Shown here: positions 1-45,374 of the stretch, piece by piece
Layout of the letters: each line of letters starts with the position of its first letter
How positions within the stretch are numbered: the stretch's first letter is position 1
Origin: a virus
Direction: 5' to 3' (one strand)
Virus record (IMG/VR): IMGVR_UViG_3300017934_000084
Span: 1 to 45,374 of that record
DNA length: 45,374 bases
Notes under the pieces: model-generated
What the model was told of the DNA's origin: nothing
Database searches by the model: none
The model's input: the letters and a program-made list of their open reading frames with translations, nothing else
Position numbers and translations under genes: made by a program

Positions 1-54
1 AGATAGTCTTACACTATCTGTGCGCTCAGGGCGAGGTGCGTCTCCCGCATGAGC
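1..54. other. GC-rich foldable segment at window edge
   Basis: Bases 1-7 and 13-19 form a perfect 7-bp hairpin (AGATAGT with ACTATCT, 5-nt loop). A second weaker hairpin pairs GCTCA at 24-28 with TGAGC at 50-54 around an imperfect GC-rich stem. The segment is more GC-rich than the flanking DNA. It could be the 3' end of a structured RNA, a terminator or an mRNA leader. No U-run follows, and the window edge hides the upstream part. Confidence 0.25.
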
Positions 55-99
55 TGCCTCATTTTTTAACTGGATCGCACTTACCCAAGGCAAATAATC

Positions 100-459
100 A
101 TGGAATGGAAAATTGAACGGGTCTTCGAAGACCTAGAATTACACATTAGGGCTGGTTTGGTCAATAGTGCCGTCATAGATTATGAAGTACGCGGTTTGTT
201 TCTTCACGACGATGGTAATGGTGCACCACTCAAATTTCGTACTGAAGATGGAGATATGACTATCGACCTTGATCGGGCAGAGATATTAGTCAAAGGTAGC
301 ATCAAATGGGATGGCTGTTCTCATAATACTTTTGGTGATAGAAATGGATATATTCATGCTTGTTCTAGATCTGAAATGGTTAGATTTGGAGAATTATTCA
401 ATAAGCTGTTTGAAATAGCGCAAGAACTAATGCCAGGCAATGGTGATTATTTAGGGTGA
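100..459 (+). CDS. hypothetical protein, 119 aa
   Basis: An acidic soluble protein with no signal peptide, membrane segment or motif that I recognise. The middle (about residues 34-75) reads like a beta-rich domain and the last 25 residues like an amphipathic helix. It starts with ATG about 7 bases after an AAGG. It is the first full gene of the window and converges on the homing-type nuclease gene that ends at 475. Most likely a small phage accessory protein; function unknown. Confidence 0.7.
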   Translation: MEWKIERVFEDLELHIRAGLVNSAVIDYEVRGLFLHDDGNGAPLKFRTEDGDMTIDLDRAEILVKGSIKWDGCSHNTFGDRNGYIHACSRSEMVRFGELFNKLFEIAQELMPGNGDYLG

Positions 460-474
460 ACATGAATGGTCCAT

Positions 475-1380
475 CTAAGTAGAATTGGATATTATAAAAT
501 CTTTTTCCCATATGTGCACGATGATATAACCTGCATCTTTTAGAATCTTTTCTCTTTGTATAGTGCGCGCATATAATTCTCCAAATGTTTTCTTTACAGC
601 TAAATTGATTTCATGTGAATCGTATTTATTTGGATTACCATGCCAATAATCTCCGTAAAACTCATAGATGGTATTTGTTTGTGGATCGAATCCATCCAAT
701 TTGAATAATTTGCCATCTATATATAGTTTCACTTGTCTTTGCTCTAGAGGAATAGACAGGCTATCTAACCAAAGAATTTCTTTACGGGAGATCATGTTGC
801 TGCATTTTGGACAGCCACTACCATTCAAATGCGTGTCAGGAGATTGTTCAAATTGTCCATGTTTAGGACACACAATTTTTACCTTAGTTTTTGCGTTATC
901 ATAATCGGTTAGGGAATAGTCATAATAATTGTTATGTATTTCACCCGCCTGTTTGATAAAAATTTCTGTGGTTGACTTTTGTACAGACGATATCGTTTGT
1001 GCCATGCATTTAGGGCAGCCGTGTCCGCGTAGATGATTATCTGGTGTTTGCTCAAAAGAGCCGTGCTCTAAACATATAATGCGAACTTTTGTGCGAGCGT
1101 TTTTATATTTTACCATAGAATAATCATATCTATCACCATGATCGTTTTTACTTTTTGATATGAATAATTGTGAGTTTTCTTCAATGTTATTATGCGAACA
1201 TAGTGGACATCCTCTACCCTCTAAATGTTTATATGGCTGTTGGTAGAACGCACCATGTCTATGACAAATTATCTTAACTTTGGTCGTTCCGTTTTGATAA
1301 TAGACTTTTGAGTAATCATATTTTGTTCCATGAACCTTTTGCGATTTTTCTATAAATTCTTGAAGTGTAAGTTTTTTCAT
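475..1380 (-). CDS. Homing-type endonuclease with DUF723-like zinc repeats and Vsr-like nuclease domain
   Basis: A 301-residue protein when started at the ATG at 1378-1380; a longer frame to 1452 would run into ligA on the other strand. The N-terminal two thirds hold three repeats of about 55 residues with the pattern H-x-x-YDYS, a Y, an IIC or IVC, HG-x-F, HL-x-G-x-GCP-x-C, which look like zinc-binding DNA-contact modules (DUF723-like). The C-terminal part has DGFDP, then EFYGDYWHGNP, and ends with a GY-x-x-x-x-IWE-like segment, as in Vsr/EDxHD-type homing nucleases. It has a close architectural relative at 43442-44353. It lies against the transcription direction of its neighbours, as free-standing homing genes often do. 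The cleavage site is unknown. Confidence 0.8.
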   Translation of the reverse strand: MKKLTLQEFIEKSQKVHGTKYDYSKVYYQNGTTKVKIICHRHGAFYQQPYKHLEGRGCPLCSHNNIEENSQLFISKSKNDHGDRYDYSMVKYKNARTKVRIICLEHGSFEQTPDNHLRGHGCPKCMAQTISSVQKSTTEIFIKQAGEIHNNYYDYSLTDYDNAKTKVKIVCPKHGQFEQSPDTHLNGSGCPKCSNMISRKEILWLDSLSIPLEQRQVKLYIDGKLFKLDGFDPQTNTIYEFYGDYWHGNPNKYDSHEINLAVKKTFGELYARTIQREKILKDAGYIIVHIWEKDFIISNST

Positions 1381-1382
1381 AC

Positions 1383-1391
1383 TGATATATG
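1383..1391 (+). promoter_or_regulatory. Candidate extended -10 promoter for ligA
   Basis: TGATATATG fits the extended -10 pattern TG-N-TATANN that recurs before several transcription units of this window (see findings). It lies 32 bases before the ligA start, in the 43-bp gap between divergent genes. There is no convincing -35 box. Confidence 0.35.
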
Positions 1392-1423
1392 AGAATATAC
1401 CCAGGGATCGTAAGGTAGTATTT

Positions 1424-3292
1424 ATGAATAGAATCAAAGAATTAGAAAACAAAATATATCAGGCTCGACACGATTATTACAATAACCAGCCAAAAATCAG
1501 CGATCGTGTTTACGATGCCTGGGTGGACGAGTTGCGTCTGTTGGATCCCACCAATAAGGCAGTGACCGCTATTGGAGCCCCAATAGTTCCTTCAGAATGG
1601 CAAAAAGCCAAGCACCAAATCCCGATGGGAAGTTTGGACAAGGTCAATACGCCAGCCGAATTGACCAAATGGGTAGAAGATACCTATCCTGATGGTAAAC
1701 TTTGCCTTGTTGAAAAGTTAGATGGACTTTCTATTGAGGTCATTTATGAGAACGGTAGTCTAATTCAAGGGATAACCCGAGGCGACGGCGAAACCGGAGA
1801 AGATATTACTGTTAATGTGGTTAAGATGGGTGGTGTCAAATCTCATCTCAAAGAAAAGTTTACTGGATCTTTGCGTGGTGAAATCATCATGTATAAGAGC
1901 ACTCACAAGCAGTGGTTCGCGGATAAGGCTAATCCACGTAATGCAGCTTCGGGTACCAGTAAACGATTGGATGGTGTGGGTGTAGATAAGCTCAATATCT
2001 TGTTCTATCAGGTATTGGGAGATGTAGATTTCAAGAATGAGCAAACCCAATTCGTCTGGCTTGTAAACCAGGGACTGGATACCCCTAATTGGTGGGTAGT
2101 CAAGACTGCTGATGAAGTCAATAAATTTTGGCGTAAATATCAAGACGAAAATCGTGAAAAGTTAGATTATGATATTGATGGTTTAGTAGTTCGTATAGAC
2201 AACCTAGAAAAGCAACTTGCTTTGGGCGAAAAAGATCTTCGACCCAAAGGAGCTATTGCTTTTAAGTTCGATAACGAGGCTCGTGAGTCGGTTATTCGAG
2301 ATATCATTTGGCAGGTAGGTAATAGTGGGCGTATTACTCCGGTGGCTGTGGTAGACCCGGTGCAACTGGTGGGTGCCACAGTAACCAGAGCGAGTATGTA
2401 TAACTTGGCTTATATTGAGGAATTGGGTATAGATATTGGGGCTAAGGTATTGGTGGCTCGTGCTAACGACGTTATCCCCCGTATTGAAGAACTAATTAAG
2501 GGTACGGGCACTATTGCTGCTCCTCCTGACAGCTGTCCCCTGTGTCAAGCAAACACTGAGATGGTGGGAGAGAACCTGGTTTGCACCAATACTAAGACTT
2601 GTCCAGCTCAGGTAGTGGGTCGTATTAAGAATTGGGTTAAGGAACTCAACCTACTAGAGTGGGGCGATACCCTAATTGAGAAGTTGGTGGAGTCTAAGAA
2701 GGTCACGACAGTAGCAGATTTGTATACTCTAACAGTCAAGGACCTGGCTAACCTGGATCGTATGGGTGATAAGTCGGCTCAAAAAGTGTATGATATTCTG
2801 TGGGCTAACAAGGAAGTCTCTTTGGAAATTTTTCTGGGAGCTTTATCAATTCCTATGATTGGACAAAGCACCATCAAATTGATTATGGATGCTGGTTGTG
2901 ATAGCTTGGAAAAATTTGGACAATTGGATGCTGCCCAATTTGAGCAGGTATTAGGTGTGGGTCCGACCAAAGCCAAGTTGTTGGCGGATGGCTTGGTGCA
3001 TAACCAACAGCTCATTCTCAAGATTCTGGAGAATGGTGTCAAGATCAAGGATAAGATTGTTGGTAGATTGACCGGGAAAAGTCTTTGTTTTACAGGTGCA
3101 ATGAAAAACAAGCGTCCTGTTTTAGAGAAGATGGCAGCAGATGCTGGCGGCAACATCAAGAGTTCGGTGGGTAAGGGACTCACCTATTTGGTGATTGCTG
3201 ATCCTAACAGCACGAGCTCTAAAGCGCAAGCCGCAAGAAAATTGGGCACTACTCTCATCTCGGAAGAGGAATTCTTGGAAATGGTCAAATGA
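1424..3292 (+). CDS. ligA: NAD-dependent DNA ligase
   Basis: Seals nicks in duplex DNA using NAD+, serving phage replication and repair. The 622-residue protein has a short Ia-type N-terminus (YYNNQPKISDRVYD at about 18-31) and the adenylation motif KLDG with nucleophile K98. It then has the RGDGETGED motif, the OB-fold, a four-cysteine zinc finger (CPLC then C and CPAQV), helix-hairpin-helix repeats and a C-terminal BRCT domain starting near residue 545 (TGKSLCFTGAM). It is slightly shorter than bacterial LigA (about 670), but all domains are present. The ATG at 1424 gives the usual N-terminus. Its stop overlaps the next start (ATGA at 3289), so translation is probably coupled. Confidence 0.97.
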   Translation: MNRIKELENKIYQARHDYYNNQPKISDRVYDAWVDELRLLDPTNKAVTAIGAPIVPSEWQKAKHQIPMGSLDKVNTPAELTKWVEDTYPDGKLCLVEKLDGLSIEVIYENGSLIQGITRGDGETGEDITVNVVKMGGVKSHLKEKFTGSLRGEIIMYKSTHKQWFADKANPRNAASGTSKRLDGVGVDKLNILFYQVLGDVDFKNEQTQFVWLVNQGLDTPNWWVVKTADEVNKFWRKYQDENREKLDYDIDGLVVRIDNLEKQLALGEKDLRPKGAIAFKFDNEARESVIRDIIWQVGNSGRITPVAVVDPVQLVGATVTRASMYNLAYIEELGIDIGAKVLVARANDVIPRIEELIKGTGTIAAPPDSCPLCQANTEMVGENLVCTNTKTCPAQVVGRIKNWVKELNLLEWGDTLIEKLVESKKVTTVADLYTLTVKDLANLDRMGDKSAQKVYDILWANKEVSLEIFLGALSIPMIGQSTIKLIMDAGCDSLEKFGQLDAAQFEQVLGVGPTKAKLLADGLVHNQQLILKILENGVKIKDKIVGRLTGKSLCFTGAMKNKRPVLEKMAADAGGNIKSSVGKGLTYLVIADPNSTSSKAQAARKLGTTLISEEEFLEMVK

Positions 3293-3594
3293 TAGATCAA
3301 TTATTGGATATTGAAGACGACCCGGAATTAGATGAAGGTGAAATCGGAAGGAAATATCTTTTCTGGCGCCCAGATCAACCAGATAGTGCGGTATTTTCTT
3401 TTTCTTCCACTCTATCAAATATTGGGCAATTAGATAAGCACGACCGCTCTCTAAAAAACAAAACCTATGTTTTGGTATTAAGTGAGCCAATAGAAGCAAC
3501 ACACGCTACACGTGGTCCTATTTTGGTTAGTAAAGTATTATCTAACCAAATAATGTGGGTAGCCACTTGTACTTTGATACCCGTTGAAGGATAA
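3289..3594 (+). CDS. hypothetical protein, 101 aa
   Basis: A small soluble protein with an acidic N-terminus (DIEDDPELDEGE) followed by a mixed alpha/beta region. I recognise no family. It overlaps the ligA stop by four bases and the next phosphoesterase start by one base (TAATG). It therefore sits inside a translationally coupled ligase-phosphoesterase operon and may be made in similar amounts. Confidence 0.7.
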   Translation: MIDQLLDIEDDPELDEGEIGRKYLFWRPDQPDSAVFSFSSTLSNIGQLDKHDRSLKNKTYVLVLSEPIEATHATRGPILVSKVLSNQIMWVATCTLIPVEG

Positions 3595-4406
3595 TGAAGG
3601 ATAAATCCAAATATCTTTGGTATACCGACACTCACTTGGACAAAGTAGCTCCTTGGACCAAGTATATATTCGCTCGACATTTAGGTCAAGAGAATCCAAA
3701 GGGTATTTTCTTGACAGGTGATATTTCTAATGGTAAACAAACTGTTAATGATTTGGAGATTTTATCCGATCATGTAGCTTGTCCCATCTACTTCGTCTTG
3801 GGAAATCACGATTATCACTGGAGTTCTAGAGAAAAAACCCACGATAATATTCGCAAGTTATGTCAGAAGCACTCTAATTTAGTTTGGATGACCGAGGCGA
3901 GCGTAGTATCACTCAACGAAGAGGTGGCACTGATAGGCACTGAAGGCTGGTATGATGCCGAAGAGGGCAAGCCTGAATATCTTAAGATGACTTTTGATTG
4001 GTTTTTGGTGAATGATTTTCGTAAATTGCCGGATATGAATGAGAGAATTAAGGCTTGGCGTCGTCTGGCTGATGAGAGTGCTCACGATATTGCTGATAAA
4101 TTGGAGAAAGCTATCGAACAAAAATACAAGACCATCTATGTGTTGACACATTTTCCGCCTTGGCGTGAAGCTACTCGTGACGTTGGCACCTTTATGGAGA
4201 AGTTTTGGCTACCATATAATACTAATTTGCGTCTGGGACGCGCAATTGAGCGTGTGATGGCGGAGCACAAGAAGCGATATATAACAGTGTTAGCGGGACA
4301 CACCCATACCGACTGTTGGATCCATGTGGCTCGCAATATTGAATGCAAGGTCAATAAGGCGAAATATTATGGTGAGCCACGCAATGAAGAGCATATCTTT
4401 ATTTAG
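3594..4406 (+). CDS. Calcineurin-like metallophosphoesterase (first of four)
   Basis: A 270-residue dimetal phosphoesterase. The fold motifs appear in order: D-T-H near residue 12, GD (LTGDIS, about 41-46), GNHD (about 70-73), a lone H in THFPPW and GHTH near residue 236. All metal ligands are kept, so it should be active on a phosphomonoester, phosphodiester or nucleotide. The substrate cannot be told from sequence. It starts one base inside the stop of the previous gene. Three further phosphoesterases of different subfamilies lie at 10302, 17298 and 44346. Confidence 0.9.
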   Translation: MKDKSKYLWYTDTHLDKVAPWTKYIFARHLGQENPKGIFLTGDISNGKQTVNDLEILSDHVACPIYFVLGNHDYHWSSREKTHDNIRKLCQKHSNLVWMTEASVVSLNEEVALIGTEGWYDAEEGKPEYLKMTFDWFLVNDFRKLPDMNERIKAWRRLADESAHDIADKLEKAIEQKYKTIYVLTHFPPWREATRDVGTFMEKFWLPYNTNLRLGRAIERVMAEHKKRYITVLAGHTHTDCWIHVARNIECKVNKAKYYGEPRNEEHIFI

Positions 4407-4674
4407 TATAGTGATTTTAACACTTTTGGTGTTGTTTACGAATATTTCTCCATCTATAGCGTCCCCTAATAAAGGGTACTGCGTGCTTCCCACCAAAGAT
4501 ATTACCCCTCAAATTGTTAAAATAGCCAAAAGTATGCTGGGTAATCCGATGGATACTTGCAAACCGTTCACTATTGACCACAAGAATTATCAAGGCTGCG
4601 TTGAATATCATTGGGATCGGATAAAGGGTAAGCATAAAGGCGTGACCGTTTATGTTCAATGTTCAGGAGAATAA
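4384..4674 (+). CDS. Small secreted or periplasmic protein, 96 aa
   Basis: The ATG at 4384 lies inside the end of the phosphoesterase gene and is preceded by GGTGAG. It gives a clear signal peptide: a basic start (MKS), a hydrophobic core and an SIA-like cleavage site near residue 26. The mature part is about 70 residues with three cysteines (CVLP, DTCKPF, GCVEY) plus one near the end. These could form disulfides outside the cytoplasm. An upstream in-frame start would spoil the signal peptide. Function unknown. Confidence 0.65.
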   Translation: MKSISLFSIVILTLLVLFTNISPSIASPNKGYCVLPTKDITPQIVKIAKSMLGNPMDTCKPFTIDHKNYQGCVEYHWDRIKGKHKGVTVYVQCSGE

Positions 4675-4892
4675 TGTCAGACCCAAATGATGAAGAGCTT
4701 GAGTTTAGTTTTGAAGGCGAACAAATGACTTTTTCTTTAGATGAAGAAGATTATTTCGGTTCTTTGGACCCAGACTCAGAAGAAATGCAGGACACAGAGG
4801 GGTATAATTGCAGTCGTTGTGGAGAATTTTATCGGTACGCTAGAGCTAATCAACCCGATGGCACTTTCAAATGTTGGGGTTGCCGCCATTAA
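4674..4892 (+). CDS. Small acidic zinc-ribbon protein, 72 aa
   Basis: The first 45 residues are strongly acidic (DPNDEELE, DEEDYFGSLDPDSEE). The C-terminus has two CxxC knuckles (CSRC and CWGC), a typical zinc ribbon. The ATG at 4674 overlaps the previous stop as TAATG. An acidic tail on a zinc ribbon suggests a nucleic-acid mimic or a protein-binding adapter, but that is inference. Confidence 0.7.
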   Translation: MSDPNDEELEFSFEGEQMTFSLDEEDYFGSLDPDSEEMQDTEGYNCSRCGEFYRYARANQPDGTFKCWGCRH

Positions 4893-4934
4893 AAAATAAT
4901 TACATCGTGGCTATATGATCTGTCAAGGTACGCC

Positions 4935-5576
4935 ATGATTATTGATCCTAAATTTCCCCTTCGTGCTAAAATGTTAGAAGATGGTTTTGATCCAGTCTTC
5001 ACCTTCTCTATGGACTTCGCCCAAGAAGCTTACAAGTTTGCCTGTGATTGTGCTGCCACCAATAAGGACAAGTATGCCAGGCGTGGGCAAACTAATTTGG
5101 TTAACATTATTGATCAAATTAGAACGGGTAAAATTGTAGAACAATTAACTTACGACAAGTTGGTTCCTTATTTTCCTAATCTTTCCAAGCCAGACTGGAA
5201 TATTTACGATAGCAAGCAGAAGAATTGGGATCCTGACCTGTCGGATAAGACTACTGACCCCGTGACTCAAATAGGAGTTAAGTCCCAAAGAGCTAATGTG
5301 GGCGAGACCTTAGGTGTTTCCTGGATTTTTGAATTCCGTGCTGGCAAGAACTATGATGTAGATACTGGAGTTTTTGGAACAGATGCCAAGAAACCTGGAC
5401 ATTATATCGCTTTTAGCTCTATCGATGTAATGAAAAAGCATGGAGAGATACACGCTATCGTAGCTGTTTCTACTTTGCATGATCTGAAACTGTTCGAAGC
5501 TCCCAAGATTGAACGTTTGCGTGACAATAAAGTGGCTGTTTATCTAGATACTCTCAATAAGAAACTGAATACCTAA
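4935..5576 (+). CDS. Candidate PD-(D/E)XK restriction-type endonuclease
   Basis: A 213-residue protein that I read as a PD-(D/E)XK nuclease. Candidate catalytic residues are E69 in GKIVEQ, the D99-P-D101 cluster in WDPDL, and K116 in IGVKSQ after a 14-residue gap. The spacing and the VKSQ context match many type II restriction enzymes. It ends one base before the start of a Dam-type methylase, the usual layout of a type II restriction-modification pair. The alternative is a phage nuclease for host DNA whose target is masked by the methylase. Family membership rests on motif reading only. Confidence 0.55.
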   Translation: MIIDPKFPLRAKMLEDGFDPVFTFSMDFAQEAYKFACDCAATNKDKYARRGQTNLVNIIDQIRTGKIVEQLTYDKLVPYFPNLSKPDWNIYDSKQKNWDPDLSDKTTDPVTQIGVKSQRANVGETLGVSWIFEFRAGKNYDVDTGVFGTDAKKPGHYIAFSSIDVMKKHGEIHAIVAVSTLHDLKLFEAPKIERLRDNKVAVYLDTLNKKLNT

Positions 5577-5577
5577 C

Positions 5578-6387
5578 ATGGCAATTCAAACACCCTTTCG
5601 CTATCCCGGATCTAAGAACAAGTTGTTGCCCAGTATTATGATCTATTTGGATCAAATCTTAGAGAATACAGGTAATTTCTCAGATGCTTTCGTGGGTGGC
5701 GGATCGGTTCTATTAGAGGTAGCTACCAAATATCCTAAGATCCAACTCTTTGCCAATGATAAAGATCGTTGGGTGTATTGTTTTTGGAAAATTGTAGCTA
5801 ATGAAAATAGAACTCAACTAGATCAATTGCTCAAACTGATGGAAGCCAAACCTACCATTCAGTTGTTCAATGAGTTACGCAAGCCGTTCGATGAGACTGA
5901 TGAAGTGGCTTGCGCCTATCGCTGTATCTTCTTCAACCGCACCACTTTCTCTGGTATCGCTCGCAGCGGACCTATTGGTGGTCAAGAGCAAAAGAGCAAA
6001 TGGACAGTAGATTGTCGTTATAATTACCATAAGTTAAGGGCAAAAATCGAAAAATGTCATCAACTGTTGAGGGAAAGAACTACGGTTGAGAATAGAGACA
6101 TTCTAGATTACGATTATCTGACAGACACCGAATATCCAGTATATTGTGATCCGCCTTATTTTCATAAAGGTGATATGTTATATACAGAGAAGATGTCTTC
6201 TTTTGATCATGAAAAGATGACAGAATTGTTGAAGTATCGTTCGAATTGGGTTCTTTCATATGATGAATGTCCGGAAATACGCCAACTATATGCTGACAAA
6301 AACATTACTCTCCTCCCAGTTCGTTACTGTATCGATGGTGAAAAAGACGATTGGAAGAAAACTGGAGAGTTAATTATCACACCGTAA
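5578..6387 (+). CDS. D12-class (Dam-type) N6-adenine DNA methyltransferase
   Basis: Transfers methyl groups from S-adenosylmethionine to adenine N6. The 269-residue protein shows the class motifs in order: FRYPGSK near the N-terminus, the SAM motif FVGGGSV near residue 40, the ND-K-D pair (FANDKDR), and the catalytic CDPPYF near residue 195. Length fits the family (about 260-280). It is translated right after the candidate nuclease at 4935, so it may protect phage DNA from that enzyme, from host restriction, or both. The target site is not evident. GATC is common in the window. Confidence 0.93.
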   Translation: MAIQTPFRYPGSKNKLLPSIMIYLDQILENTGNFSDAFVGGGSVLLEVATKYPKIQLFANDKDRWVYCFWKIVANENRTQLDQLLKLMEAKPTIQLFNELRKPFDETDEVACAYRCIFFNRTTFSGIARSGPIGGQEQKSKWTVDCRYNYHKLRAKIEKCHQLLRERTTVENRDILDYDYLTDTEYPVYCDPPYFHKGDMLYTEKMSSFDHEKMTELLKYRSNWVLSYDECPEIRQLYADKNITLLPVRYCIDGEKDDWKKTGELIITP

Positions 6388-6395
6388 GGACTAAT

Positions 6396-6620
6396 ATGAA
6401 ATTCATTCTTCCTTTACTACTAGTATTAATTGGTTGTGGGTGCGCTCACGCCTCCCATCAAGCTCACTTGAATAGGGGAATAGTTAAATGTACTGGAACT
6501 TTGGAAAACTGTTCCAAAATAGCTCACACCATGTGTGAACATATCGATCTTCCAATGATGGCAGAAGGTCCATCCGATAGCGGAGAGTTTACCGTCACCT
6601 TTGATTGTTTGGATAAGTAA
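6396..6620 (+). CDS. Small lipoprotein, 74 aa
   Basis: The ATG at 6396 gives a short lipoprotein signal (MKFILPLLLVLIGC) with lipobox LIGC, then CAHAS and a mature domain with four further cysteines. It is likely lipid-anchored in the envelope. An in-frame upstream start would bury the signal. It begins a run of small envelope genes (6396-7295). Small phage lipoproteins often block superinfection, but nothing here proves that. Confidence 0.65.
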   Translation: MKFILPLLLVLIGCGCAHASHQAHLNRGIVKCTGTLENCSKIAHTMCEHIDLPMMAEGPSDSGEFTVTFDCLDK

Positions 6621-6621
6621 C

Positions 6622-7002
6622 ATGAAGAAGTTATTTTTAGCCTTAGCTCTTTGCCTTGGTTTGGTTCCTATGATTGGTTGCTATGCCGACGAGGGTATGT
6701 ATATAGAGGTTCCGATTGCCTACACTACTGGCACGGTAGAGTTCTGTGACGATTGGGGATGCCGCTATTTGACGGCTCCTTATTACTACATGGATGGTGA
6801 AGTAGTCTATTGGGACGCCCACTTTGGTTGCTGGATTGGTCCACGTGGTTGGTGGAGGAGTGGTATTTGGTATCGAGGCTGGGTAGAAGGCTACCATGGC
6901 TGGTATGGCGAGCGTTATTATCATTATTCCTATAGTCATCCCGGTGGCTGGAGAGCTGGTAGTGGTTATCATGGCTATCGCGGCGGGGGTCATCGTCGAT
7001 GA
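6622..7002 (+). CDS. Gly/Tyr/Trp-rich lipoprotein, 126 aa
   Basis: Begins MKKLFLALALCLGLVPMIGC, a signal peptide with lipobox MIGC. The mature part is rich in tryptophan, tyrosine, glycine and histidine, with repeats such as GWWRSGIWYRGW, YHGWYGERYYHY and GYHGYRGGGHRR. It resembles YxWGxW-type envelope proteins that bind surfaces or metals. It starts one base after the previous stop. The His-rich basic end could contact lipopolysaccharide, metal or nucleic acid. Confidence 0.65.
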   Translation: MKKLFLALALCLGLVPMIGCYADEGMYIEVPIAYTTGTVEFCDDWGCRYLTAPYYYMDGEVVYWDAHFGCWIGPRGWWRSGIWYRGWVEGYHGWYGERYYHYSYSHPGGWRAGSGYHGYRGGGHRR

Positions 7003-7295
7003 ATCTTAGTATTGTTATACTGGCAATATATGGGCTCGCTTTTTTTCTTAAAGAGAGCGATGGTCCCTGGGGCGTTATGAATTGGTTTCGACGAACCCTA
7101 TTTAACCTCCTCTGGGTAGGAGTTTTTTTCATTAAACTATTTGACTGCTACTTTTGTGTAGGTTGCCATTGTGGCTGGATTGTTTATTTGTTGAGCACGA
7201 CTACACCCACTTGGCAATTTTTTATATTATGGACTTTGGCTGGTGGAACGATCTCACTAATTATTGATGCCTTGCTTTCGAAGCTCCATCAATAA
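6999..7295 (+). CDS. DUF1360-like membrane protein, 98 aa
   Basis: Two to three membrane segments: residues 3-17, about 33-48, and 72-92. Between them lies a cysteine motif, DCYFCVGCHCGW, close to the C-x-x-C-x-G-W signature I know from DUF1360 phage and sporulation-related proteins. Its ATG overlaps the previous stop (ATGA). Its 3' end overlaps the converging HNH gene by about 35 bp. Probably an inner-membrane protein; function unknown. Confidence 0.6.
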   Translation: MNLSIVILAIYGLAFFLKESDGPWGVMNWFRRTLFNLLWVGVFFIKLFDCYFCVGCHCGWIVYLLSTTTPTWQFFILWTLAGGTISLIIDALLSKLHQ

Positions 7296-8028
7296 CATTT
7301 TGTTTAGCTGATAACGGACGCAAATTAGATAGTGCCCAGCATTTCTTAAAATTATCATCTGTCATAGAGGTATATGGCAAATTAGATTGTGGAATAATGT
7401 GGTCGAGTTGCCAAGTCCAAGTAGTTGGATCATTATCATCCCATATTCTAGAATTATAAGTACCATAGTTACTCCAGGTCATCCAGGGCTCAAATAGTGC
7501 CTCCAAATGATCTTTTAATTCTTGAATCGAATAAGGAAGATGTTTGATAATAGATTGATTATTTTTGAATCCACCGTTTCTTTTTATAATTTTGTTGATA
7601 GATTTTGAGATATTTTTTCGCATATGAAAAATTGGATCATTTTCCATTCTATTTTTTATGTATTTATTAATTTTGTTTCTATTATTACGATTTCGTTGTC
7701 TATTTTTACTTTGTAAAGTTTCTTTATTATTAGTATAATATTGCTTATTGTATTCGTTTTTAACTTTTGGATTATTGTTACGATACTGTTTTTGTTGCGT
7801 TAGGATTTGTTCTTTATTATCGATATAATATTGTGCGGCGTTTGTGCTGATATTCTCTTTATTAATAATATAATATTCTTTGCTTTGCTTTTGGATACCC
7901 TCTTTATTATCAATATAATATTGTTTTTTATATATTTTGATGCAATCTTTACATTTAGATTGTTTTTGATTAAAACAACTAATATCTTTTGCGGCTCCGC
8001 ATGCTATACAAGTTTTTAATGTAACCAT
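7261..8028 (-). CDS. HNH homing endonuclease with YYxxNKE repeats, 255 aa
   Basis: An N-terminal zinc knuckle (CIACG, then CKDC) is followed by tandem units of about 12-16 residues with the core YYIDNKE, probably a helical DNA-contact array. The C-terminus holds the nuclease: WTWQLDHIIPQS, then KKCWALSNLRPLSAKQN, an HNH/endonuclease VII-like fold. The DNA is very AT-rich, unlike the neighbours, which fits recent transfer. A paralogue of the same plan lies at 29067-29951. The gene runs against its neighbours and overlaps the 3' end of the membrane-protein gene. Confidence 0.85.
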   Translation of the reverse strand: MVTLKTCIACGAAKDISCFNQKQSKCKDCIKIYKKQYYIDNKEGIQKQSKEYYIINKENISTNAAQYYIDNKEQILTQQKQYRNNNPKVKNEYNKQYYTNNKETLQSKNRQRNRNNRNKINKYIKNRMENDPIFHMRKNISKSINKIIKRNGGFKNNQSIIKHLPYSIQELKDHLEALFEPWMTWSNYGTYNSRIWDDNDPTTWTWQLDHIIPQSNLPYTSMTDDNFKKCWALSNLRPLSAKQNVIDGASKARHQ

Positions 8029-8060
8029 AATTGATCCTATTTATTAAATGGCAACCATCC

Positions 8061-8089
8061 TTGACGGGTGGACGCGCCATACTTATAAT
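8061..8089 (+). promoter_or_regulatory. Strong sigma-70 promoter
   Basis: TTGACG at 8061-8066, a 17-bp spacer, and a perfect TATAAT at 8084-8089. This is the best consensus promoter in the window. It points at the small lipoprotein gene at 8154, giving a leader of about 58 bases. It implies recognition by the host's main RNA polymerase. Confidence 0.7.
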
Positions 8090-8153
8090 ATATCAGCCTT
8101 ATACTGGACGGAACGCTTTCGCGCCTGCACCGCCAATAATTTTGCATCCATTC

Positions 8154-8378
8154 GTGAAGTATCTTTTACTCGTAATGGTATGTATGTTATGTGGTTGTGG
8201 CGGAAGCTTTTGGCTGACCCCCAGCGGGCATCGTGCCTTTTACAGGAGTGCCAACGGACAGTTATCCTGCTATGGTAGCTCGTGCTGTTTTCCTTGGAAA
8301 GAAAAATTGATGATTTGTACAGAAGCTAGCTCTTATACAGAGGGTAGTATTATTGTTCGATATATTACTGATAAATGA
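8154..8378 (+). CDS. Small lipoprotein with GTG start, 74 aa
   Basis: Starting at the GTG at 8154 the protein begins MKYLLLVMVCMLCGC, a short lipoprotein signal with lipobox LCGC. A mature part with an S-C-Y-G-S-S-C-C segment follows. No strong Shine-Dalgarno site precedes it, so the start is uncertain; the ATG at 8175 is an alternative but leaves a poor signal. A near-consensus promoter lies just upstream, and its stop overlaps the next ATG (ATGA), which supports a real gene. Likely an outer or inner membrane lipoprotein. Confidence 0.5.
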   Translation: MKYLLLVMVCMLCGCGGSFWLTPSGHRAFYRSANGQLSCYGSSCCFPWKEKLMICTEASSYTEGSIIVRYITDK

Positions 8379-8791
8379 GAAAAATAAAAGATAGAATCGG
8401 AAAAGTCTACAATAGATGGACAATAATAGCTTTCAGCCACTCTAAAGGAGGTGGCGAGGGGACCTTTTATTTATGTCGTTGCGAGTGTGGCACTGAAAAA
8501 GTTGTTTCATATCGTTCTTTGAGAGATGGTCGTTCCAAAAGTTGTGGATGTCTTCAAAGAGATGGCAGAAGTGAGCCTCATTTAGTTTCTGCTCGCAGCG
8601 TGTATAACGCTTCTTCTGGCTATAAAGATGGCTGCAGTTTTGAGAAATTTTTAGAATTGAGTCAATTGCCCTGTTATTATTGTGGCTCCCCACCCGCTAA
8701 CAGATATAATACTTACGTAAATAGTAAAAATGAAAAGAAAGCTAATGCAATATCAGTGCCAGATGCTCGTGCCCATCAAGCTCGGCGCTAA
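8375..8791 (+). pseudogene. Truncated HNH/AP2-type homing endonuclease
   Basis: The 138-residue reading frame has the N-terminal half of a common phage homing nuclease: GKVYNRWTII, CRCECG, a KSCGCL zinc motif, then GCSFEKFLELSQLPCYYCG with the first half of an HNH zinc site (CYYCGSPPANRYN). The catalytic His-Asn-His part that should follow is absent. The frame ends in an unrelated tail after about residue 115. It is probably a decayed or replaced nuclease, although the zinc-finger half could still bind DNA. Confidence 0.65.
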
Positions 8792-8831
8792 CATTACTAT
8801 TACCATTTCTGATGAAGAGCCGCTCGAATAA
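8730..8831 (+). CDS. Possible 33-aa ORF or gene remnant
   Basis: An ATG frame overlapping the end of the truncated nuclease codes for 33 residues ending in LGANITITISDEEPLE. The last part reads like ordinary protein sequence. It may be the surviving C-terminal end of a gene interrupted by the homing nuclease. There is no clear ribosome-binding site. Low certainty. Confidence 0.2.
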   Translation: MKRKLMQYQCQMLVPIKLGANITITISDEEPLE

Positions 8832-8833
8832 GT

Positions 8834-9436
8834 TCAACCCTTAGTTTTAGCTTCGGGACCAATAGCAATATCCGGATGTTGGGCAGCCGGGTTTTCGCGC
8901 GGGGGCGGGGGACCGCTACCTGGCACCGGTAACGGAGGATTTAGTTCCATATATGCTTTAAGCTCGGTAGCCAGCCCTTTAAGGTGTTGAAAGAATTGTA
9001 TCTCTGTATGTTTAGTGGTCGGAGGTAATTTTCCTGTTGGCTGCGTGGTGTGCATATGATGCTGAGATAAAAACTCAAGATTATCCAAAATAGATTTGGT
9101 GGATCTATTGTTAACGTAATCTACCAGTTTCCAGGCAGCTTCGTGCGGTCGATTTTCTTTGAGGCTGCTCAATATTTTTTCCAACTCACTCTTGACATTG
9201 ACCAGTAAACGCCACATCTTAGAATCAAATCGTCGAGCTTGTAAGGTGTAAAGATCACCATTAAGCTCACTTAATAAGGCACGCAATTTATCATTAAATT
9301 GTCTGCCGAACTCACGTTGGGCTTCAAATTGCTCGTTTAGCTTTGGTTTATTGCCTTCTAAAACGACAGTTTGGTCTATTTTTTGCTGTAGCTCTTCGGC
9401 CAGCGCTATTAAACGTAAAATATTGGAACTGGTCAT
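8834..9436 (-). CDS. hypothetical helical protein, 200 aa
   Basis: Mostly alpha-helical and charged up to residue 130, followed by a proline-rich tail (LPVPGSGPPPPREN). The N-terminus (NILRLIALAEELQQK) is a short leucine/alanine helix. It resembles the start of the other isolated minus-strand protein at 14792-15526 (ELLVLATQFEKFA). It stands alone on the minus strand, so it may be expressed at a different time from its neighbours. No known domain recognised. Confidence 0.65.
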   Translation of the reverse strand: MTSSNILRLIALAEELQQKIDQTVVLEGNKPKLNEQFEAQREFGRQFNDKLRALLSELNGDLYTLQARRFDSKMWRLLVNVKSELEKILSSLKENRPHEAAWKLVDYVNNRSTKSILDNLEFLSQHHMHTTQPTGKLPPTTKHTEIQFFQHLKGLATELKAYMELNPPLPVPGSGPPPPRENPAAQHPDIAIGPEAKTKG

Positions 9437-9453
9437 TAGGTACCCAGAGTAAT

Positions 9454-10089
9454 ATGAAAATATTCAATACTATTCAAGAGCTGTGGTCGCACTGTTTATT
9501 TTGCCCTTTGTGCCACGAGCATAGCCGAACTATTACTCTACAAGTGGGTCCAGATGCACAATTTGTGCTAGCAAACTGGGCAGTAAGTATGACCTACGAA
9601 AAGATTGGTTCGGAATTGAAATTGTATTCTAGTTTTCAGGCAGATATAGAAGATCGAGATTATATCAAAGGAAAAATTGCTGTCACTTATATTATCAACT
9701 GTGACACCAACTCTTTTGAGTTGCAAACTACTGATTCTAATTCTTCTTTAGTTGAAAAGGCGAAGAAAGCTTATTTCTATTTTTATGTGCATGCCCGGTG
9801 TAATAAATGTGATGACTCTTATGTCGACAGTTCCGATATAGAATTTGATTTGGAAAATAAGAAGGTTTATCATATTCAAATAGATCGGGAGGGATACTTT
9901 TTACAGAATAAATACCATGTCACCGTCTCTCATGAGCAAAACATGTTGATGGTTTCCCGTTTGGAGATTCCAGAAGAAGGTATTCGTATAGATAATGAAA
10001 AGGTAATTACGCTACCTTATGTTAATTTGGATTTTTCCGATATTCTCAAGGTCGTTAATAAAATAAAAACTCTAATTTTGTTCAGTTAG
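9454..10089 (+). CDS. Zinc-binding hypothetical protein with DFS-FS tail, 211 aa
   Basis: Starts at the ATG at 9454 after the minus-strand gene. CPLC near residue 13 and CNKC near residue 115 could bind zinc. The middle is beta-rich. The C-terminus DFSDILKVVNKIKTLILFS closely matches the end of the protein at 19362-19763, so the two form a family with a shared tail. A strong AGGAGG for the next gene follows its stop directly. Function unknown. Confidence 0.65.
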   Translation: MKIFNTIQELWSHCLFCPLCHEHSRTITLQVGPDAQFVLANWAVSMTYEKIGSELKLYSSFQADIEDRDYIKGKIAVTYIINCDTNSFELQTTDSNSSLVEKAKKAYFYFYVHARCNKCDDSYVDSSDIEFDLENKKVYHIQIDREGYFLQNKYHVTVSHEQNMLMVSRLEIPEEGIRIDNEKVITLPYVNLDFSDILKVVNKIKTLILFS

Positions 10090-10097
10090 GAGGAGGT

Positions 10098-10301
10098 ATG
10101 GCTACTTTCCGAGACGCTAATCAGGTTCGTACCGTTCTAAAAATGAAACTTGCCAATTATTCGTGGTATAAGGGTAGTGTGGTCTGCACCGTCCACGATG
10201 GCTGGGGTGTAGTTATTTCGGTCCAAAAATTGGATAATACAGTTCGTAAGGTTATACCTCCAGTATTGAGTGGCGTATCTATTAAAACGGAAGTTAATTA
10301 A
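10098..10301 (+). CDS. hypothetical protein, 67 aa
   Basis: A small basic protein with no motif that I recognise. It is preceded by a very strong ribosome-binding site (AGGAGGAGG, 3-4 bases before ATG), so it is likely made in quantity. Its stop is directly followed by the ATG of the next phosphoesterase at 10302. Confidence 0.65.
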   Translation: MATFRDANQVRTVLKMKLANYSWYKGSVVCTVHDGWGVVISVQKLDNTVRKVIPPVLSGVSIKTEVN

Positions 10302-10952
10302 ATGAGTTTAAGAATTGTTGCTTTATCAGATACTCACTCATATCATCGTAGGATTAAAGTTCCAGAAGGTGATGTGTTAATTCATGCCGGCGATATTACT
10401 TGGCGAGGAGAATTAACCATTTTCGCTGATTTTGCTAATTGGTTGCAAGAATTACCACATAAAAATAAGGTGGTAATTTTTGGCAATCACGAACTGGGAA
10501 TGCGATCTGGACCCAATAAGAGTTTGGTGTTGCAGATGATTAAAGATGCAGGAGCCACTTATTTGGAAAACAGTGAAACTACAATTGATGGAATAAAGGT
10601 GTATGGCTCTCCAGCCACCCCTTATTTTATGGACTGGGAATGGAATTATCAACGAGGTCGAGAGATTGGTGAAGTTTGGAACTTAATTCCCGAAGACACT
10701 AATGTTCTCATCACTCACGGACCACCTTACGGTATTTTAGATAGTGTACAAGATCGTAGCCGAGGTCCGCAAGGGTGTGAAATGTTGAAGAAGAGGATAC
10801 AACAGCTTCCTAATTTGAAAGCTCATGTGTTTGGTCATTTGCATAAAGATGGCGGTAAAATTGTTAACCTTCATGATACCATCTTTGCTAATGTAGCCAT
10901 TTGTGATGATGCATATGACACTACTCGTTTGCCCACCATTATTGAGGTGTAG
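10302..10952 (+). CDS. Metallophosphoesterase, MPPED/UPF0046-like (second of four)
   Basis: A 216-residue calcineurin-like phosphoesterase. Motifs: SDTH at 9-12, HAGDITW (about 28-34), FGNHE near 60, THGPPYG near 140, and FGHLHKDGG near 177. The THGPP and GHLH forms are typical of the MPPED1/239AB (UPF0046) subfamily, which has cyclic nucleotide or general phosphodiesterase activity in known members. The phage substrate is unknown. It abuts the previous gene and is followed after one base by the next. Confidence 0.9.
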   Translation: MSLRIVALSDTHSYHRRIKVPEGDVLIHAGDITWRGELTIFADFANWLQELPHKNKVVIFGNHELGMRSGPNKSLVLQMIKDAGATYLENSETTIDGIKVYGSPATPYFMDWEWNYQRGREIGEVWNLIPEDTNVLITHGPPYGILDSVQDRSRGPQGCEMLKKRIQQLPNLKAHVFGHLHKDGGKIVNLHDTIFANVAICDDAYDTTRLPTIIEV

Positions 10953-10953
10953 T

Positions 10954-11394
10954 ATGAAACCAGAACTAAAAAACTATAATCACAAAGGTGTATGGGTAGA
11001 ATATGGTGACATGGCTGCTGAGATTGATGAGCTTTTGGCGCCCATGATTGAAATCATGTGGAAATTGGGTATAAAAACAGAAGAGTCATGTCAGGGTACC
11101 CCTACTGAAAAGTATCCAAACAGTAGTGGTTGGTCGCGAGTTTATTTTTATGGTATTGAAGAGCCGCGTAAATTTCTGTCTTTAGCACTTCGTGCCACTA
11201 TCGAGGAGAAAAAATCCGTTGAAGAACATGGTTTGCCGTTATGTCTTCCGTTTGCCGAATGGAAAATGACGTGTTTACCTACATGGCAAAATGGTATTAT
11301 TGCGTTCAATACTAGTGTAGAGTTTCTACCTACTATGGTCCCTATTATTACCGAGAGGTTAAAGATAGCTTTTGAACGAAAGAGTGAGATATGA
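10954..11394 (+). CDS. hypothetical protein, 146 aa
   Basis: The ATG at 10954 lies directly after the phosphoesterase stop. The protein contains VWVEYGDMAAEIDELLAPMI and TEESCQGTP, a pattern I associate with conserved phage proteins of unknown function. It is soluble, with conserved-looking tryptophans and cysteines. Its stop overlaps the next gene (ATGA at 11391). Confidence 0.7.
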   Translation: MKPELKNYNHKGVWVEYGDMAAEIDELLAPMIEIMWKLGIKTEESCQGTPTEKYPNSSGWSRVYFYGIEEPRKFLSLALRATIEEKKSVEEHGLPLCLPFAEWKMTCLPTWQNGIIAFNTSVEFLPTMVPIITERLKIAFERKSEI

Positions 11395-11729
11395 AGGTCA
11401 AACCTAAAGAAGTATTGCTTAACTTACCCATCGTTCTTTTATTTGATGATGAATATAAGGTCCCTGAATTTGCCGCTAACATCAACCAACTGGTGCATGG
11501 CAAAATCAAAGTTAAATATGAGGAACTAGGAGTTCTTGGCGAACAATGTGTCGGACTCTTTTATCTACAGAGAAATGATGAATTCGCACAACTTCGTCAA
11601 GAGTTCGTAGAATTGATTGAGCAAGAAGAAATTCGTCATCACGAAATGGAGTTAGCTGCTAAGAAAGTTGTCGAGGAACAACTTGGAGATACTGCTAAGT
11701 ATGCTCGGGATGCAGAAGAATACGAATGA
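11391..11729 (+). CDS. hypothetical acidic protein, 112 aa
   Basis: The first half reads as alpha/beta, and the second half (from about residue 60) is a long charged helix rich in glutamate, possibly a coiled coil. It is coupled by four-base overlaps to both neighbours. No family recognised. Confidence 0.65.
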   Translation: MKVKPKEVLLNLPIVLLFDDEYKVPEFAANINQLVHGKIKVKYEELGVLGEQCVGLFYLQRNDEFAQLRQEFVELIEQEEIRHHEMELAAKKVVEEQLGDTAKYARDAEEYE

Positions 11730-12112
11730 TTTTATATAGAGTGTTCAGGAGGCACACACATCGCCTGTGTCAGGACGCCTGCCCTGCTGACATAGCCCTA
11801 CCCATGCAACGTTTTTGGTTCAAATTCGGTTTTTGTTATTGTGATGGGGCGGTGGTTGCTTATCATAAAGGAAAAATTATTGGTTTTTTTCGTTTCTTCA
11901 AAAGAAAGCGTGGGGCGCATTTGTATGCTGCCGGCACTTATGTCCTGGCGGCATATCGTGATAAAGGTGTGGCTAAAAAACTGTGGGTTCATGCTCTCAA
12001 ACGCTATCGACCTAAATATGTGGAAGTATTTGTGGCCAGCCGAGGCGGTAGCAAATTGATAGCTTCTCTCCAAAAGAAGTTTAAGAATATTACCTGGTCT
12101 GTGATTAAATAA
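11726..12112 (+). CDS. GNAT-family N-acetyltransferase, 128 aa
   Basis: A short acetyl-CoA-dependent N-acetyltransferase. The core strand-loop-helix is visible: AGTYVLAAYRDKGVAKKLW (about 72-90), where R-D-K-G-V-A matches the acetyl-CoA pyrophosphate loop. An upstream beta strand (GKIIGFFRFF) precedes it. Substrates may be protein, aminoglycoside, tRNA or small molecules; nothing here decides. It overlaps the previous stop as ATGA. Confidence 0.7.
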   Translation: MILYRVFRRHTHRLCQDACPADIALPMQRFWFKFGFCYCDGAVVAYHKGKIIGFFRFFKRKRGAHLYAAGTYVLAAYRDKGVAKKLWVHALKRYRPKYVEVFVASRGGSKLIASLQKKFKNITWSVIK

Positions 12113-12121
12113 GAGGAACAT

Positions 12122-12619
12122 ATGATTATAGCCTGTACTGGACATCGCCCCGATAAACTTCCCAATAAGGAAACCGGATATAAGCTCCCAAACCCAACTT
12201 ATATTCACGTATGTCGGCAGATTGAAAAGGTATTGCAAAAATTGCAACCGGAAAAATGTATTTCGGGAATGGCTCTTGGAGCTGATTCATATTTTGCCAG
12301 CGTGTGTATCAAATTGGGTATTCCTTTTATTGCCGCTATTCCTTTCATAGGTCAAGAAAAGGCTTGGCCCGCTGCTTCACAAAAAGCTTATCATCTCTTG
12401 CTAAATAAAGCGGCTGAGAAAGTTATTATATGTGAGGGTGGTTATGCTCCCAGTAAGATGCAAACCAGAAACGAGTGGATGACAAATAAGTGTGATAAGC
12501 TTTTGGCTATTTATAATGGTGATACTAGTGGTGGAACATACAATTGTATTGAGTATGCTAGGAGTATGGGTAAAGAAATTATCTACATCGATCCGAGTTT
12601 ATCCAAAGATCTAATTTAA
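12122..12619 (+). CDS. SLOG-superfamily (YpsA/DUF1273-like) nucleotide-binding protein
   Basis: A 165-residue Rossmann-like protein with TGHRPDKL at the N-terminus, SGMALGADSYFA near residue 48, and the C-terminal NEWMTNKCDKLLAIYNGDTSGG (two stretches). These are the ligand-binding signatures of the YpsA/DprA-like SLOG group, which senses or cleaves nucleotide-derived ligands such as NAD or ADP-ribose derivatives. AGAGGAA precedes the ATG. In a phage it could act on host nucleotide signals, which is inference. Confidence 0.8.
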   Translation: MIIACTGHRPDKLPNKETGYKLPNPTYIHVCRQIEKVLQKLQPEKCISGMALGADSYFASVCIKLGIPFIAAIPFIGQEKAWPAASQKAYHLLLNKAAEKVIICEGGYAPSKMQTRNEWMTNKCDKLLAIYNGDTSGGTYNCIEYARSMGKEIIYIDPSLSKDLI

Positions 12620-13119
12620 ATGTTTCTTGTTTTTAGATATTCTGCTGCCGATATACAGCGATTAGGATCATCTTTTAATAGTCCTATGGCTATATTGCAA
12701 GCTTCACATAAAGTGCCTCGGTAATTTCCAGTAGAATGATTGTGATCCCAACACAATTTATCTTTAGCACCACATATTTCACAATAATCAACAAGAAGTC
12801 TATCTTTTCTTGATTGACGACGAGATATATTATATTTACGACGGCGCTCCATTACTGCAATAGAACATCGCCACCCACCTCCAGATTTTTTAGTAATTTG
12901 CACTTCGTTACACGTAGTGCAAATTGCAGTTTGGTTAAGTTCATTAATATTACTTAATCGATGTTTTAAGCGTTCAGTTGGCGCCCCAGGTTCTATTTCT
13001 CCATAACGCATATTTCTTGCATAACACGCGCAACAAAATCCCTGTGAAGTAACTGGCTTTTCACAACCAAGAGTTGCACAGGTTTTAGTTTTTGATTTAT
13101 ATGATCCTATTCTTTTCAT
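12616..13119 (-). CDS. Endonuclease VII-type (T4 gp49-like) homing nuclease
   Basis: A 167-residue protein. The N-terminal third has a zinc-finger-like array (CATLGC, CCACYARNMRYG). The C-terminal third is an endonuclease VII domain: CEICGAKDKLCWDHNHSTG, then YRGTLCEACNIAIGLL and the helix DDPNRCISAAEYL. True endonuclease VII resolves branched DNA. Proteins with this extra finger, alone on the minus strand and convergent with their neighbours, are usually mobile homing genes. It overlaps the stop of the SLOG gene by four bases. Confidence 0.85.
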   Translation of the reverse strand: MKRIGSYKSKTKTCATLGCEKPVTSQGFCCACYARNMRYGEIEPGAPTERLKHRLSNINELNQTAICTTCNEVQITKKSGGGWRCSIAVMERRRKYNISRRQSRKDRLLVDYCEICGAKDKLCWDHNHSTGNYRGTLCEACNIAIGLLKDDPNRCISAAEYLKTRNI

Positions 13120-13200
13120 GATAAAAGAATATCAAGTTATGCATATTTTGTGTGTTATTTTAATCAAATAAAATATTAATGGGCGCAAGTTAAGTATTAT

Positions 13201-13683
13201 ATGAGATTAGTTTGTTGGATGAAAAAGATGAATAAATTTAATTTGACCATGCGCAGCCTCGATTTTAATTTGCTGCCACGCTACCCAAAGTTGCTGCAAA
13301 AACTTCGTAAATTGATTCTGCACCGGGGCTCGGGCATGGATCGTGAGCTAGACCACCTGACCAAAATTATGGCGACCCGTCCGGTTAATGCCAAGGTGAT
13401 TTTGGTTTACCGATACCCAGGCAAGTTAGTAGGATGGGGACTATTGTCCAAAGAGAGATCTGCCATTTCTTTCTGGGCTACCAGCACTTATTTCGAACCA
13501 CATGACGGAATGTTATTGGAAATCTTTGTGGATCCCAAGTTTAGACGTCAAGGAATTGGCACCGAGATTATGAAAGTAGCCCGACGCAAAGCTGGACCTT
13601 ATCGTCTATGTGTAGCTCCCTGGGATGTGCGAAGCAGAGCCTTCTTTAGGAAGTTTTCCAATTATCAGAATAAGTGGTTGTAA
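13201..13683 (+). CDS. GNAT-family N-acetyltransferase, 160 aa
   Basis: The acetyl-CoA motif is LEIFVDPKFRRQGIGTEIM (about 109-127), followed by an LCVAPWDVRSRAFFRKF segment typical of GNAT motif B. The N-terminal 50 residues are basic and may bind a nucleic acid or partner. The first ATG (13201) has no Shine-Dalgarno site; internal ATGs at residues 7, 10 and 17 are alternatives. It lies just ahead of the tRNA cluster. Confidence 0.75.
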   Translation: MRLVCWMKKMNKFNLTMRSLDFNLLPRYPKLLQKLRKLILHRGSGMDRELDHLTKIMATRPVNAKVILVYRYPGKLVGWGLLSKERSAISFWATSTYFEPHDGMLLEIFVDPKFRRQGIGTEIMKVARRKAGPYRLCVAPWDVRSRAFFRKFSNYQNKWL

Positions 13684-13706
13684 GGTAAAGCCTGGCAATA
13701 AGTGGG

Positions 13707-13713
13707 TATATAC
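13707..13713 (+). promoter_or_regulatory. Candidate -10 for the tRNA-Leu cluster
   Basis: TATATAC lies 10 bases before the first tRNA gene, the right distance for a start just upstream of the mature 5' end. It belongs to the TATATA-type elements seen elsewhere in the window. No -35 box is seen. Confidence 0.35.
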
Positions 13714-13723
13714 AACAAATAAT

Positions 13724-13800
13724 GCTCGAATGACGGAATAGGCATACGTACTGTGTTCAGATCGCAGGTTTTAAGGGTTCGACTCCCTTTTCGAGTACCA
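13724..13800 (+). tRNA. tRNA-Leu (anticodon CAG) with short variable loop
   Basis: All arms fold. The acceptor is GCTCGAA with TTCGAGT (one G-U), with discriminator A and encoded CCA. The D arm (ACG/CGT with GG in the loop) resembles bacterial leucine tRNAs. The anticodon stem is CTGTG/CGCAG with loop TTCAGAT, and the T stem is AAGGG/CCCTT with loop TTCGACT. The variable loop is only 5 nt (GTTTT), whereas bacterial tRNA-Leu normally has a long arm. It decodes CUG. Confidence 0.85.
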
Positions 13801-13803
13801 TAG

Positions 13804-13892
13804 GTCATCGTGTTGGAATGGTATACAACTTACGCTGAGAACGTAAGCCACATAATTAGTGGGTGGGGATTCGAGTTCCCCCGATGACACCA
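13804..13892 (+). tRNA. tRNA-Leu (anticodon GAG)
   Basis: Acceptor GTCATCG/CGATGAC is fully paired, with discriminator A and encoded CCA. Anticodon stem TTACG/CGTAA has loop CTGAGAA, giving anticodon GAG for CUC and CUU. A class II variable arm pairs CCAC with GTGG. T stem GGGGA/TCCCC has loop TTCGAGT. It lies three bases after the previous tRNA, so the two are surely cotranscribed. Confidence 0.93.
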
Positions 13893-13901
13893 AGTAAGAA
13901 T

Positions 13902-13985
13902 GGTGTTGTGGCGAAATAGCAGACGCACTCCGTTTAGGGCGGAGCGCCTTCGGGCGTGAGGGTGCAAATCCCTCCAACACCACCA
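13902..13985 (+). tRNA. tRNA-Leu (anticodon TAG)
   Basis: Acceptor GGTGTTG/CAACACC with A and encoded CCA. Anticodon stem CTCCG/CGGAG has loop TTTAGGG, giving anticodon TAG for CUA and other CUN codons. The class II variable arm is a clean hairpin CGCC-TTCG-GGCG. T stem GAGGG/CCCTC has an unusual loop, TGCAAAT. With the two preceding genes it completes a set for the whole CUN leucine box. Confidence 0.93.
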
Positions 13986-14010
13986 TATAAAATGAAGGTT
14001 CGAATGCCTG

Positions 14011-14020
14011 TGATATATAC
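14011..14020 (+). promoter_or_regulatory. Candidate extended -10 promoter (TGATATATAC)
   Basis: Identical to the element at 40667-40676. It lies six bases before the ATG of the HNH gene at 14027, so a transcript from it would be nearly leaderless. No Shine-Dalgarno site is present at this start, which agrees with that reading. Confidence 0.4.
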
Positions 14021-14026
14021 ATAGGT

Positions 14027-14788
14027 ATGAGTAATTACAATCAGAAGCATTCCAAAGAATTATTAGAGCCGATCGTCAAAAACTCCACGTCTGTTGCGGA
14101 GGTATTGAGAAAATTAGGACTTCGTCAATCTGGTGGCAATCATTCACATATCACTCGTCGCATTAAGTTTTATGAGTTAGATACTTCGCATTTTATTGAT
14201 CCAAAGACTAACCTAAAACCCGGAATCAATAAGTTGCCACCAGACCAAATATTGGTAAACGATCGTCTTCAAGGAAGAAGAGATGGTGTAGCCAAATTGC
14301 GTAGAGCATTATTAGAATCTGGTGTAGAGCACAAATGCAAAGAATGTGGTTTACCACCACTTTGGAATGGCAAATATCTTCAACTTCAAATCGATCATAT
14401 CAATGGTGACTTCACAGATAATAGGATAGAAAATCTACGATTCATTTGTGGCAACTGTCATTTGCAAACTGAAAACTTTGGTATCAAAAACTCACCTAAT
14501 TACCTTGATAAGGTGGTTGTAATAAAGCCACTTAAACCATTAAAACAAGTCTTGCCAAAACCTTCCGAAATTGATCCTAATTGGCGTCATCAACCGAAAC
14601 CTAAGACACGTAAAGTAGAACGTCCCAACAAAGAATTGCTCGCCCAATTGTTATGGGAAAAGCCCACAGCTCAATTAGCTATTGATTTTGGTGTATCTGA
14701 TAACGCTATAGCAAAATGGGCTAAATCGTATGGACTCAATAAACCACCACGTGGATATTGGGCTAAAAACAAAACTACCCAAAAGTGA
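14027..14788 (+). CDS. HNH endonuclease with helix-turn-helix segments, 253 aa
   Basis: The N-terminus (SVAEVLRKLGLRQSGGN) is a helix-turn-helix-like segment found in phage HNH proteins. The HNH core is CKECGLPPLWNG, LQIDHINGD and NLRFICGNCHLQTENF, with its zinc cysteines present. The C-terminus has a second helix-turn-helix (TAQLAIDFGVSDNAIAKWAK). It is a typical free-standing homing-type gene, placed just after the tRNA-Leu set and converging on a minus-strand gene at 14792. Confidence 0.88.
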   Translation: MSNYNQKHSKELLEPIVKNSTSVAEVLRKLGLRQSGGNHSHITRRIKFYELDTSHFIDPKTNLKPGINKLPPDQILVNDRLQGRRDGVAKLRRALLESGVEHKCKECGLPPLWNGKYLQLQIDHINGDFTDNRIENLRFICGNCHLQTENFGIKNSPNYLDKVVVIKPLKPLKQVLPKPSEIDPNWRHQPKPKTRKVERPNKELLAQLLWEKPTAQLAIDFGVSDNAIAKWAKSYGLNKPPRGYWAKNKTTQK

Positions 14789-14791
14789 CGC

Positions 14792-15526
14792 TTACTTAGC
14801 GTATTTGGCTAACAAGATCTCGCTGATTTCCAAAGAAGACTTCTTATCTTTGCCACCTACATTAATTTTAGGATACTTAGATTTAACTTTACGGGATACA
14901 GCATCCTGTAGTGATTTTAAACTACCTTTGTACCAAGATGGAGCTTTATTATATTGGTGTGATCTGGCTAGGGCATTACGCGCCTGATCAGCATCGTTAA
15001 TTGGAAAATGATCTTTATGATCAGTTACGTTAGGACTTTCAGCCGGAAATACTACAGTACCCCTTGAGCGAACCTTAGCCTTTGGGTCCAACTTCTTCTC
15101 TTGCTTTTTCGCCAAGAGAATTAGTTCCATAGCAGCGGCTTTAGCCTTTGGTTTTTCTTCCTTGCCACGACCAGAACCTTCACATTTGTGGCAAAACTTG
15201 CCATCTTTGTATCCCTCACCGTCGCAAGCATCGCACTTGGGCTTGGCTCGTTCCTTTTTAATATCTTCTTCATCCACGTCCCAAGGAAAACCTGCTACAC
15301 CAAGTTTGGCATCATTATCGTCTTCATCCTTACCGAAACCCTCAGATTTGGGTTCCAATATCTTAATGACTGGCAATTCTCTGATGGTAATCGGACCCTT
15401 TTCCTTCATTTTAAGCCACTTGGCAAAATCTTCTTCAAAACCTGCGGGTTGTGGGATATCCGCGGCGAATTTTTCGAATTGAGTGGCTAAAACTAATAAT
15501 TCTTGTACGGTAGGCGGCATTGACAA
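14792..15526 (-). CDS. Phage protein with DnaJ-type zinc finger, 244 aa
   Basis: Domains in order: an N-terminal helix (ELLVLATQFEKFA), an acidic linker, a zinc finger of the DnaJ kind (CDACDGEGYKDGKFCHKC, about residues 98-115), a Lys/Ala-rich helix (AMELILLAKKQEKKL), and a C-terminal domain with HFPINDADQARNALARSHQ and PSWYKGSLKSLQDAV. That last segment is a motif I have seen in phage head or capsid-associated proteins (DUF6582-like). It is isolated on the minus strand. A structural or virion role is possible but unproven. Confidence 0.7.
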   Translation of the reverse strand: MSMPPTVQELLVLATQFEKFAADIPQPAGFEEDFAKWLKMKEKGPITIRELPVIKILEPKSEGFGKDEDDNDAKLGVAGFPWDVDEEDIKKERAKPKCDACDGEGYKDGKFCHKCEGSGRGKEEKPKAKAAAMELILLAKKQEKKLDPKAKVRSRGTVVFPAESPNVTDHKDHFPINDADQARNALARSHQYNKAPSWYKGSLKSLQDAVSRKVKSKYPKINVGGKDKKSSLEISEILLAKYAK

Positions 15527-15587
15527 CCTCGAAAACGGTGTTATAGTATATACTACTAATAATCAGGCAATATTATTACCAGTTATG

Positions 15588-15664
15588 GTGACGTGAGGGA
15601 GCTGGTTGACCCCGGGTGTCTGTGAAACACTCTTTGGCGAGTTCGAATCTCGTACGTCACCCCA
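15588..15664 (+). tRNA. tRNA-His (anticodon GTG)
   Basis: Acceptor GTGACGT/ACGTCAC is fully paired. The discriminator is C, and the base before the acceptor (15587) is G: the G-1:C73 pair that marks histidine tRNAs. Anticodon loop CTGTGAA gives GTG. T stem GCGAG/CTCGT has loop TTCGAAT, and CCA is encoded. Position 8 is G instead of the usual T. Confidence 0.9.
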
Positions 15665-15673
15665 GGAATCAAA

Positions 15674-15769
15674 ATGCAGGAGTTAGTAATTGCAGTTGTT
15701 TCTATTTTCGTGATGGCAATATTCTGGTTCTTTTTGGGACTATGGATAGTAAGTCATCCCGATTTTTGA
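15674..15769 (+). CDS. Tiny membrane protein, 31 aa
   Basis: An ATG frame between two tRNA genes, preceded by AGGAA at good spacing. It codes for MQELVIAVVSIFVMAI, then a WFF and a short polar end: a single hydrophobic segment with an acidic N-terminus and HPDF at the end. It is likely a one-pass inner-membrane miniprotein. It was easy to miss because of its size. Confidence 0.5.
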   Translation: MQELVIAVVSIFVMAIFWFFLGLWIVSHPDF

Positions 15770-15772
15770 TAT

Positions 15773-15848
15773 GGCCCCATAGTTTACCGGCTGTGAACAT
15801 TTGGCTTTCAACCAAGAGGTGTGGGATCGTCCCCCACTGGGGTCACCA
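15773..15848 (+). tRNA. tRNA-Glu (anticodon TTC)
   Basis: Acceptor GGCCCCA/TGGGGTC with discriminator A and encoded CCA. D arm GTT/AAC. Anticodon stem TTTGG/CCAAG has loop CTTTCAA, giving TTC for GAA. T stem GTGGG/CCCAC has the odd loop ATCGTCC, in which A replaces the usual T at position 54. It starts three bases after the tiny membrane gene's stop. Confidence 0.9.
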
Positions 15849-15863
15849 AAAGAGCAAGTCTTT

Positions 15864-16136
15864 ATGAAATATATTACTAGTGAAGATATTTGTGGATGCT
15901 GTAAATATGTATTGGGTCGTGATTGGAATGATGTGTGCGAGCGTGTCGCCTCAATACGTCAGTATATCACCCTCCATACTCAGCCGGGCGAAAAGATTGA
16001 CATCTTCAAATTTGTCAAAGTTTTTGAGGATAACGAGGGCTACACCCGCAGTGATGTTTGCATGGCAGTGTTAAATCTCATCGAAGAAGGTATATTGCGA
16101 CACGATAAAAATGATATTGTGAGAAGTTATCAATAA
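15864..16136 (+). CDS. hypothetical protein, 90 aa
   Basis: Begins MKYITSEDICGCCKYVL. The cysteines could bind metal. The second half (GYTRSDVCMAVLNLIEEGILRHD, in two stretches) looks like a winged-helix segment, so a DNA- or RNA-binding role is possible. It lies between two tRNA-Glu genes and was chosen from the ATG at 15864, because earlier codons lie inside the tRNA. Confidence 0.6.
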   Translation: MKYITSEDICGCCKYVLGRDWNDVCERVASIRQYITLHTQPGEKIDIFKFVKVFEDNEGYTRSDVCMAVLNLIEEGILRHDKNDIVRSYQ

Positions 16137-16138
16137 CC

Positions 16139-16148
16139 TGATATAAAC
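16139..16148 (+). promoter_or_regulatory. Candidate extended -10 promoter before tRNA-Glu
   Basis: TGATATAAAC lies 9 bases before tRNA-Glu(CTC), a spacing that would place the start a few bases ahead of the tRNA. It shares the TGATATA core with the elements at 14011, 27274, 38544 and 40667. Confidence 0.4.
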
Positions 16149-16157
16149 AATACACAC

Positions 16158-16231
16158 GGTCCCTTCGTCTAATGGTAGGACATATCATTCTCAATGATAG
16201 AACAAGAGATCGATACTCTTAGGGATCGCCA
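16158..16231 (+). tRNA. tRNA-Glu (anticodon CTC)
   Basis: Acceptor GGTCCCT/AGGGATC, discriminator G, encoded CCA. D stem GTC/GAC has GG in the loop. Anticodon stem TATCA/TGATA has loop TTCTCAA, giving CTC for GAG. T stem AAGAG/CTCTT has loop ATCGATA, again with A at position 54 as in the other tRNA-Glu of this cluster. Confidence 0.9.
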
Positions 16232-16241
16232 GAAAGTTTAT

Positions 16242-16321
16242 GCCGATGTATACCCTGCGGTTTCTACCCGCTTGAAAGGTTAATTGAATACATGTGGGTT
16301 TGAGTCCCTCCATCGGTGCCA
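16242..16321 (+). tRNA. Aberrant tRNA-like gene, anticodon unresolved
   Basis: The acceptor GCCGATG/CATCGGT (one G-U), discriminator G, encoded CCA and a T arm (loop TTTGAGT, one stem mismatch) are clear. The inside does not make a cloverleaf. The best hairpin is GCGG-TTTCTAC-CCGC, which would give anticodon TCT (Arg) but leaves no room for a D arm and about 20 nt before the T arm. A serine-like loop CTTGAAA has no stem. It may be a degenerate tRNA, a tRNA mimic or a gene damaged by the adjoining homing nuclease, whose 3' end overlaps it. Confidence 0.5.
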
Positions 16322-16995
16322 AGTTTAATATTGATTATGTTTTGAATTATTTCCCAAAATTTTTCAGCATTACTCGACTTAAATCTTTTAAGTGAGGACG
16401 TATCGATAATTACCAATTCAATATTTTTTTCGAGACAAGCTTGAAACTTTCTGCTGTCGTTATTTTGTATGCTTGCTAATTTATCTTGTCCATAGATGGG
16501 TTCATAATGGAAAATGCCGTTAAGTTCGAAGGCAAGATTAAGTGATGGAATATAAATATCAAGTTCAGAATTGATGGTTTCTTTTTGGTTATACTTCACA
16601 TGCAATGATGGGTATGATATTGAGATTTTTTCTTCAAGCCATTGTTCTAATTTAGAGCGGCGTGTTCCGGTAGTTTTGTGAGTGTTATTATAAGTGGCGG
16701 CACAACTGTGCGAGCAAAAACTATTACCACTTTTTGATAACTTGAATTGATGTAGTTGTTTGATAAATGTTATTCCACATTGGACGCAATTTACGTTTAT
16801 TGATGTTATTTGTGAAAGTCCCATACATTTTGTGCTACAAAATCTTGTTTCTTGATGCTTTAATAAACGTAATCTTATCCATTTAGCTTCCATATAAAAA
16901 GTTTGCGAGCAATATTCGCATTCGAAAGGTAATTTGTCAGTACGAGCATAATCGTTTAACTTAGTGATATCAAATAAAGGCTGCATACCTATCAT
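16264..16995 (-). CDS. Vsr/EDxHD-like homing endonuclease with zinc fingers, 243 aa
   Basis: Three zinc-finger-like units (CEYC with FCSTKC, CVQC, FCSHSC) lead to a nuclease domain: SELDIYIPSLNLAFELNG, then H and the ligand-rich KNIELVIID segment. This matches Vsr-like homing enzymes in which D and E hold the metal. The last 19 residues (from LGTDGG) are coded by the opposite strand of the tRNA-like gene, so the nuclease gene probably landed beside or in that tRNA. AT-rich, unlike its neighbours. Confidence 0.75.
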   Translation of the reverse strand: MIGMQPLFDITKLNDYARTDKLPFECEYCSQTFYMEAKWIRLRLLKHQETRFCSTKCMGLSQITSINVNCVQCGITFIKQLHQFKLSKSGNSFCSHSCAATYNNTHKTTGTRRSKLEQWLEEKISISYPSLHVKYNQKETINSELDIYIPSLNLAFELNGIFHYEPIYGQDKLASIQNNDSRKFQACLEKNIELVIIDTSSLKRFKSSNAEKFWEIIQNIINIKLGTDGGTQTHMYSINLSSG

Positions 16996-17064
16996 GATTC
17001 GATATGCATAGAAAATATATTTTCGACTATTGATAGGGATACAACTAAAAATTTAGGCATATTT

Positions 17065-17073
17065 TGATATTAA
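17065..17073 (+). promoter_or_regulatory. Candidate extended -10 promoter before tRNA-Arg
   Basis: TGATATTAA lies 11 bases before tRNA-Arg(ACG) and matches the TGATATA-type element. The surrounding 80 bases (16996-17084) are AT-rich with a 14-bp palindrome, GAAAATATATTTTC, at 17011-17024 and no gene. Confidence 0.35.
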
Positions 17074-17084
17074 ATTGTAAATAT

Positions 17085-17171
17085 GCGTCTGTAGTCTAAC
17101 GGACAAGGCTCCTGGCTACGAACCAGGCGGGGGCAACTCCATAGTAGGTTCGACTCCTACCAGACGCACCA
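17085..17171 (+). tRNA. tRNA-Arg (anticodon ACG) with long variable arm
   Basis: Acceptor GCGTCTG/CAGACGC with A and encoded CCA. Anticodon stem CCTGG/CCAGG has loop CTACGAA, the loop of bacterial tRNA-Arg(ACG). T stem GTAGG/CCTAC has loop TTCGACT. The variable region is 16 nt and forms a hairpin GGGG-GCAA-CTCC with a GNRA tetraloop. Arginine tRNAs normally have a short variable loop, so this is class II-like in shape. Reading of CGC or CGA would need A34-to-inosine editing. Confidence 0.85.
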
Positions 17172-17176
17172 AATAT

Positions 17177-17251
17177 ATCCTCGTAGTGAAATGAATATCA
17201 CAATTGTCTTCGAAACAATTAGTGTGGGTTTGATTCCCACCGAGGATGCCA
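17177..17251 (+). tRNA. tRNA-Arg (anticodon TCG)
   Basis: Acceptor ATCCTCG/CGAGGAT, discriminator G, encoded CCA. D stem GTG/CAC, with a loop that lacks the usual GG. Anticodon stem ATTGT/ACAAT has loop CTTCGAA, giving TCG for CGA and other CGN. T stem GTGGG/CCCAC has loop TTTGATT. It lies five bases after the previous tRNA. Confidence 0.88.
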
Positions 17252-17297
17252 ACAGCTCCGAAAGAAGCTATTTTTATTACTATCATTGCATTTGTGT

Positions 17298-17933
17298 ATG
17301 TTAAAACTCGCAGTTGTCGGTGATTTATCGCAGAATGACCCATCACGTTTGGCGCAAGCCTTAGATGCTGCCTTATCAGTCGCAGATATAGTAGTGCAAG
17401 TAGGAGACATTAATCCCGGTTATGATGTGATGAAGCAACGATTAGGAACGGGTAAGTTGTTTTGTGTGCCAGGCAATCACGATATTCAGGGTCCTGGTAA
17501 TTGGGATGCCAGCCTTTCAGGTCTTCCTAAACAATGGGCTAAAACTTTTGATAATGCATATTTGATTGGTTTGAATAATAGTTGCGATACTTTTGATCAG
17601 GAGGCTTGGAATTTGTTGAACGCATCCCCCACTAATCTTCGGTTGTTTGTCTTTTGCCATAAACCCCTCTCACCTATCGTTTTTCCTGACGGTACTGAGT
17701 CGCAACACATTATGGGCGAAGGTGCCCTTTGTCCTGATGCTGTCAGGCTACAACAGTGGGCAACAGGTCGTCACGTCACTTTCTGTCATGGTCATTATCA
17801 TGGTTGGACATTAATGAATTCTAATTACGGCACGGTTATAGTAGATGGACGAGGCGGCGCAGCTCCTCAAATTGGCTACACATTATTGGTTATTCAACCT
17901 GAAGGTTGGGTAGCTCACGCAGTGGTATTATAA
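17298..17933 (+). CDS. Metallophosphoesterase (third of four), 211 aa
   Basis: A calcineurin-like fold with VVGDLS at the N-terminus (D kept, the usual DxH histidine replaced), VQVGDINPG, CVPGNHD near residue 63, FCHKP near 125 and CHGHYHGW near 162. The loss of the first histidine is seen in several phage members and may change metal choice or activity. The start at 17298 is the first ATG after the tRNA pair. Confidence 0.85.
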   Translation: MLKLAVVGDLSQNDPSRLAQALDAALSVADIVVQVGDINPGYDVMKQRLGTGKLFCVPGNHDIQGPGNWDASLSGLPKQWAKTFDNAYLIGLNNSCDTFDQEAWNLLNASPTNLRLFVFCHKPLSPIVFPDGTESQHIMGEGALCPDAVRLQQWATGRHVTFCHGHYHGWTLMNSNYGTVIVDGRGGAAPQIGYTLLVIQPEGWVAHAVVL

Positions 17934-17942
17934 GGATTTATT

Positions 17943-18497
17943 ATGGAACATTATTGTCATGCTCGAGGCTGCACTGTTTCAGTCAAGCCCGAACTGTTGA
18001 TGTGCTGGAATCATTGGAAACAGGTTCCTAAAACTATTCAACAAGCCGTTTATTTACACTATCGTCCTGGACAATGTGATGACAAACATCCGTCTAAAGA
18101 ATGGCATGAAGCGGCGGATGCGGCTATTGGTTATGTAGCTCAAAAAGAAGGTCATTCTATTCGCCAATGTGAAAAAGAAGCATTAATGAAGTTCGGTTGT
18201 AGTCCTAAAACTCCCAAAGTGGTGCATTGTAAAAGAGAACCATACGATGTTTATATTGGCAGGGGTTCAAAGTTTGGCAACCCCTACTCTCACCAAGAGG
18301 GAACGGCTGCTGTTTGGGTAGTAGATACCCGCGAAGATGCCATCCGTCTATATGAGGAGTGGTTGCGCGCTCAATCAAAATTGATGGCGGCTGTTAAGAA
18401 AGAATTGCGCGGGCGCATTCTTGGCTGTTGGTGTTCTCCGCTGGCATGTCATGGTGATGTGCTATTGAAAATAGCCAATGAGGAAAAAGATGAGTGA
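17943..18497 (+). CDS. DUF4326 protein with N-terminal zinc-binding module, 184 aa
   Basis: The N-terminal 70 residues (CHARGCT, MCWNHW, then an acidic helix) form a Cys/His module seen alone in other phages. From about residue 93 it is a DUF4326 domain: VVHCKREPYDVYIGRGS, KFGNPYSHQEG, and the C-terminal LRGRILGCWCSPLACHGD. The conserved Cys-Trp-Cys and CHGD suggest a catalytic or nucleotide-binding site, but the biochemical role of this family is not known to me. The two modules are fused here. Confidence 0.75.
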   Translation: MEHYCHARGCTVSVKPELLMCWNHWKQVPKTIQQAVYLHYRPGQCDDKHPSKEWHEAADAAIGYVAQKEGHSIRQCEKEALMKFGCSPKTPKVVHCKREPYDVYIGRGSKFGNPYSHQEGTAAVWVVDTREDAIRLYEEWLRAQSKLMAAVKKELRGRILGCWCSPLACHGDVLLKIANEEKDE

Positions 18498-18795
18498 AAT
18501 GAAGGGACTCTCCCTAGCAGAGAACTTAAAGATGAAGTCTGACGAGCAACACGCGAATATTAACGATCAGATTCGTGACGAACTCACCAATGAACTTCTG
18601 CATAAAGCCAAGGAAGCAGCTAATGATGGTTTGTATGCTGCAACCCTTTACGACGAACAAATTGAGAGCAGAGAAATTGCCAAGCCTTTGAAAAGGTTGT
18701 TAAAAGCATACGGTTTCAAAGTTAGCATTGGGAGAACAGAAGGGTTGGGTAAAATGGCATTAAGCCAGACTTATCTGACCATCTCTTGGAAATAG
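18490..18795 (+). CDS. hypothetical protein, 101 aa
   Basis: The ATG at 18490 has AGGA six bases upstream and overlaps the end of the DUF4326 gene. An earlier ATG at 18478 lacks this. The protein is helical in its first half (NDQIRDELTNELLHKAKEAA) and beta-like at the end. Its stop lies just before the structured RNA element at 18798. No family recognised. Confidence 0.65.
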   Translation: MSEMKGLSLAENLKMKSDEQHANINDQIRDELTNELLHKAKEAANDGLYAATLYDEQIESREIAKPLKRLLKAYGFKVSIGRTEGLGKMALSQTYLTISWK

Positions 18796-18797
18796 AC

Positions 18798-19053
18798 TTT
18801 GGATAGTCCCTCTACTGATTTAGTTGACCGGTAACAAGACTAAACGTTGAGCCGAATCAATCGTTAGTAGAGCTGTGGTAGGAGAGTTTCAGATCTCCTT
18901 TGACACGGTGAATTGACACCAGATAGGAATGAGTCTTCAACCCGTGAGGCGAGAAATAAGTTCCTACAGCCCAATCCCAGACGAACTGTATAGTTCCTTT
19001 TGCACTTGGGAAAATAGGTGAACCAAAGCGGGGAGCAAGCCGCACTATCCAAA
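18798..19053 (+). ncRNA. Candidate novel structured RNA, about 256 nt
   Basis: A gene-free stretch closed by a perfect 10-bp stem: TTTGGATAGT (18798-18807) with ACTATCCAAA (19044-19053). Inside are further helices. A 7-bp stem (810-816/866-872) closes a three-way junction with hairpins 820-825/838-843 and 843-850/857-865. Other helices are a 6-bp hairpin AGGAGA/TCTCCT (880-899), a GGTG/CACC hairpin (907-920), a TAGGAA/TTCCTA pairing (924-929/961-966), GAACT-GTAT-AGTTC (983-996) and GCGG/CCGC (19028-19043). It lacks RNase P, tmRNA, SRP and intron signatures. It ends 19 bases before the next ATG, so it could be a separate RNA or a cis-acting leader. Confidence 0.6.
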
Positions 19054-19072
19054 ATTAACCTGTGAGGATAAA

Positions 19073-19372
19073 ATGAATAGACCTGAATTTGTGACTGAAG
19101 CTGACATTCAACGCTGGTCAGACACTATAGATAATGACCCTAACCCGCTTAGGCATTTTGCTGATTTTGCTATACTTCGAGAATTATTATATGCTAGTTT
19201 CTGGTTAGCCGAGAGTTTGCAAAAAGAAGGGTGTCCAGCCGAGATTATTCCTCGTATTCAGTATACTATGGGCGGATTATCTTTTGGTAAAGATCCCTGG
19301 ATAATAGCCCAAGAGATGTTGGAAGCCTATAAGAACAACGAGATGGAGTTCGAAATTGACTATGATGCATAA
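19073..19372 (+). CDS. hypothetical protein, 99 aa
   Basis: A largely helical acidic protein with no motif that I recognise. GAGGA precedes the ATG at good spacing. It is the first gene after the structured RNA, so it would be the gene controlled if that element is a leader. It overlaps the next gene's start by about ten bases. Confidence 0.65.
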   Translation: MNRPEFVTEADIQRWSDTIDNDPNPLRHFADFAILRELLYASFWLAESLQKEGCPAEIIPRIQYTMGGLSFGKDPWIIAQEMLEAYKNNEMEFEIDYDA

Positions 19373-19763
19373 ATTAATGGATCAGGAAGATCCTAAATGT
19401 TTATATTGTAATGGTCAGTGTTCTGTTTCTTTAGAGGGATATAAAGCTCCGATGGGCTGTAGTGATGATAGAGAGATCTTAACTTGTACCTTATGTAAAG
19501 AAGTTTTCACTATTTTTTCCATACAAAGCATCGAGGGCGAAACCATATATTATGGCTTCAGTTTTTCTTGCCAAGATATTACTGTTTTTTACGAATACAA
19601 AAATAAAAATTTTGGACTGTTTTCTCAAAAAACAAAATCAATTGTAGATGAACATGGAGATATGGAAGATATCTCTCCTACAGAGGTTCCTATTTTTGAG
19701 ATAGATTTTTCTAACAAAAATAAGCTTCATAACAAACTCAAAACCTACCTATTATTCTCATGA
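19362..19763 (+). CDS. Zinc-binding hypothetical protein with DFS-FS tail, 133 aa
   Basis: CLYCNGQC near the start and CTLC near residue 45 could form a zinc site. The C-terminus DFSNKNKLHNKLKTYLLFS matches the end of the protein at 9454-10089, so the pair share a tail module and zinc cysteines. The start is uncertain: two adjacent ATGs lie at 19362 and 19365, and another at 19377. Its stop overlaps the ATP-grasp gene (ATGA). Confidence 0.65.
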   Translation: MMHKLMDQEDPKCLYCNGQCSVSLEGYKAPMGCSDDREILTCTLCKEVFTIFSIQSIEGETIYYGFSFSCQDITVFYEYKNKNFGLFSQKTKSIVDEHGDMEDISPTEVPIFEIDFSNKNKLHNKLKTYLLFS

Positions 19764-20491
19764 GAAAAGTATATATACAGAAGAATGGTGAATTCATTAC
19801 TTCTAACATGTACGCTTCCTGGGAAGGGTTTCGCCTCAAAGGCTATGAAACTATTCCTTTCGAAGGTGAATTTGAGTCACCAGAACTCGATGCTATTCCT
19901 CTATCTAAGGACGACATTGTTTGTGGTTACATCCCTATAGTTAGGAAAGTCTTCGATCGGTTAGGCGCTACCCAACCTGATGTGCCTAGCATCCCAGCCA
20001 GCCTACTCAAATTCTGTGGTCGTCAAGTATGGTATGGACATTTAAATGATGTTCATAAACAGGACTATGACGTTAAGCCAGTGTTCATCAAACCTAAACA
20101 CACGCAAAAACTTTTTCCAGGACATGTAGTGTCGTCTTTCAAGGACTTGATTAAGACGTCTGCATATCCAATGGATACTGTTATACAAATGTCAGACCCA
20201 GTTAATTTTATCACTGAGTACCGGGGTTATGTGTTACGAGGTGAACTCTTGGGACTGCGACACTACAAGGGTGATACTTGTGTCATTCCGAGTGGCTATA
20301 CTATCAAACAAGCTATCGCAGCTTTCGAGAATGCACCTGTTGCTTACTCCATTGACTTTGGAGTAAGCGATGATGGCCGATCTCTACTTGTTGAAACCAA
20401 TGATGCATTTGCATTAGGTAATTACGGATTGAACAGTTTAGATTATACCGACATGATTGAAGCTCGTTGGGATCAGATTGTAAATTATTGA
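19760..20491 (+). CDS. ATP-grasp enzyme, R2K clade, 243 aa
   Basis: Likely an ATP-dependent carboxylate-amine ligase that joins an amino acid or amine to a carboxylate. C-terminal features fit the R2K ATP-grasp group known from phages and bacteria: PVFIKPKHTQKLFPGHVV (nucleotide lysine region), TEYRGYVLRGELLGLRHY (the arginines), and AYSIDFGVSDDGRSLLVET followed by N-D (metal-binding Asp, Glu and Asn). The substrate is unknown; protein or metabolite tagging is an inference from the group. It is translationally coupled to the zinc protein before it. Confidence 0.75.
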   Translation: MRKVYIQKNGEFITSNMYASWEGFRLKGYETIPFEGEFESPELDAIPLSKDDIVCGYIPIVRKVFDRLGATQPDVPSIPASLLKFCGRQVWYGHLNDVHKQDYDVKPVFIKPKHTQKLFPGHVVSSFKDLIKTSAYPMDTVIQMSDPVNFITEYRGYVLRGELLGLRHYKGDTCVIPSGYTIKQAIAAFENAPVAYSIDFGVSDDGRSLLVETNDAFALGNYGLNSLDYTDMIEARWDQIVNY

Positions 20492-20528
20492 ATTTATTAG
20501 TGAAGTTTCTTTTTTATTTCGGAAGTCG

Positions 20529-20557
20529 TTGACAGTTATTATATTCATGAATATGTT
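20529..20557 (+). promoter_or_regulatory. Sigma-70-like promoter for the MoxR-VWA operon
   Basis: TTGACA at 20529-20534, 17-bp spacer, TATGTT at 20552-20557. An inverted repeat GTTGAC (20528-20533) and GTCAAC (20559-20564) brackets the promoter and could be an operator. The -35 is perfect and the -10 matches 4 of 6. The rest of the 95-bp gap shows no gene. Confidence 0.5.
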
Positions 20558-20586
20558 GGTCAACATTGCCTTCATCGGAGTAAATA

Positions 20587-21720
20587 ATGGCTAAACAAGA
20601 ACAACAGATGAGTGTGTCGGATTTTAATCTGGCAAAAATTAATACCAAAGAATTATCGAGTCACGTAGGCGCAACCATCCAAATTGGTGGCAATATCGCC
20701 ATTTTTGGTCGAAGAGGAACGGGTAAGACAGAAATTTCTAAACAAGAAATTAAAAAGGCGGGTATGCATGAGGTGTATCTCAATTTATCCGTAATGGAAC
20801 GAGTTGACTTAGGTGGCTATCCTAACATCATGGGTATGTCGGAAGCTGACAGGTTGAATCGTAAATTTGTTAACTTTTTGATGCCACAATTTTATCAGCC
20901 GATGATCGAAGGTAAACGCCCCGTAGTTCTACTATTAGATGAAGTAGATAAGGCAGATCAAAGTTTGTGGGCACCGTTATTAGAACTAACTCAGTTTAGA
21001 AGTATGAATGGTTTGGCTCTGCCCAATCTGTATGCTACCATTATGACTGGCAACCTTATTTCTGAAGGTGGAGCCCGCCCCAGTTTGCCATTGCTCGATA
21101 GGGCAGAAAAGTATTTGGTAGAAGCTGATGTAACTTCTTGGATGAATTGGGCGGGTAAGTCTGGTCATATTCATCCTTCTATTACCGCTTTTATCAATGA
21201 CAACCCTAAGGATTTGCTGGGCGCAGTAGACCCAGATGATCGTTATGCCGATCCATCTCCTCGTGGTTGGACCCGAGCTTCTGACATTCTTTTTAGAGGA
21301 GAAGAAAAAGGTTGGAGCTCGGAAATGTTACACAATAAAGTTCGTGGTTGCGTAGGCAAAGATGCTGGTATCCGTTATTCTTTATATTATGATCATTATC
21401 AGAAACTATTGCCGATGGTGGAACGAGTATATAAGGAAGAGAATATTTCTCGTGAATATACTGCGTTAGATCCTTCTCAGCAACTGATCACGTGTATGAT
21501 TGCTTGTGCTCGTTTGGCTAATCATTTGGATCAAGTTCATGATGCTGATCCGCCTCCCGCTCTCAAATTGATGGGTCGTTTCTTACAGTATGTTTCTCAT
21601 GAAAATGTGTTGGCAGCCGTTCGCAGTCAGGTGACCATTGATCGTATTGTTCAATTCAGCCTAGATGAGAATCAGGACTGGCAGGACATCATGAGCCGCA
21701 TCAACCAGAAGGTAGATTAA
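20587..21720 (+). CDS. MoxR-type AAA+ ATPase, 377 aa (copy 1)
   Basis: A chaperone-like ATPase that normally remodels or activates a client together with a VWA protein. Walker A is GRRGTGKT at 41-48, Walker B is LLLDEVDKAD near 115, the sensor-1 asparagine is in MTGNLI, and the SPRGWTRAS segment near 220 is sensor 2. Its partner, a metallopeptidase/VWA protein, follows after 39 bases. A second copy without such a partner is at 31001. Confidence 0.9.
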   Translation: MAKQEQQMSVSDFNLAKINTKELSSHVGATIQIGGNIAIFGRRGTGKTEISKQEIKKAGMHEVYLNLSVMERVDLGGYPNIMGMSEADRLNRKFVNFLMPQFYQPMIEGKRPVVLLLDEVDKADQSLWAPLLELTQFRSMNGLALPNLYATIMTGNLISEGGARPSLPLLDRAEKYLVEADVTSWMNWAGKSGHIHPSITAFINDNPKDLLGAVDPDDRYADPSPRGWTRASDILFRGEEKGWSSEMLHNKVRGCVGKDAGIRYSLYYDHYQKLLPMVERVYKEENISREYTALDPSQQLITCMIACARLANHLDQVHDADPPPALKLMGRFLQYVSHENVLAAVRSQVTIDRIVQFSLDENQDWQDIMSRINQKVD

Positions 21721-21759
21721 TTCCTATTCCTTATCAGATATATACTTATTGGAGTTTAA

Positions 21760-23370
21760 ATGAAATTTGAGAGGATCATAGGGAAAATAGATCCAAAATT
21801 GATTGCGGCAGCAGAAAACAGACTATCGCAAATCTTTTTGGAATTGGCTACCCGATATAGTAATGAACATATTGGAACGGGTATGGGTGGCGATCCACTC
21901 ATCTTTGGATTAATGTATCCAGTGCAACATGTGGCTACTATGAACATTCCTACTGCCGCTACTGATGGCAAGAGGTATTATTGGAATCCAAAGTTTATTC
22001 TTAAACAGAGTCGTATTGGTTTGCGTATCATTTGTGCTCACGAAGCTTGGCATGCTATCTACATGCATCCAGCTCGTCGAGGTTCCAGACTCCCTAAACT
22101 ATGGAACATTGCTGTCGATTATATTGTTAATGGTACAGTAATGGATGACTTCAGGGCTCGTAAAATGAACCCGGAAGAAAATTTCACCAAGCATTTGGGT
22201 CGCTTCATGACTTTGAATGATTATTGTGAATTACTTAAGAATCCCTATGCTTCCATTAAAGGTTTCGAAGATTTGAAACCTGGTGATGCAGAACCTAATC
22301 CGACGGCGGATCTTCCAGGTGCCAATGAAGACCGCGAACTCACTCCCGAAGAACAAAAAGAGTTAGAACGTCGTGAGAAGAAGATTCAGTTTTATTATGC
22401 CGATCCGGGTCTGGAAGACGATATGAAGAGACCAGAAAAGATTTACGATCTACTGTATAGTCTGTTGCCAAAGTGTCCTCAGTGTGGTAAAGTGGGTATG
22501 TATCCACCTCCAGGTTCCACAAAGAACAAGGATAAATATAAGGGCAAAAATAAAGCTTCCGGTGATACAGCTGAAGAGCAATCCAAGCAACCTGGACAAA
22601 ATGGTGATCAAGGCGATCAGTCAGGAAAAGGATCGGGCAAAGGATGCGATCATTGCGGAAATGGGATCGATATCTTCGGATTAGGCGGAACCGTTGACGA
22701 TCATATGGATACTGAGGAAACAGAAGAGAAATTAGCGAAAAGAATTTCCGATGCTATGGATGCTGCCAGGAAAATGGCAGGACATGTTCCGGCAGCGCTG
22801 GAAGAGGAGCTGGGAAAACTTACTGCCCCCAAGATAACTTGGTCAGATGTAATAAGATGTAGATTACTTAAATCTAGAGCTGGTAATTCTAAAAATGATT
22901 GGACAAGATTTAGAACTCGTCCAATGTTTAGCGGTCTTTTAGTGCCTAAAAGAAAATCTTATCATTCTAATTTTGGAGCTTTATTGGATACAAGCGGCTC
23001 AATGAGTAAGGATGATATAGCTTATGCCGTTAGTCAGCTTATAGGGCTTGATGATAGAGCCGAAGGTTGGATTGTGCCAGCTGATGCCACTGTATATTTT
23101 GATCAGGCTGTTAAAATTAAAAAATGTAATGCAGAAGAGTTGTCAAAAGTAAAAGTCGTTGGTCGTGGAGGAACATGTTTTGCACAGTTCTTTTCCGAAT
23201 ATGAGAAGCATATTGGTAAATGCGATTTTTTAATTATTATGACTGATGGTTTTTTATTAGACACAGATATTGCGGAAATGAAAAACCCCGGAATAGATGT
23301 TTATTGGATCATAACAAGTGCAAGTTCTTTTAATGCACCATTTGGAAAAGTATTAGAACTACGTGGTTAA
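21760..23370 (+). CDS. Metallopeptidase-VWA protein (DUF2201-like), 536 aa
   Basis: The N-terminal half is a putative metallopeptidase domain with HEAWH at 94-98 (the HExxH zinc site) and conserved NIAVDYIVN following it. A charged middle follows, with two CxxC zinc knuckles (CPQC, CDHC) around a Gly/Lys/Gln-rich linker. The C-terminal third is a VWA-like domain with the metal site DTSGS near residue 409 and IMTDGF. It pairs with the MoxR ATPase upstream, as in bacterial MoxR-DUF2201 pairs. Its start has GGAG, and GATATATAC lies at 21737-21745. Confidence 0.9.
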   Translation: MKFERIIGKIDPKLIAAAENRLSQIFLELATRYSNEHIGTGMGGDPLIFGLMYPVQHVATMNIPTAATDGKRYYWNPKFILKQSRIGLRIICAHEAWHAIYMHPARRGSRLPKLWNIAVDYIVNGTVMDDFRARKMNPEENFTKHLGRFMTLNDYCELLKNPYASIKGFEDLKPGDAEPNPTADLPGANEDRELTPEEQKELERREKKIQFYYADPGLEDDMKRPEKIYDLLYSLLPKCPQCGKVGMYPPPGSTKNKDKYKGKNKASGDTAEEQSKQPGQNGDQGDQSGKGSGKGCDHCGNGIDIFGLGGTVDDHMDTEETEEKLAKRISDAMDAARKMAGHVPAALEEELGKLTAPKITWSDVIRCRLLKSRAGNSKNDWTRFRTRPMFSGLLVPKRKSYHSNFGALLDTSGSMSKDDIAYAVSQLIGLDDRAEGWIVPADATVYFDQAVKIKKCNAEELSKVKVVGRGGTCFAQFFSEYEKHIGKCDFLIIMTDGFLLDTDIAEMKNPGIDVYWIITSASSFNAPFGKVLELRG

Positions 23371-23375
23371 AATAT

Positions 23376-23600
23376 TTAGATGTTTTTCCAAATTTTACCA
23401 TTTGCAATATTTCTAATTGTTGTATCAGATACATTATATTCTCTAGATAGCTCTTTGTATGAATAAAGTTTGGTGGCTAATTTTTGTTTGAGCTCAACAA
23501 CTTGTATTTTTGTTAGTTTGGTTCGTGCCCAAGTTTCGCTGTTTTTTATTCTTCTACTTGGTAAATTTTTTGTAGCTTCTATCCATGATATTCCATTCAT
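23376..23600 (-). CDS. Helix-turn-helix remnant of a homing nuclease, 74 aa
   Basis: A short basic protein ending in YKELSREYNVSDTTIRNIA and GKIWKN, the helix-turn-helix tail typical of HNH homing nucleases. LTKIQVVELKQKL precedes it. No catalytic domain is present. It lies alone on the minus strand between two plus-strand genes, AT-rich, and is probably what remains of a mobile gene. It could still act as a small DNA-binding protein. Confidence 0.55.
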   Translation of the reverse strand: MNGISWIEATKNLPSRRIKNSETWARTKLTKIQVVELKQKLATKLYSYKELSREYNVSDTTIRNIANGKIWKNI

Positions 23601-23704
23601 TATATTTCTAACGAAAAGAGACTAATAAATTAGCTAAGTTTTTATTAAAGATTAAATAAAACTATAATTTGATCAAGACAATTAACTATTCGGAGATTTA
23701 CATC

Positions 23705-23794
23705 ATGGATTTCGTACTGTGGCTTGCCCTAGGAGGCGGACTTTTTGCTATTATATGTTCACCAAACTTTTGGGCATTGTTATGTGGCTGCTGA
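23705..23794 (+). CDS. Possible 29-aa hydrophobic leader ORF
   Basis: An ATG frame with GGAG about 11 bases upstream, coding for MDFVLWLALGGGLFAIIC and a short tail with CGC at the end. It contains, and translates through, the strong AGGAGG of the next gene, so its translation could block or couple the TTG start at 23745. It may be a real membrane miniprotein or chance. Confidence 0.35.
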   Translation: MDFVLWLALGGGLFAIICSPNFWALLCGC

Positions 23795-24113
23795 AACTGC
23801 GTTCTATTTGTTAGGCGGTAAAAAAGAAGGTTGGACACCACAATTCGTTCGAGTCCAGGGATATGCTCACTGGTATCTTAAACACATTTCTGGTTTCATT
23901 TACGATCCGACAGCGGCACAATTTAAGGTTTCAGTTCCTTATCATAAGGGCAGAGGTAATGGATTTCTCACCAAGAAACCCAGCAAGCGTGGTCTCCAGT
24001 TAATTCGTCAAATTAAAAATTCCAAAATATGGCTTAATCTAAACTTTTCCGACCACCTTGACACGCAATTTCCTAAAATTATGTTAGCGGACGCAAAGAC
24101 GATGAAAATTTGA
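23745..24113 (+). CDS. Conserved phage protein with TTG start, 122 aa
   Basis: The frame opens after a stop at 23730-23732 and holds no ATG before the conserved block, so the TTG at 23745 is the best start. It has a perfect AGGAGG 8 bases upstream. Conserved pieces are GHCYVAAETAFYLLGG, GWTPQFVRVQGYAHWYLKH, YDPTAAQF and GRGNGFLTKKPSKR. I recognise this as a widespread phage family. The Cys, His and Asp pattern could be a papain- or transglutaminase-like site, but the function is unknown. Confidence 0.7.
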   Translation: MLLYVHQTFGHCYVAAETAFYLLGGKKEGWTPQFVRVQGYAHWYLKHISGFIYDPTAAQFKVSVPYHKGRGNGFLTKKPSKRGLQLIRQIKNSKIWLNLNFSDHLDTQFPKIMLADAKTMKI

Positions 24114-24135
24114 ATTTCAAGTGAAAGATTAGAGA

Positions 24136-26253
24136 ATGAAATTACATGACGTTCGTCCGGGCTTTGAAGGCTCATCAGGTGCGATAGAACAGTTTTTCTC
24201 TATCAAAGATACGGGTATGATCTTTGATATCTTGCGTAGCAAGATGTATTCCAATCCCATCTTGGCAATTGCTCGTGAAATTAGTAGTAATGCTCGTGAT
24301 GCCCACCGTGAAGCAGGTAAACCAAATGAGCCAATTACTATTGTTCTTCCTAGCCATTTAGATTATAATTATCATATTAAAGATAATGGTCCTGGTATCA
24401 GTCCGGATCGTATGTCTAATATCTTTATTCAATACACCGCCTCCACTAAGCGTGATGACGATGTGCAGACAGGTGGTTTTGGTTTGGGGGCTAAAACACC
24501 TTTTTCTTATAGCGATACTTTCACCATTATTACCATCCATAATGGTATCAAATATCAGTACGGTGCTTATATTGATCCGACCAGGGTTGGTAAGCTGAGG
24601 TTGATGTCCGAGGAACCGACTACCGAAGGTAACGGAACAGAAATTATCATCCCCGTAGAACCTAAAGATTCTCATTTTTTCTATGATTTTACGGAGCAAG
24701 CTTGTCGTCACTGGACAGTTAAACCCATCATCAAGGGCGGCTCTATTAGTTGGAAAACACCTAATATTATTTTAGAAGGTGAGGGTTGGGCTATTGCTAC
24801 CGCCGCCCCAGGTTATCACCAATCAGCAAAGTTAGTCATCGATGGTATCGAATATCCTCTTGCGTTAGATGCTTTGCGTACTTATGCTAGCACTCAATTG
24901 ATTGATTCCTGTCGGGGTAACGTCATCATGTATTTCGGCGTAGGGGAGCTCACCCTTTCTGCTAGCCGTGAACAAGTCTATTTAGACAAAAGAACTCAAG
25001 AAAAAATTGATCAGCGTCTTCAGTCCATGCAGACCGATATCAAAAAATTATTAGATGACAAGATTGACGCCTTCCCTAATCTATGGCAAGCTAATATCTA
25101 TTTTCGTAAAGAGTTGATTAATGCCTTCAGCGATTTGCGTTTCTTAGGAAAATTATCTTGGAAAGGAATTGCATTGCATGGTGGGTGGATTCAAATAGAA
25201 TGTCCTGCCTTCACTTTCAGTCGTGGAAAATTTTCTCGTAAGCACGGCAATGATCCTAACAAGCTGAGCCGCTCACGCATGACATCTATTCATTTTGAGG
25301 AAAACTCTTCGATCTGTATTAATGATCTTTCCATTAAAGAACCGACACCACGACATGTTAAGAAAGCCTTTGAAGATAACCCTAAATTACAATCTCTTCA
25401 AGTAGTTTGTCCAACTGATAATATTACTGAAGATAAGCTCAATAAAACTTTACACTTGGATAAGATGGCTCCTTGCAGGATGTCAGATATTACTAAGGCA
25501 TCAGGACGTGCATACACCCCATCATCTCAAAGATTATTAGTCTTCAAATTTGATCCAAATTACGCGCAATATCGTCAAGTTAGCTATGCTTCTATTGATG
25601 AAGACACTAATGATAAGGTGTTATGCTTGTTACGTAAAGAGGGTTCCCCACCCTACACTCGCATCCCTTTTATCAAAAAGGATCATACTATTAATTTACC
25701 TTCGATGAAATCTATTGCCGAAAAAAGTTCCAAAATCTCTTTTTATGGGGTAGATAGTGAACTTCCCGCCGAACGTGTAAAAGAAGAATTTGGGGATTTT
25801 CAACCACTGGAAGAGTATGTGGATGAGAAAATTCTCAATAATAAAAACATTAATTATATCGAAATAAAATTCGCGATTGAGCAAAATTATTACGTGGATG
25901 AAAAAACTCTCAAAAATCTCGATCAGTTGCAAGCTTTAATTAGCGATCCCAATAGCCTCTTTTTGAAGCGTGCGACGGTGCACCGCAAGATCAAGGATAT
26001 AAATACCGATGACACTGGGCTGCTACAGGTGTACGAGTCAGTCAAAGGCAACATCACCAAAAAAGAAACCGAAAAGTTTTTAAAAGATAATCCAGATTAT
26101 AATTTGAATAAAATAGATTTAGAGTATCATAAAACTTACCCGTTATTAGAATCAGTGAGTCAATACCATTATCATAATATAGTGGACCATATAGCACATT
26201 ATGTCAATTTAATTGACACGTGGAACAAAGATCAAAAGAAGAAAAAGAATTAA
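24136..26253 (+). CDS. rIIA: rIIA-like GHKL ATPase, 705 aa
   Basis: Homologue of T4 rIIA (725 aa), a membrane-associated protein that, with rIIB, lets T4 escape Rex exclusion. The GHKL ATP-binding motifs are complete: N-box REISSNARDAHRE (E48, N52, D55), G1 DNGPGIS (D83-S89), G2 GGFGLGAKTPFSY (from G113). The S5-like domain (TLSASREQVYLD) follows. The C-terminal half is specific to the phage family. The next gene is the rIIB homologue, so order and pairing match T4. Confidence 0.85.
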   Translation: MKLHDVRPGFEGSSGAIEQFFSIKDTGMIFDILRSKMYSNPILAIAREISSNARDAHREAGKPNEPITIVLPSHLDYNYHIKDNGPGISPDRMSNIFIQYTASTKRDDDVQTGGFGLGAKTPFSYSDTFTIITIHNGIKYQYGAYIDPTRVGKLRLMSEEPTTEGNGTEIIIPVEPKDSHFFYDFTEQACRHWTVKPIIKGGSISWKTPNIILEGEGWAIATAAPGYHQSAKLVIDGIEYPLALDALRTYASTQLIDSCRGNVIMYFGVGELTLSASREQVYLDKRTQEKIDQRLQSMQTDIKKLLDDKIDAFPNLWQANIYFRKELINAFSDLRFLGKLSWKGIALHGGWIQIECPAFTFSRGKFSRKHGNDPNKLSRSRMTSIHFEENSSICINDLSIKEPTPRHVKKAFEDNPKLQSLQVVCPTDNITEDKLNKTLHLDKMAPCRMSDITKASGRAYTPSSQRLLVFKFDPNYAQYRQVSYASIDEDTNDKVLCLLRKEGSPPYTRIPFIKKDHTINLPSMKSIAEKSSKISFYGVDSELPAERVKEEFGDFQPLEEYVDEKILNNKNINYIEIKFAIEQNYYVDEKTLKNLDQLQALISDPNSLFLKRATVHRKIKDINTDDTGLLQVYESVKGNITKKETEKFLKDNPDYNLNKIDLEYHKTYPLLESVSQYHYHNIVDHIAHYVNLIDTWNKDQKKKKN

Positions 26254-26267
26254 CTAGGAGAACAAAT

Positions 26268-27269
26268 ATGTCGCAAAGAGTAAATTGGTTCGTTACGGAC
26301 CAGAATGTAACCGTCAACTATAAGGGACAAACCCACATTGTTAAACGCACCGATCCTTTGGCAGACGACCTGGTTCGTGCTATCAAAGAGAACCGATTAG
26401 ATGATGTCCCTAATTTGGTGTCCGTTGCACAAGCGTTGGAAAACAAATCCAAGGGTAACGTAGTAGTTAAAGATGGAGATCTGTTGGTCAAGGGTGTCAA
26501 AGTTCCAGTTGAGTTAGCTCGTAAGATCCAACAGTTCATTGATGAAGGGCTTCCTTATCAGCCGCTAATCAAGTTCGCCGAGAACTTGCAAAACAACCCA
26601 TCTTTCCGCGCTGTCAACGAGTTGTTTCAGTTCTTGGAGAAGAACGACCATCCGTTCACCGAGAATGGTAACTTCATCGCTTACAAGCGTGTTCGTGGTA
26701 ATTTCACGGATATTTACACCGGCACCTTCGATAACCATCCTGGAACTTTGGTGGAAGTTACTCGCAATCAAGTGGATGAAGATTCTAATCGCACTTGTAG
26801 TAATGGTTTACATGTAGCGAACTGGCACTATGCTCATACGCAATTCTCTAGCCATGATCCTGCTACTGATATTATGTTAGAGGTGGAAGTTAATCCGGCG
26901 AATGTGGTGGCTATACCTTCTGACTACAACCAATCTAAAATGCGCGTCTGTGCCTATAAGGTCTTAGGAGTGGTGGAAACCGAATTTAAGGATAGTAACC
27001 TTCGTGTCACCAACCCGGACTTTTCTTTTGATGAGGAAGAAGAGTTGGAAGAGGAAGAGGCACATACCTGCACTGAGTGTGGTTGTGAGACCGAACCGGA
27101 ATACATCTTTTGTGAAGATTGCAATGGTTGCGAAGATTGCGGTCAAATGGATTGCGAATGCGACGAAGACTGCTGCGTAGAATGTGGCGAAGAAATTTGC
27201 GACTGCGCCTGTCTCGATCAGGATGACAATGATGCATACCCGTTCTATGATGAGTTTGACCACCCCTAA
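26268..27269 (+). CDS. rIIB: rIIB-like protein with Cys-rich acidic tail, 333 aa
   Basis: Starts at the ATG after TAGGAG. The N-terminal 120 residues are basic and helical. The centre GNFIAYKRVRGNFTDIY, HPGTLVEVTRNQVDED and CSNGLHVANWHYA is the rIIB signature. T4 rIIB is 312 aa. After about residue 250 comes a tail with a glutamate run and at least a dozen cysteines in CxxC and CxC pairs (CTECGCETE, CEDCNGCEDCGQMDCEC), probably a double zinc ribbon, which I do not know from T4. It partners the rIIA gene upstream. Confidence 0.8.
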   Translation: MSQRVNWFVTDQNVTVNYKGQTHIVKRTDPLADDLVRAIKENRLDDVPNLVSVAQALENKSKGNVVVKDGDLLVKGVKVPVELARKIQQFIDEGLPYQPLIKFAENLQNNPSFRAVNELFQFLEKNDHPFTENGNFIAYKRVRGNFTDIYTGTFDNHPGTLVEVTRNQVDEDSNRTCSNGLHVANWHYAHTQFSSHDPATDIMLEVEVNPANVVAIPSDYNQSKMRVCAYKVLGVVETEFKDSNLRVTNPDFSFDEEEELEEEEAHTCTECGCETEPEYIFCEDCNGCEDCGQMDCECDEDCCVECGEEICDCACLDQDDNDAYPFYDEFDHP

Positions 27270-27273
27270 TCGA

Positions 27274-27282
27274 TGATATAGA
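27274..27282 (+). promoter_or_regulatory. Candidate extended -10 promoter (TGATATAGA)
   Basis: Lies seven bases before the ATG at 27290 in a 20-bp gap. It matches the TGATATA-type element found before other units. If used, the transcript would be leaderless, which fits the absence of a Shine-Dalgarno site at that ATG. Confidence 0.3.
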
Positions 27283-27289
27283 TCCCTAT

Positions 27290-28318
27290 ATGGGATTTAT
27301 ACTAGATAGGGTCGACCCTCAATTTAGATATCTGACTGATCTGCTTTTATTTACTGATCGAACTGATGTTGATTGGTCTAAATATCGAATTTTACTGGAT
27401 GATGACGCCAATTACTATTATTTGGCGGATCGTTTCAATAAGTGCGTCGAGATGCATTGGGATGAGGCTTTTTGGACACATCGCCTGGATTTCTTGTTCT
27501 CCCTCCAGCACAAAAAGCTTCATCGGATTATGGACAATTTGATAGAGGATAGGTTCAAATTTCTAATCAAAAGCAACGGCACCGCTGACCCAAATGTGAA
27601 CAAAGAGTTCATGCAATATATTGGGTTATGTGCCGCCAAAGCTCAACATAAGGGAAACCTGATGACAGCTAAAAAGTTGTTATTACAATTACCTTATAGC
27701 GTGCAAGCAGATGATCTAACTAAATTTATTGCTCATTTTGTGCCAACTGTCTATCCTTCCTTGGATGCTTATGGTGAAGCACTTACCAAGGAAATCGTCC
27801 ATTCCTCCCGAGCTTTCCAGATGATGGATACTTTGGAGAAGCGAGGCGTCCCAATGGATCGTGCGTTGATTTACAAAATAGCTAAGGAACTGTTTTTTAA
27901 GAAAACTTTAAATCGTAAGAATCGTCATTCGCTATTTGCTATGTTGAACGATGAAACTATTCGCACTGCTATTAAACGGGAATATAAGCCGGAACATCAG
28001 GAACGTTTATTAGAACTAATTGGTCAGTGTGATTTTGGAGAAATTGAATATGGACATCTATCTAATATCAAAAATCTATTGGATATAGATGATTCTATTG
28101 CTGATAGGTTAATTGTGGTTTATGCTGATAAATTACATGCCCGTGGAGTAGGCTCTAAGAAAGTTAATATTGATCGTATTATTCGTGTGTTGAAAACTTT
28201 TCCACAGTTTTCTCCCAAGAAGATGTTAGTTTATTTGTCTAATAACAATAGGATGACAGATATCAAATATCTCCTTAATGCTTTTCCTGATTTGAGAAAG
28301 TTAGCCGTTTTTATATAA
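27290..28318 (+). CDS. hypothetical helical protein, 342 aa
   Basis: Almost entirely alpha-helical with no catalytic motif. Several stretches have the look of a helical-repeat scaffold (DLLLFTDRTDVDW, LIEDRFKFLIK, LERLLELIGQ-like). No membrane segment or signal peptide. No Shine-Dalgarno site is seen before the ATG. Its stop is eight bases before the Fe-S carrier gene. Function unknown. Confidence 0.7.
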   Translation: MGFILDRVDPQFRYLTDLLLFTDRTDVDWSKYRILLDDDANYYYLADRFNKCVEMHWDEAFWTHRLDFLFSLQHKKLHRIMDNLIEDRFKFLIKSNGTADPNVNKEFMQYIGLCAAKAQHKGNLMTAKKLLLQLPYSVQADDLTKFIAHFVPTVYPSLDAYGEALTKEIVHSSRAFQMMDTLEKRGVPMDRALIYKIAKELFFKKTLNRKNRHSLFAMLNDETIRTAIKREYKPEHQERLLELIGQCDFGEIEYGHLSNIKNLLDIDDSIADRLIVVYADKLHARGVGSKKVNIDRIIRVLKTFPQFSPKKMLVYLSNNNRMTDIKYLLNAFPDLRKLAVFI

Positions 28319-28325
28319 GGATACT

Positions 28326-28649
28326 ATGATTACTATTACTTCTGAAGCGGTTATTAAAATTAAAGAGATTGCTGAAGCCGAAGGTATCGAACATACTATC
28401 GTTCGCGCCAAATGCTTGGGTGGCGGTTGTGCGGGCTTCCAATTTGACTTATCTTTTGATGATCAAATTGGAGAGATGGATGAGGTCTTCGAACAAGATG
28501 GAGTGAAATTGATTTGTGATTCAATATCTCTTCAATACTTGGATGAATCTTCTATTGATTACGTAGAAGGATTGATGGGAGCAGGTTTTAAGTTTAATGT
28601 GCCCCGCGCTAAAGGTAGTTGTGGTTGCCATAAAAGTTTTGATTTTTAA
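28326..28649 (+). CDS. A-type Fe-S carrier (IscA/ErpA/HesB-like), 107 aa
   Basis: Binds and delivers iron-sulfur clusters. The three family cysteines are present: one in CLGGGCAGFQ near residue 35 and the pair in GSCGCHKSF at the C-terminus (about 97-105). Length is typical (105-115). AAGGAT precedes the ATG. Such carriers are known as auxiliary genes in some phages. Here it may support a phage or host Fe-S enzyme during infection, which is inference. Confidence 0.88.
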   Translation: MITITSEAVIKIKEIAEAEGIEHTIVRAKCLGGGCAGFQFDLSFDDQIGEMDEVFEQDGVKLICDSISLQYLDESSIDYVEGLMGAGFKFNVPRAKGSCGCHKSFDF

Positions 28650-28658
28650 GGATAAGTT

Positions 28659-28838
28659 ATGAGTACAATTGAAAAAAGAACAATTCTCTTTTCAGGAATA
28701 ATGGAGATATTGTCAGATGGGCTCAAACTAATGCTGAAGCTTCCGTCAACGCCACATCCAGATGCAGAGTTTTTTAATGTTATAGGACATTATTTAGCAC
28801 GAATAAGTTGTATGGTGGTTGGACTTATGAGCGCCTAA
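28659..28838 (+). CDS. Small ORF, 59 aa, in a possibly frameshifted region
   Basis: An ATG with AAGGAT upstream opens a 59-residue frame (MSTIEKRTILFSG start, VVGLMSA end). A second frame on the same strand also looks protein-like: it has NNGDIVRWAQTNAEASVN before a TAA near 28771, and then YGGWTYERLIEEAEKLD further on. This suggests one older gene broken by frameshift or stop, or two overlapping genes. No family recognised. Confidence 0.4.
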   Translation: MSTIEKRTILFSGIMEILSDGLKLMLKLPSTPHPDAEFFNVIGHYLARISCMVVGLMSA

Positions 28839-28984
28839 TCGAAGAAGCAGAAAAATTGGATGCTCAAGCGGAGGCTCTATATAAGACTTCTACCGTTTTA
28901 CCCAAGGCGCCAGATTTCGAGTTTTTGGATGATTTGTGTATTAAATTAGTAGAAAGATCATTATCCACGAGTGGAATAAAATGA
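28808..28984 (+). CDS. Second frame, 58 aa, of the broken or overlapping gene
   Basis: From a TTG at 28808 this frame reads YGGWTYERLIEEAEKLD, AQAEALYKTSTVLPKAP and FEFLDDLCIKLVERSL, a convincing acidic helical protein. No ATG or strong ribosome-binding site opens it. It overlaps the end of the 59-residue frame by 31 bases. A programmed or accidental frameshift, or a degraded gene, would explain it. Confidence 0.45.
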   Translation: MYGGWTYERLIEEAEKLDAQAEALYKTSTVLPKAPDFEFLDDLCIKLVERSLSTSGIK

Positions 28985-29066
28985 ACAAAATCAATATGTA
29001 GCTGTGTTTTTATGTCAAATCTGGCGTGTGTTGCGTTATATAATGTAGTATAACGCGAGGATTAAA

Positions 29067-29951
29067 ATGAAAATCTGCCCCGGGTGTCAAATTAGTAAGG
29101 AAGATACAGAATTTGGTAAAAATAAAAGTAGAAAAGACGGCTTGAGTGCATACTGTAAGATTTGTTCTAAATTATATAATCAAAAATATTATATTAATAA
29201 TAAAGAAAAATTAGACGCTAACAATAAAGAATATGCCCTTCTTCATAAAGAAGAAATAGTTGAATATAAAAAAGAATATTATGAGAATAATAAGGAAACT
29301 ATTCTTGAAGCAGCAAAAGAATATCGCGAAAATAATAAAGAAAGTATTTCCCTAAAAAAGAAGAAGCATCATTACGATAATCAAGATTTAATCTTAGATA
29401 AGGGTAGAAAATATTACCACAATAATAGAGAAGACAAATTAATATATCAAAAAGAGTATGCCGCAAATAATAAGGAAAAAATAGTTGTTGCCAAGAGAAA
29501 TTATTATATTAACAACAAAGAAGAAATAAAAGCGCAACATTTAGAATACGAAAAAGAAAGAATCAAAAATGATCCTGTTTTTAAATTCAGAAAGCTTGTG
29601 TCAAAATCTATTAGATATGCACTGAAAAATAATAGATTTTCTAAAAATGGAAAATCTTGTCTTGATTATTTAGAATACACCTTTGACGCACTAATCGATC
29701 ATATCGAACAGCAATTCAAGTGGTGGATGACTTGGGATAACCACGGAATATATAATCTTGAGAAGTGGGATGATAACGATCCATCCACTTGGACATGGAA
29801 TATCGATCATATAATTCCTCAAAGCGATCTGCCATATACTTCGATGAGTGATGATAATTTCAAGAAGTGTTGGGCGTTGCAAAATTTGCGCCCGTTATCA
29901 GCAAAACAAAACATTTTAGATGGCAATAGAAGAGGGAAAAATAATGGATAA
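29067..29951 (+). CDS. HNH homing endonuclease with YYxNNKE repeats, 294 aa
   Basis: Same plan as the gene at 7261-8028: a zinc knuckle (CPGCQI, CKIC), a long array of about ten repeats (cores YYINNKE, YYENNKE, YRENNKE), then the nuclease WTWNIDHIIPQS and KKCWALQNLRPLSAKQN. The catalytic block is nearly the same as in the paralogue, while the repeat array is longer, so repeats have been gained or lost. It overlaps the next gene by eight bases. TATAAT at 29039-29044 may be its -10. Confidence 0.85.
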   Translation: MKICPGCQISKEDTEFGKNKSRKDGLSAYCKICSKLYNQKYYINNKEKLDANNKEYALLHKEEIVEYKKEYYENNKETILEAAKEYRENNKESISLKKKKHHYDNQDLILDKGRKYYHNNREDKLIYQKEYAANNKEKIVVAKRNYYINNKEEIKAQHLEYEKERIKNDPVFKFRKLVSKSIRYALKNNRFSKNGKSCLDYLEYTFDALIDHIEQQFKWWMTWDNHGIYNLEKWDDNDPSTWTWNIDHIIPQSDLPYTSMSDDNFKKCWALQNLRPLSAKQNILDGNRRGKNNG

Positions 29952-30501
29952 GAAAGAAATTTTAATTAGTATTGATGTAGAAACAAATGGTAAAATTCCT
30001 GGCGATTTTTCTATGCTATCTTTGGGTGCTGCCGCATTTAATACTAATGGCGATCTATTATCAACATATTATGCAAATCTTAAACTATTACCAAATGCAT
30101 CAGAAGATCCAGATACAATGGAATGGTGGTCTAAAAATCAAGCTGCCTATGATGCTACTCGCCTCAATATGATTGAGCCCAAATTAGCGATGGAACAATT
30201 TAATAGTTGGGTAAAAAACCAAGATGGAATTCCAGTTATTGTTGGATATCCCGTTTTCTTTGATTATTTATTTTTATATTGGTATTTGATTCATTTTACT
30301 GGTCATAGTATTTGTAGTTTTTCAGCTTTGGATATTAAGACATATGCTTCAGCAATGTTAAAATTGCCCTATCGTGAATCAACTAAAAAGAATATGCCCA
30401 AGCGTTGGTTCTCGGATGCTAAACATACTCATATAGCTTTGGATGATGCTATTGAGCAAGGACAGTTGTTTTGTAATATGTTGAAGGAAAATAATAAATG
30501 A
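29944..30501 (+). CDS. DnaQ-like 3'-5' exonuclease, 185 aa
   Basis: A DEDD-type exonuclease. The first acidic pair is SIDVETNG (D and E near residues 10-12), with the middle SLGAAAF and an aspartate in FDYLFLYWYL. The last motif is HTHIALDDAIEQ, with H and D four residues apart. It probably trims DNA or RNA ends or serves in proofreading. The ATG at 29944 has GAGGG upstream within the end of the HNH gene. Confidence 0.82.
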   Translation: MDKKEILISIDVETNGKIPGDFSMLSLGAAAFNTNGDLLSTYYANLKLLPNASEDPDTMEWWSKNQAAYDATRLNMIEPKLAMEQFNSWVKNQDGIPVIVGYPVFFDYLFLYWYLIHFTGHSICSFSALDIKTYASAMLKLPYRESTKKNMPKRWFSDAKHTHIALDDAIEQGQLFCNMLKENNK

Positions 30502-30725
30502 TTCATGGAATCTATGTTCGCACTAAACCCACTCATAAATGGTTTTTGTTTTCCATTACTAAATCTGCCGAAACTGCTACCAAAGAATTAGCGATTGCTA
30601 TGCAGTTGGCTAAAAATGGCGGTAATGAACAGGGTGAAGCTGCCATTCAAGTATTTAGCTCTGAATTGTTTATTCCTGAATTGTTAACCGAAATTAAAGA
30701 GCAGAAGCCTATTGGATTTAATTAA
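30498..30725 (+). CDS. hypothetical protein, 75 aa
   Basis: A small soluble protein with a beta-strand start (IHGIYVRTKPTHKWFLF) and a helix (AETATKELAIAMQLAK). It overlaps its two neighbours by four bases and one base (ATGA and TAATG). No family recognised. Confidence 0.65.
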   Translation: MIHGIYVRTKPTHKWFLFSITKSAETATKELAIAMQLAKNGGNEQGEAAIQVFSSELFIPELLTEIKEQKPIGFN

Positions 30726-30973
30726 TGGATTTATTTTGCGAAATTCTTTATTATGAAGATGACCAAAACTATTCTGTGCGCAACTGGGGTATTTCTCATC
30801 CAGACGCTAGTATATTAGAAACTAAGATGTGGGAACATTATCACAACTTAGGTGTAGATGCATTTCAAGCTAATGCTCAAAATACTTTTGGAACAGTTCA
30901 GTGGCGCTTACAAGATCAGTGGTATACCACTTCCCAAATTGAACGCATTATGAAAATACGTGTATTCTTATGA
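30725..30973 (+). CDS. hypothetical protein, 82 aa
   Basis: An acidic, aromatic-rich protein (LFCEILYYEDDQNY, TVQWRLQDQWY). It is coupled to the gene before it by one overlapping base. No known domain recognised. It ends 27 bases before the second MoxR gene. Confidence 0.6.
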   Translation: MDLFCEILYYEDDQNYSVRNWGISHPDASILETKMWEHYHNLGVDAFQANAQNTFGTVQWRLQDQWYTTSQIERIMKIRVFL

Positions 30974-31000
30974 CATGATTGTGTTATATAGTCATATAGC

Positions 31001-32113
31001 ATGACTAACAACTCTCTTAATTTGCCCGAGATAGATCAAGAACAAGCACTAAATCTAACTAAGTTCTTCATTCAATCTAATCAGAATATTTTTCTTTTTG
31101 GAAGAAGAGGGGTGGGGAAAACCCATATCGCTATCCAAGCTGCTCAACAATGCAAACTCAAAGTTAATTATATCAATTTAAGCGTCATAGAGCGACCCGA
31201 TCTGGCAGGTTATCCGGACATGAATATGCCGGGCGATATTATCAACTTTAAATCTCCTTATTTCTTGCCACCATTAACAGAAGGGCATAAACCAGATAGT
31301 GTTATTGTTTTCGACGAAGTAGATAAAGCACCTGCGGAAGTGACGGCTCCCCTACTAGAGATTTTGCTCTTCAAAAAAATTAATGGACGACCTATCAACG
31401 CTGTGGGATGTATTTTGACTGGTAACTTGCTTAATGAGGGCGCTTATTCTAATGAAATATCTACCGCGCTGTTAGATAGGGGCGCCAAGTATATTCTGTC
31501 TTTCAATTTTGACAAATGGGCAGAGTGGGCCAAAACTAATGGAGTGCATGATTTAATTTTAGGATTTTTACGTAGCGATCCTACTTTTGCTTGTGGCAAA
31601 ATAGAAGAGTCAGCCTACGCCTCTCCCTCACCACGTAGTTGGACTTTAGCCTCGGAGGCGTTATTAAAAACTAAGGAACTGAAGATGACGGATATAGACT
31701 CTGTCACCCATATTATTTCTGGGTATGTGGGGAGTGAGGCTGGTATTCGTTTCAAGTTATGGTACGAGCATTATCGTAGGTTTGAACCCTATGTTCGTGC
31801 CCTAATTGAAAATAACAATCTATCTTTAGACTTTAGTACTTTAGCGCCCACAGAACAAGTAGTCTTTGTTGTTTCAGCATGTTACTATGCCAAACAAAAA
31901 GTACTCTCCGATAAGACGAAAAATCGCTTCGTCTATTTAGAACGTCTATGTGGGTTTTTTATACAACAGAATGTAGCGCGGGAGATTCAGGTGTTAGGAT
32001 TATATAACTCTTTTGATGGTGATATGATTGTTAAACATAAACTGTATTCCTGTAATGTATTTTCTGACATGTTTAATGGACTGAATGAAAATGTAACAAT
32101 CAGTAAAAAATGA
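31001..32113 (+). CDS. MoxR-type AAA+ ATPase, 370 aa (copy 2)
   Basis: A paralogue of the ATPase at 20587. Walker A is GRRGVGKT at 34-41, Walker B is VIVFDEVDKAP near 104, sensor 1 is in LTGNLLNEG, and the SPRSWTLASEA segment near 210 is kept. It lacks a VWA/peptidase gene next to it; thioredoxin follows instead. It may share the VWA partner at 21760, form mixed rings with copy 1, or have a different client. No Shine-Dalgarno site is visible, and an AT-rich TATATAG lies just upstream. Confidence 0.88.
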   Translation: MTNNSLNLPEIDQEQALNLTKFFIQSNQNIFLFGRRGVGKTHIAIQAAQQCKLKVNYINLSVIERPDLAGYPDMNMPGDIINFKSPYFLPPLTEGHKPDSVIVFDEVDKAPAEVTAPLLEILLFKKINGRPINAVGCILTGNLLNEGAYSNEISTALLDRGAKYILSFNFDKWAEWAKTNGVHDLILGFLRSDPTFACGKIEESAYASPSPRSWTLASEALLKTKELKMTDIDSVTHIISGYVGSEAGIRFKLWYEHYRRFEPYVRALIENNNLSLDFSTLAPTEQVVFVVSACYYAKQKVLSDKTKNRFVYLERLCGFFIQQNVAREIQVLGLYNSFDGDMIVKHKLYSCNVFSDMFNGLNENVTISKK

Positions 32114-32121
32114 AACACGCC

Positions 32122-32149
32122 TTGACAGGCAATTTATAAAGATTATGTT
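32122..32149 (+). promoter_or_regulatory. Sigma-70-like promoter for thioredoxin
   Basis: TTGACA at 32122-32127, 16-bp spacer, TATGTT at 32144-32149, 18 bases before the thioredoxin ATG. Over 29 bases it matches the promoter at 38520 in all but four positions, spacer included, so the two likely share a regulator or a recent common origin. Confidence 0.6.
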
Positions 32150-32166
32150 ACCTAGCGTGAGGAATA

Positions 32167-32499
32167 ATGAGTATAGTGAAATCTCTGGATGATAGCAATT
32201 TTGAATTAGAAGTAGTGAATGCAACTGGACCTGTTTTAGTAGACTTTGGTGCTTCTTGGTGCGGCCCATGCGCTCGTCAACTCCCAATTTTGGAAAAGTT
32301 TGCCGATATTAACCACGACATAGTGAAGGTATGCACTTTAGATATCGATGACGCTCCCAACACTGTAGCAAAATATGGTATTCGTAGCGTACCAACAATT
32401 TTGCTATTTGAAAATGGCAAACAAACAGGCATGAAGGTTGGACTTACCACTATGCAAGAGTTAAGTACTTTATTAGTGGGTCCTGCCAAAACAGCCTAA
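32167..32499 (+). CDS. Thioredoxin, 110 aa
   Basis: A dithiol-disulfide oxidoreductase. The active site is WCGPC at 31-35 in a typical setting (VDFGASWCGPC). The cis-proline is in RSVPTILLF near residue 76. A C-terminal helix completes the fold. Length is standard. It has its own promoter and a terminator right after it, so it is a single-gene unit. In phages thioredoxin can aid polymerase or ribonucleotide reductase; which one applies here is unknown. Confidence 0.95.
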   Translation: MSIVKSLDDSNFELEVVNATGPVLVDFGASWCGPCARQLPILEKFADINHDIVKVCTLDIDDAPNTVAKYGIRSVPTILLFENGKQTGMKVGLTTMQELSTLLVGPAKTA

Positions 32500-32532
32500 A
32501 CTAATATATTTTACAACTGAATATTTTTGAGG

Positions 32533-32556
32533 AGCCCGCGTTTGCTGGCTTTTTTA
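32533..32556 (+). terminator. Rho-independent terminator after thioredoxin
   Basis: Stem AGCCCGC (32533-32539) with GCTGGCT (32544-32550), one mismatch, loop GTTT, then a T-run to 32555. It separates thioredoxin from the next gene. The only GAGGAG near the next ATG overlaps the base of this stem (32529-32534), so reading of that gene may depend on the hairpin. Confidence 0.7.
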
Positions 32557-32558
32557 TT

Positions 32559-32750
32559 ATGAACATTCAACTTGCTACACAGTACATGAAACTCGGTTAT
32601 CGAGTCCGCCGCCCACATTGGATAGGTTATAAGTTCTGGCTGGATTGGGATGAGTTATTTTTCATCAAACTTTCAAGGGAAGAATTGTTAGCGGAAGATT
32701 GGGAAATCATCACAGATGGTATTATAAAAGATTTTCCCATTACTTATTAG
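32559..32750 (+). CDS. DUF2829/Tad2-like mini-protein, 63 aa
   Basis: Matches the DUF2829 pattern: an N-terminal helix then YRVRRPHWIGYKFWL, and the ending LSREELLAEDWEII. The family includes Tad2, which sequesters the cyclic ADP-ribose signal of Thoeris defence. At 63 residues it is shorter than known Tad2 (about 90), so binding must be tested. Its ATG lies directly after the thioredoxin terminator, and the nearest Shine-Dalgarno site is hidden behind the hairpin. Confidence 0.65.
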   Translation: MNIQLATQYMKLGYRVRRPHWIGYKFWLDWDELFFIKLSREELLAEDWEIITDGIIKDFPITY

Positions 32751-32761
32751 GAGTGACGTTT

Positions 32762-33031
32762 ATGTTATTTGAAGTGATTCTAATGTGGCTCACTTTAGGT
32801 GCTGCCGTGTTTTTAATTGGAATTCCTGTCTTCAAACTAGTGAAAGCTGTGTTGCCGAAGAAGGAAAGGAACCCTCTAGCAGAGGCGAAGGTCCGATTGG
32901 AACATGCCCGTTTGGAAGTAGAGGCAGCTAAGTTAAACAAAGAAACAGAAAGACTTTACGAAAACCTCTATCAAGAGGCTCTCGCGGAAGATGAATTAAT
33001 TGAAGAACAAAAACAGCAGGAGAAAAAATAA
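32762..33031 (+). CDS. Membrane-anchored coiled-coil protein, 89 aa
   Basis: Starts at the ATG after AGGAGTG. One membrane segment (about residues 2-27) is followed by a long charged helix (from PLAEAKVRLEHARLE to the QQEKK end), a likely coiled coil. It sits just before the SPFH protein and ends against its ATG. The two probably work in one membrane complex. Confidence 0.7.
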   Translation: MLFEVILMWLTLGAAVFLIGIPVFKLVKAVLPKKERNPLAEAKVRLEHARLEVEAAKLNKETERLYENLYQEALAEDELIEEQKQQEKK

Positions 33032-34276
33032 ATGGCAACGAAAAATGAAACCAATCTGCTTGCCTTGGGTATTAAAATAGCCCTTGGTTTTGTGGTATTG
33101 TTGGTTGGTGTTATCTTGGTAGTCAATATGGTTACTACGGTAGGTGCCGATGAGATTTGTGTGAAGCAGGACCTCGTTGGTGGTCAACTTCATGTGTGGG
33201 ATACGTCCGGTGTTCACTGGCAGAACTTTGGTACCGTGACTCGCTATAAGCGAAGCGCGCAACTCTGGTTCAGTGCTAAGCAGGATGAAGGCAAGCCTAC
33301 AGATGATTCCATCAAGGTCCGTTTTAATGATGGCGGGCACGGAAACATTAGCGGTTCGCTGCGTTATACGCTACCCACTGATCCGAACAAGATGATTCAA
33401 CTCCATCAGACCTATCACTCTATGGAAGCGATTGACCACGAACTGGTTCGTCAAGTAGTCAATAAGGGAGTATACATGAGCGGTCCCTTGATGAGCAGCC
33501 GAGAATCCTATGCGGAACGTCGAGCTGACTTAATCAACTACATCACAGACCAGATCGTCTATGGTGTGTATCGTACCGAGCATGAACAGGTAAAGACTGT
33601 TGATCCACTGACGGGTCAAGAGAAGGTAGTAGATACCGTCAAACCGCAGGTTGATGCTGCTTCGCCCAATGGTATCAAGCGTGAAGAGGAGAGCCCTATT
33701 CAGCGCTTCGGCATGAATGCCTCCAATATCACCATCAATAGCATCGATTACGATCCGGTAGTTGAAGCACAGATTAAACAACAGCAGGAAGCTATCATGG
33801 CTGTTCAGCAAGCTATTGTTAACGCCAAGAAGGCAGAACAAGATGCTTTGACTGTGGAACAACAAGGTAAAGCAGCTGCTGCTAAGGCAAAGTGGGATCA
33901 AGAAGTCCAAAAGGCTACCGCCGTCACTGCTGCCGAACAAGAGAAAGCAGTTGCCGTGACGCAAGCCGAGAAGAATAAAGAGGTAGCTCAACTTAGCTTG
34001 GACACTGCCAAATTGGCTGCTCAACAGACCGTCGCCGAAGCTAAGGCTGATGCTGACGCCAAGAGATTACAAGTGGCTGCCAATAACAACTTGGAAAAGA
34101 GATTGGATGCATGGGTTTCTGTTGAAACTGCCTGGGCTAATGCTTATGGTAATCAACGTCAAACGCCCGATACGGTGGTTGGATCCAATAGCGGAGCCAG
34201 CGGACTCAATCAAGGTTTAGTGGATATGTTGATGACCAAAACCGCTCGCGACCTTCAAATCAGCCCTCGCCCGTAA
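33032..34276 (+). CDS. SPFH/prohibitin-like membrane protein, 414 aa
   Basis: An N-terminal membrane anchor (about 10-32, LGIKIALGFVVLLVGVILV) precedes an SPFH (Band 7) domain over about 33-240 (VGADEICVKQDL, RRADLINYITDQIV, FGMNASNITINSIDYD). A long Ala/Glu/Gln-rich coiled coil (about 240-350) and a short tail follow. SPFH proteins assemble large rings in membranes and control proteases such as FtsH. In the phage it may reorganise the host membrane or shield against proteases, which is inference. Confidence 0.85.
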   Translation: MATKNETNLLALGIKIALGFVVLLVGVILVVNMVTTVGADEICVKQDLVGGQLHVWDTSGVHWQNFGTVTRYKRSAQLWFSAKQDEGKPTDDSIKVRFNDGGHGNISGSLRYTLPTDPNKMIQLHQTYHSMEAIDHELVRQVVNKGVYMSGPLMSSRESYAERRADLINYITDQIVYGVYRTEHEQVKTVDPLTGQEKVVDTVKPQVDAASPNGIKREEESPIQRFGMNASNITINSIDYDPVVEAQIKQQQEAIMAVQQAIVNAKKAEQDALTVEQQGKAAAAKAKWDQEVQKATAVTAAEQEKAVAVTQAEKNKEVAQLSLDTAKLAAQQTVAEAKADADAKRLQVAANNNLEKRLDAWVSVETAWANAYGNQRQTPDTVVGSNSGASGLNQGLVDMLMTKTARDLQISPRP

Positions 34277-34285
34277 TTGAAATCA

Positions 34286-34319
34286 ATTCGAAGTAAAGTG
34301 AAATATCTTTACTTCGAAT
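34286..34319. repeat. Perfect 13-bp inverted repeat
   Basis: TTCGAAGTAAAG (34287-34298) pairs with CTTTACTTCGAA (34307-34318) across an 8-nt loop, extended by one A-T pair. No T-run follows on either strand, so it is not a classical terminator. It lies between the SPFH stop and the next ATG (34323) and could stabilise the mRNA end, mark a processing site or bind a protein. Confidence 0.6.
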
Positions 34320-34322
34320 CCA

Positions 34323-34628
34323 ATGAGAAAGCCAATAACACCTACCAAAAAAGTGGAGCAACCTGGCTCCCTGACCTTTTACTTTGATCATGTCTCTAAT
34401 AGGGTTTCTTTGGATTATTTTAATCAGTGGGTTAAAGATAATCTACCCAAAGGATCATTCGATGTCGCACTGACTTTGGATGAGGATTATGATTACTATT
34501 CTGGTGATATAATCTCCGTCTATCTGCGAGTCGAGTATAAGACTTTGGTAGATAACACCCGTTATAAGAGCGAAATGAAAAAGCACGAAAAGCAACTAGC
34601 TAAGTGGAAAGAGCAATGTCTAAAATAA
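34323..34628 (+). CDS. hypothetical protein, 101 aa
   Basis: Core VSLDYFNQWVKDNLPKG, then a D-x-x-L strand and an acidic DEDYDYYSGD loop, with a basic helical end. It resembles the protein at 35488-35700 (TMSEFIEMVKQQVPEG, then NPYYDDL), so these two are a small paralogous family. Function unknown. Its ATG starts right after the large inverted repeat. Confidence 0.65.
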   Translation: MRKPITPTKKVEQPGSLTFYFDHVSNRVSLDYFNQWVKDNLPKGSFDVALTLDEDYDYYSGDIISVYLRVEYKTLVDNTRYKSEMKKHEKQLAKWKEQCLK

Positions 34629-34708
34629 CCAAGATCGCAGGCATTTTATTAAGTATTCCTGAAAATTATTTTGCAGTCATAGTTTTTGCGTGCGCACAAT
34701 ATTTGTAA
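34616..34708 (+). CDS. Possible 30-aa hydrophobic ORF
   Basis: The ATG at 34616, preceded by GGAAAGAG, overlaps the end of the gene before it. It codes for MSKITKIAGILLSIPENYF and AVIVFACAQYL, a basic start with a hydrophobic stretch. It could be a membrane miniprotein. The remaining gap to 34735 shows no other gene. Confidence 0.35.
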   Translation: MSKITKIAGILLSIPENYFAVIVFACAQYL

Positions 34709-34735
34709 TCATTTCTTGGTGAAAAAAGTAAAATT

Positions 34736-35005
34736 ATGAAACAATCAGTTAAAGCAGAATGTAGTGCATGTAGTGGCACTGGTGTCTATGTAAGCTTCGC
34801 GGAAGCCAAAGGCACTGCTGTAGTATGCCTCAATTGTGATGGCACTGGGGAGCGTGGCATCGAGTATACGCCCTTTACGGGCTTGAAAAGGCGTGAGGGA
34901 GTGCGTACTGTATCGCGTTCACGCGGTAGCCTGATTGCTACGGGAGTGGGTGCTTATGGCGGATCTATTTCTTATGAAGATTTCCTTAAAGGAAAGAGAC
35001 CTTAA
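34736..35005 (+). CDS. Small DnaJ-type zinc-finger protein, 89 aa
   Basis: Two CxxCxGxG repeats (CSACSGTGVY and CLNCDGTGERG) form one DnaJ-like zinc site. A basic tail (FTGLKRREGVRTVSRSRG) ends in GAYGGSISYEDFLKGKR. It is probably an adapter for protein or nucleic-acid binding. This layout is common in small phage proteins. Confidence 0.7.
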   Translation: MKQSVKAECSACSGTGVYVSFAEAKGTAVVCLNCDGTGERGIEYTPFTGLKRREGVRTVSRSRGSLIATGVGAYGGSISYEDFLKGKRP

Positions 35006-35008
35006 TAA

Positions 35009-35491
35009 ATGACCGTTCAGAAATGTGAATATTGTATAGCTTCGATTAGTCATAAACCAATCTATGACTGTCCTAATGTTGCCCACTGGAAGGCATATTC
35101 TCTTCATTTAGAGGATAAGATAGAAATGCACGATGACGATCGTGATAAGCTAGATGTAGCTGAATGGTTGGAGCGACATCCCAAAGTACGACCATACAAC
35201 TGTCATGGGTGCGGTCGTTACTATGAGACACCCACCAATCTTACGCACTTTACTTGTGTTTGTGGACACCGATGTAGATTACGTCATTTGGGAGGCACCG
35301 ATCCAAATGAAGCAGTTATAGATGCTGCCATGATACATTTTGGCAACGAGCGCTCGGCGCAATTAGCTTGGATCGCAGAAGTAGTTGCTGGAAAATACTG
35401 TCCGAATTATTCGGCGGATGAGATTAGAAAGATGATTCGTCAAGAGATGGATCGTTGGGAATTAGATACAAATGGTTGGAAAAAGAAATGA
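35009..35491 (+). CDS. Zinc-binding hypothetical protein, 160 aa
   Basis: Three Cys/His groups: CEYC near the start, CHGCGRYYE near residue 65, and CVCGHRC near 83. A helical C-terminal half follows. Likely two zinc ribbons with a helical domain. It is coupled to the next gene by ATGA. Function unknown. Confidence 0.68.
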   Translation: MTVQKCEYCIASISHKPIYDCPNVAHWKAYSLHLEDKIEMHDDDRDKLDVAEWLERHPKVRPYNCHGCGRYYETPTNLTHFTCVCGHRCRLRHLGGTDPNEAVIDAAMIHFGNERSAQLAWIAEVVAGKYCPNYSADEIRKMIRQEMDRWELDTNGWKKK

Positions 35492-35700
35492 ATGATAAAG
35501 ATTGGATTAAAATAACCGAATTGAGCATCAAGTATGATACTTATACCATGTCCGAATTTATAGAGATGGTTAAACAACAAGTCCCTGAAGGCACCAAAGA
35601 TACTGATATTCGTTTAGATTTTGAGGCTTCAGATGGTAGCAACCCATATTATGATGATCTTATCATCGAAAGTATATTAACAATTTCAATTAGGAAATGA
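35488..35700 (+). CDS. hypothetical protein, 70 aa, paralogue of 34323 gene
   Basis: Contains TMSEFIEMVKQQVPEGT, then a strand and an acidic tyrosine loop (NPYYDDL), as in the gene at 34323. The ATG at 35488 overlaps the previous stop. The gap after it (35701-35815) shows no gene, only a weak CTGG/CCAG hairpin with TATATAAA in its loop near 35790. Confidence 0.65.
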   Translation: MNDKDWIKITELSIKYDTYTMSEFIEMVKQQVPEGTKDTDIRLDFEASDGSNPYYDDLIIESILTISIRK

Positions 35701-35815
35701 TTAAAATAGAAAATTATATCGTTTAGGTAGTTTTGTTCAATATACCTAATTATTAGTTATGGATTTCCTGCGTTCGCCTATCAATATTCTGGTATATAAA
35801 CCAGGTAGGTGAGCA

Positions 35816-36763
35816 ATGAAACAGAAGAAGTATTTTAGGAATTGTCCTAAATGTGGTAAAGAGATTGGATATGTCCAAGAAAGAGCGTTCAAGAATGCAT
35901 GCAAGAAACAACAAATATGTATATCTTGTGTCCTTACAACCGATATACCTTTAACGAGAGTTTGTCCGCAATGTGGCGACAGTATCTCTTATACCAATAG
36001 AGGAAATCGTCAAACAGCTGAAAAACAAAAACGTATTTGCCAAAAATGTATTGCTCAAAATAGAGATTTTAGTGGAGAAAATAATCCTTTTTATGGAAAA
36101 AAGCATTCTCCCGAAACTATAATGCAACTAACTGTTGCAGCTAAAAACCATATTTATACAGAAACACAAAAAGAACAAGCTAGAATACAGTTAGCAAAGG
36201 TAACCAATAGTCGTCCACTATATGATATATGGTTGGAAAAATATGGAAAAGATGAGGCGGATCGCAAATTAATAGAGATTAAAAAGAAACACGCCAAAAA
36301 TAATAGTGGTGTCAGTAATCCAATGTTCGGCAAACCCTCGCCACAAGGAAGTGGTAATGGATGGTCGGGTTGGTATAAGGGTTGGTATTTTCGTTCGATT
36401 CGTGAATTATCTTATATGATAAAAGTTTTGGAGGCTAACCAATTAGAGTGGAAAACACCCGACAATAGTTTCAAGATACCATACACAGATTATGCGGGGC
36501 AGACAAGAACATACTTTCCTGATTTTATTGTGAATAACACAAAACTCATAGAAATTAAACCTGTCAGATTACATAATACACCCAAGGTATTAGCTAAAAA
36601 AGAAGCGGCTGAAAAGTTTTGTTATGATCGAAATATGACTTATGAGTTAGTTGATCCTCCTATATTAAATGATGAAGAAATTAGACAGTTGTATGTTGGT
36701 GGGCAAATTAAGTTTTTAGAAAAGTATGATCAAAAGTTTAAGGAAAGGTATTTAGTATGTTGA
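35816..36763 (+). CDS. Homing endonuclease with NUMOD3 and PD-(D/E)XK domain, 315 aa
   Basis: Two N-terminal zinc knuckles (CPKCGKEIGY and CPQCGDSISY with their partners) are followed by two NUMOD3 DNA-binding motifs (NPFYGKKHSPET near 83 and NPMFGKPSPQG near 166). The C-terminal nuclease has YFPDFIV and LIEIKP (PD and ExK) at about 231-248. A free-standing homing gene placed directly before pseT and overlapping it by seven bases. GGTGAG precedes its ATG. Confidence 0.85.
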   Translation: MKQKKYFRNCPKCGKEIGYVQERAFKNACKKQQICISCVLTTDIPLTRVCPQCGDSISYTNRGNRQTAEKQKRICQKCIAQNRDFSGENNPFYGKKHSPETIMQLTVAAKNHIYTETQKEQARIQLAKVTNSRPLYDIWLEKYGKDEADRKLIEIKKKHAKNNSGVSNPMFGKPSPQGSGNGWSGWYKGWYFRSIRELSYMIKVLEANQLEWKTPDNSFKIPYTDYAGQTRTYFPDFIVNNTKLIEIKPVRLHNTPKVLAKKEAAEKFCYDRNMTYELVDPPILNDEEIRQLYVGGQIKFLEKYDQKFKERYLVC

Positions 36764-37695
36764 AGGCTATATTAACGGTGGGCGCGCCAAGTTCTGGAAA
36801 ATCTACTTGGGCTAAGGCTGAGATAGCTAAAGACCCTTTTAACTGGGTTCGCATCAATAACGATGATCTTCGTGCTATGACCAATAGTTCTGTCTATTCG
36901 GCAGATTACGAAAAGTTAATTACTGATACTCGTAATTTTTTAATTCGTGAAGCGTTTAAGAGAAATAAGTCAGTGATTATCGATAATGTTAATGGTAACA
37001 AAAGACACTGGGAAACGGTATGCCAAATTGCTAAAGAAGCAAATAAAGACATTCAGGTTTTAGAAAAACTTTTCTATCAGGATCTAGAAACCCTATTGGA
37101 AAGAGATACTAAACGTGAAGGTAAAGCACAGGTGGGCGAAGCGGTGGTCAAGAAATGGTTTAAAGAATTAGGCGGAAAGCAATTTAAATTTGCTAACGCC
37201 AAAGTGGAAATTTTTACTAAACGAAGCCAAGCTGCCGACCGTATTATTGAATCGATGGAGCAAGACGAGAGCTTGCCCCGTGCGGTAATTTTTGACAACG
37301 ATGGCACAATTTCTTTAATTCATTCAGGTCGTAGTCCGTATGATGCCAGCACGTGCGATCTGGATGCTCCGCACAAACACGTAATTGAATGTATGAAACT
37401 ATACCACGATGCAGGATACAAAATTCTCTTTGTCTCCGGTCGCGAGGACAAAGATCGCGCTCCCACGGAAAGGTTTTACCAACAGCACTTCCCGGAAGTT
37501 AAGTATGAGTTGCATATGCGTAAAACCGGAGATATGCGAAAAGATGTGATCATTAAGGAAGAGATTTTTAACGAACACATTAAGGGTAAGTATTTTGTGG
37601 CGGGCTGGTTTGATGATCGTTTGCAGGTCAGCAAATGGGTCTATGAGAGCGGTTTGCCTTTGTTTAGAGTAAATGATCCAGAAGCTAGTTTTTAG
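36757..37695 (+). CDS. pseT: Polynucleotide 5'-kinase/3'-phosphatase (T4 PseT-like)
   Basis: A bifunctional RNA/DNA end-healing enzyme, 312 aa (T4 PseT is 301). The kinase half has the P-loop GAPSSGKST at 9-17 and the DDLR segment near 36-39 that matches the catalytic Asp and Arg of T4. The phosphatase half (from about 175) is a HAD fold with DNDGT (D180, D182), VSGRED and FDDR. With an RNA ligase it repairs tRNA cut by host anticodon nucleases. RNA ligase 1 lies 1.5 kb downstream. Confidence 0.95.
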   Translation: MLKAILTVGAPSSGKSTWAKAEIAKDPFNWVRINNDDLRAMTNSSVYSADYEKLITDTRNFLIREAFKRNKSVIIDNVNGNKRHWETVCQIAKEANKDIQVLEKLFYQDLETLLERDTKREGKAQVGEAVVKKWFKELGGKQFKFANAKVEIFTKRSQAADRIIESMEQDESLPRAVIFDNDGTISLIHSGRSPYDASTCDLDAPHKHVIECMKLYHDAGYKILFVSGREDKDRAPTERFYQQHFPEVKYELHMRKTGDMRKDVIIKEEIFNEHIKGKYFVAGWFDDRLQVSKWVYESGLPLFRVNDPEASF

Positions 37696-37702
37696 GAGTA
37701 AC

Positions 37703-37954
37703 ATGAAAAATATTGATAGAATGGACTACGATAGCGTGTATCAAGTATTTGATACTTTACACTACGTTTTTGGTGCCGGAGATGGCGAAGAAATTGATGA
37801 TAGATGTCAAGCTTTATGGGTGTTATTTTTATCTTCTGTTGGTTGGACTCAAGAAGAATTTTGGACAGCATGGGATCAACAACATGATCATGTATGTCCT
37901 GACTGTGGTGAAATAATATCACCTAATATCGAAGATAAGAAAAATCAAAACTGA
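37703..37954 (+). CDS. hypothetical protein, 83 aa
   Basis: TAGGAG precedes the ATG at 37703. Helical and acidic, with CPDC near the end as a half zinc site. The centre (RCQALWVLFLSSVGWTQEEF) is hydrophobic but short. It follows pseT at once, so it likely shares that transcript. Function unknown. Confidence 0.65.
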   Translation: MKNIDRMDYDSVYQVFDTLHYVFGAGDGEEIDDRCQALWVLFLSSVGWTQEEFWTAWDQQHDHVCPDCGEIISPNIEDKKNQN

Positions 37955-37970
37955 CGAAAGGACTCATTCC

Positions 37971-38222
37971 ATGAAGGTCGCCATTACTACTCAAAAAGAA
38001 TTGAGAAATCCGCATTTAGAATTGGATGTCAATCTGGAGAAAGGTACTTTATCAGTTGCGCTCACTTATGAGTGTCCGGAGTGTGCTGGCTACGGTTGTC
38101 ATGGTCGTTCCTGTGATGACTGCATAACTTTAGAGCCGGAAAATATTCTTACCACTCTGGGACCGGAAGCCAAGACTTTACTAACAGATCTGTTTGGTAG
38201 ATGTCTTTCGAGCAGTAGGTAA
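37971..38222 (+). CDS. Small Cys-rich hypothetical protein, 83 aa
   Basis: A cysteine cluster (CPECAGYGCHGRSCDDC, about 35-51) is likely a zinc site. Beta strands before it and a helix after it complete the protein. AAAGGA precedes the start. It is directly followed, after one base, by the next ATG. Confidence 0.65.
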   Translation: MKVAITTQKELRNPHLELDVNLEKGTLSVALTYECPECAGYGCHGRSCDDCITLEPENILTTLGPEAKTLLTDLFGRCLSSSR

Positions 38223-38223
38223 A

Positions 38224-38523
38224 ATGAAACGCCTAATCTTTCTTAAAATGGAATACCTGGACTTGGAAGGTAAGAAAATCAACAAAGCTAAGGAACAAGA
38301 AATGCGCGCCGAGCTGTATCAAAAGTCCATCAAGCAATTTAAGAAGGATATGAAGGAGTGGATAGATAATAAGTTCATCAAGATAACCAGAGAGTTTGAT
38401 ATTACCAAATCAGCAGTTCTGATTCAATTCGATGATGATAAGTGGTGCGATCTCTACAATAAACTCGTATCAGTAGATATCGTGGATATTATTGATGTAG
38501 TGCAGCCGGTGGACGAGGCTTGA
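38224..38523 (+). CDS. hypothetical charged helical protein, 99 aa
   Basis: A basic helix (KKINKAKEQEMRAELYQK) and a beta/acidic end (DIVDIIDVVQPVDEA). Its stop codon overlaps the -35 box of the promoter at 38520. No family recognised. Confidence 0.6.
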   Translation: MKRLIFLKMEYLDLEGKKINKAKEQEMRAELYQKSIKQFKKDMKEWIDNKFIKITREFDITKSAVLIQFDDDKWCDLYNKLVSVDIVDIIDVVQPVDEA

Positions 38524-38547
38524 CAGCCAATTTCTAAAAATTATGAT
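38520..38547 (+). promoter_or_regulatory. Sigma-70-like promoter, twin of 32122
   Basis: TTGACA at 38520-38525, 16-bp spacer, TATGAT at 38542-38547. An overlapping TGATATAGA lies at 38544-38552. It shares the CAATTT and TAAA spacer blocks with the thioredoxin promoter. It serves the membrane-protein gene at 38573 and probably the RNA ligase beyond. Confidence 0.6.
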
Positions 38548-38572
38548 ATAGAAGTCAGGTAATCCAATTTAT

Positions 38573-38809
38573 ATGATTTTTGGTCTAATTCTCCTCGCAG
38601 CGATTTACTTCATCTGGTTGCTTCTTATTGAAGGCTTCCTATGGAGAAGTATTATCCTTTTTGCTGGATGGTTCGGCATTCGATATTTATTATTGGGCTA
38701 CATTCCGGAAACTGCGTATACCACTTTGATTTTCTCGCATCCTGTTAGTTGGGCAGCTATCATCGCTACCGGAATTTGTTTTATGGCGCTAGCAACTGCA
38801 AAGGACTGA
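38573..38809 (+). CDS. Small membrane protein, 78 aa
   Basis: Three hydrophobic segments: residues 2-20, 26-42 and 56-74. No motif. First gene behind the 38520 promoter. Likely an inner-membrane protein. It ends one base before the next ATG. Confidence 0.65.
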   Translation: MIFGLILLAAIYFIWLLLIEGFLWRSIILFAGWFGIRYLLLGYIPETAYTTLIFSHPVSWAAIIATGICFMALATAKD

Positions 38810-38810
38810 G

Positions 38811-39215
38811 ATGGATAAACTATTTGCAGGTAATAGGCTTCTCACTGCCGAAGGTGATCGCCTACTATCCGATTTTAGATATGGCTTAATACAAGTCATG
38901 TCTAGTGATGAGGTCTCGGATATGTCAGATAATGAGTTACAAACCCTCCAGTCCAGCTTGAATAAGTTGGTGGGCGATGCCATTTCTAACAGAATGGCTC
39001 GCAATATGCAATTCGCTAATGAGCTGAATGCTATGACGGATGAACAGTTTTATGTTCATCTCAAAGATAAATATGGTGATAATTGGGCTCTTAATTCTTT
39101 AGAAAAAGAAGAGCGTGCCCGTCTACCATTATCTGATTTACAAAAGTTGAGTAATACACAAAAATATATTAGTCAAGCAATTCGTCAACATATGATTAGT
39201 AATGGAGTAAAATAA
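38811..39215 (+). CDS. hypothetical helical protein, 134 aa
   Basis: Helical, with a SDNELQTLQSSLNKLVGDA core and a DEQFYVHLKDKYGDNWALN middle. Soluble. It ends one base before the RNA ligase gene, so it may be co-regulated with it. No family recognised. Confidence 0.65.
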   Translation: MDKLFAGNRLLTAEGDRLLSDFRYGLIQVMSSDEVSDMSDNELQTLQSSLNKLVGDAISNRMARNMQFANELNAMTDEQFYVHLKDKYGDNWALNSLEKEERARLPLSDLQKLSNTQKYISQAIRQHMISNGVK

Positions 39216-39216
39216 T

Positions 39217-40584
39217 ATGTTGTTAGTCCAAGAATATTTGGAAACCCATAATTTCCGTCAATTAGAAGAAGAGCATGGCGTTTATGCTTCATTTTCTAAA
39301 TCTGGACACAAATTCTCTTTGAACTACGATCAGATCGAAGCGCAGGAAGCTGATCCGTTGGCACAAGAATGCCGTGGGCTTATTCTATCTTCTATGGATG
39401 GCAAGCCGTTTTCCTACTCTCAAGAAAATAGCGACCCTAATCGCAAGACTGTTCTTGGGCACGTGGTGCCTGGTCCAACTCGGGTTTTGGCTTACCCAAT
39501 GAAGCGTTTCTTTAATCACGGTCAAGGTTCCGCAGCGGACATCGATTGGTCAGATCCCAAACTGGCTGTATTGGAAAAATTGGACGGCACCTTGTGTATT
39601 GTTTATTTCGATCCTTTTACTGATAAGTGGTGCATGGCGACGCGCTCCGTGCCAGAAGCTGACATACTAATGGATAACGGTATCTTCACTTTCCGAACTC
39701 TATTTGAGAAGGCTTTGAAGGATACTTGTGGTCTAGATTTCGATGAGTTCACTAAAGGTCTCAATACGAGAATTACTTACTGTTTTGAGCTAACTACTCC
39801 TTACAATAGGATCGTGGTCTATTACCCAGAGAGCCGAGTTACTTTACTGGCAGCCCGAGCTTTGTATGGTGAATTGGAAGAATTCGATTTCACTGATCTG
39901 GGTGGTTATGGGTGGGTTGATTTTAAAAACCTTCATGATTGGCAACAAGAACATTTAATCGGTCTTGGTCATGATGAAAAAGATAGTCCAATAGCTTTAG
40001 TTCCCGTCCCTTTTCATTTAAAGGGTGTGCCGGTTGTTAAATCATATACCTACAGCACCATCGAGGAATTGATCAATTGGGTATCTTCTTTGAATCCACT
40101 TGAAAATGAGGGTGTAGTTGTGCGAGACAGTCAGTTCAACCGAATCAAGGTCAAGAATGCTGCTTATGTAGCCTACAACAAAATACGCGATCGTTTGGGA
40201 ACTTCTGAGCGCAACATCGTGGAATTGATTTTGGCAGAAAAAGATGATGATGTTATTCCCATGCTGCCAGAAGAAATCGTCAAAAATCTTCAAAAAATCA
40301 AGATGGGTATTCAATTTCTTATCAAAAAGTATGATGAAGTTTATCAAAACAGTTTGAAACAAGCTAATAATATCAAGGCTGGTGATAAAAAGACTTTTGC
40401 CTTGTTAATTAATAGTCAAAAGAAAGTGGGTAGCTACTATCTGTGGACTGCCCCGTTTTTTGCCATTTTTGATGGCAAAGCATTCTCGATGAGAGATTTT
40501 ATCCAAAAGAATAAAAAGGATGGAACTTGGTCAGATAGTTTTCTTGATAAGATATTAGAATTATCTAAAATAGCAAAAGCTTGA
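39217..40584 (+). CDS. rnlA: T4 RNA ligase 1-like (Rnl1) enzyme, 455 aa
   Basis: An ATP-dependent RNA ligase. The nucleotidyl-transfer motifs appear in order: KLDG with nucleophile K121, CFELTTPYNRIVV (motif III region), EGVVVRD (motif IV) and KVKN (motif V). A helical C-terminal domain specific to Rnl1 begins near residue 330. T4 Rnl1 is 374 aa, so this one has a longer C-terminus. With PseT it would reseal cleaved tRNA anticodon loops. A clear terminator follows at 40617. Confidence 0.93.
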   Translation: MLLVQEYLETHNFRQLEEEHGVYASFSKSGHKFSLNYDQIEAQEADPLAQECRGLILSSMDGKPFSYSQENSDPNRKTVLGHVVPGPTRVLAYPMKRFFNHGQGSAADIDWSDPKLAVLEKLDGTLCIVYFDPFTDKWCMATRSVPEADILMDNGIFTFRTLFEKALKDTCGLDFDEFTKGLNTRITYCFELTTPYNRIVVYYPESRVTLLAARALYGELEEFDFTDLGGYGWVDFKNLHDWQQEHLIGLGHDEKDSPIALVPVPFHLKGVPVVKSYTYSTIEELINWVSSLNPLENEGVVVRDSQFNRIKVKNAAYVAYNKIRDRLGTSERNIVELILAEKDDDVIPMLPEEIVKNLQKIKMGIQFLIKKYDEVYQNSLKQANNIKAGDKKTFALLINSQKKVGSYYLWTAPFFAIFDGKAFSMRDFIQKNKKDGTWSDSFLDKILELSKIAKA

Positions 40585-40616
40585 TATATAATAACTTAGA
40601 GCGTTAGGGAGTGAAG

Positions 40617-40655
40617 TGCCTGGTTAGGAGTTATTCTAACTGGGCATTTTTATTT
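40617..40655 (+). terminator. Rho-independent terminator after RNA ligase 1
   Basis: An 11-bp stem of TGCCTGGTTAG (40617-40627) with CTAACTGGGCA (40636-40646), two G-U pairs, 8-nt loop, then TTTTTATTT. It ends the 38520 promoter's unit. Confidence 0.85.
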
Positions 40656-40666
40656 GCTGCTAATTA

Positions 40667-40676
40667 TGATATATAC
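40667..40676 (+). promoter_or_regulatory. Candidate extended -10 promoter (TGATATATAC)
   Basis: Identical in ten bases to 14011-14020 and also five to six bases before an ATGAG start. It follows a strong terminator directly, so a new promoter is expected here. No -35 box and no Shine-Dalgarno site are seen; a leaderless transcript is possible. Confidence 0.5.
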
Positions 40677-40681
40677 AAAGT

Positions 40682-41422
40682 ATGAGCAAATACTTAATGG
40701 AAAATGACTGCTCGCAAGATAGTCTGCGATGGATTAGAAAGTTAGAGGATAAAAAAATCAAACCTAATCCGTTATCTAAAGACAAGACCGGCTATAATCC
40801 AGAAGAATTAGAACATTTGCAAAATGAGATTATTAAGGCAGGAGATTCTGCCCTAGCTTGTTTCTTTGCCACCGAGTTTGTCTACAAACAATACAGAATG
40901 CAAAAGCTAATTTTAGATAAAAAAGATACCAAATATGCTTTCATGTTTGCGCAATATGTCGAAAACTGTGATATCAAAGCGTTACAAAACTTAGTGATGG
41001 AATCAAATGAGATTAAGTATATTACTCGATTTGCTTGTCACGTTAAGAATGCCAACAAAGAGCCGTTGGAAGCTTTAGTGATTAAATCCAGAAAAGTCAA
41101 GTATGCTCACGAATATCTTAAACATGTTAAAACTGCTAATGTAGAGAAATTTAAGGAAATCATTCTTGATTCTGGTAAACCGCGCTATTTATTTGAGTTG
41201 GCTAAACATTTAAAAAAACCTGAAGACATACAACAGGTTCAAGACTTGATTATTGCCTCCGGATCTTTTACTTACATGAAGTTATTTGCCGAAAAAATTA
41301 AAACAGCAGACGTTGAAAAGATTGAGCAGGCAGTGTTGGATAGTGAGAATAGCGAGCAGATTAAGAGGTTCGCTAAGTATGTGAGAAAGTCTAGAATGAG
41401 AAAATTTTTACTTGTCATGTAA
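40682..41422 (+). CDS. Alpha-solenoid repeat protein, 246 aa
   Basis: From about residue 55 to the end the protein consists of about six repeats of 28-33 residues. Each has a helix with KYA or KYI, a second helix F-A-x-H-V-K or AKHLKK, and a linker into a LxxLVxxS segment. This is a HEAT-like helical solenoid, most likely a protein-protein or protein-nucleic acid scaffold. It converges on the matrixin gene and overlaps it by 15 bases. Confidence 0.7.
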   Translation: MSKYLMENDCSQDSLRWIRKLEDKKIKPNPLSKDKTGYNPEELEHLQNEIIKAGDSALACFFATEFVYKQYRMQKLILDKKDTKYAFMFAQYVENCDIKALQNLVMESNEIKYITRFACHVKNANKEPLEALVIKSRKVKYAHEYLKHVKTANVEKFKEIILDSGKPRYLFELAKHLKKPEDIQQVQDLIIASGSFTYMKLFAEKIKTADVEKIEQAVLDSENSEQIKRFAKYVRKSRMRKFLLVM

Positions 41423-41998
41423 ATGGTTAGCATCACAACCATATATTTTACAGAAGTTATGCAGATCAGCATCAGTAATCATATTGGCACCTGCATCTAT
41501 ATCTGGATACATTAAAGTGCCAATACCATTTATTCCTTCATTATGTGATAAGCCCAAGGAATGTCCTAATTCATGCATGATTACAGGTTTGTAATCAGCA
41601 TCAGAAATACGATATGGCACCAAGGCTATATAAGGAATCGGACCCGTTTCATGATAATAAGCTAAATGGATTCTCTCCTCATCGTCACCATCTAAAGCAA
41701 TCATTTCAGGAAAGTCGGATGATACTATTACTATAATAATAGAATTGTGGACGTCAATATTTTTAGCCGGTAACCTAACTACATCATAAGTTACTATACC
41801 ATTAGTAGCTTGATGCCATTCCCAAGCAGCACCGACAATAATATATAATTCATCTTCAGATAGGTTACGATCTACGTAGAGAGTTTTATGGATGGGTGCA
41901 ACACGAGCCACAGTATGTGTAAGAATAGGGACGGCTATTATATTTAGGACCAATAACATCACTGCTATAATTAGAGATGTCCAATACAATAAGCGCAT
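41408..41998 (-). CDS. Membrane-anchored matrixin-type metalloprotease, 196 aa
   Basis: A zinc protease with HELGHSLGLSH (about 142-152), the three-histidine metzincin site, and the Met-turn GTLMYPD after it. One N-terminal membrane segment (about 3-29) anchors it, so the catalytic part probably faces outward. The ATG at 41998 has GGGGGA upstream; the ATG at 42010 has no such site. Its substrate could be host envelope proteins or competing phage receptors. It is coexpressed with the HNH gene at 42017. Confidence 0.82.
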   Translation of the reverse strand: MRLLYWTSLIIAVMLLVLNIIAVPILTHTVARVAPIHKTLYVDRNLSEDELYIIVGAAWEWHQATNGIVTYDVVRLPAKNIDVHNSIIIVIVSSDFPEMIALDGDDEERIHLAYYHETGPIPYIALVPYRISDADYKPVIMHELGHSLGLSHNEGINGIGTLMYPDIDAGANMITDADLHNFCKIYGCDANHLHDK

Positions 41999-42016
41999 AT
42001 AATCCCCCATAACTGG

Positions 42017-42403
42017 TTAATTAACTTTTCTGTTAGCTACAGCTTCTTTAACAATTGTGTCGAACTTGTTGGGGTGTGTCAAGACCGTCGCAGCATCCTG
42101 GCGAACATTTGGGTTGTACTGTTTGAAGGAGCCGCCATGACCTATATGGAGATGGCATTCTTTTTCACCCATGCATAAAGTAATAAGATTGGTCGGGTCC
42201 AACTCCTTATAGGGATCTAAATGAAAAGGCACACAGTGGTGAACGTTGAGTCTGTTTGTTCCACCACAAGCTGCACAAGTTGGGTTAGCTGCCAAGAAAT
42301 GTTTTTCTACTGTGGGCCATTTATCAGAGCGCTTTGCAGATACACCCACGTCTCTTAGAGAATGTCGCAAGAGATTGATACTGTGTTTGATTGTTTTAAT
42401 CAT
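42017..42403 (-). CDS. HNH endonuclease, 128 aa
   Basis: A compact HNH protein. The zinc pair CAACG, the HHCVPFHLDPYKELDP block and NLITLC-x-x-x-x-ECH form the full ββα-metal site. Short HNH proteins of this kind occur as homing genes and beside packaging genes. It heads a two-gene minus-strand unit. Only 20 bp separate its start from that of the RNA ligase on the plus strand, so both promoters must be compact or overlap genes. Confidence 0.8.
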   Translation of the reverse strand: MIKTIKHSINLLRHSLRDVGVSAKRSDKWPTVEKHFLAANPTCAACGGTNRLNVHHCVPFHLDPYKELDPTNLITLCMGEKECHLHIGHGGSFKQYNPNVRQDAATVLTHPNKFDTIVKEAVANRKVN

Positions 42404-42423
42404 CTAAATATGCGAGAATAATC

Positions 42424-43098
42424 ATGGATTCACCGAAATACAATAGAACGTTTCACGTTCCCTGGTCACCAGGTAGAGGCAGCGACGATAAAATCGCGAA
42501 GGACGTGAAGTCTCTTTTAGATGTAGAGATTATTATCAGCGAAAAAGTAGATGGGAGTAATGTGTGTATAGAGCATAATGGTTGCTTTGCGCGTACACAC
42601 GCGAGTGCACCTAGTCATGAATCTTTTGATGCCTTCAAGGCATTACATGCGCAGATCAAATATGGTTTAGATTTCAATGGTATGATACTTATCGGAAAAC
42701 AGATATTTGGAGAGTGGTGCTTTGCTCAGCATTCTATTCCTTATGATAAGCTACCCGGATACTTTCTAACTTTTGGAGTTAGAGTATTGGCTGCTCAATA
42801 TTGGCTGTCTTGGGATGAAACCGTTTCTTTGTCCGAAGAACTTGGGCTTCCTACAGTGCCCGTTCTGTTTCGCGGTATAGTAAAAACTGAAGCAGAACTC
42901 TGTGAACTTACAGAGAAATTATCTAAAGAACCCTCTGAACTTGGTACAATTCGTGAAGGTGTTGTTATAAGGCTGGCGGGTGCATTCGAAGATGAATACT
43001 TTGCTCGGTATGTCATGAAATATGTACGAGCCAACCATGTGCAAACTGATGAACACTGGAAAGATCAAGAAATCATTAGGAATAAATTGAAGACTTAA
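42424..43098 (+). CDS. Second RNA ligase, Rnl2-type family, 224 aa
   Basis: An ATP-dependent ligase core of the RNA_ligase (Rnl2-like) family: KVDGSN with nucleophile K41, FARTHASA (motif Ia), IFGEWCFAQHSIPY (motif III), REGVVIRL (motif IV) and VMKYVR (motif V). It lacks the C-terminal domain of T4 Rnl2 (334 aa), so it is a minimal ligase. It complements Rnl1 and PseT upstream and may seal nicks in RNA duplexes. Confidence 0.9.
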   Translation: MDSPKYNRTFHVPWSPGRGSDDKIAKDVKSLLDVEIIISEKVDGSNVCIEHNGCFARTHASAPSHESFDAFKALHAQIKYGLDFNGMILIGKQIFGEWCFAQHSIPYDKLPGYFLTFGVRVLAAQYWLSWDETVSLSEELGLPTVPVLFRGIVKTEAELCELTEKLSKEPSELGTIREGVVIRLAGAFEDEYFARYVMKYVRANHVQTDEHWKDQEIIRNKLKT

Positions 43099-43107
43099 AA
43101 TGGGCAC

Positions 43108-43135
43108 TTGACGCGACGCTCCCCCGTGTTATATT
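43108..43135 (+). promoter_or_regulatory. Sigma-70-like promoter
   Basis: TTGACG at 43108-43113, 16-bp spacer, TATATT at 43130-43135, with a leader of about 70 bases to the ATG at 43212. AAGGAT precedes that ATG. No gene is seen in the rest of this 113-bp gap. Confidence 0.6.
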
Positions 43136-43211
43136 GTGGGGATAATAAGACATCAACTGTAGAACTCTGGCTGCATTATATACAGCGAAGAGAACAAACA
43201 AGGATACTTTT

Positions 43212-43424
43212 ATGCTAAAGCGCTTTCATTTCGATAGACTTGAAGATGCAAGTGGTGTTTCGGGAACGGGTCGTGTTGCAGAAGGATGTTTATTTGTTGA
43301 TACCGGCGAAGCGGTAGTTCATTGGCTTGGAAGCCATGGCAGTATCAATATCTATCATTCTATAGAAGATATTATTAGTGTCCACGGACACGAAGGAAAA
43401 ACTCAAATAGTATTCGATGATTAA
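43212..43424 (+). CDS. hypothetical protein, 70 aa
   Basis: A beta-rich protein with SGTGRVAEGCLFVDTGEAV, VHWLGSHGSINIYHSI and HGHEGKTQIVFDD. I recognise this as a common small phage protein with no assigned role. It has its own strong promoter upstream. Confidence 0.7.
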   Translation: MLKRFHFDRLEDASGVSGTGRVAEGCLFVDTGEAVVHWLGSHGSINIYHSIEDIISVHGHEGKTQIVFDD

Positions 43425-43441
43425 ATTGGTATTATTATATA

Positions 43442-44353
43442 ATGGGCAAGAAATTAACAGCTGAAATATTTATTGAACGTGCAACTGCGATTCATGGTGC
43501 ATTATATGTATATTCGGAGGTTAAGTATGTTAATAGTTGTACGCCCGTTGAAATTATATGCCAAATTCATGGATCGTGGTTACAGACACCATCAAATCAT
43601 TTGAGAGGCAAAGGTTGTAAAAAATGTGCCTCTGCATTACAAACAAGCAATACAGAAATTTTTGTACAAAAAGCCAAAGCATTGCATGGCGACAAATATA
43701 ATTATTCAAAAGTAAAATATGTTCGTGCCGATGTTAACGTAGAAATTATATGTCCGGTACACCATATATTTACCCAAACACCGGACGCCCATTTACACTC
43801 TAATGGCTGCTATAAATGTGGTAGAGAGTCTTGTGGAAATTCTACAGTAAATGACACTAATTATTTTGTAACCAAAGCCACATTAATACATAATAATAAA
43901 TATGATTATTCAAAGGTTAGATACGAAAAGAATAGAGAAGAGGTAATAATCATTTGTCCAATTCATGGAGAATTTAGTCAAATGGCTATGGCGCATTTGG
44001 CTGGTAAAGGCTGTAAGAGTTGCACTATGAGTATTTCTCATAAGGAAACAAAATGGCTTGATTCTTTAGGTATTCCTAAAGAAAACAGAAATATTACATT
44101 ATTTATTGGTGATTTCTGGATCAAACCAGATGGATTTGATCCTGTAACTAATACAATATACGAGTTTTATGGTGATTATTGGCACGGTAATCCAAAAGTT
44201 TATGATGCTGTTAAGGTTAACGATCACAATGGTAAAACTTTTGGAGAGCTTTATCAACAAACTTTATCTCGCGAAAATATGATTAAAACTGCTGGCTATA
44301 ATTTGGTTACTGTTTGGCAATATGATTTTGAGGCAACAGTTAAACATGAATAA
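43442..44353 (+). CDS. Homing-type endonuclease with DUF723-like zinc repeats, 303 aa
   Basis: Same plan as the gene at 475-1380: three repeats with YxYS, IIC, HGxW or HGEF, a final GC-x-x-C, then the nuclease with DGFDPVTNTIYEFYGDYW, HGNP and a C-terminal GYNLVTVWQYDF. Length and order match, so the two are recent paralogues at opposite ends of the window. No Shine-Dalgarno site is visible before the ATG, and TATAAT-like sequence abuts it. It overlaps the next gene by eight bases. Confidence 0.83.
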   Translation: MGKKLTAEIFIERATAIHGALYVYSEVKYVNSCTPVEIICQIHGSWLQTPSNHLRGKGCKKCASALQTSNTEIFVQKAKALHGDKYNYSKVKYVRADVNVEIICPVHHIFTQTPDAHLHSNGCYKCGRESCGNSTVNDTNYFVTKATLIHNNKYDYSKVRYEKNREEVIIICPIHGEFSQMAMAHLAGKGCKSCTMSISHKETKWLDSLGIPKENRNITLFIGDFWIKPDGFDPVTNTIYEFYGDYWHGNPKVYDAVKVNDHNGKTFGELYQQTLSRENMIKTAGYNLVTVWQYDFEATVKHE

Positions 44354-45065
44354 ACGCCGTACCATTTTTTGTGGAGACGTCCACGGTTGTATAGATGAGT
44401 TTAATGAATTGTTGCGAAAGCTACAATATGATCCTAAAAGCGATCGACTCATTTTACTTGGAGATCTCATAGATAGGGGTCCTGATTCTTTAGCTGTCTT
44501 ACAGCGAGCCATCGATCTAAATTTAGAGAGCATTATGGGGAACCATGAACACAAGTTTGTCAAATGGTTTCGTTCACAGGGCTCCAGAGTAGATGTATAC
44601 GATCGTAAAGATTATTATGCCAAACTAACGGATCAACAAATAAACTACATAACGAACATGCCAACTTACATCGAGTTGGAAGATGTAATCGCTGTACATG
44701 CCGGGTTAAAGCCCGGCATTTTGCTTTCTAGTCAAAGAAAAGATGATATGATGTATCTCCGTTATACGGATGAAAACAGAAAGTTTATTTCTCTAAAAAC
44801 TATTAACAAAGTCGGCAAAGAGGCTGCCGGTGCCAGATTTTGGACAGAATTTTGGTATGGACCTAAAAATGTGGTATATGGACATAACGTGCACAATTTT
44901 GAGATGCCCCTCATTGAAGAGAGAATTCCAGGTGTGACGTGTTATGGTATTGATACTGGTTGTTGTTTCGGCGGCAATTTAAGTGCTTTAATATGGGAGA
45001 CGAAAGAAATAGTTCAAGTTCGAGCGAAAAAAGTGTATTATCAATCTAGCTTCGAAGTGAGATAA
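44346..45065 (+). CDS. PPP-family phosphatase (lambda PP/ApaH-like, fourth phosphoesterase)
   Basis: A 239-residue serine/threonine protein phosphatase or diadenosine tetraphosphatase. The PPP motifs are all present: GDVHG near residue 12, GDLIDRGPDS near 40, MGNHEHK near 66, an H in AVHAGLKPG, and VVYGHNVHN. The short length and the RGPDS form are like lambda phosphatase. It could remove phosphate from host kinase targets or degrade Ap4A. It starts inside the end of the homing gene. Confidence 0.92.
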   Translation: MNKRRTIFCGDVHGCIDEFNELLRKLQYDPKSDRLILLGDLIDRGPDSLAVLQRAIDLNLESIMGNHEHKFVKWFRSQGSRVDVYDRKDYYAKLTDQQINYITNMPTYIELEDVIAVHAGLKPGILLSSQRKDDMMYLRYTDENRKFISLKTINKVGKEAAGARFWTEFWYGPKNVVYGHNVHNFEMPLIEERIPGVTCYGIDTGCCFGGNLSALIWETKEIVQVRAKKVYYQSSFEVR

Positions 45066-45075
45066 GGGAGAACAC

Positions 45076-45374
45076 ATGAAGGAACGAAAAGCTGACTTGT
45101 TTGAAATGATTAAAGAAAAGAATGTAAATGCCATTTGTATCACTACGAATGGACATTACACGACTGATAGTCGGGCAGTTATGGGCGGCGGATGCGCAAG
45201 TGTGTGTGCACGGAAATGGCCACAAACTGTTTCTAGATTGGGTAAATGTTTAAAGAATTTTGGCACTAACGTTCCATTTGTTATTGGCGCCCTAGATGAT
45301 AATGGAAACTATGTTGAACCAAATATGAAAATGATCAAGGAGAATAAATACAAGACTTTGATTATCAGCTTTCC
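45076..45374 (+). CDS. Macro-domain-like protein (5' part, cut by window end)
   Basis: Starts at the ATG at 45076 after GGGAGA. The visible 99 residues include NAICITTNGHY and RAVMGGGCASVCARKWP, which fit the ADP-ribose pocket of macro domains. NVPFVIGALDD and KYKTLIISF follow as core strands. Macro domains remove ADP-ribose from proteins, DNA or RNA, or hydrolyse ADP-ribose-1''-phosphate from RNA repair. The gene is incomplete here. Confidence 0.65.
   Translation, partial: MKERKADLFEMIKEKNVNAICITTNGHYTTDSRAVMGGGCASVCARKWPQTVSRLGKCLKNFGTNVPFVIGALDDNGNYVEPNMKMIKENKYKTLIISF

Follow-up and report, generated by a model that had tools for sequence, protein, structure and literature searches.

A structured RNA with a conserved fold, probably an accessory gene, from the tRNA/synthetase island of uncultured jumbo phages

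A folded segment between two genes

The window analysed here, a 45,374-nt stretch of viral DNA (IMG/VR record IMGVR_UViG_3300017934_000084), contains a gap of 277 nt between the end of one gene (18795) and the ATG of the next (19073), and the question is what this gap encodes. The first-pass annotation had placed in it a structured RNA unlike known phage RNAs, either a new phage non-coding RNA or a regulatory leader of the gene at 19073. The borders that it gave for both genes and for the element were right, and its statement that the plus strand has no gene here was borne out, since no plus-strand frame of more than 30 aa was found in the gap. The segment is delimited by two perfectly complementary strands that form a closing stem of 10 bp (P1):

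18798-19053, plus strand: structured RNA element, 256 nt (233-235 nt in the homologues), supported by covariance-model homologues and covariation
18798-18807, plus strand: 5' strand of P1, UUUGGAUAGU; every P1 cell pairs in the five members of the family
19044-19053, plus strand: 3' strand of P1, ACUAUCCAAA; every P1 cell pairs in the five members

Chance had been judged very unlikely for such a stem, and indeed, among 20,000 dinucleotide-shuffled versions of the gap, only 4 had a perfect closing stem of 10 bp or more close to the two ends (P ~2e-4). The folding check that had been recommended gave a minimum free energy (MFE) of -79.7 kcal/mol; against shuffles, the plus strand has a z score of -3.57 and the minus strand one of -1.87. 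However, the raw energy is only about -2 sd from the GC fit over the whole window, and some coding stretches fold equally well; hence, homologues were needed, and the convincing evidence is comparative.

Homologues and the evidence for a selected fold

A direct BLASTn search with the element returned nothing real in named phages or plasmids. Relatives were reached through a conserved neighbour (21760-23370, DUF2201/vWA), which pointed to a single clade of jumbo phages with contigs as long as 480 kb. A covariance model built from the window alone found homologues at E values of 1e-36 to 1e-50, and two further members were recovered with a three-member model, a scan for conserved motifs and another vWA scan. 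Four distinct homologues of 233-235 nt are thus known besides the window copy, all in contigs of related uncultured jumbo phages, and the pairwise identity among the five members is 61-85%:

window, 18798-19053
L043, 6974-7208
L041/L057 (one shared sequence), 6400-6634
L077 (seen also as L076), 6671-6903
L080, 1231-1465

These five are the only distinct members known; the metagenome collection lay outside the scope of the search, and the family may be larger. As far as named phages, plasmids and bacterial genomes were searched, the element has no match: pattern scans of contigs from bacterial genomes gave 0 matches, and the five-member model did not find it in the whole genomes of six named jumbo phages. 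Scans with protein patterns from the 105-aa neighbour and the antisense ORF were also without matches. The pattern TTTTGCAC...GGGGAGCAAGCC did match L068, L072 and L073, but these are three coincidences in coding sequence, and a weak match of the model in L074 was likewise discarded as coding sequence.

The three-way junction described in the first-pass annotation was wrong. Instead, P1 encloses a single large multibranch loop from which six conserved hairpins emerge, the first of them composed of two stems (all on the plus strand):

18810-18872, plus strand: H1, long two-part hairpin; 9 two-sided pairs over helices 2 and 3
18874-18905, plus strand: H2, GUG.G.UAGGRG...CCUUUGAC; three pairs with two-sided changes
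18907-18920, plus strand: H3, GGUGAAUUGACACC; identical in all five aligned members
18924-18966, plus strand: H4, variable, the window copy 22 nt longer than those of the homologues; alignment and covariation
18970-19010, plus strand: H5, with the invariant frame CCAGACG...CCUUUUGCAC around an apical stem; alignment and covariation
19028-19043, plus strand: H6, GCCGG GGAGCAAG CCGGC in the homologues, with a conserved loop; alignment and covariation

The inner stem of H1 covaries throughout (CGGU/GCCG, CUAC/GUAG, UAGC/GCUA), the apical stem of H5 occurs in three compensated versions (GAACU/AGUUC, GGUUC/GAACC, GACUC/GAGUC), and two pairs of P1 have changes on both sides among the five members. 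The unpaired segments that do not vary are the H3 loop, UUUUGCAC in H5 and most of the H6 loop. We also considered the H5 loop (CUGUAUAG) as a Tyr anticodon, an idea that was dropped, since other members have AUAU or GCAA as this loop, and words shared with 16S rRNA are short and, by estimate, within chance.

The least circular test uses the MFE structure of the window copy, which had been predicted when no homologue was yet known, on a structure-blind MAFFT alignment of the five members. There, 89.7% of the cells are paired and 21 pairs show two-sided changes, a count that none of 500 shuffles reached, while sliding the partners by 1-3 columns kept only 1-5 pairs. Since the five sequences are related, the shuffle counts cannot be read as probabilities; the slid controls preserve this relatedness. 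In the model-fitted alignment, 95.1% of the cells are paired, with 25 two-sided pairs, and RNAalifold on the MAFFT alignment gave 22 of 69 pairs. Covariation, the check proposed from the start, is thereby found in P1 and in hairpins H1, H2, H4, H5 and H6. Among the paired columns, 36 cells are G-U and 4 are A-C, indicating that the functional strand is the sense strand, read with the neighbouring genes. On comparative sequence grounds, the element is shown to be a real RNA with an evolutionarily conserved fold on the sense strand and sharp ends at P1.

Genomic setting and rival readings

The homologues sit at the same end of a tRNA/aminoacyl-tRNA-synthetase island as the window copy, and the tRNA island lies upstream of the RNA wherever the contig extends that far. 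The genes around the element in the window are the following:

13724-17251, plus strand: tRNA island upstream of the RNA, eight tRNAs called
17943-18497, plus strand: DUF4326 gene, found immediately before the RNA in L043
18478-18795, plus strand: upstream ORF of 105 aa, not found in relatives
19073-19372, plus strand: downstream gene p99 (99 aa), kept throughout the clade but adjoining the RNA only in the window

The gene order differs among the members (orf74 is a 74-aa ORF; the TyrRS and TrpRS of L043 were identified by NCBIfam):

window: 105-aa ORF, RNA, p99
L043: DUF4326, RNA, TyrRS, p99
L080: TrpRS, RNA, TyrRS, p99
L057: another 105-aa ORF, RNA, orf74, TyrRS, p99
L077: DUF4326-like remnant, RNA, orf74, p99

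The 5' end of the RNA lies a few bases past the end of the preceding gene or overlaps it, and the 3' end is 14-19 nt from the next start codon in all five members. AGA directly precedes P1 in four of the five; apart from this and shared remnants of neighbour genes, the flanks are unlike, and similarity stops at P1. Neither the closest relative of the window (L033) nor that of L043 (L044) has the RNA anywhere in its record (either record may be incomplete), and in both, other small genes occupy the site. In the tree of the AAA protein, at least four changes between presence and absence of the RNA are required among the labelled rows. In L044 the gene at the site (6428-7198) resembles a phosphatase, by visual inspection one of the HAD type, and its presence there suggests a hotspot of exchange. 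TrpRS and TyrRS were seen together in the tRNA island of L043 (5149-8419), L080 (268-2712), L050 and L054.

A protein-coding gene on the opposite strand, or a fold arisen by chance, would make the RNA illusory. Minus-strand ORFs of 62 aa are present in the element, open antisense frames of 54-62 aa, partly alike, occur in several members, and an energy just 2 sd or so beyond the GC trend of the window would suit chance. However, these frames start with TTG or GTG, their predicted peptides diverge in mid-course between members, and the codon-position signal is absent (variable columns 33/78, 45/74 and 42/76 by codon position, with no clear periodicity), so that the conserved coding that would have refuted the first-pass annotation was not met. 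Covariation that passes both the shuffled and the slid controls, together with the excess of G-U over A-C, stands against both versions; this reading is already contradicted, and we give it next to no credence. Mobile DNA, such as a MITE-like insertion with inverted ends that merely resemble a stem, could account for the inverted repeats at the ends of the element and for its patchy distribution, but not for helices that covary and loops that are invariant in its interior, nor for G-U pairs biased to one strand; moreover, no target-site duplication is visible in the flanks and each record has a single copy. It is very improbable, being already contradicted by the internal covariation.

The other alternative is regulation in cis, with the RNA as an intercistronic element (a riboswitch-like leader, an attenuator or an mRNA-processing or stability element) that controls the downstream part of the operon, in the ancestor perhaps TyrRS. 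We regard this as unlikely but still credit it with roughly one quarter of the weight, since in all five members the next start codon lies only a short way off; in genomes so dense, however, most genes are equally closely spaced. TyrRS directly follows the RNA in L043 and L080 and comes after orf74 in L057, but none follows in the window or in L077, whose 138-kb record lacks any TyrRS, and six loci have TyrRS without the RNA. The presence of the two is therefore uncoupled, and the TyrRS-leader reading was downgraded. A gene-specific leader is incompatible with TyrRS, orf74 and p99, three unrelated genes, all following the RNA, which also weakens the proposal of a leader for the gene at 19073, whose homologue adjoins the RNA in the window alone. 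No common helix hiding the start region or Shine-Dalgarno sequence was seen across the members, the presence of the RNA mostly makes little difference to the accessibility of the start region (L041 is an exception), there is no match to a T-box or other riboswitch, and in the window no terminator-like site was found on the plus strand in the stretch from the RNA to p99. The exchange of flanking genes on both sides, the absence in close relatives and the patchy tree favour a free-standing accessory gene over a leader. Judging from gene neighbourhoods, an RNA that acts like its own gene and comes and goes at a variable site of the translation module fits better than a leader. A counterpoint to a free RNA gene is that P1 is predicted only weakly in its genomic context in L041 and L077.

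Hence, the explanation that we hold to be probable, if well short of certain, is a new family of structured non-coding RNA genes of ~235-256 nt that are accessory at the end of the tRNA/synthetase island in a clade of uncultured jumbo phages. The RNA would be transcribed inside the polycistronic tRNA/synthetase transcript, as inferred from the common gene direction and the 14-19 nt to the next start codon (there is no transcript evidence). It might then be released by cutting, or protected, at P1 and would work in trans as a stable RNA or an RNA-protein particle, the likeliest role, inferred from location alone, being phage takeover or protection of translation. More tentatively, this could be a new functional class of phage RNA: a compact trans-acting RNA, passed between jumbo phages as a cassette, that targets tRNAs, synthetases or ribosomes in the course of infection, serving as a decoy, a sensor or an RNA-protein particle, and that may also self-associate, for example via the invariant AAUU-containing loop of H3. 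A comparison set is already at hand in the sister phages that carry or lack the RNA and that carry or lack TyrRS.

Known RNAs and other features of the window

Rfam 15 gave no match at gathering score for the element of the window, and none at E values up to 10 for the window and three relatives. The core motifs of tmRNA, RNase P, SRP RNA, 6S, group I and II introns and common riboswitches had been reported as missing, which agrees with the Rfam result and, for tmRNA, also with ARAGORN. Together with the covariation and the lack of a codon signal, the absence of an Rfam match supports the initial suggestion of a new phage non-coding RNA. We found no description of this RNA in the literature, our coverage of which is incomplete.

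Among the RNAs whose function is unknown, some of the most elaborate lie in phage tRNA islands. GOLLD, found in phages and prophages near tRNA islands, increases during lysis (PMC12286853); many of its members exceed 800 nt, and its linker sometimes holds tRNAs. ROOL, also from phages and prophages and often near tRNA islands (PMC12286853), has been reported to contain multiple pseudoknots and to form an RNA-only nanocage. The element resembles both in lying beside a phage tRNA island (tRNAs were called upstream in the window and in relatives), but it has only 233-256 nt and one simple multibranch fold, and neither the GOLLD nor the ROOL model of Rfam is matched. It is a different, much smaller family that shares their setting and not their size or model, and at such a size it lends itself readily to transcription, probing and structure determination. 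With it, an untranslated component that gene callers miss would join the translation modules of jumbo phages.

Non-coding RNAs expressed by phiKZ receive a bare mention in a review of jumbo phages (PMC13282480). These also come from a jumbo phage, although of a different group, and were compared only by BLAST against the phage collection. In three members the structured RNA stands ahead of a synthetase gene, as a T-box does, but there is no Rfam T-box match, no terminator before p99 and no tie to a synthetase. The tRNA cluster of T4 co-encodes stable small RNAs of unknown function that are shorter than the element; they are similar as extra RNAs beside phage tRNAs and were compared by BLAST and Rfam only.

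Several other features of the window were observed. A tRNA-Arg (TCT) look-alike at 16243-16324 (acceptor arms GCCGATG/CATCGGT, loop TTTCTAC) was missed by ARAGORN and Rfam and is overlapped by a minus-strand homing-endonuclease ORF (16264-16995); tRNA-Arg(tct) is present in the matching part of the island in several relatives. Two overlapping short frames at 28656-28984, between 28649 and 29067, look like one small frameshifted gene. The endonuclease-like genes at 7261-8028 (minus strand) and 29067-29951 (plus strand) form a 241-nt, 72% inverted repeat with internal 45-nt repeats, and look like duplicated free-standing homing endonucleases. Finally, a very stable fold at 40449-40704 (z -4.27) includes a long hairpin with a U-rich tail downstream of an RNA-ligase-like gene whose end is at 40584, and is probably a strong terminator.
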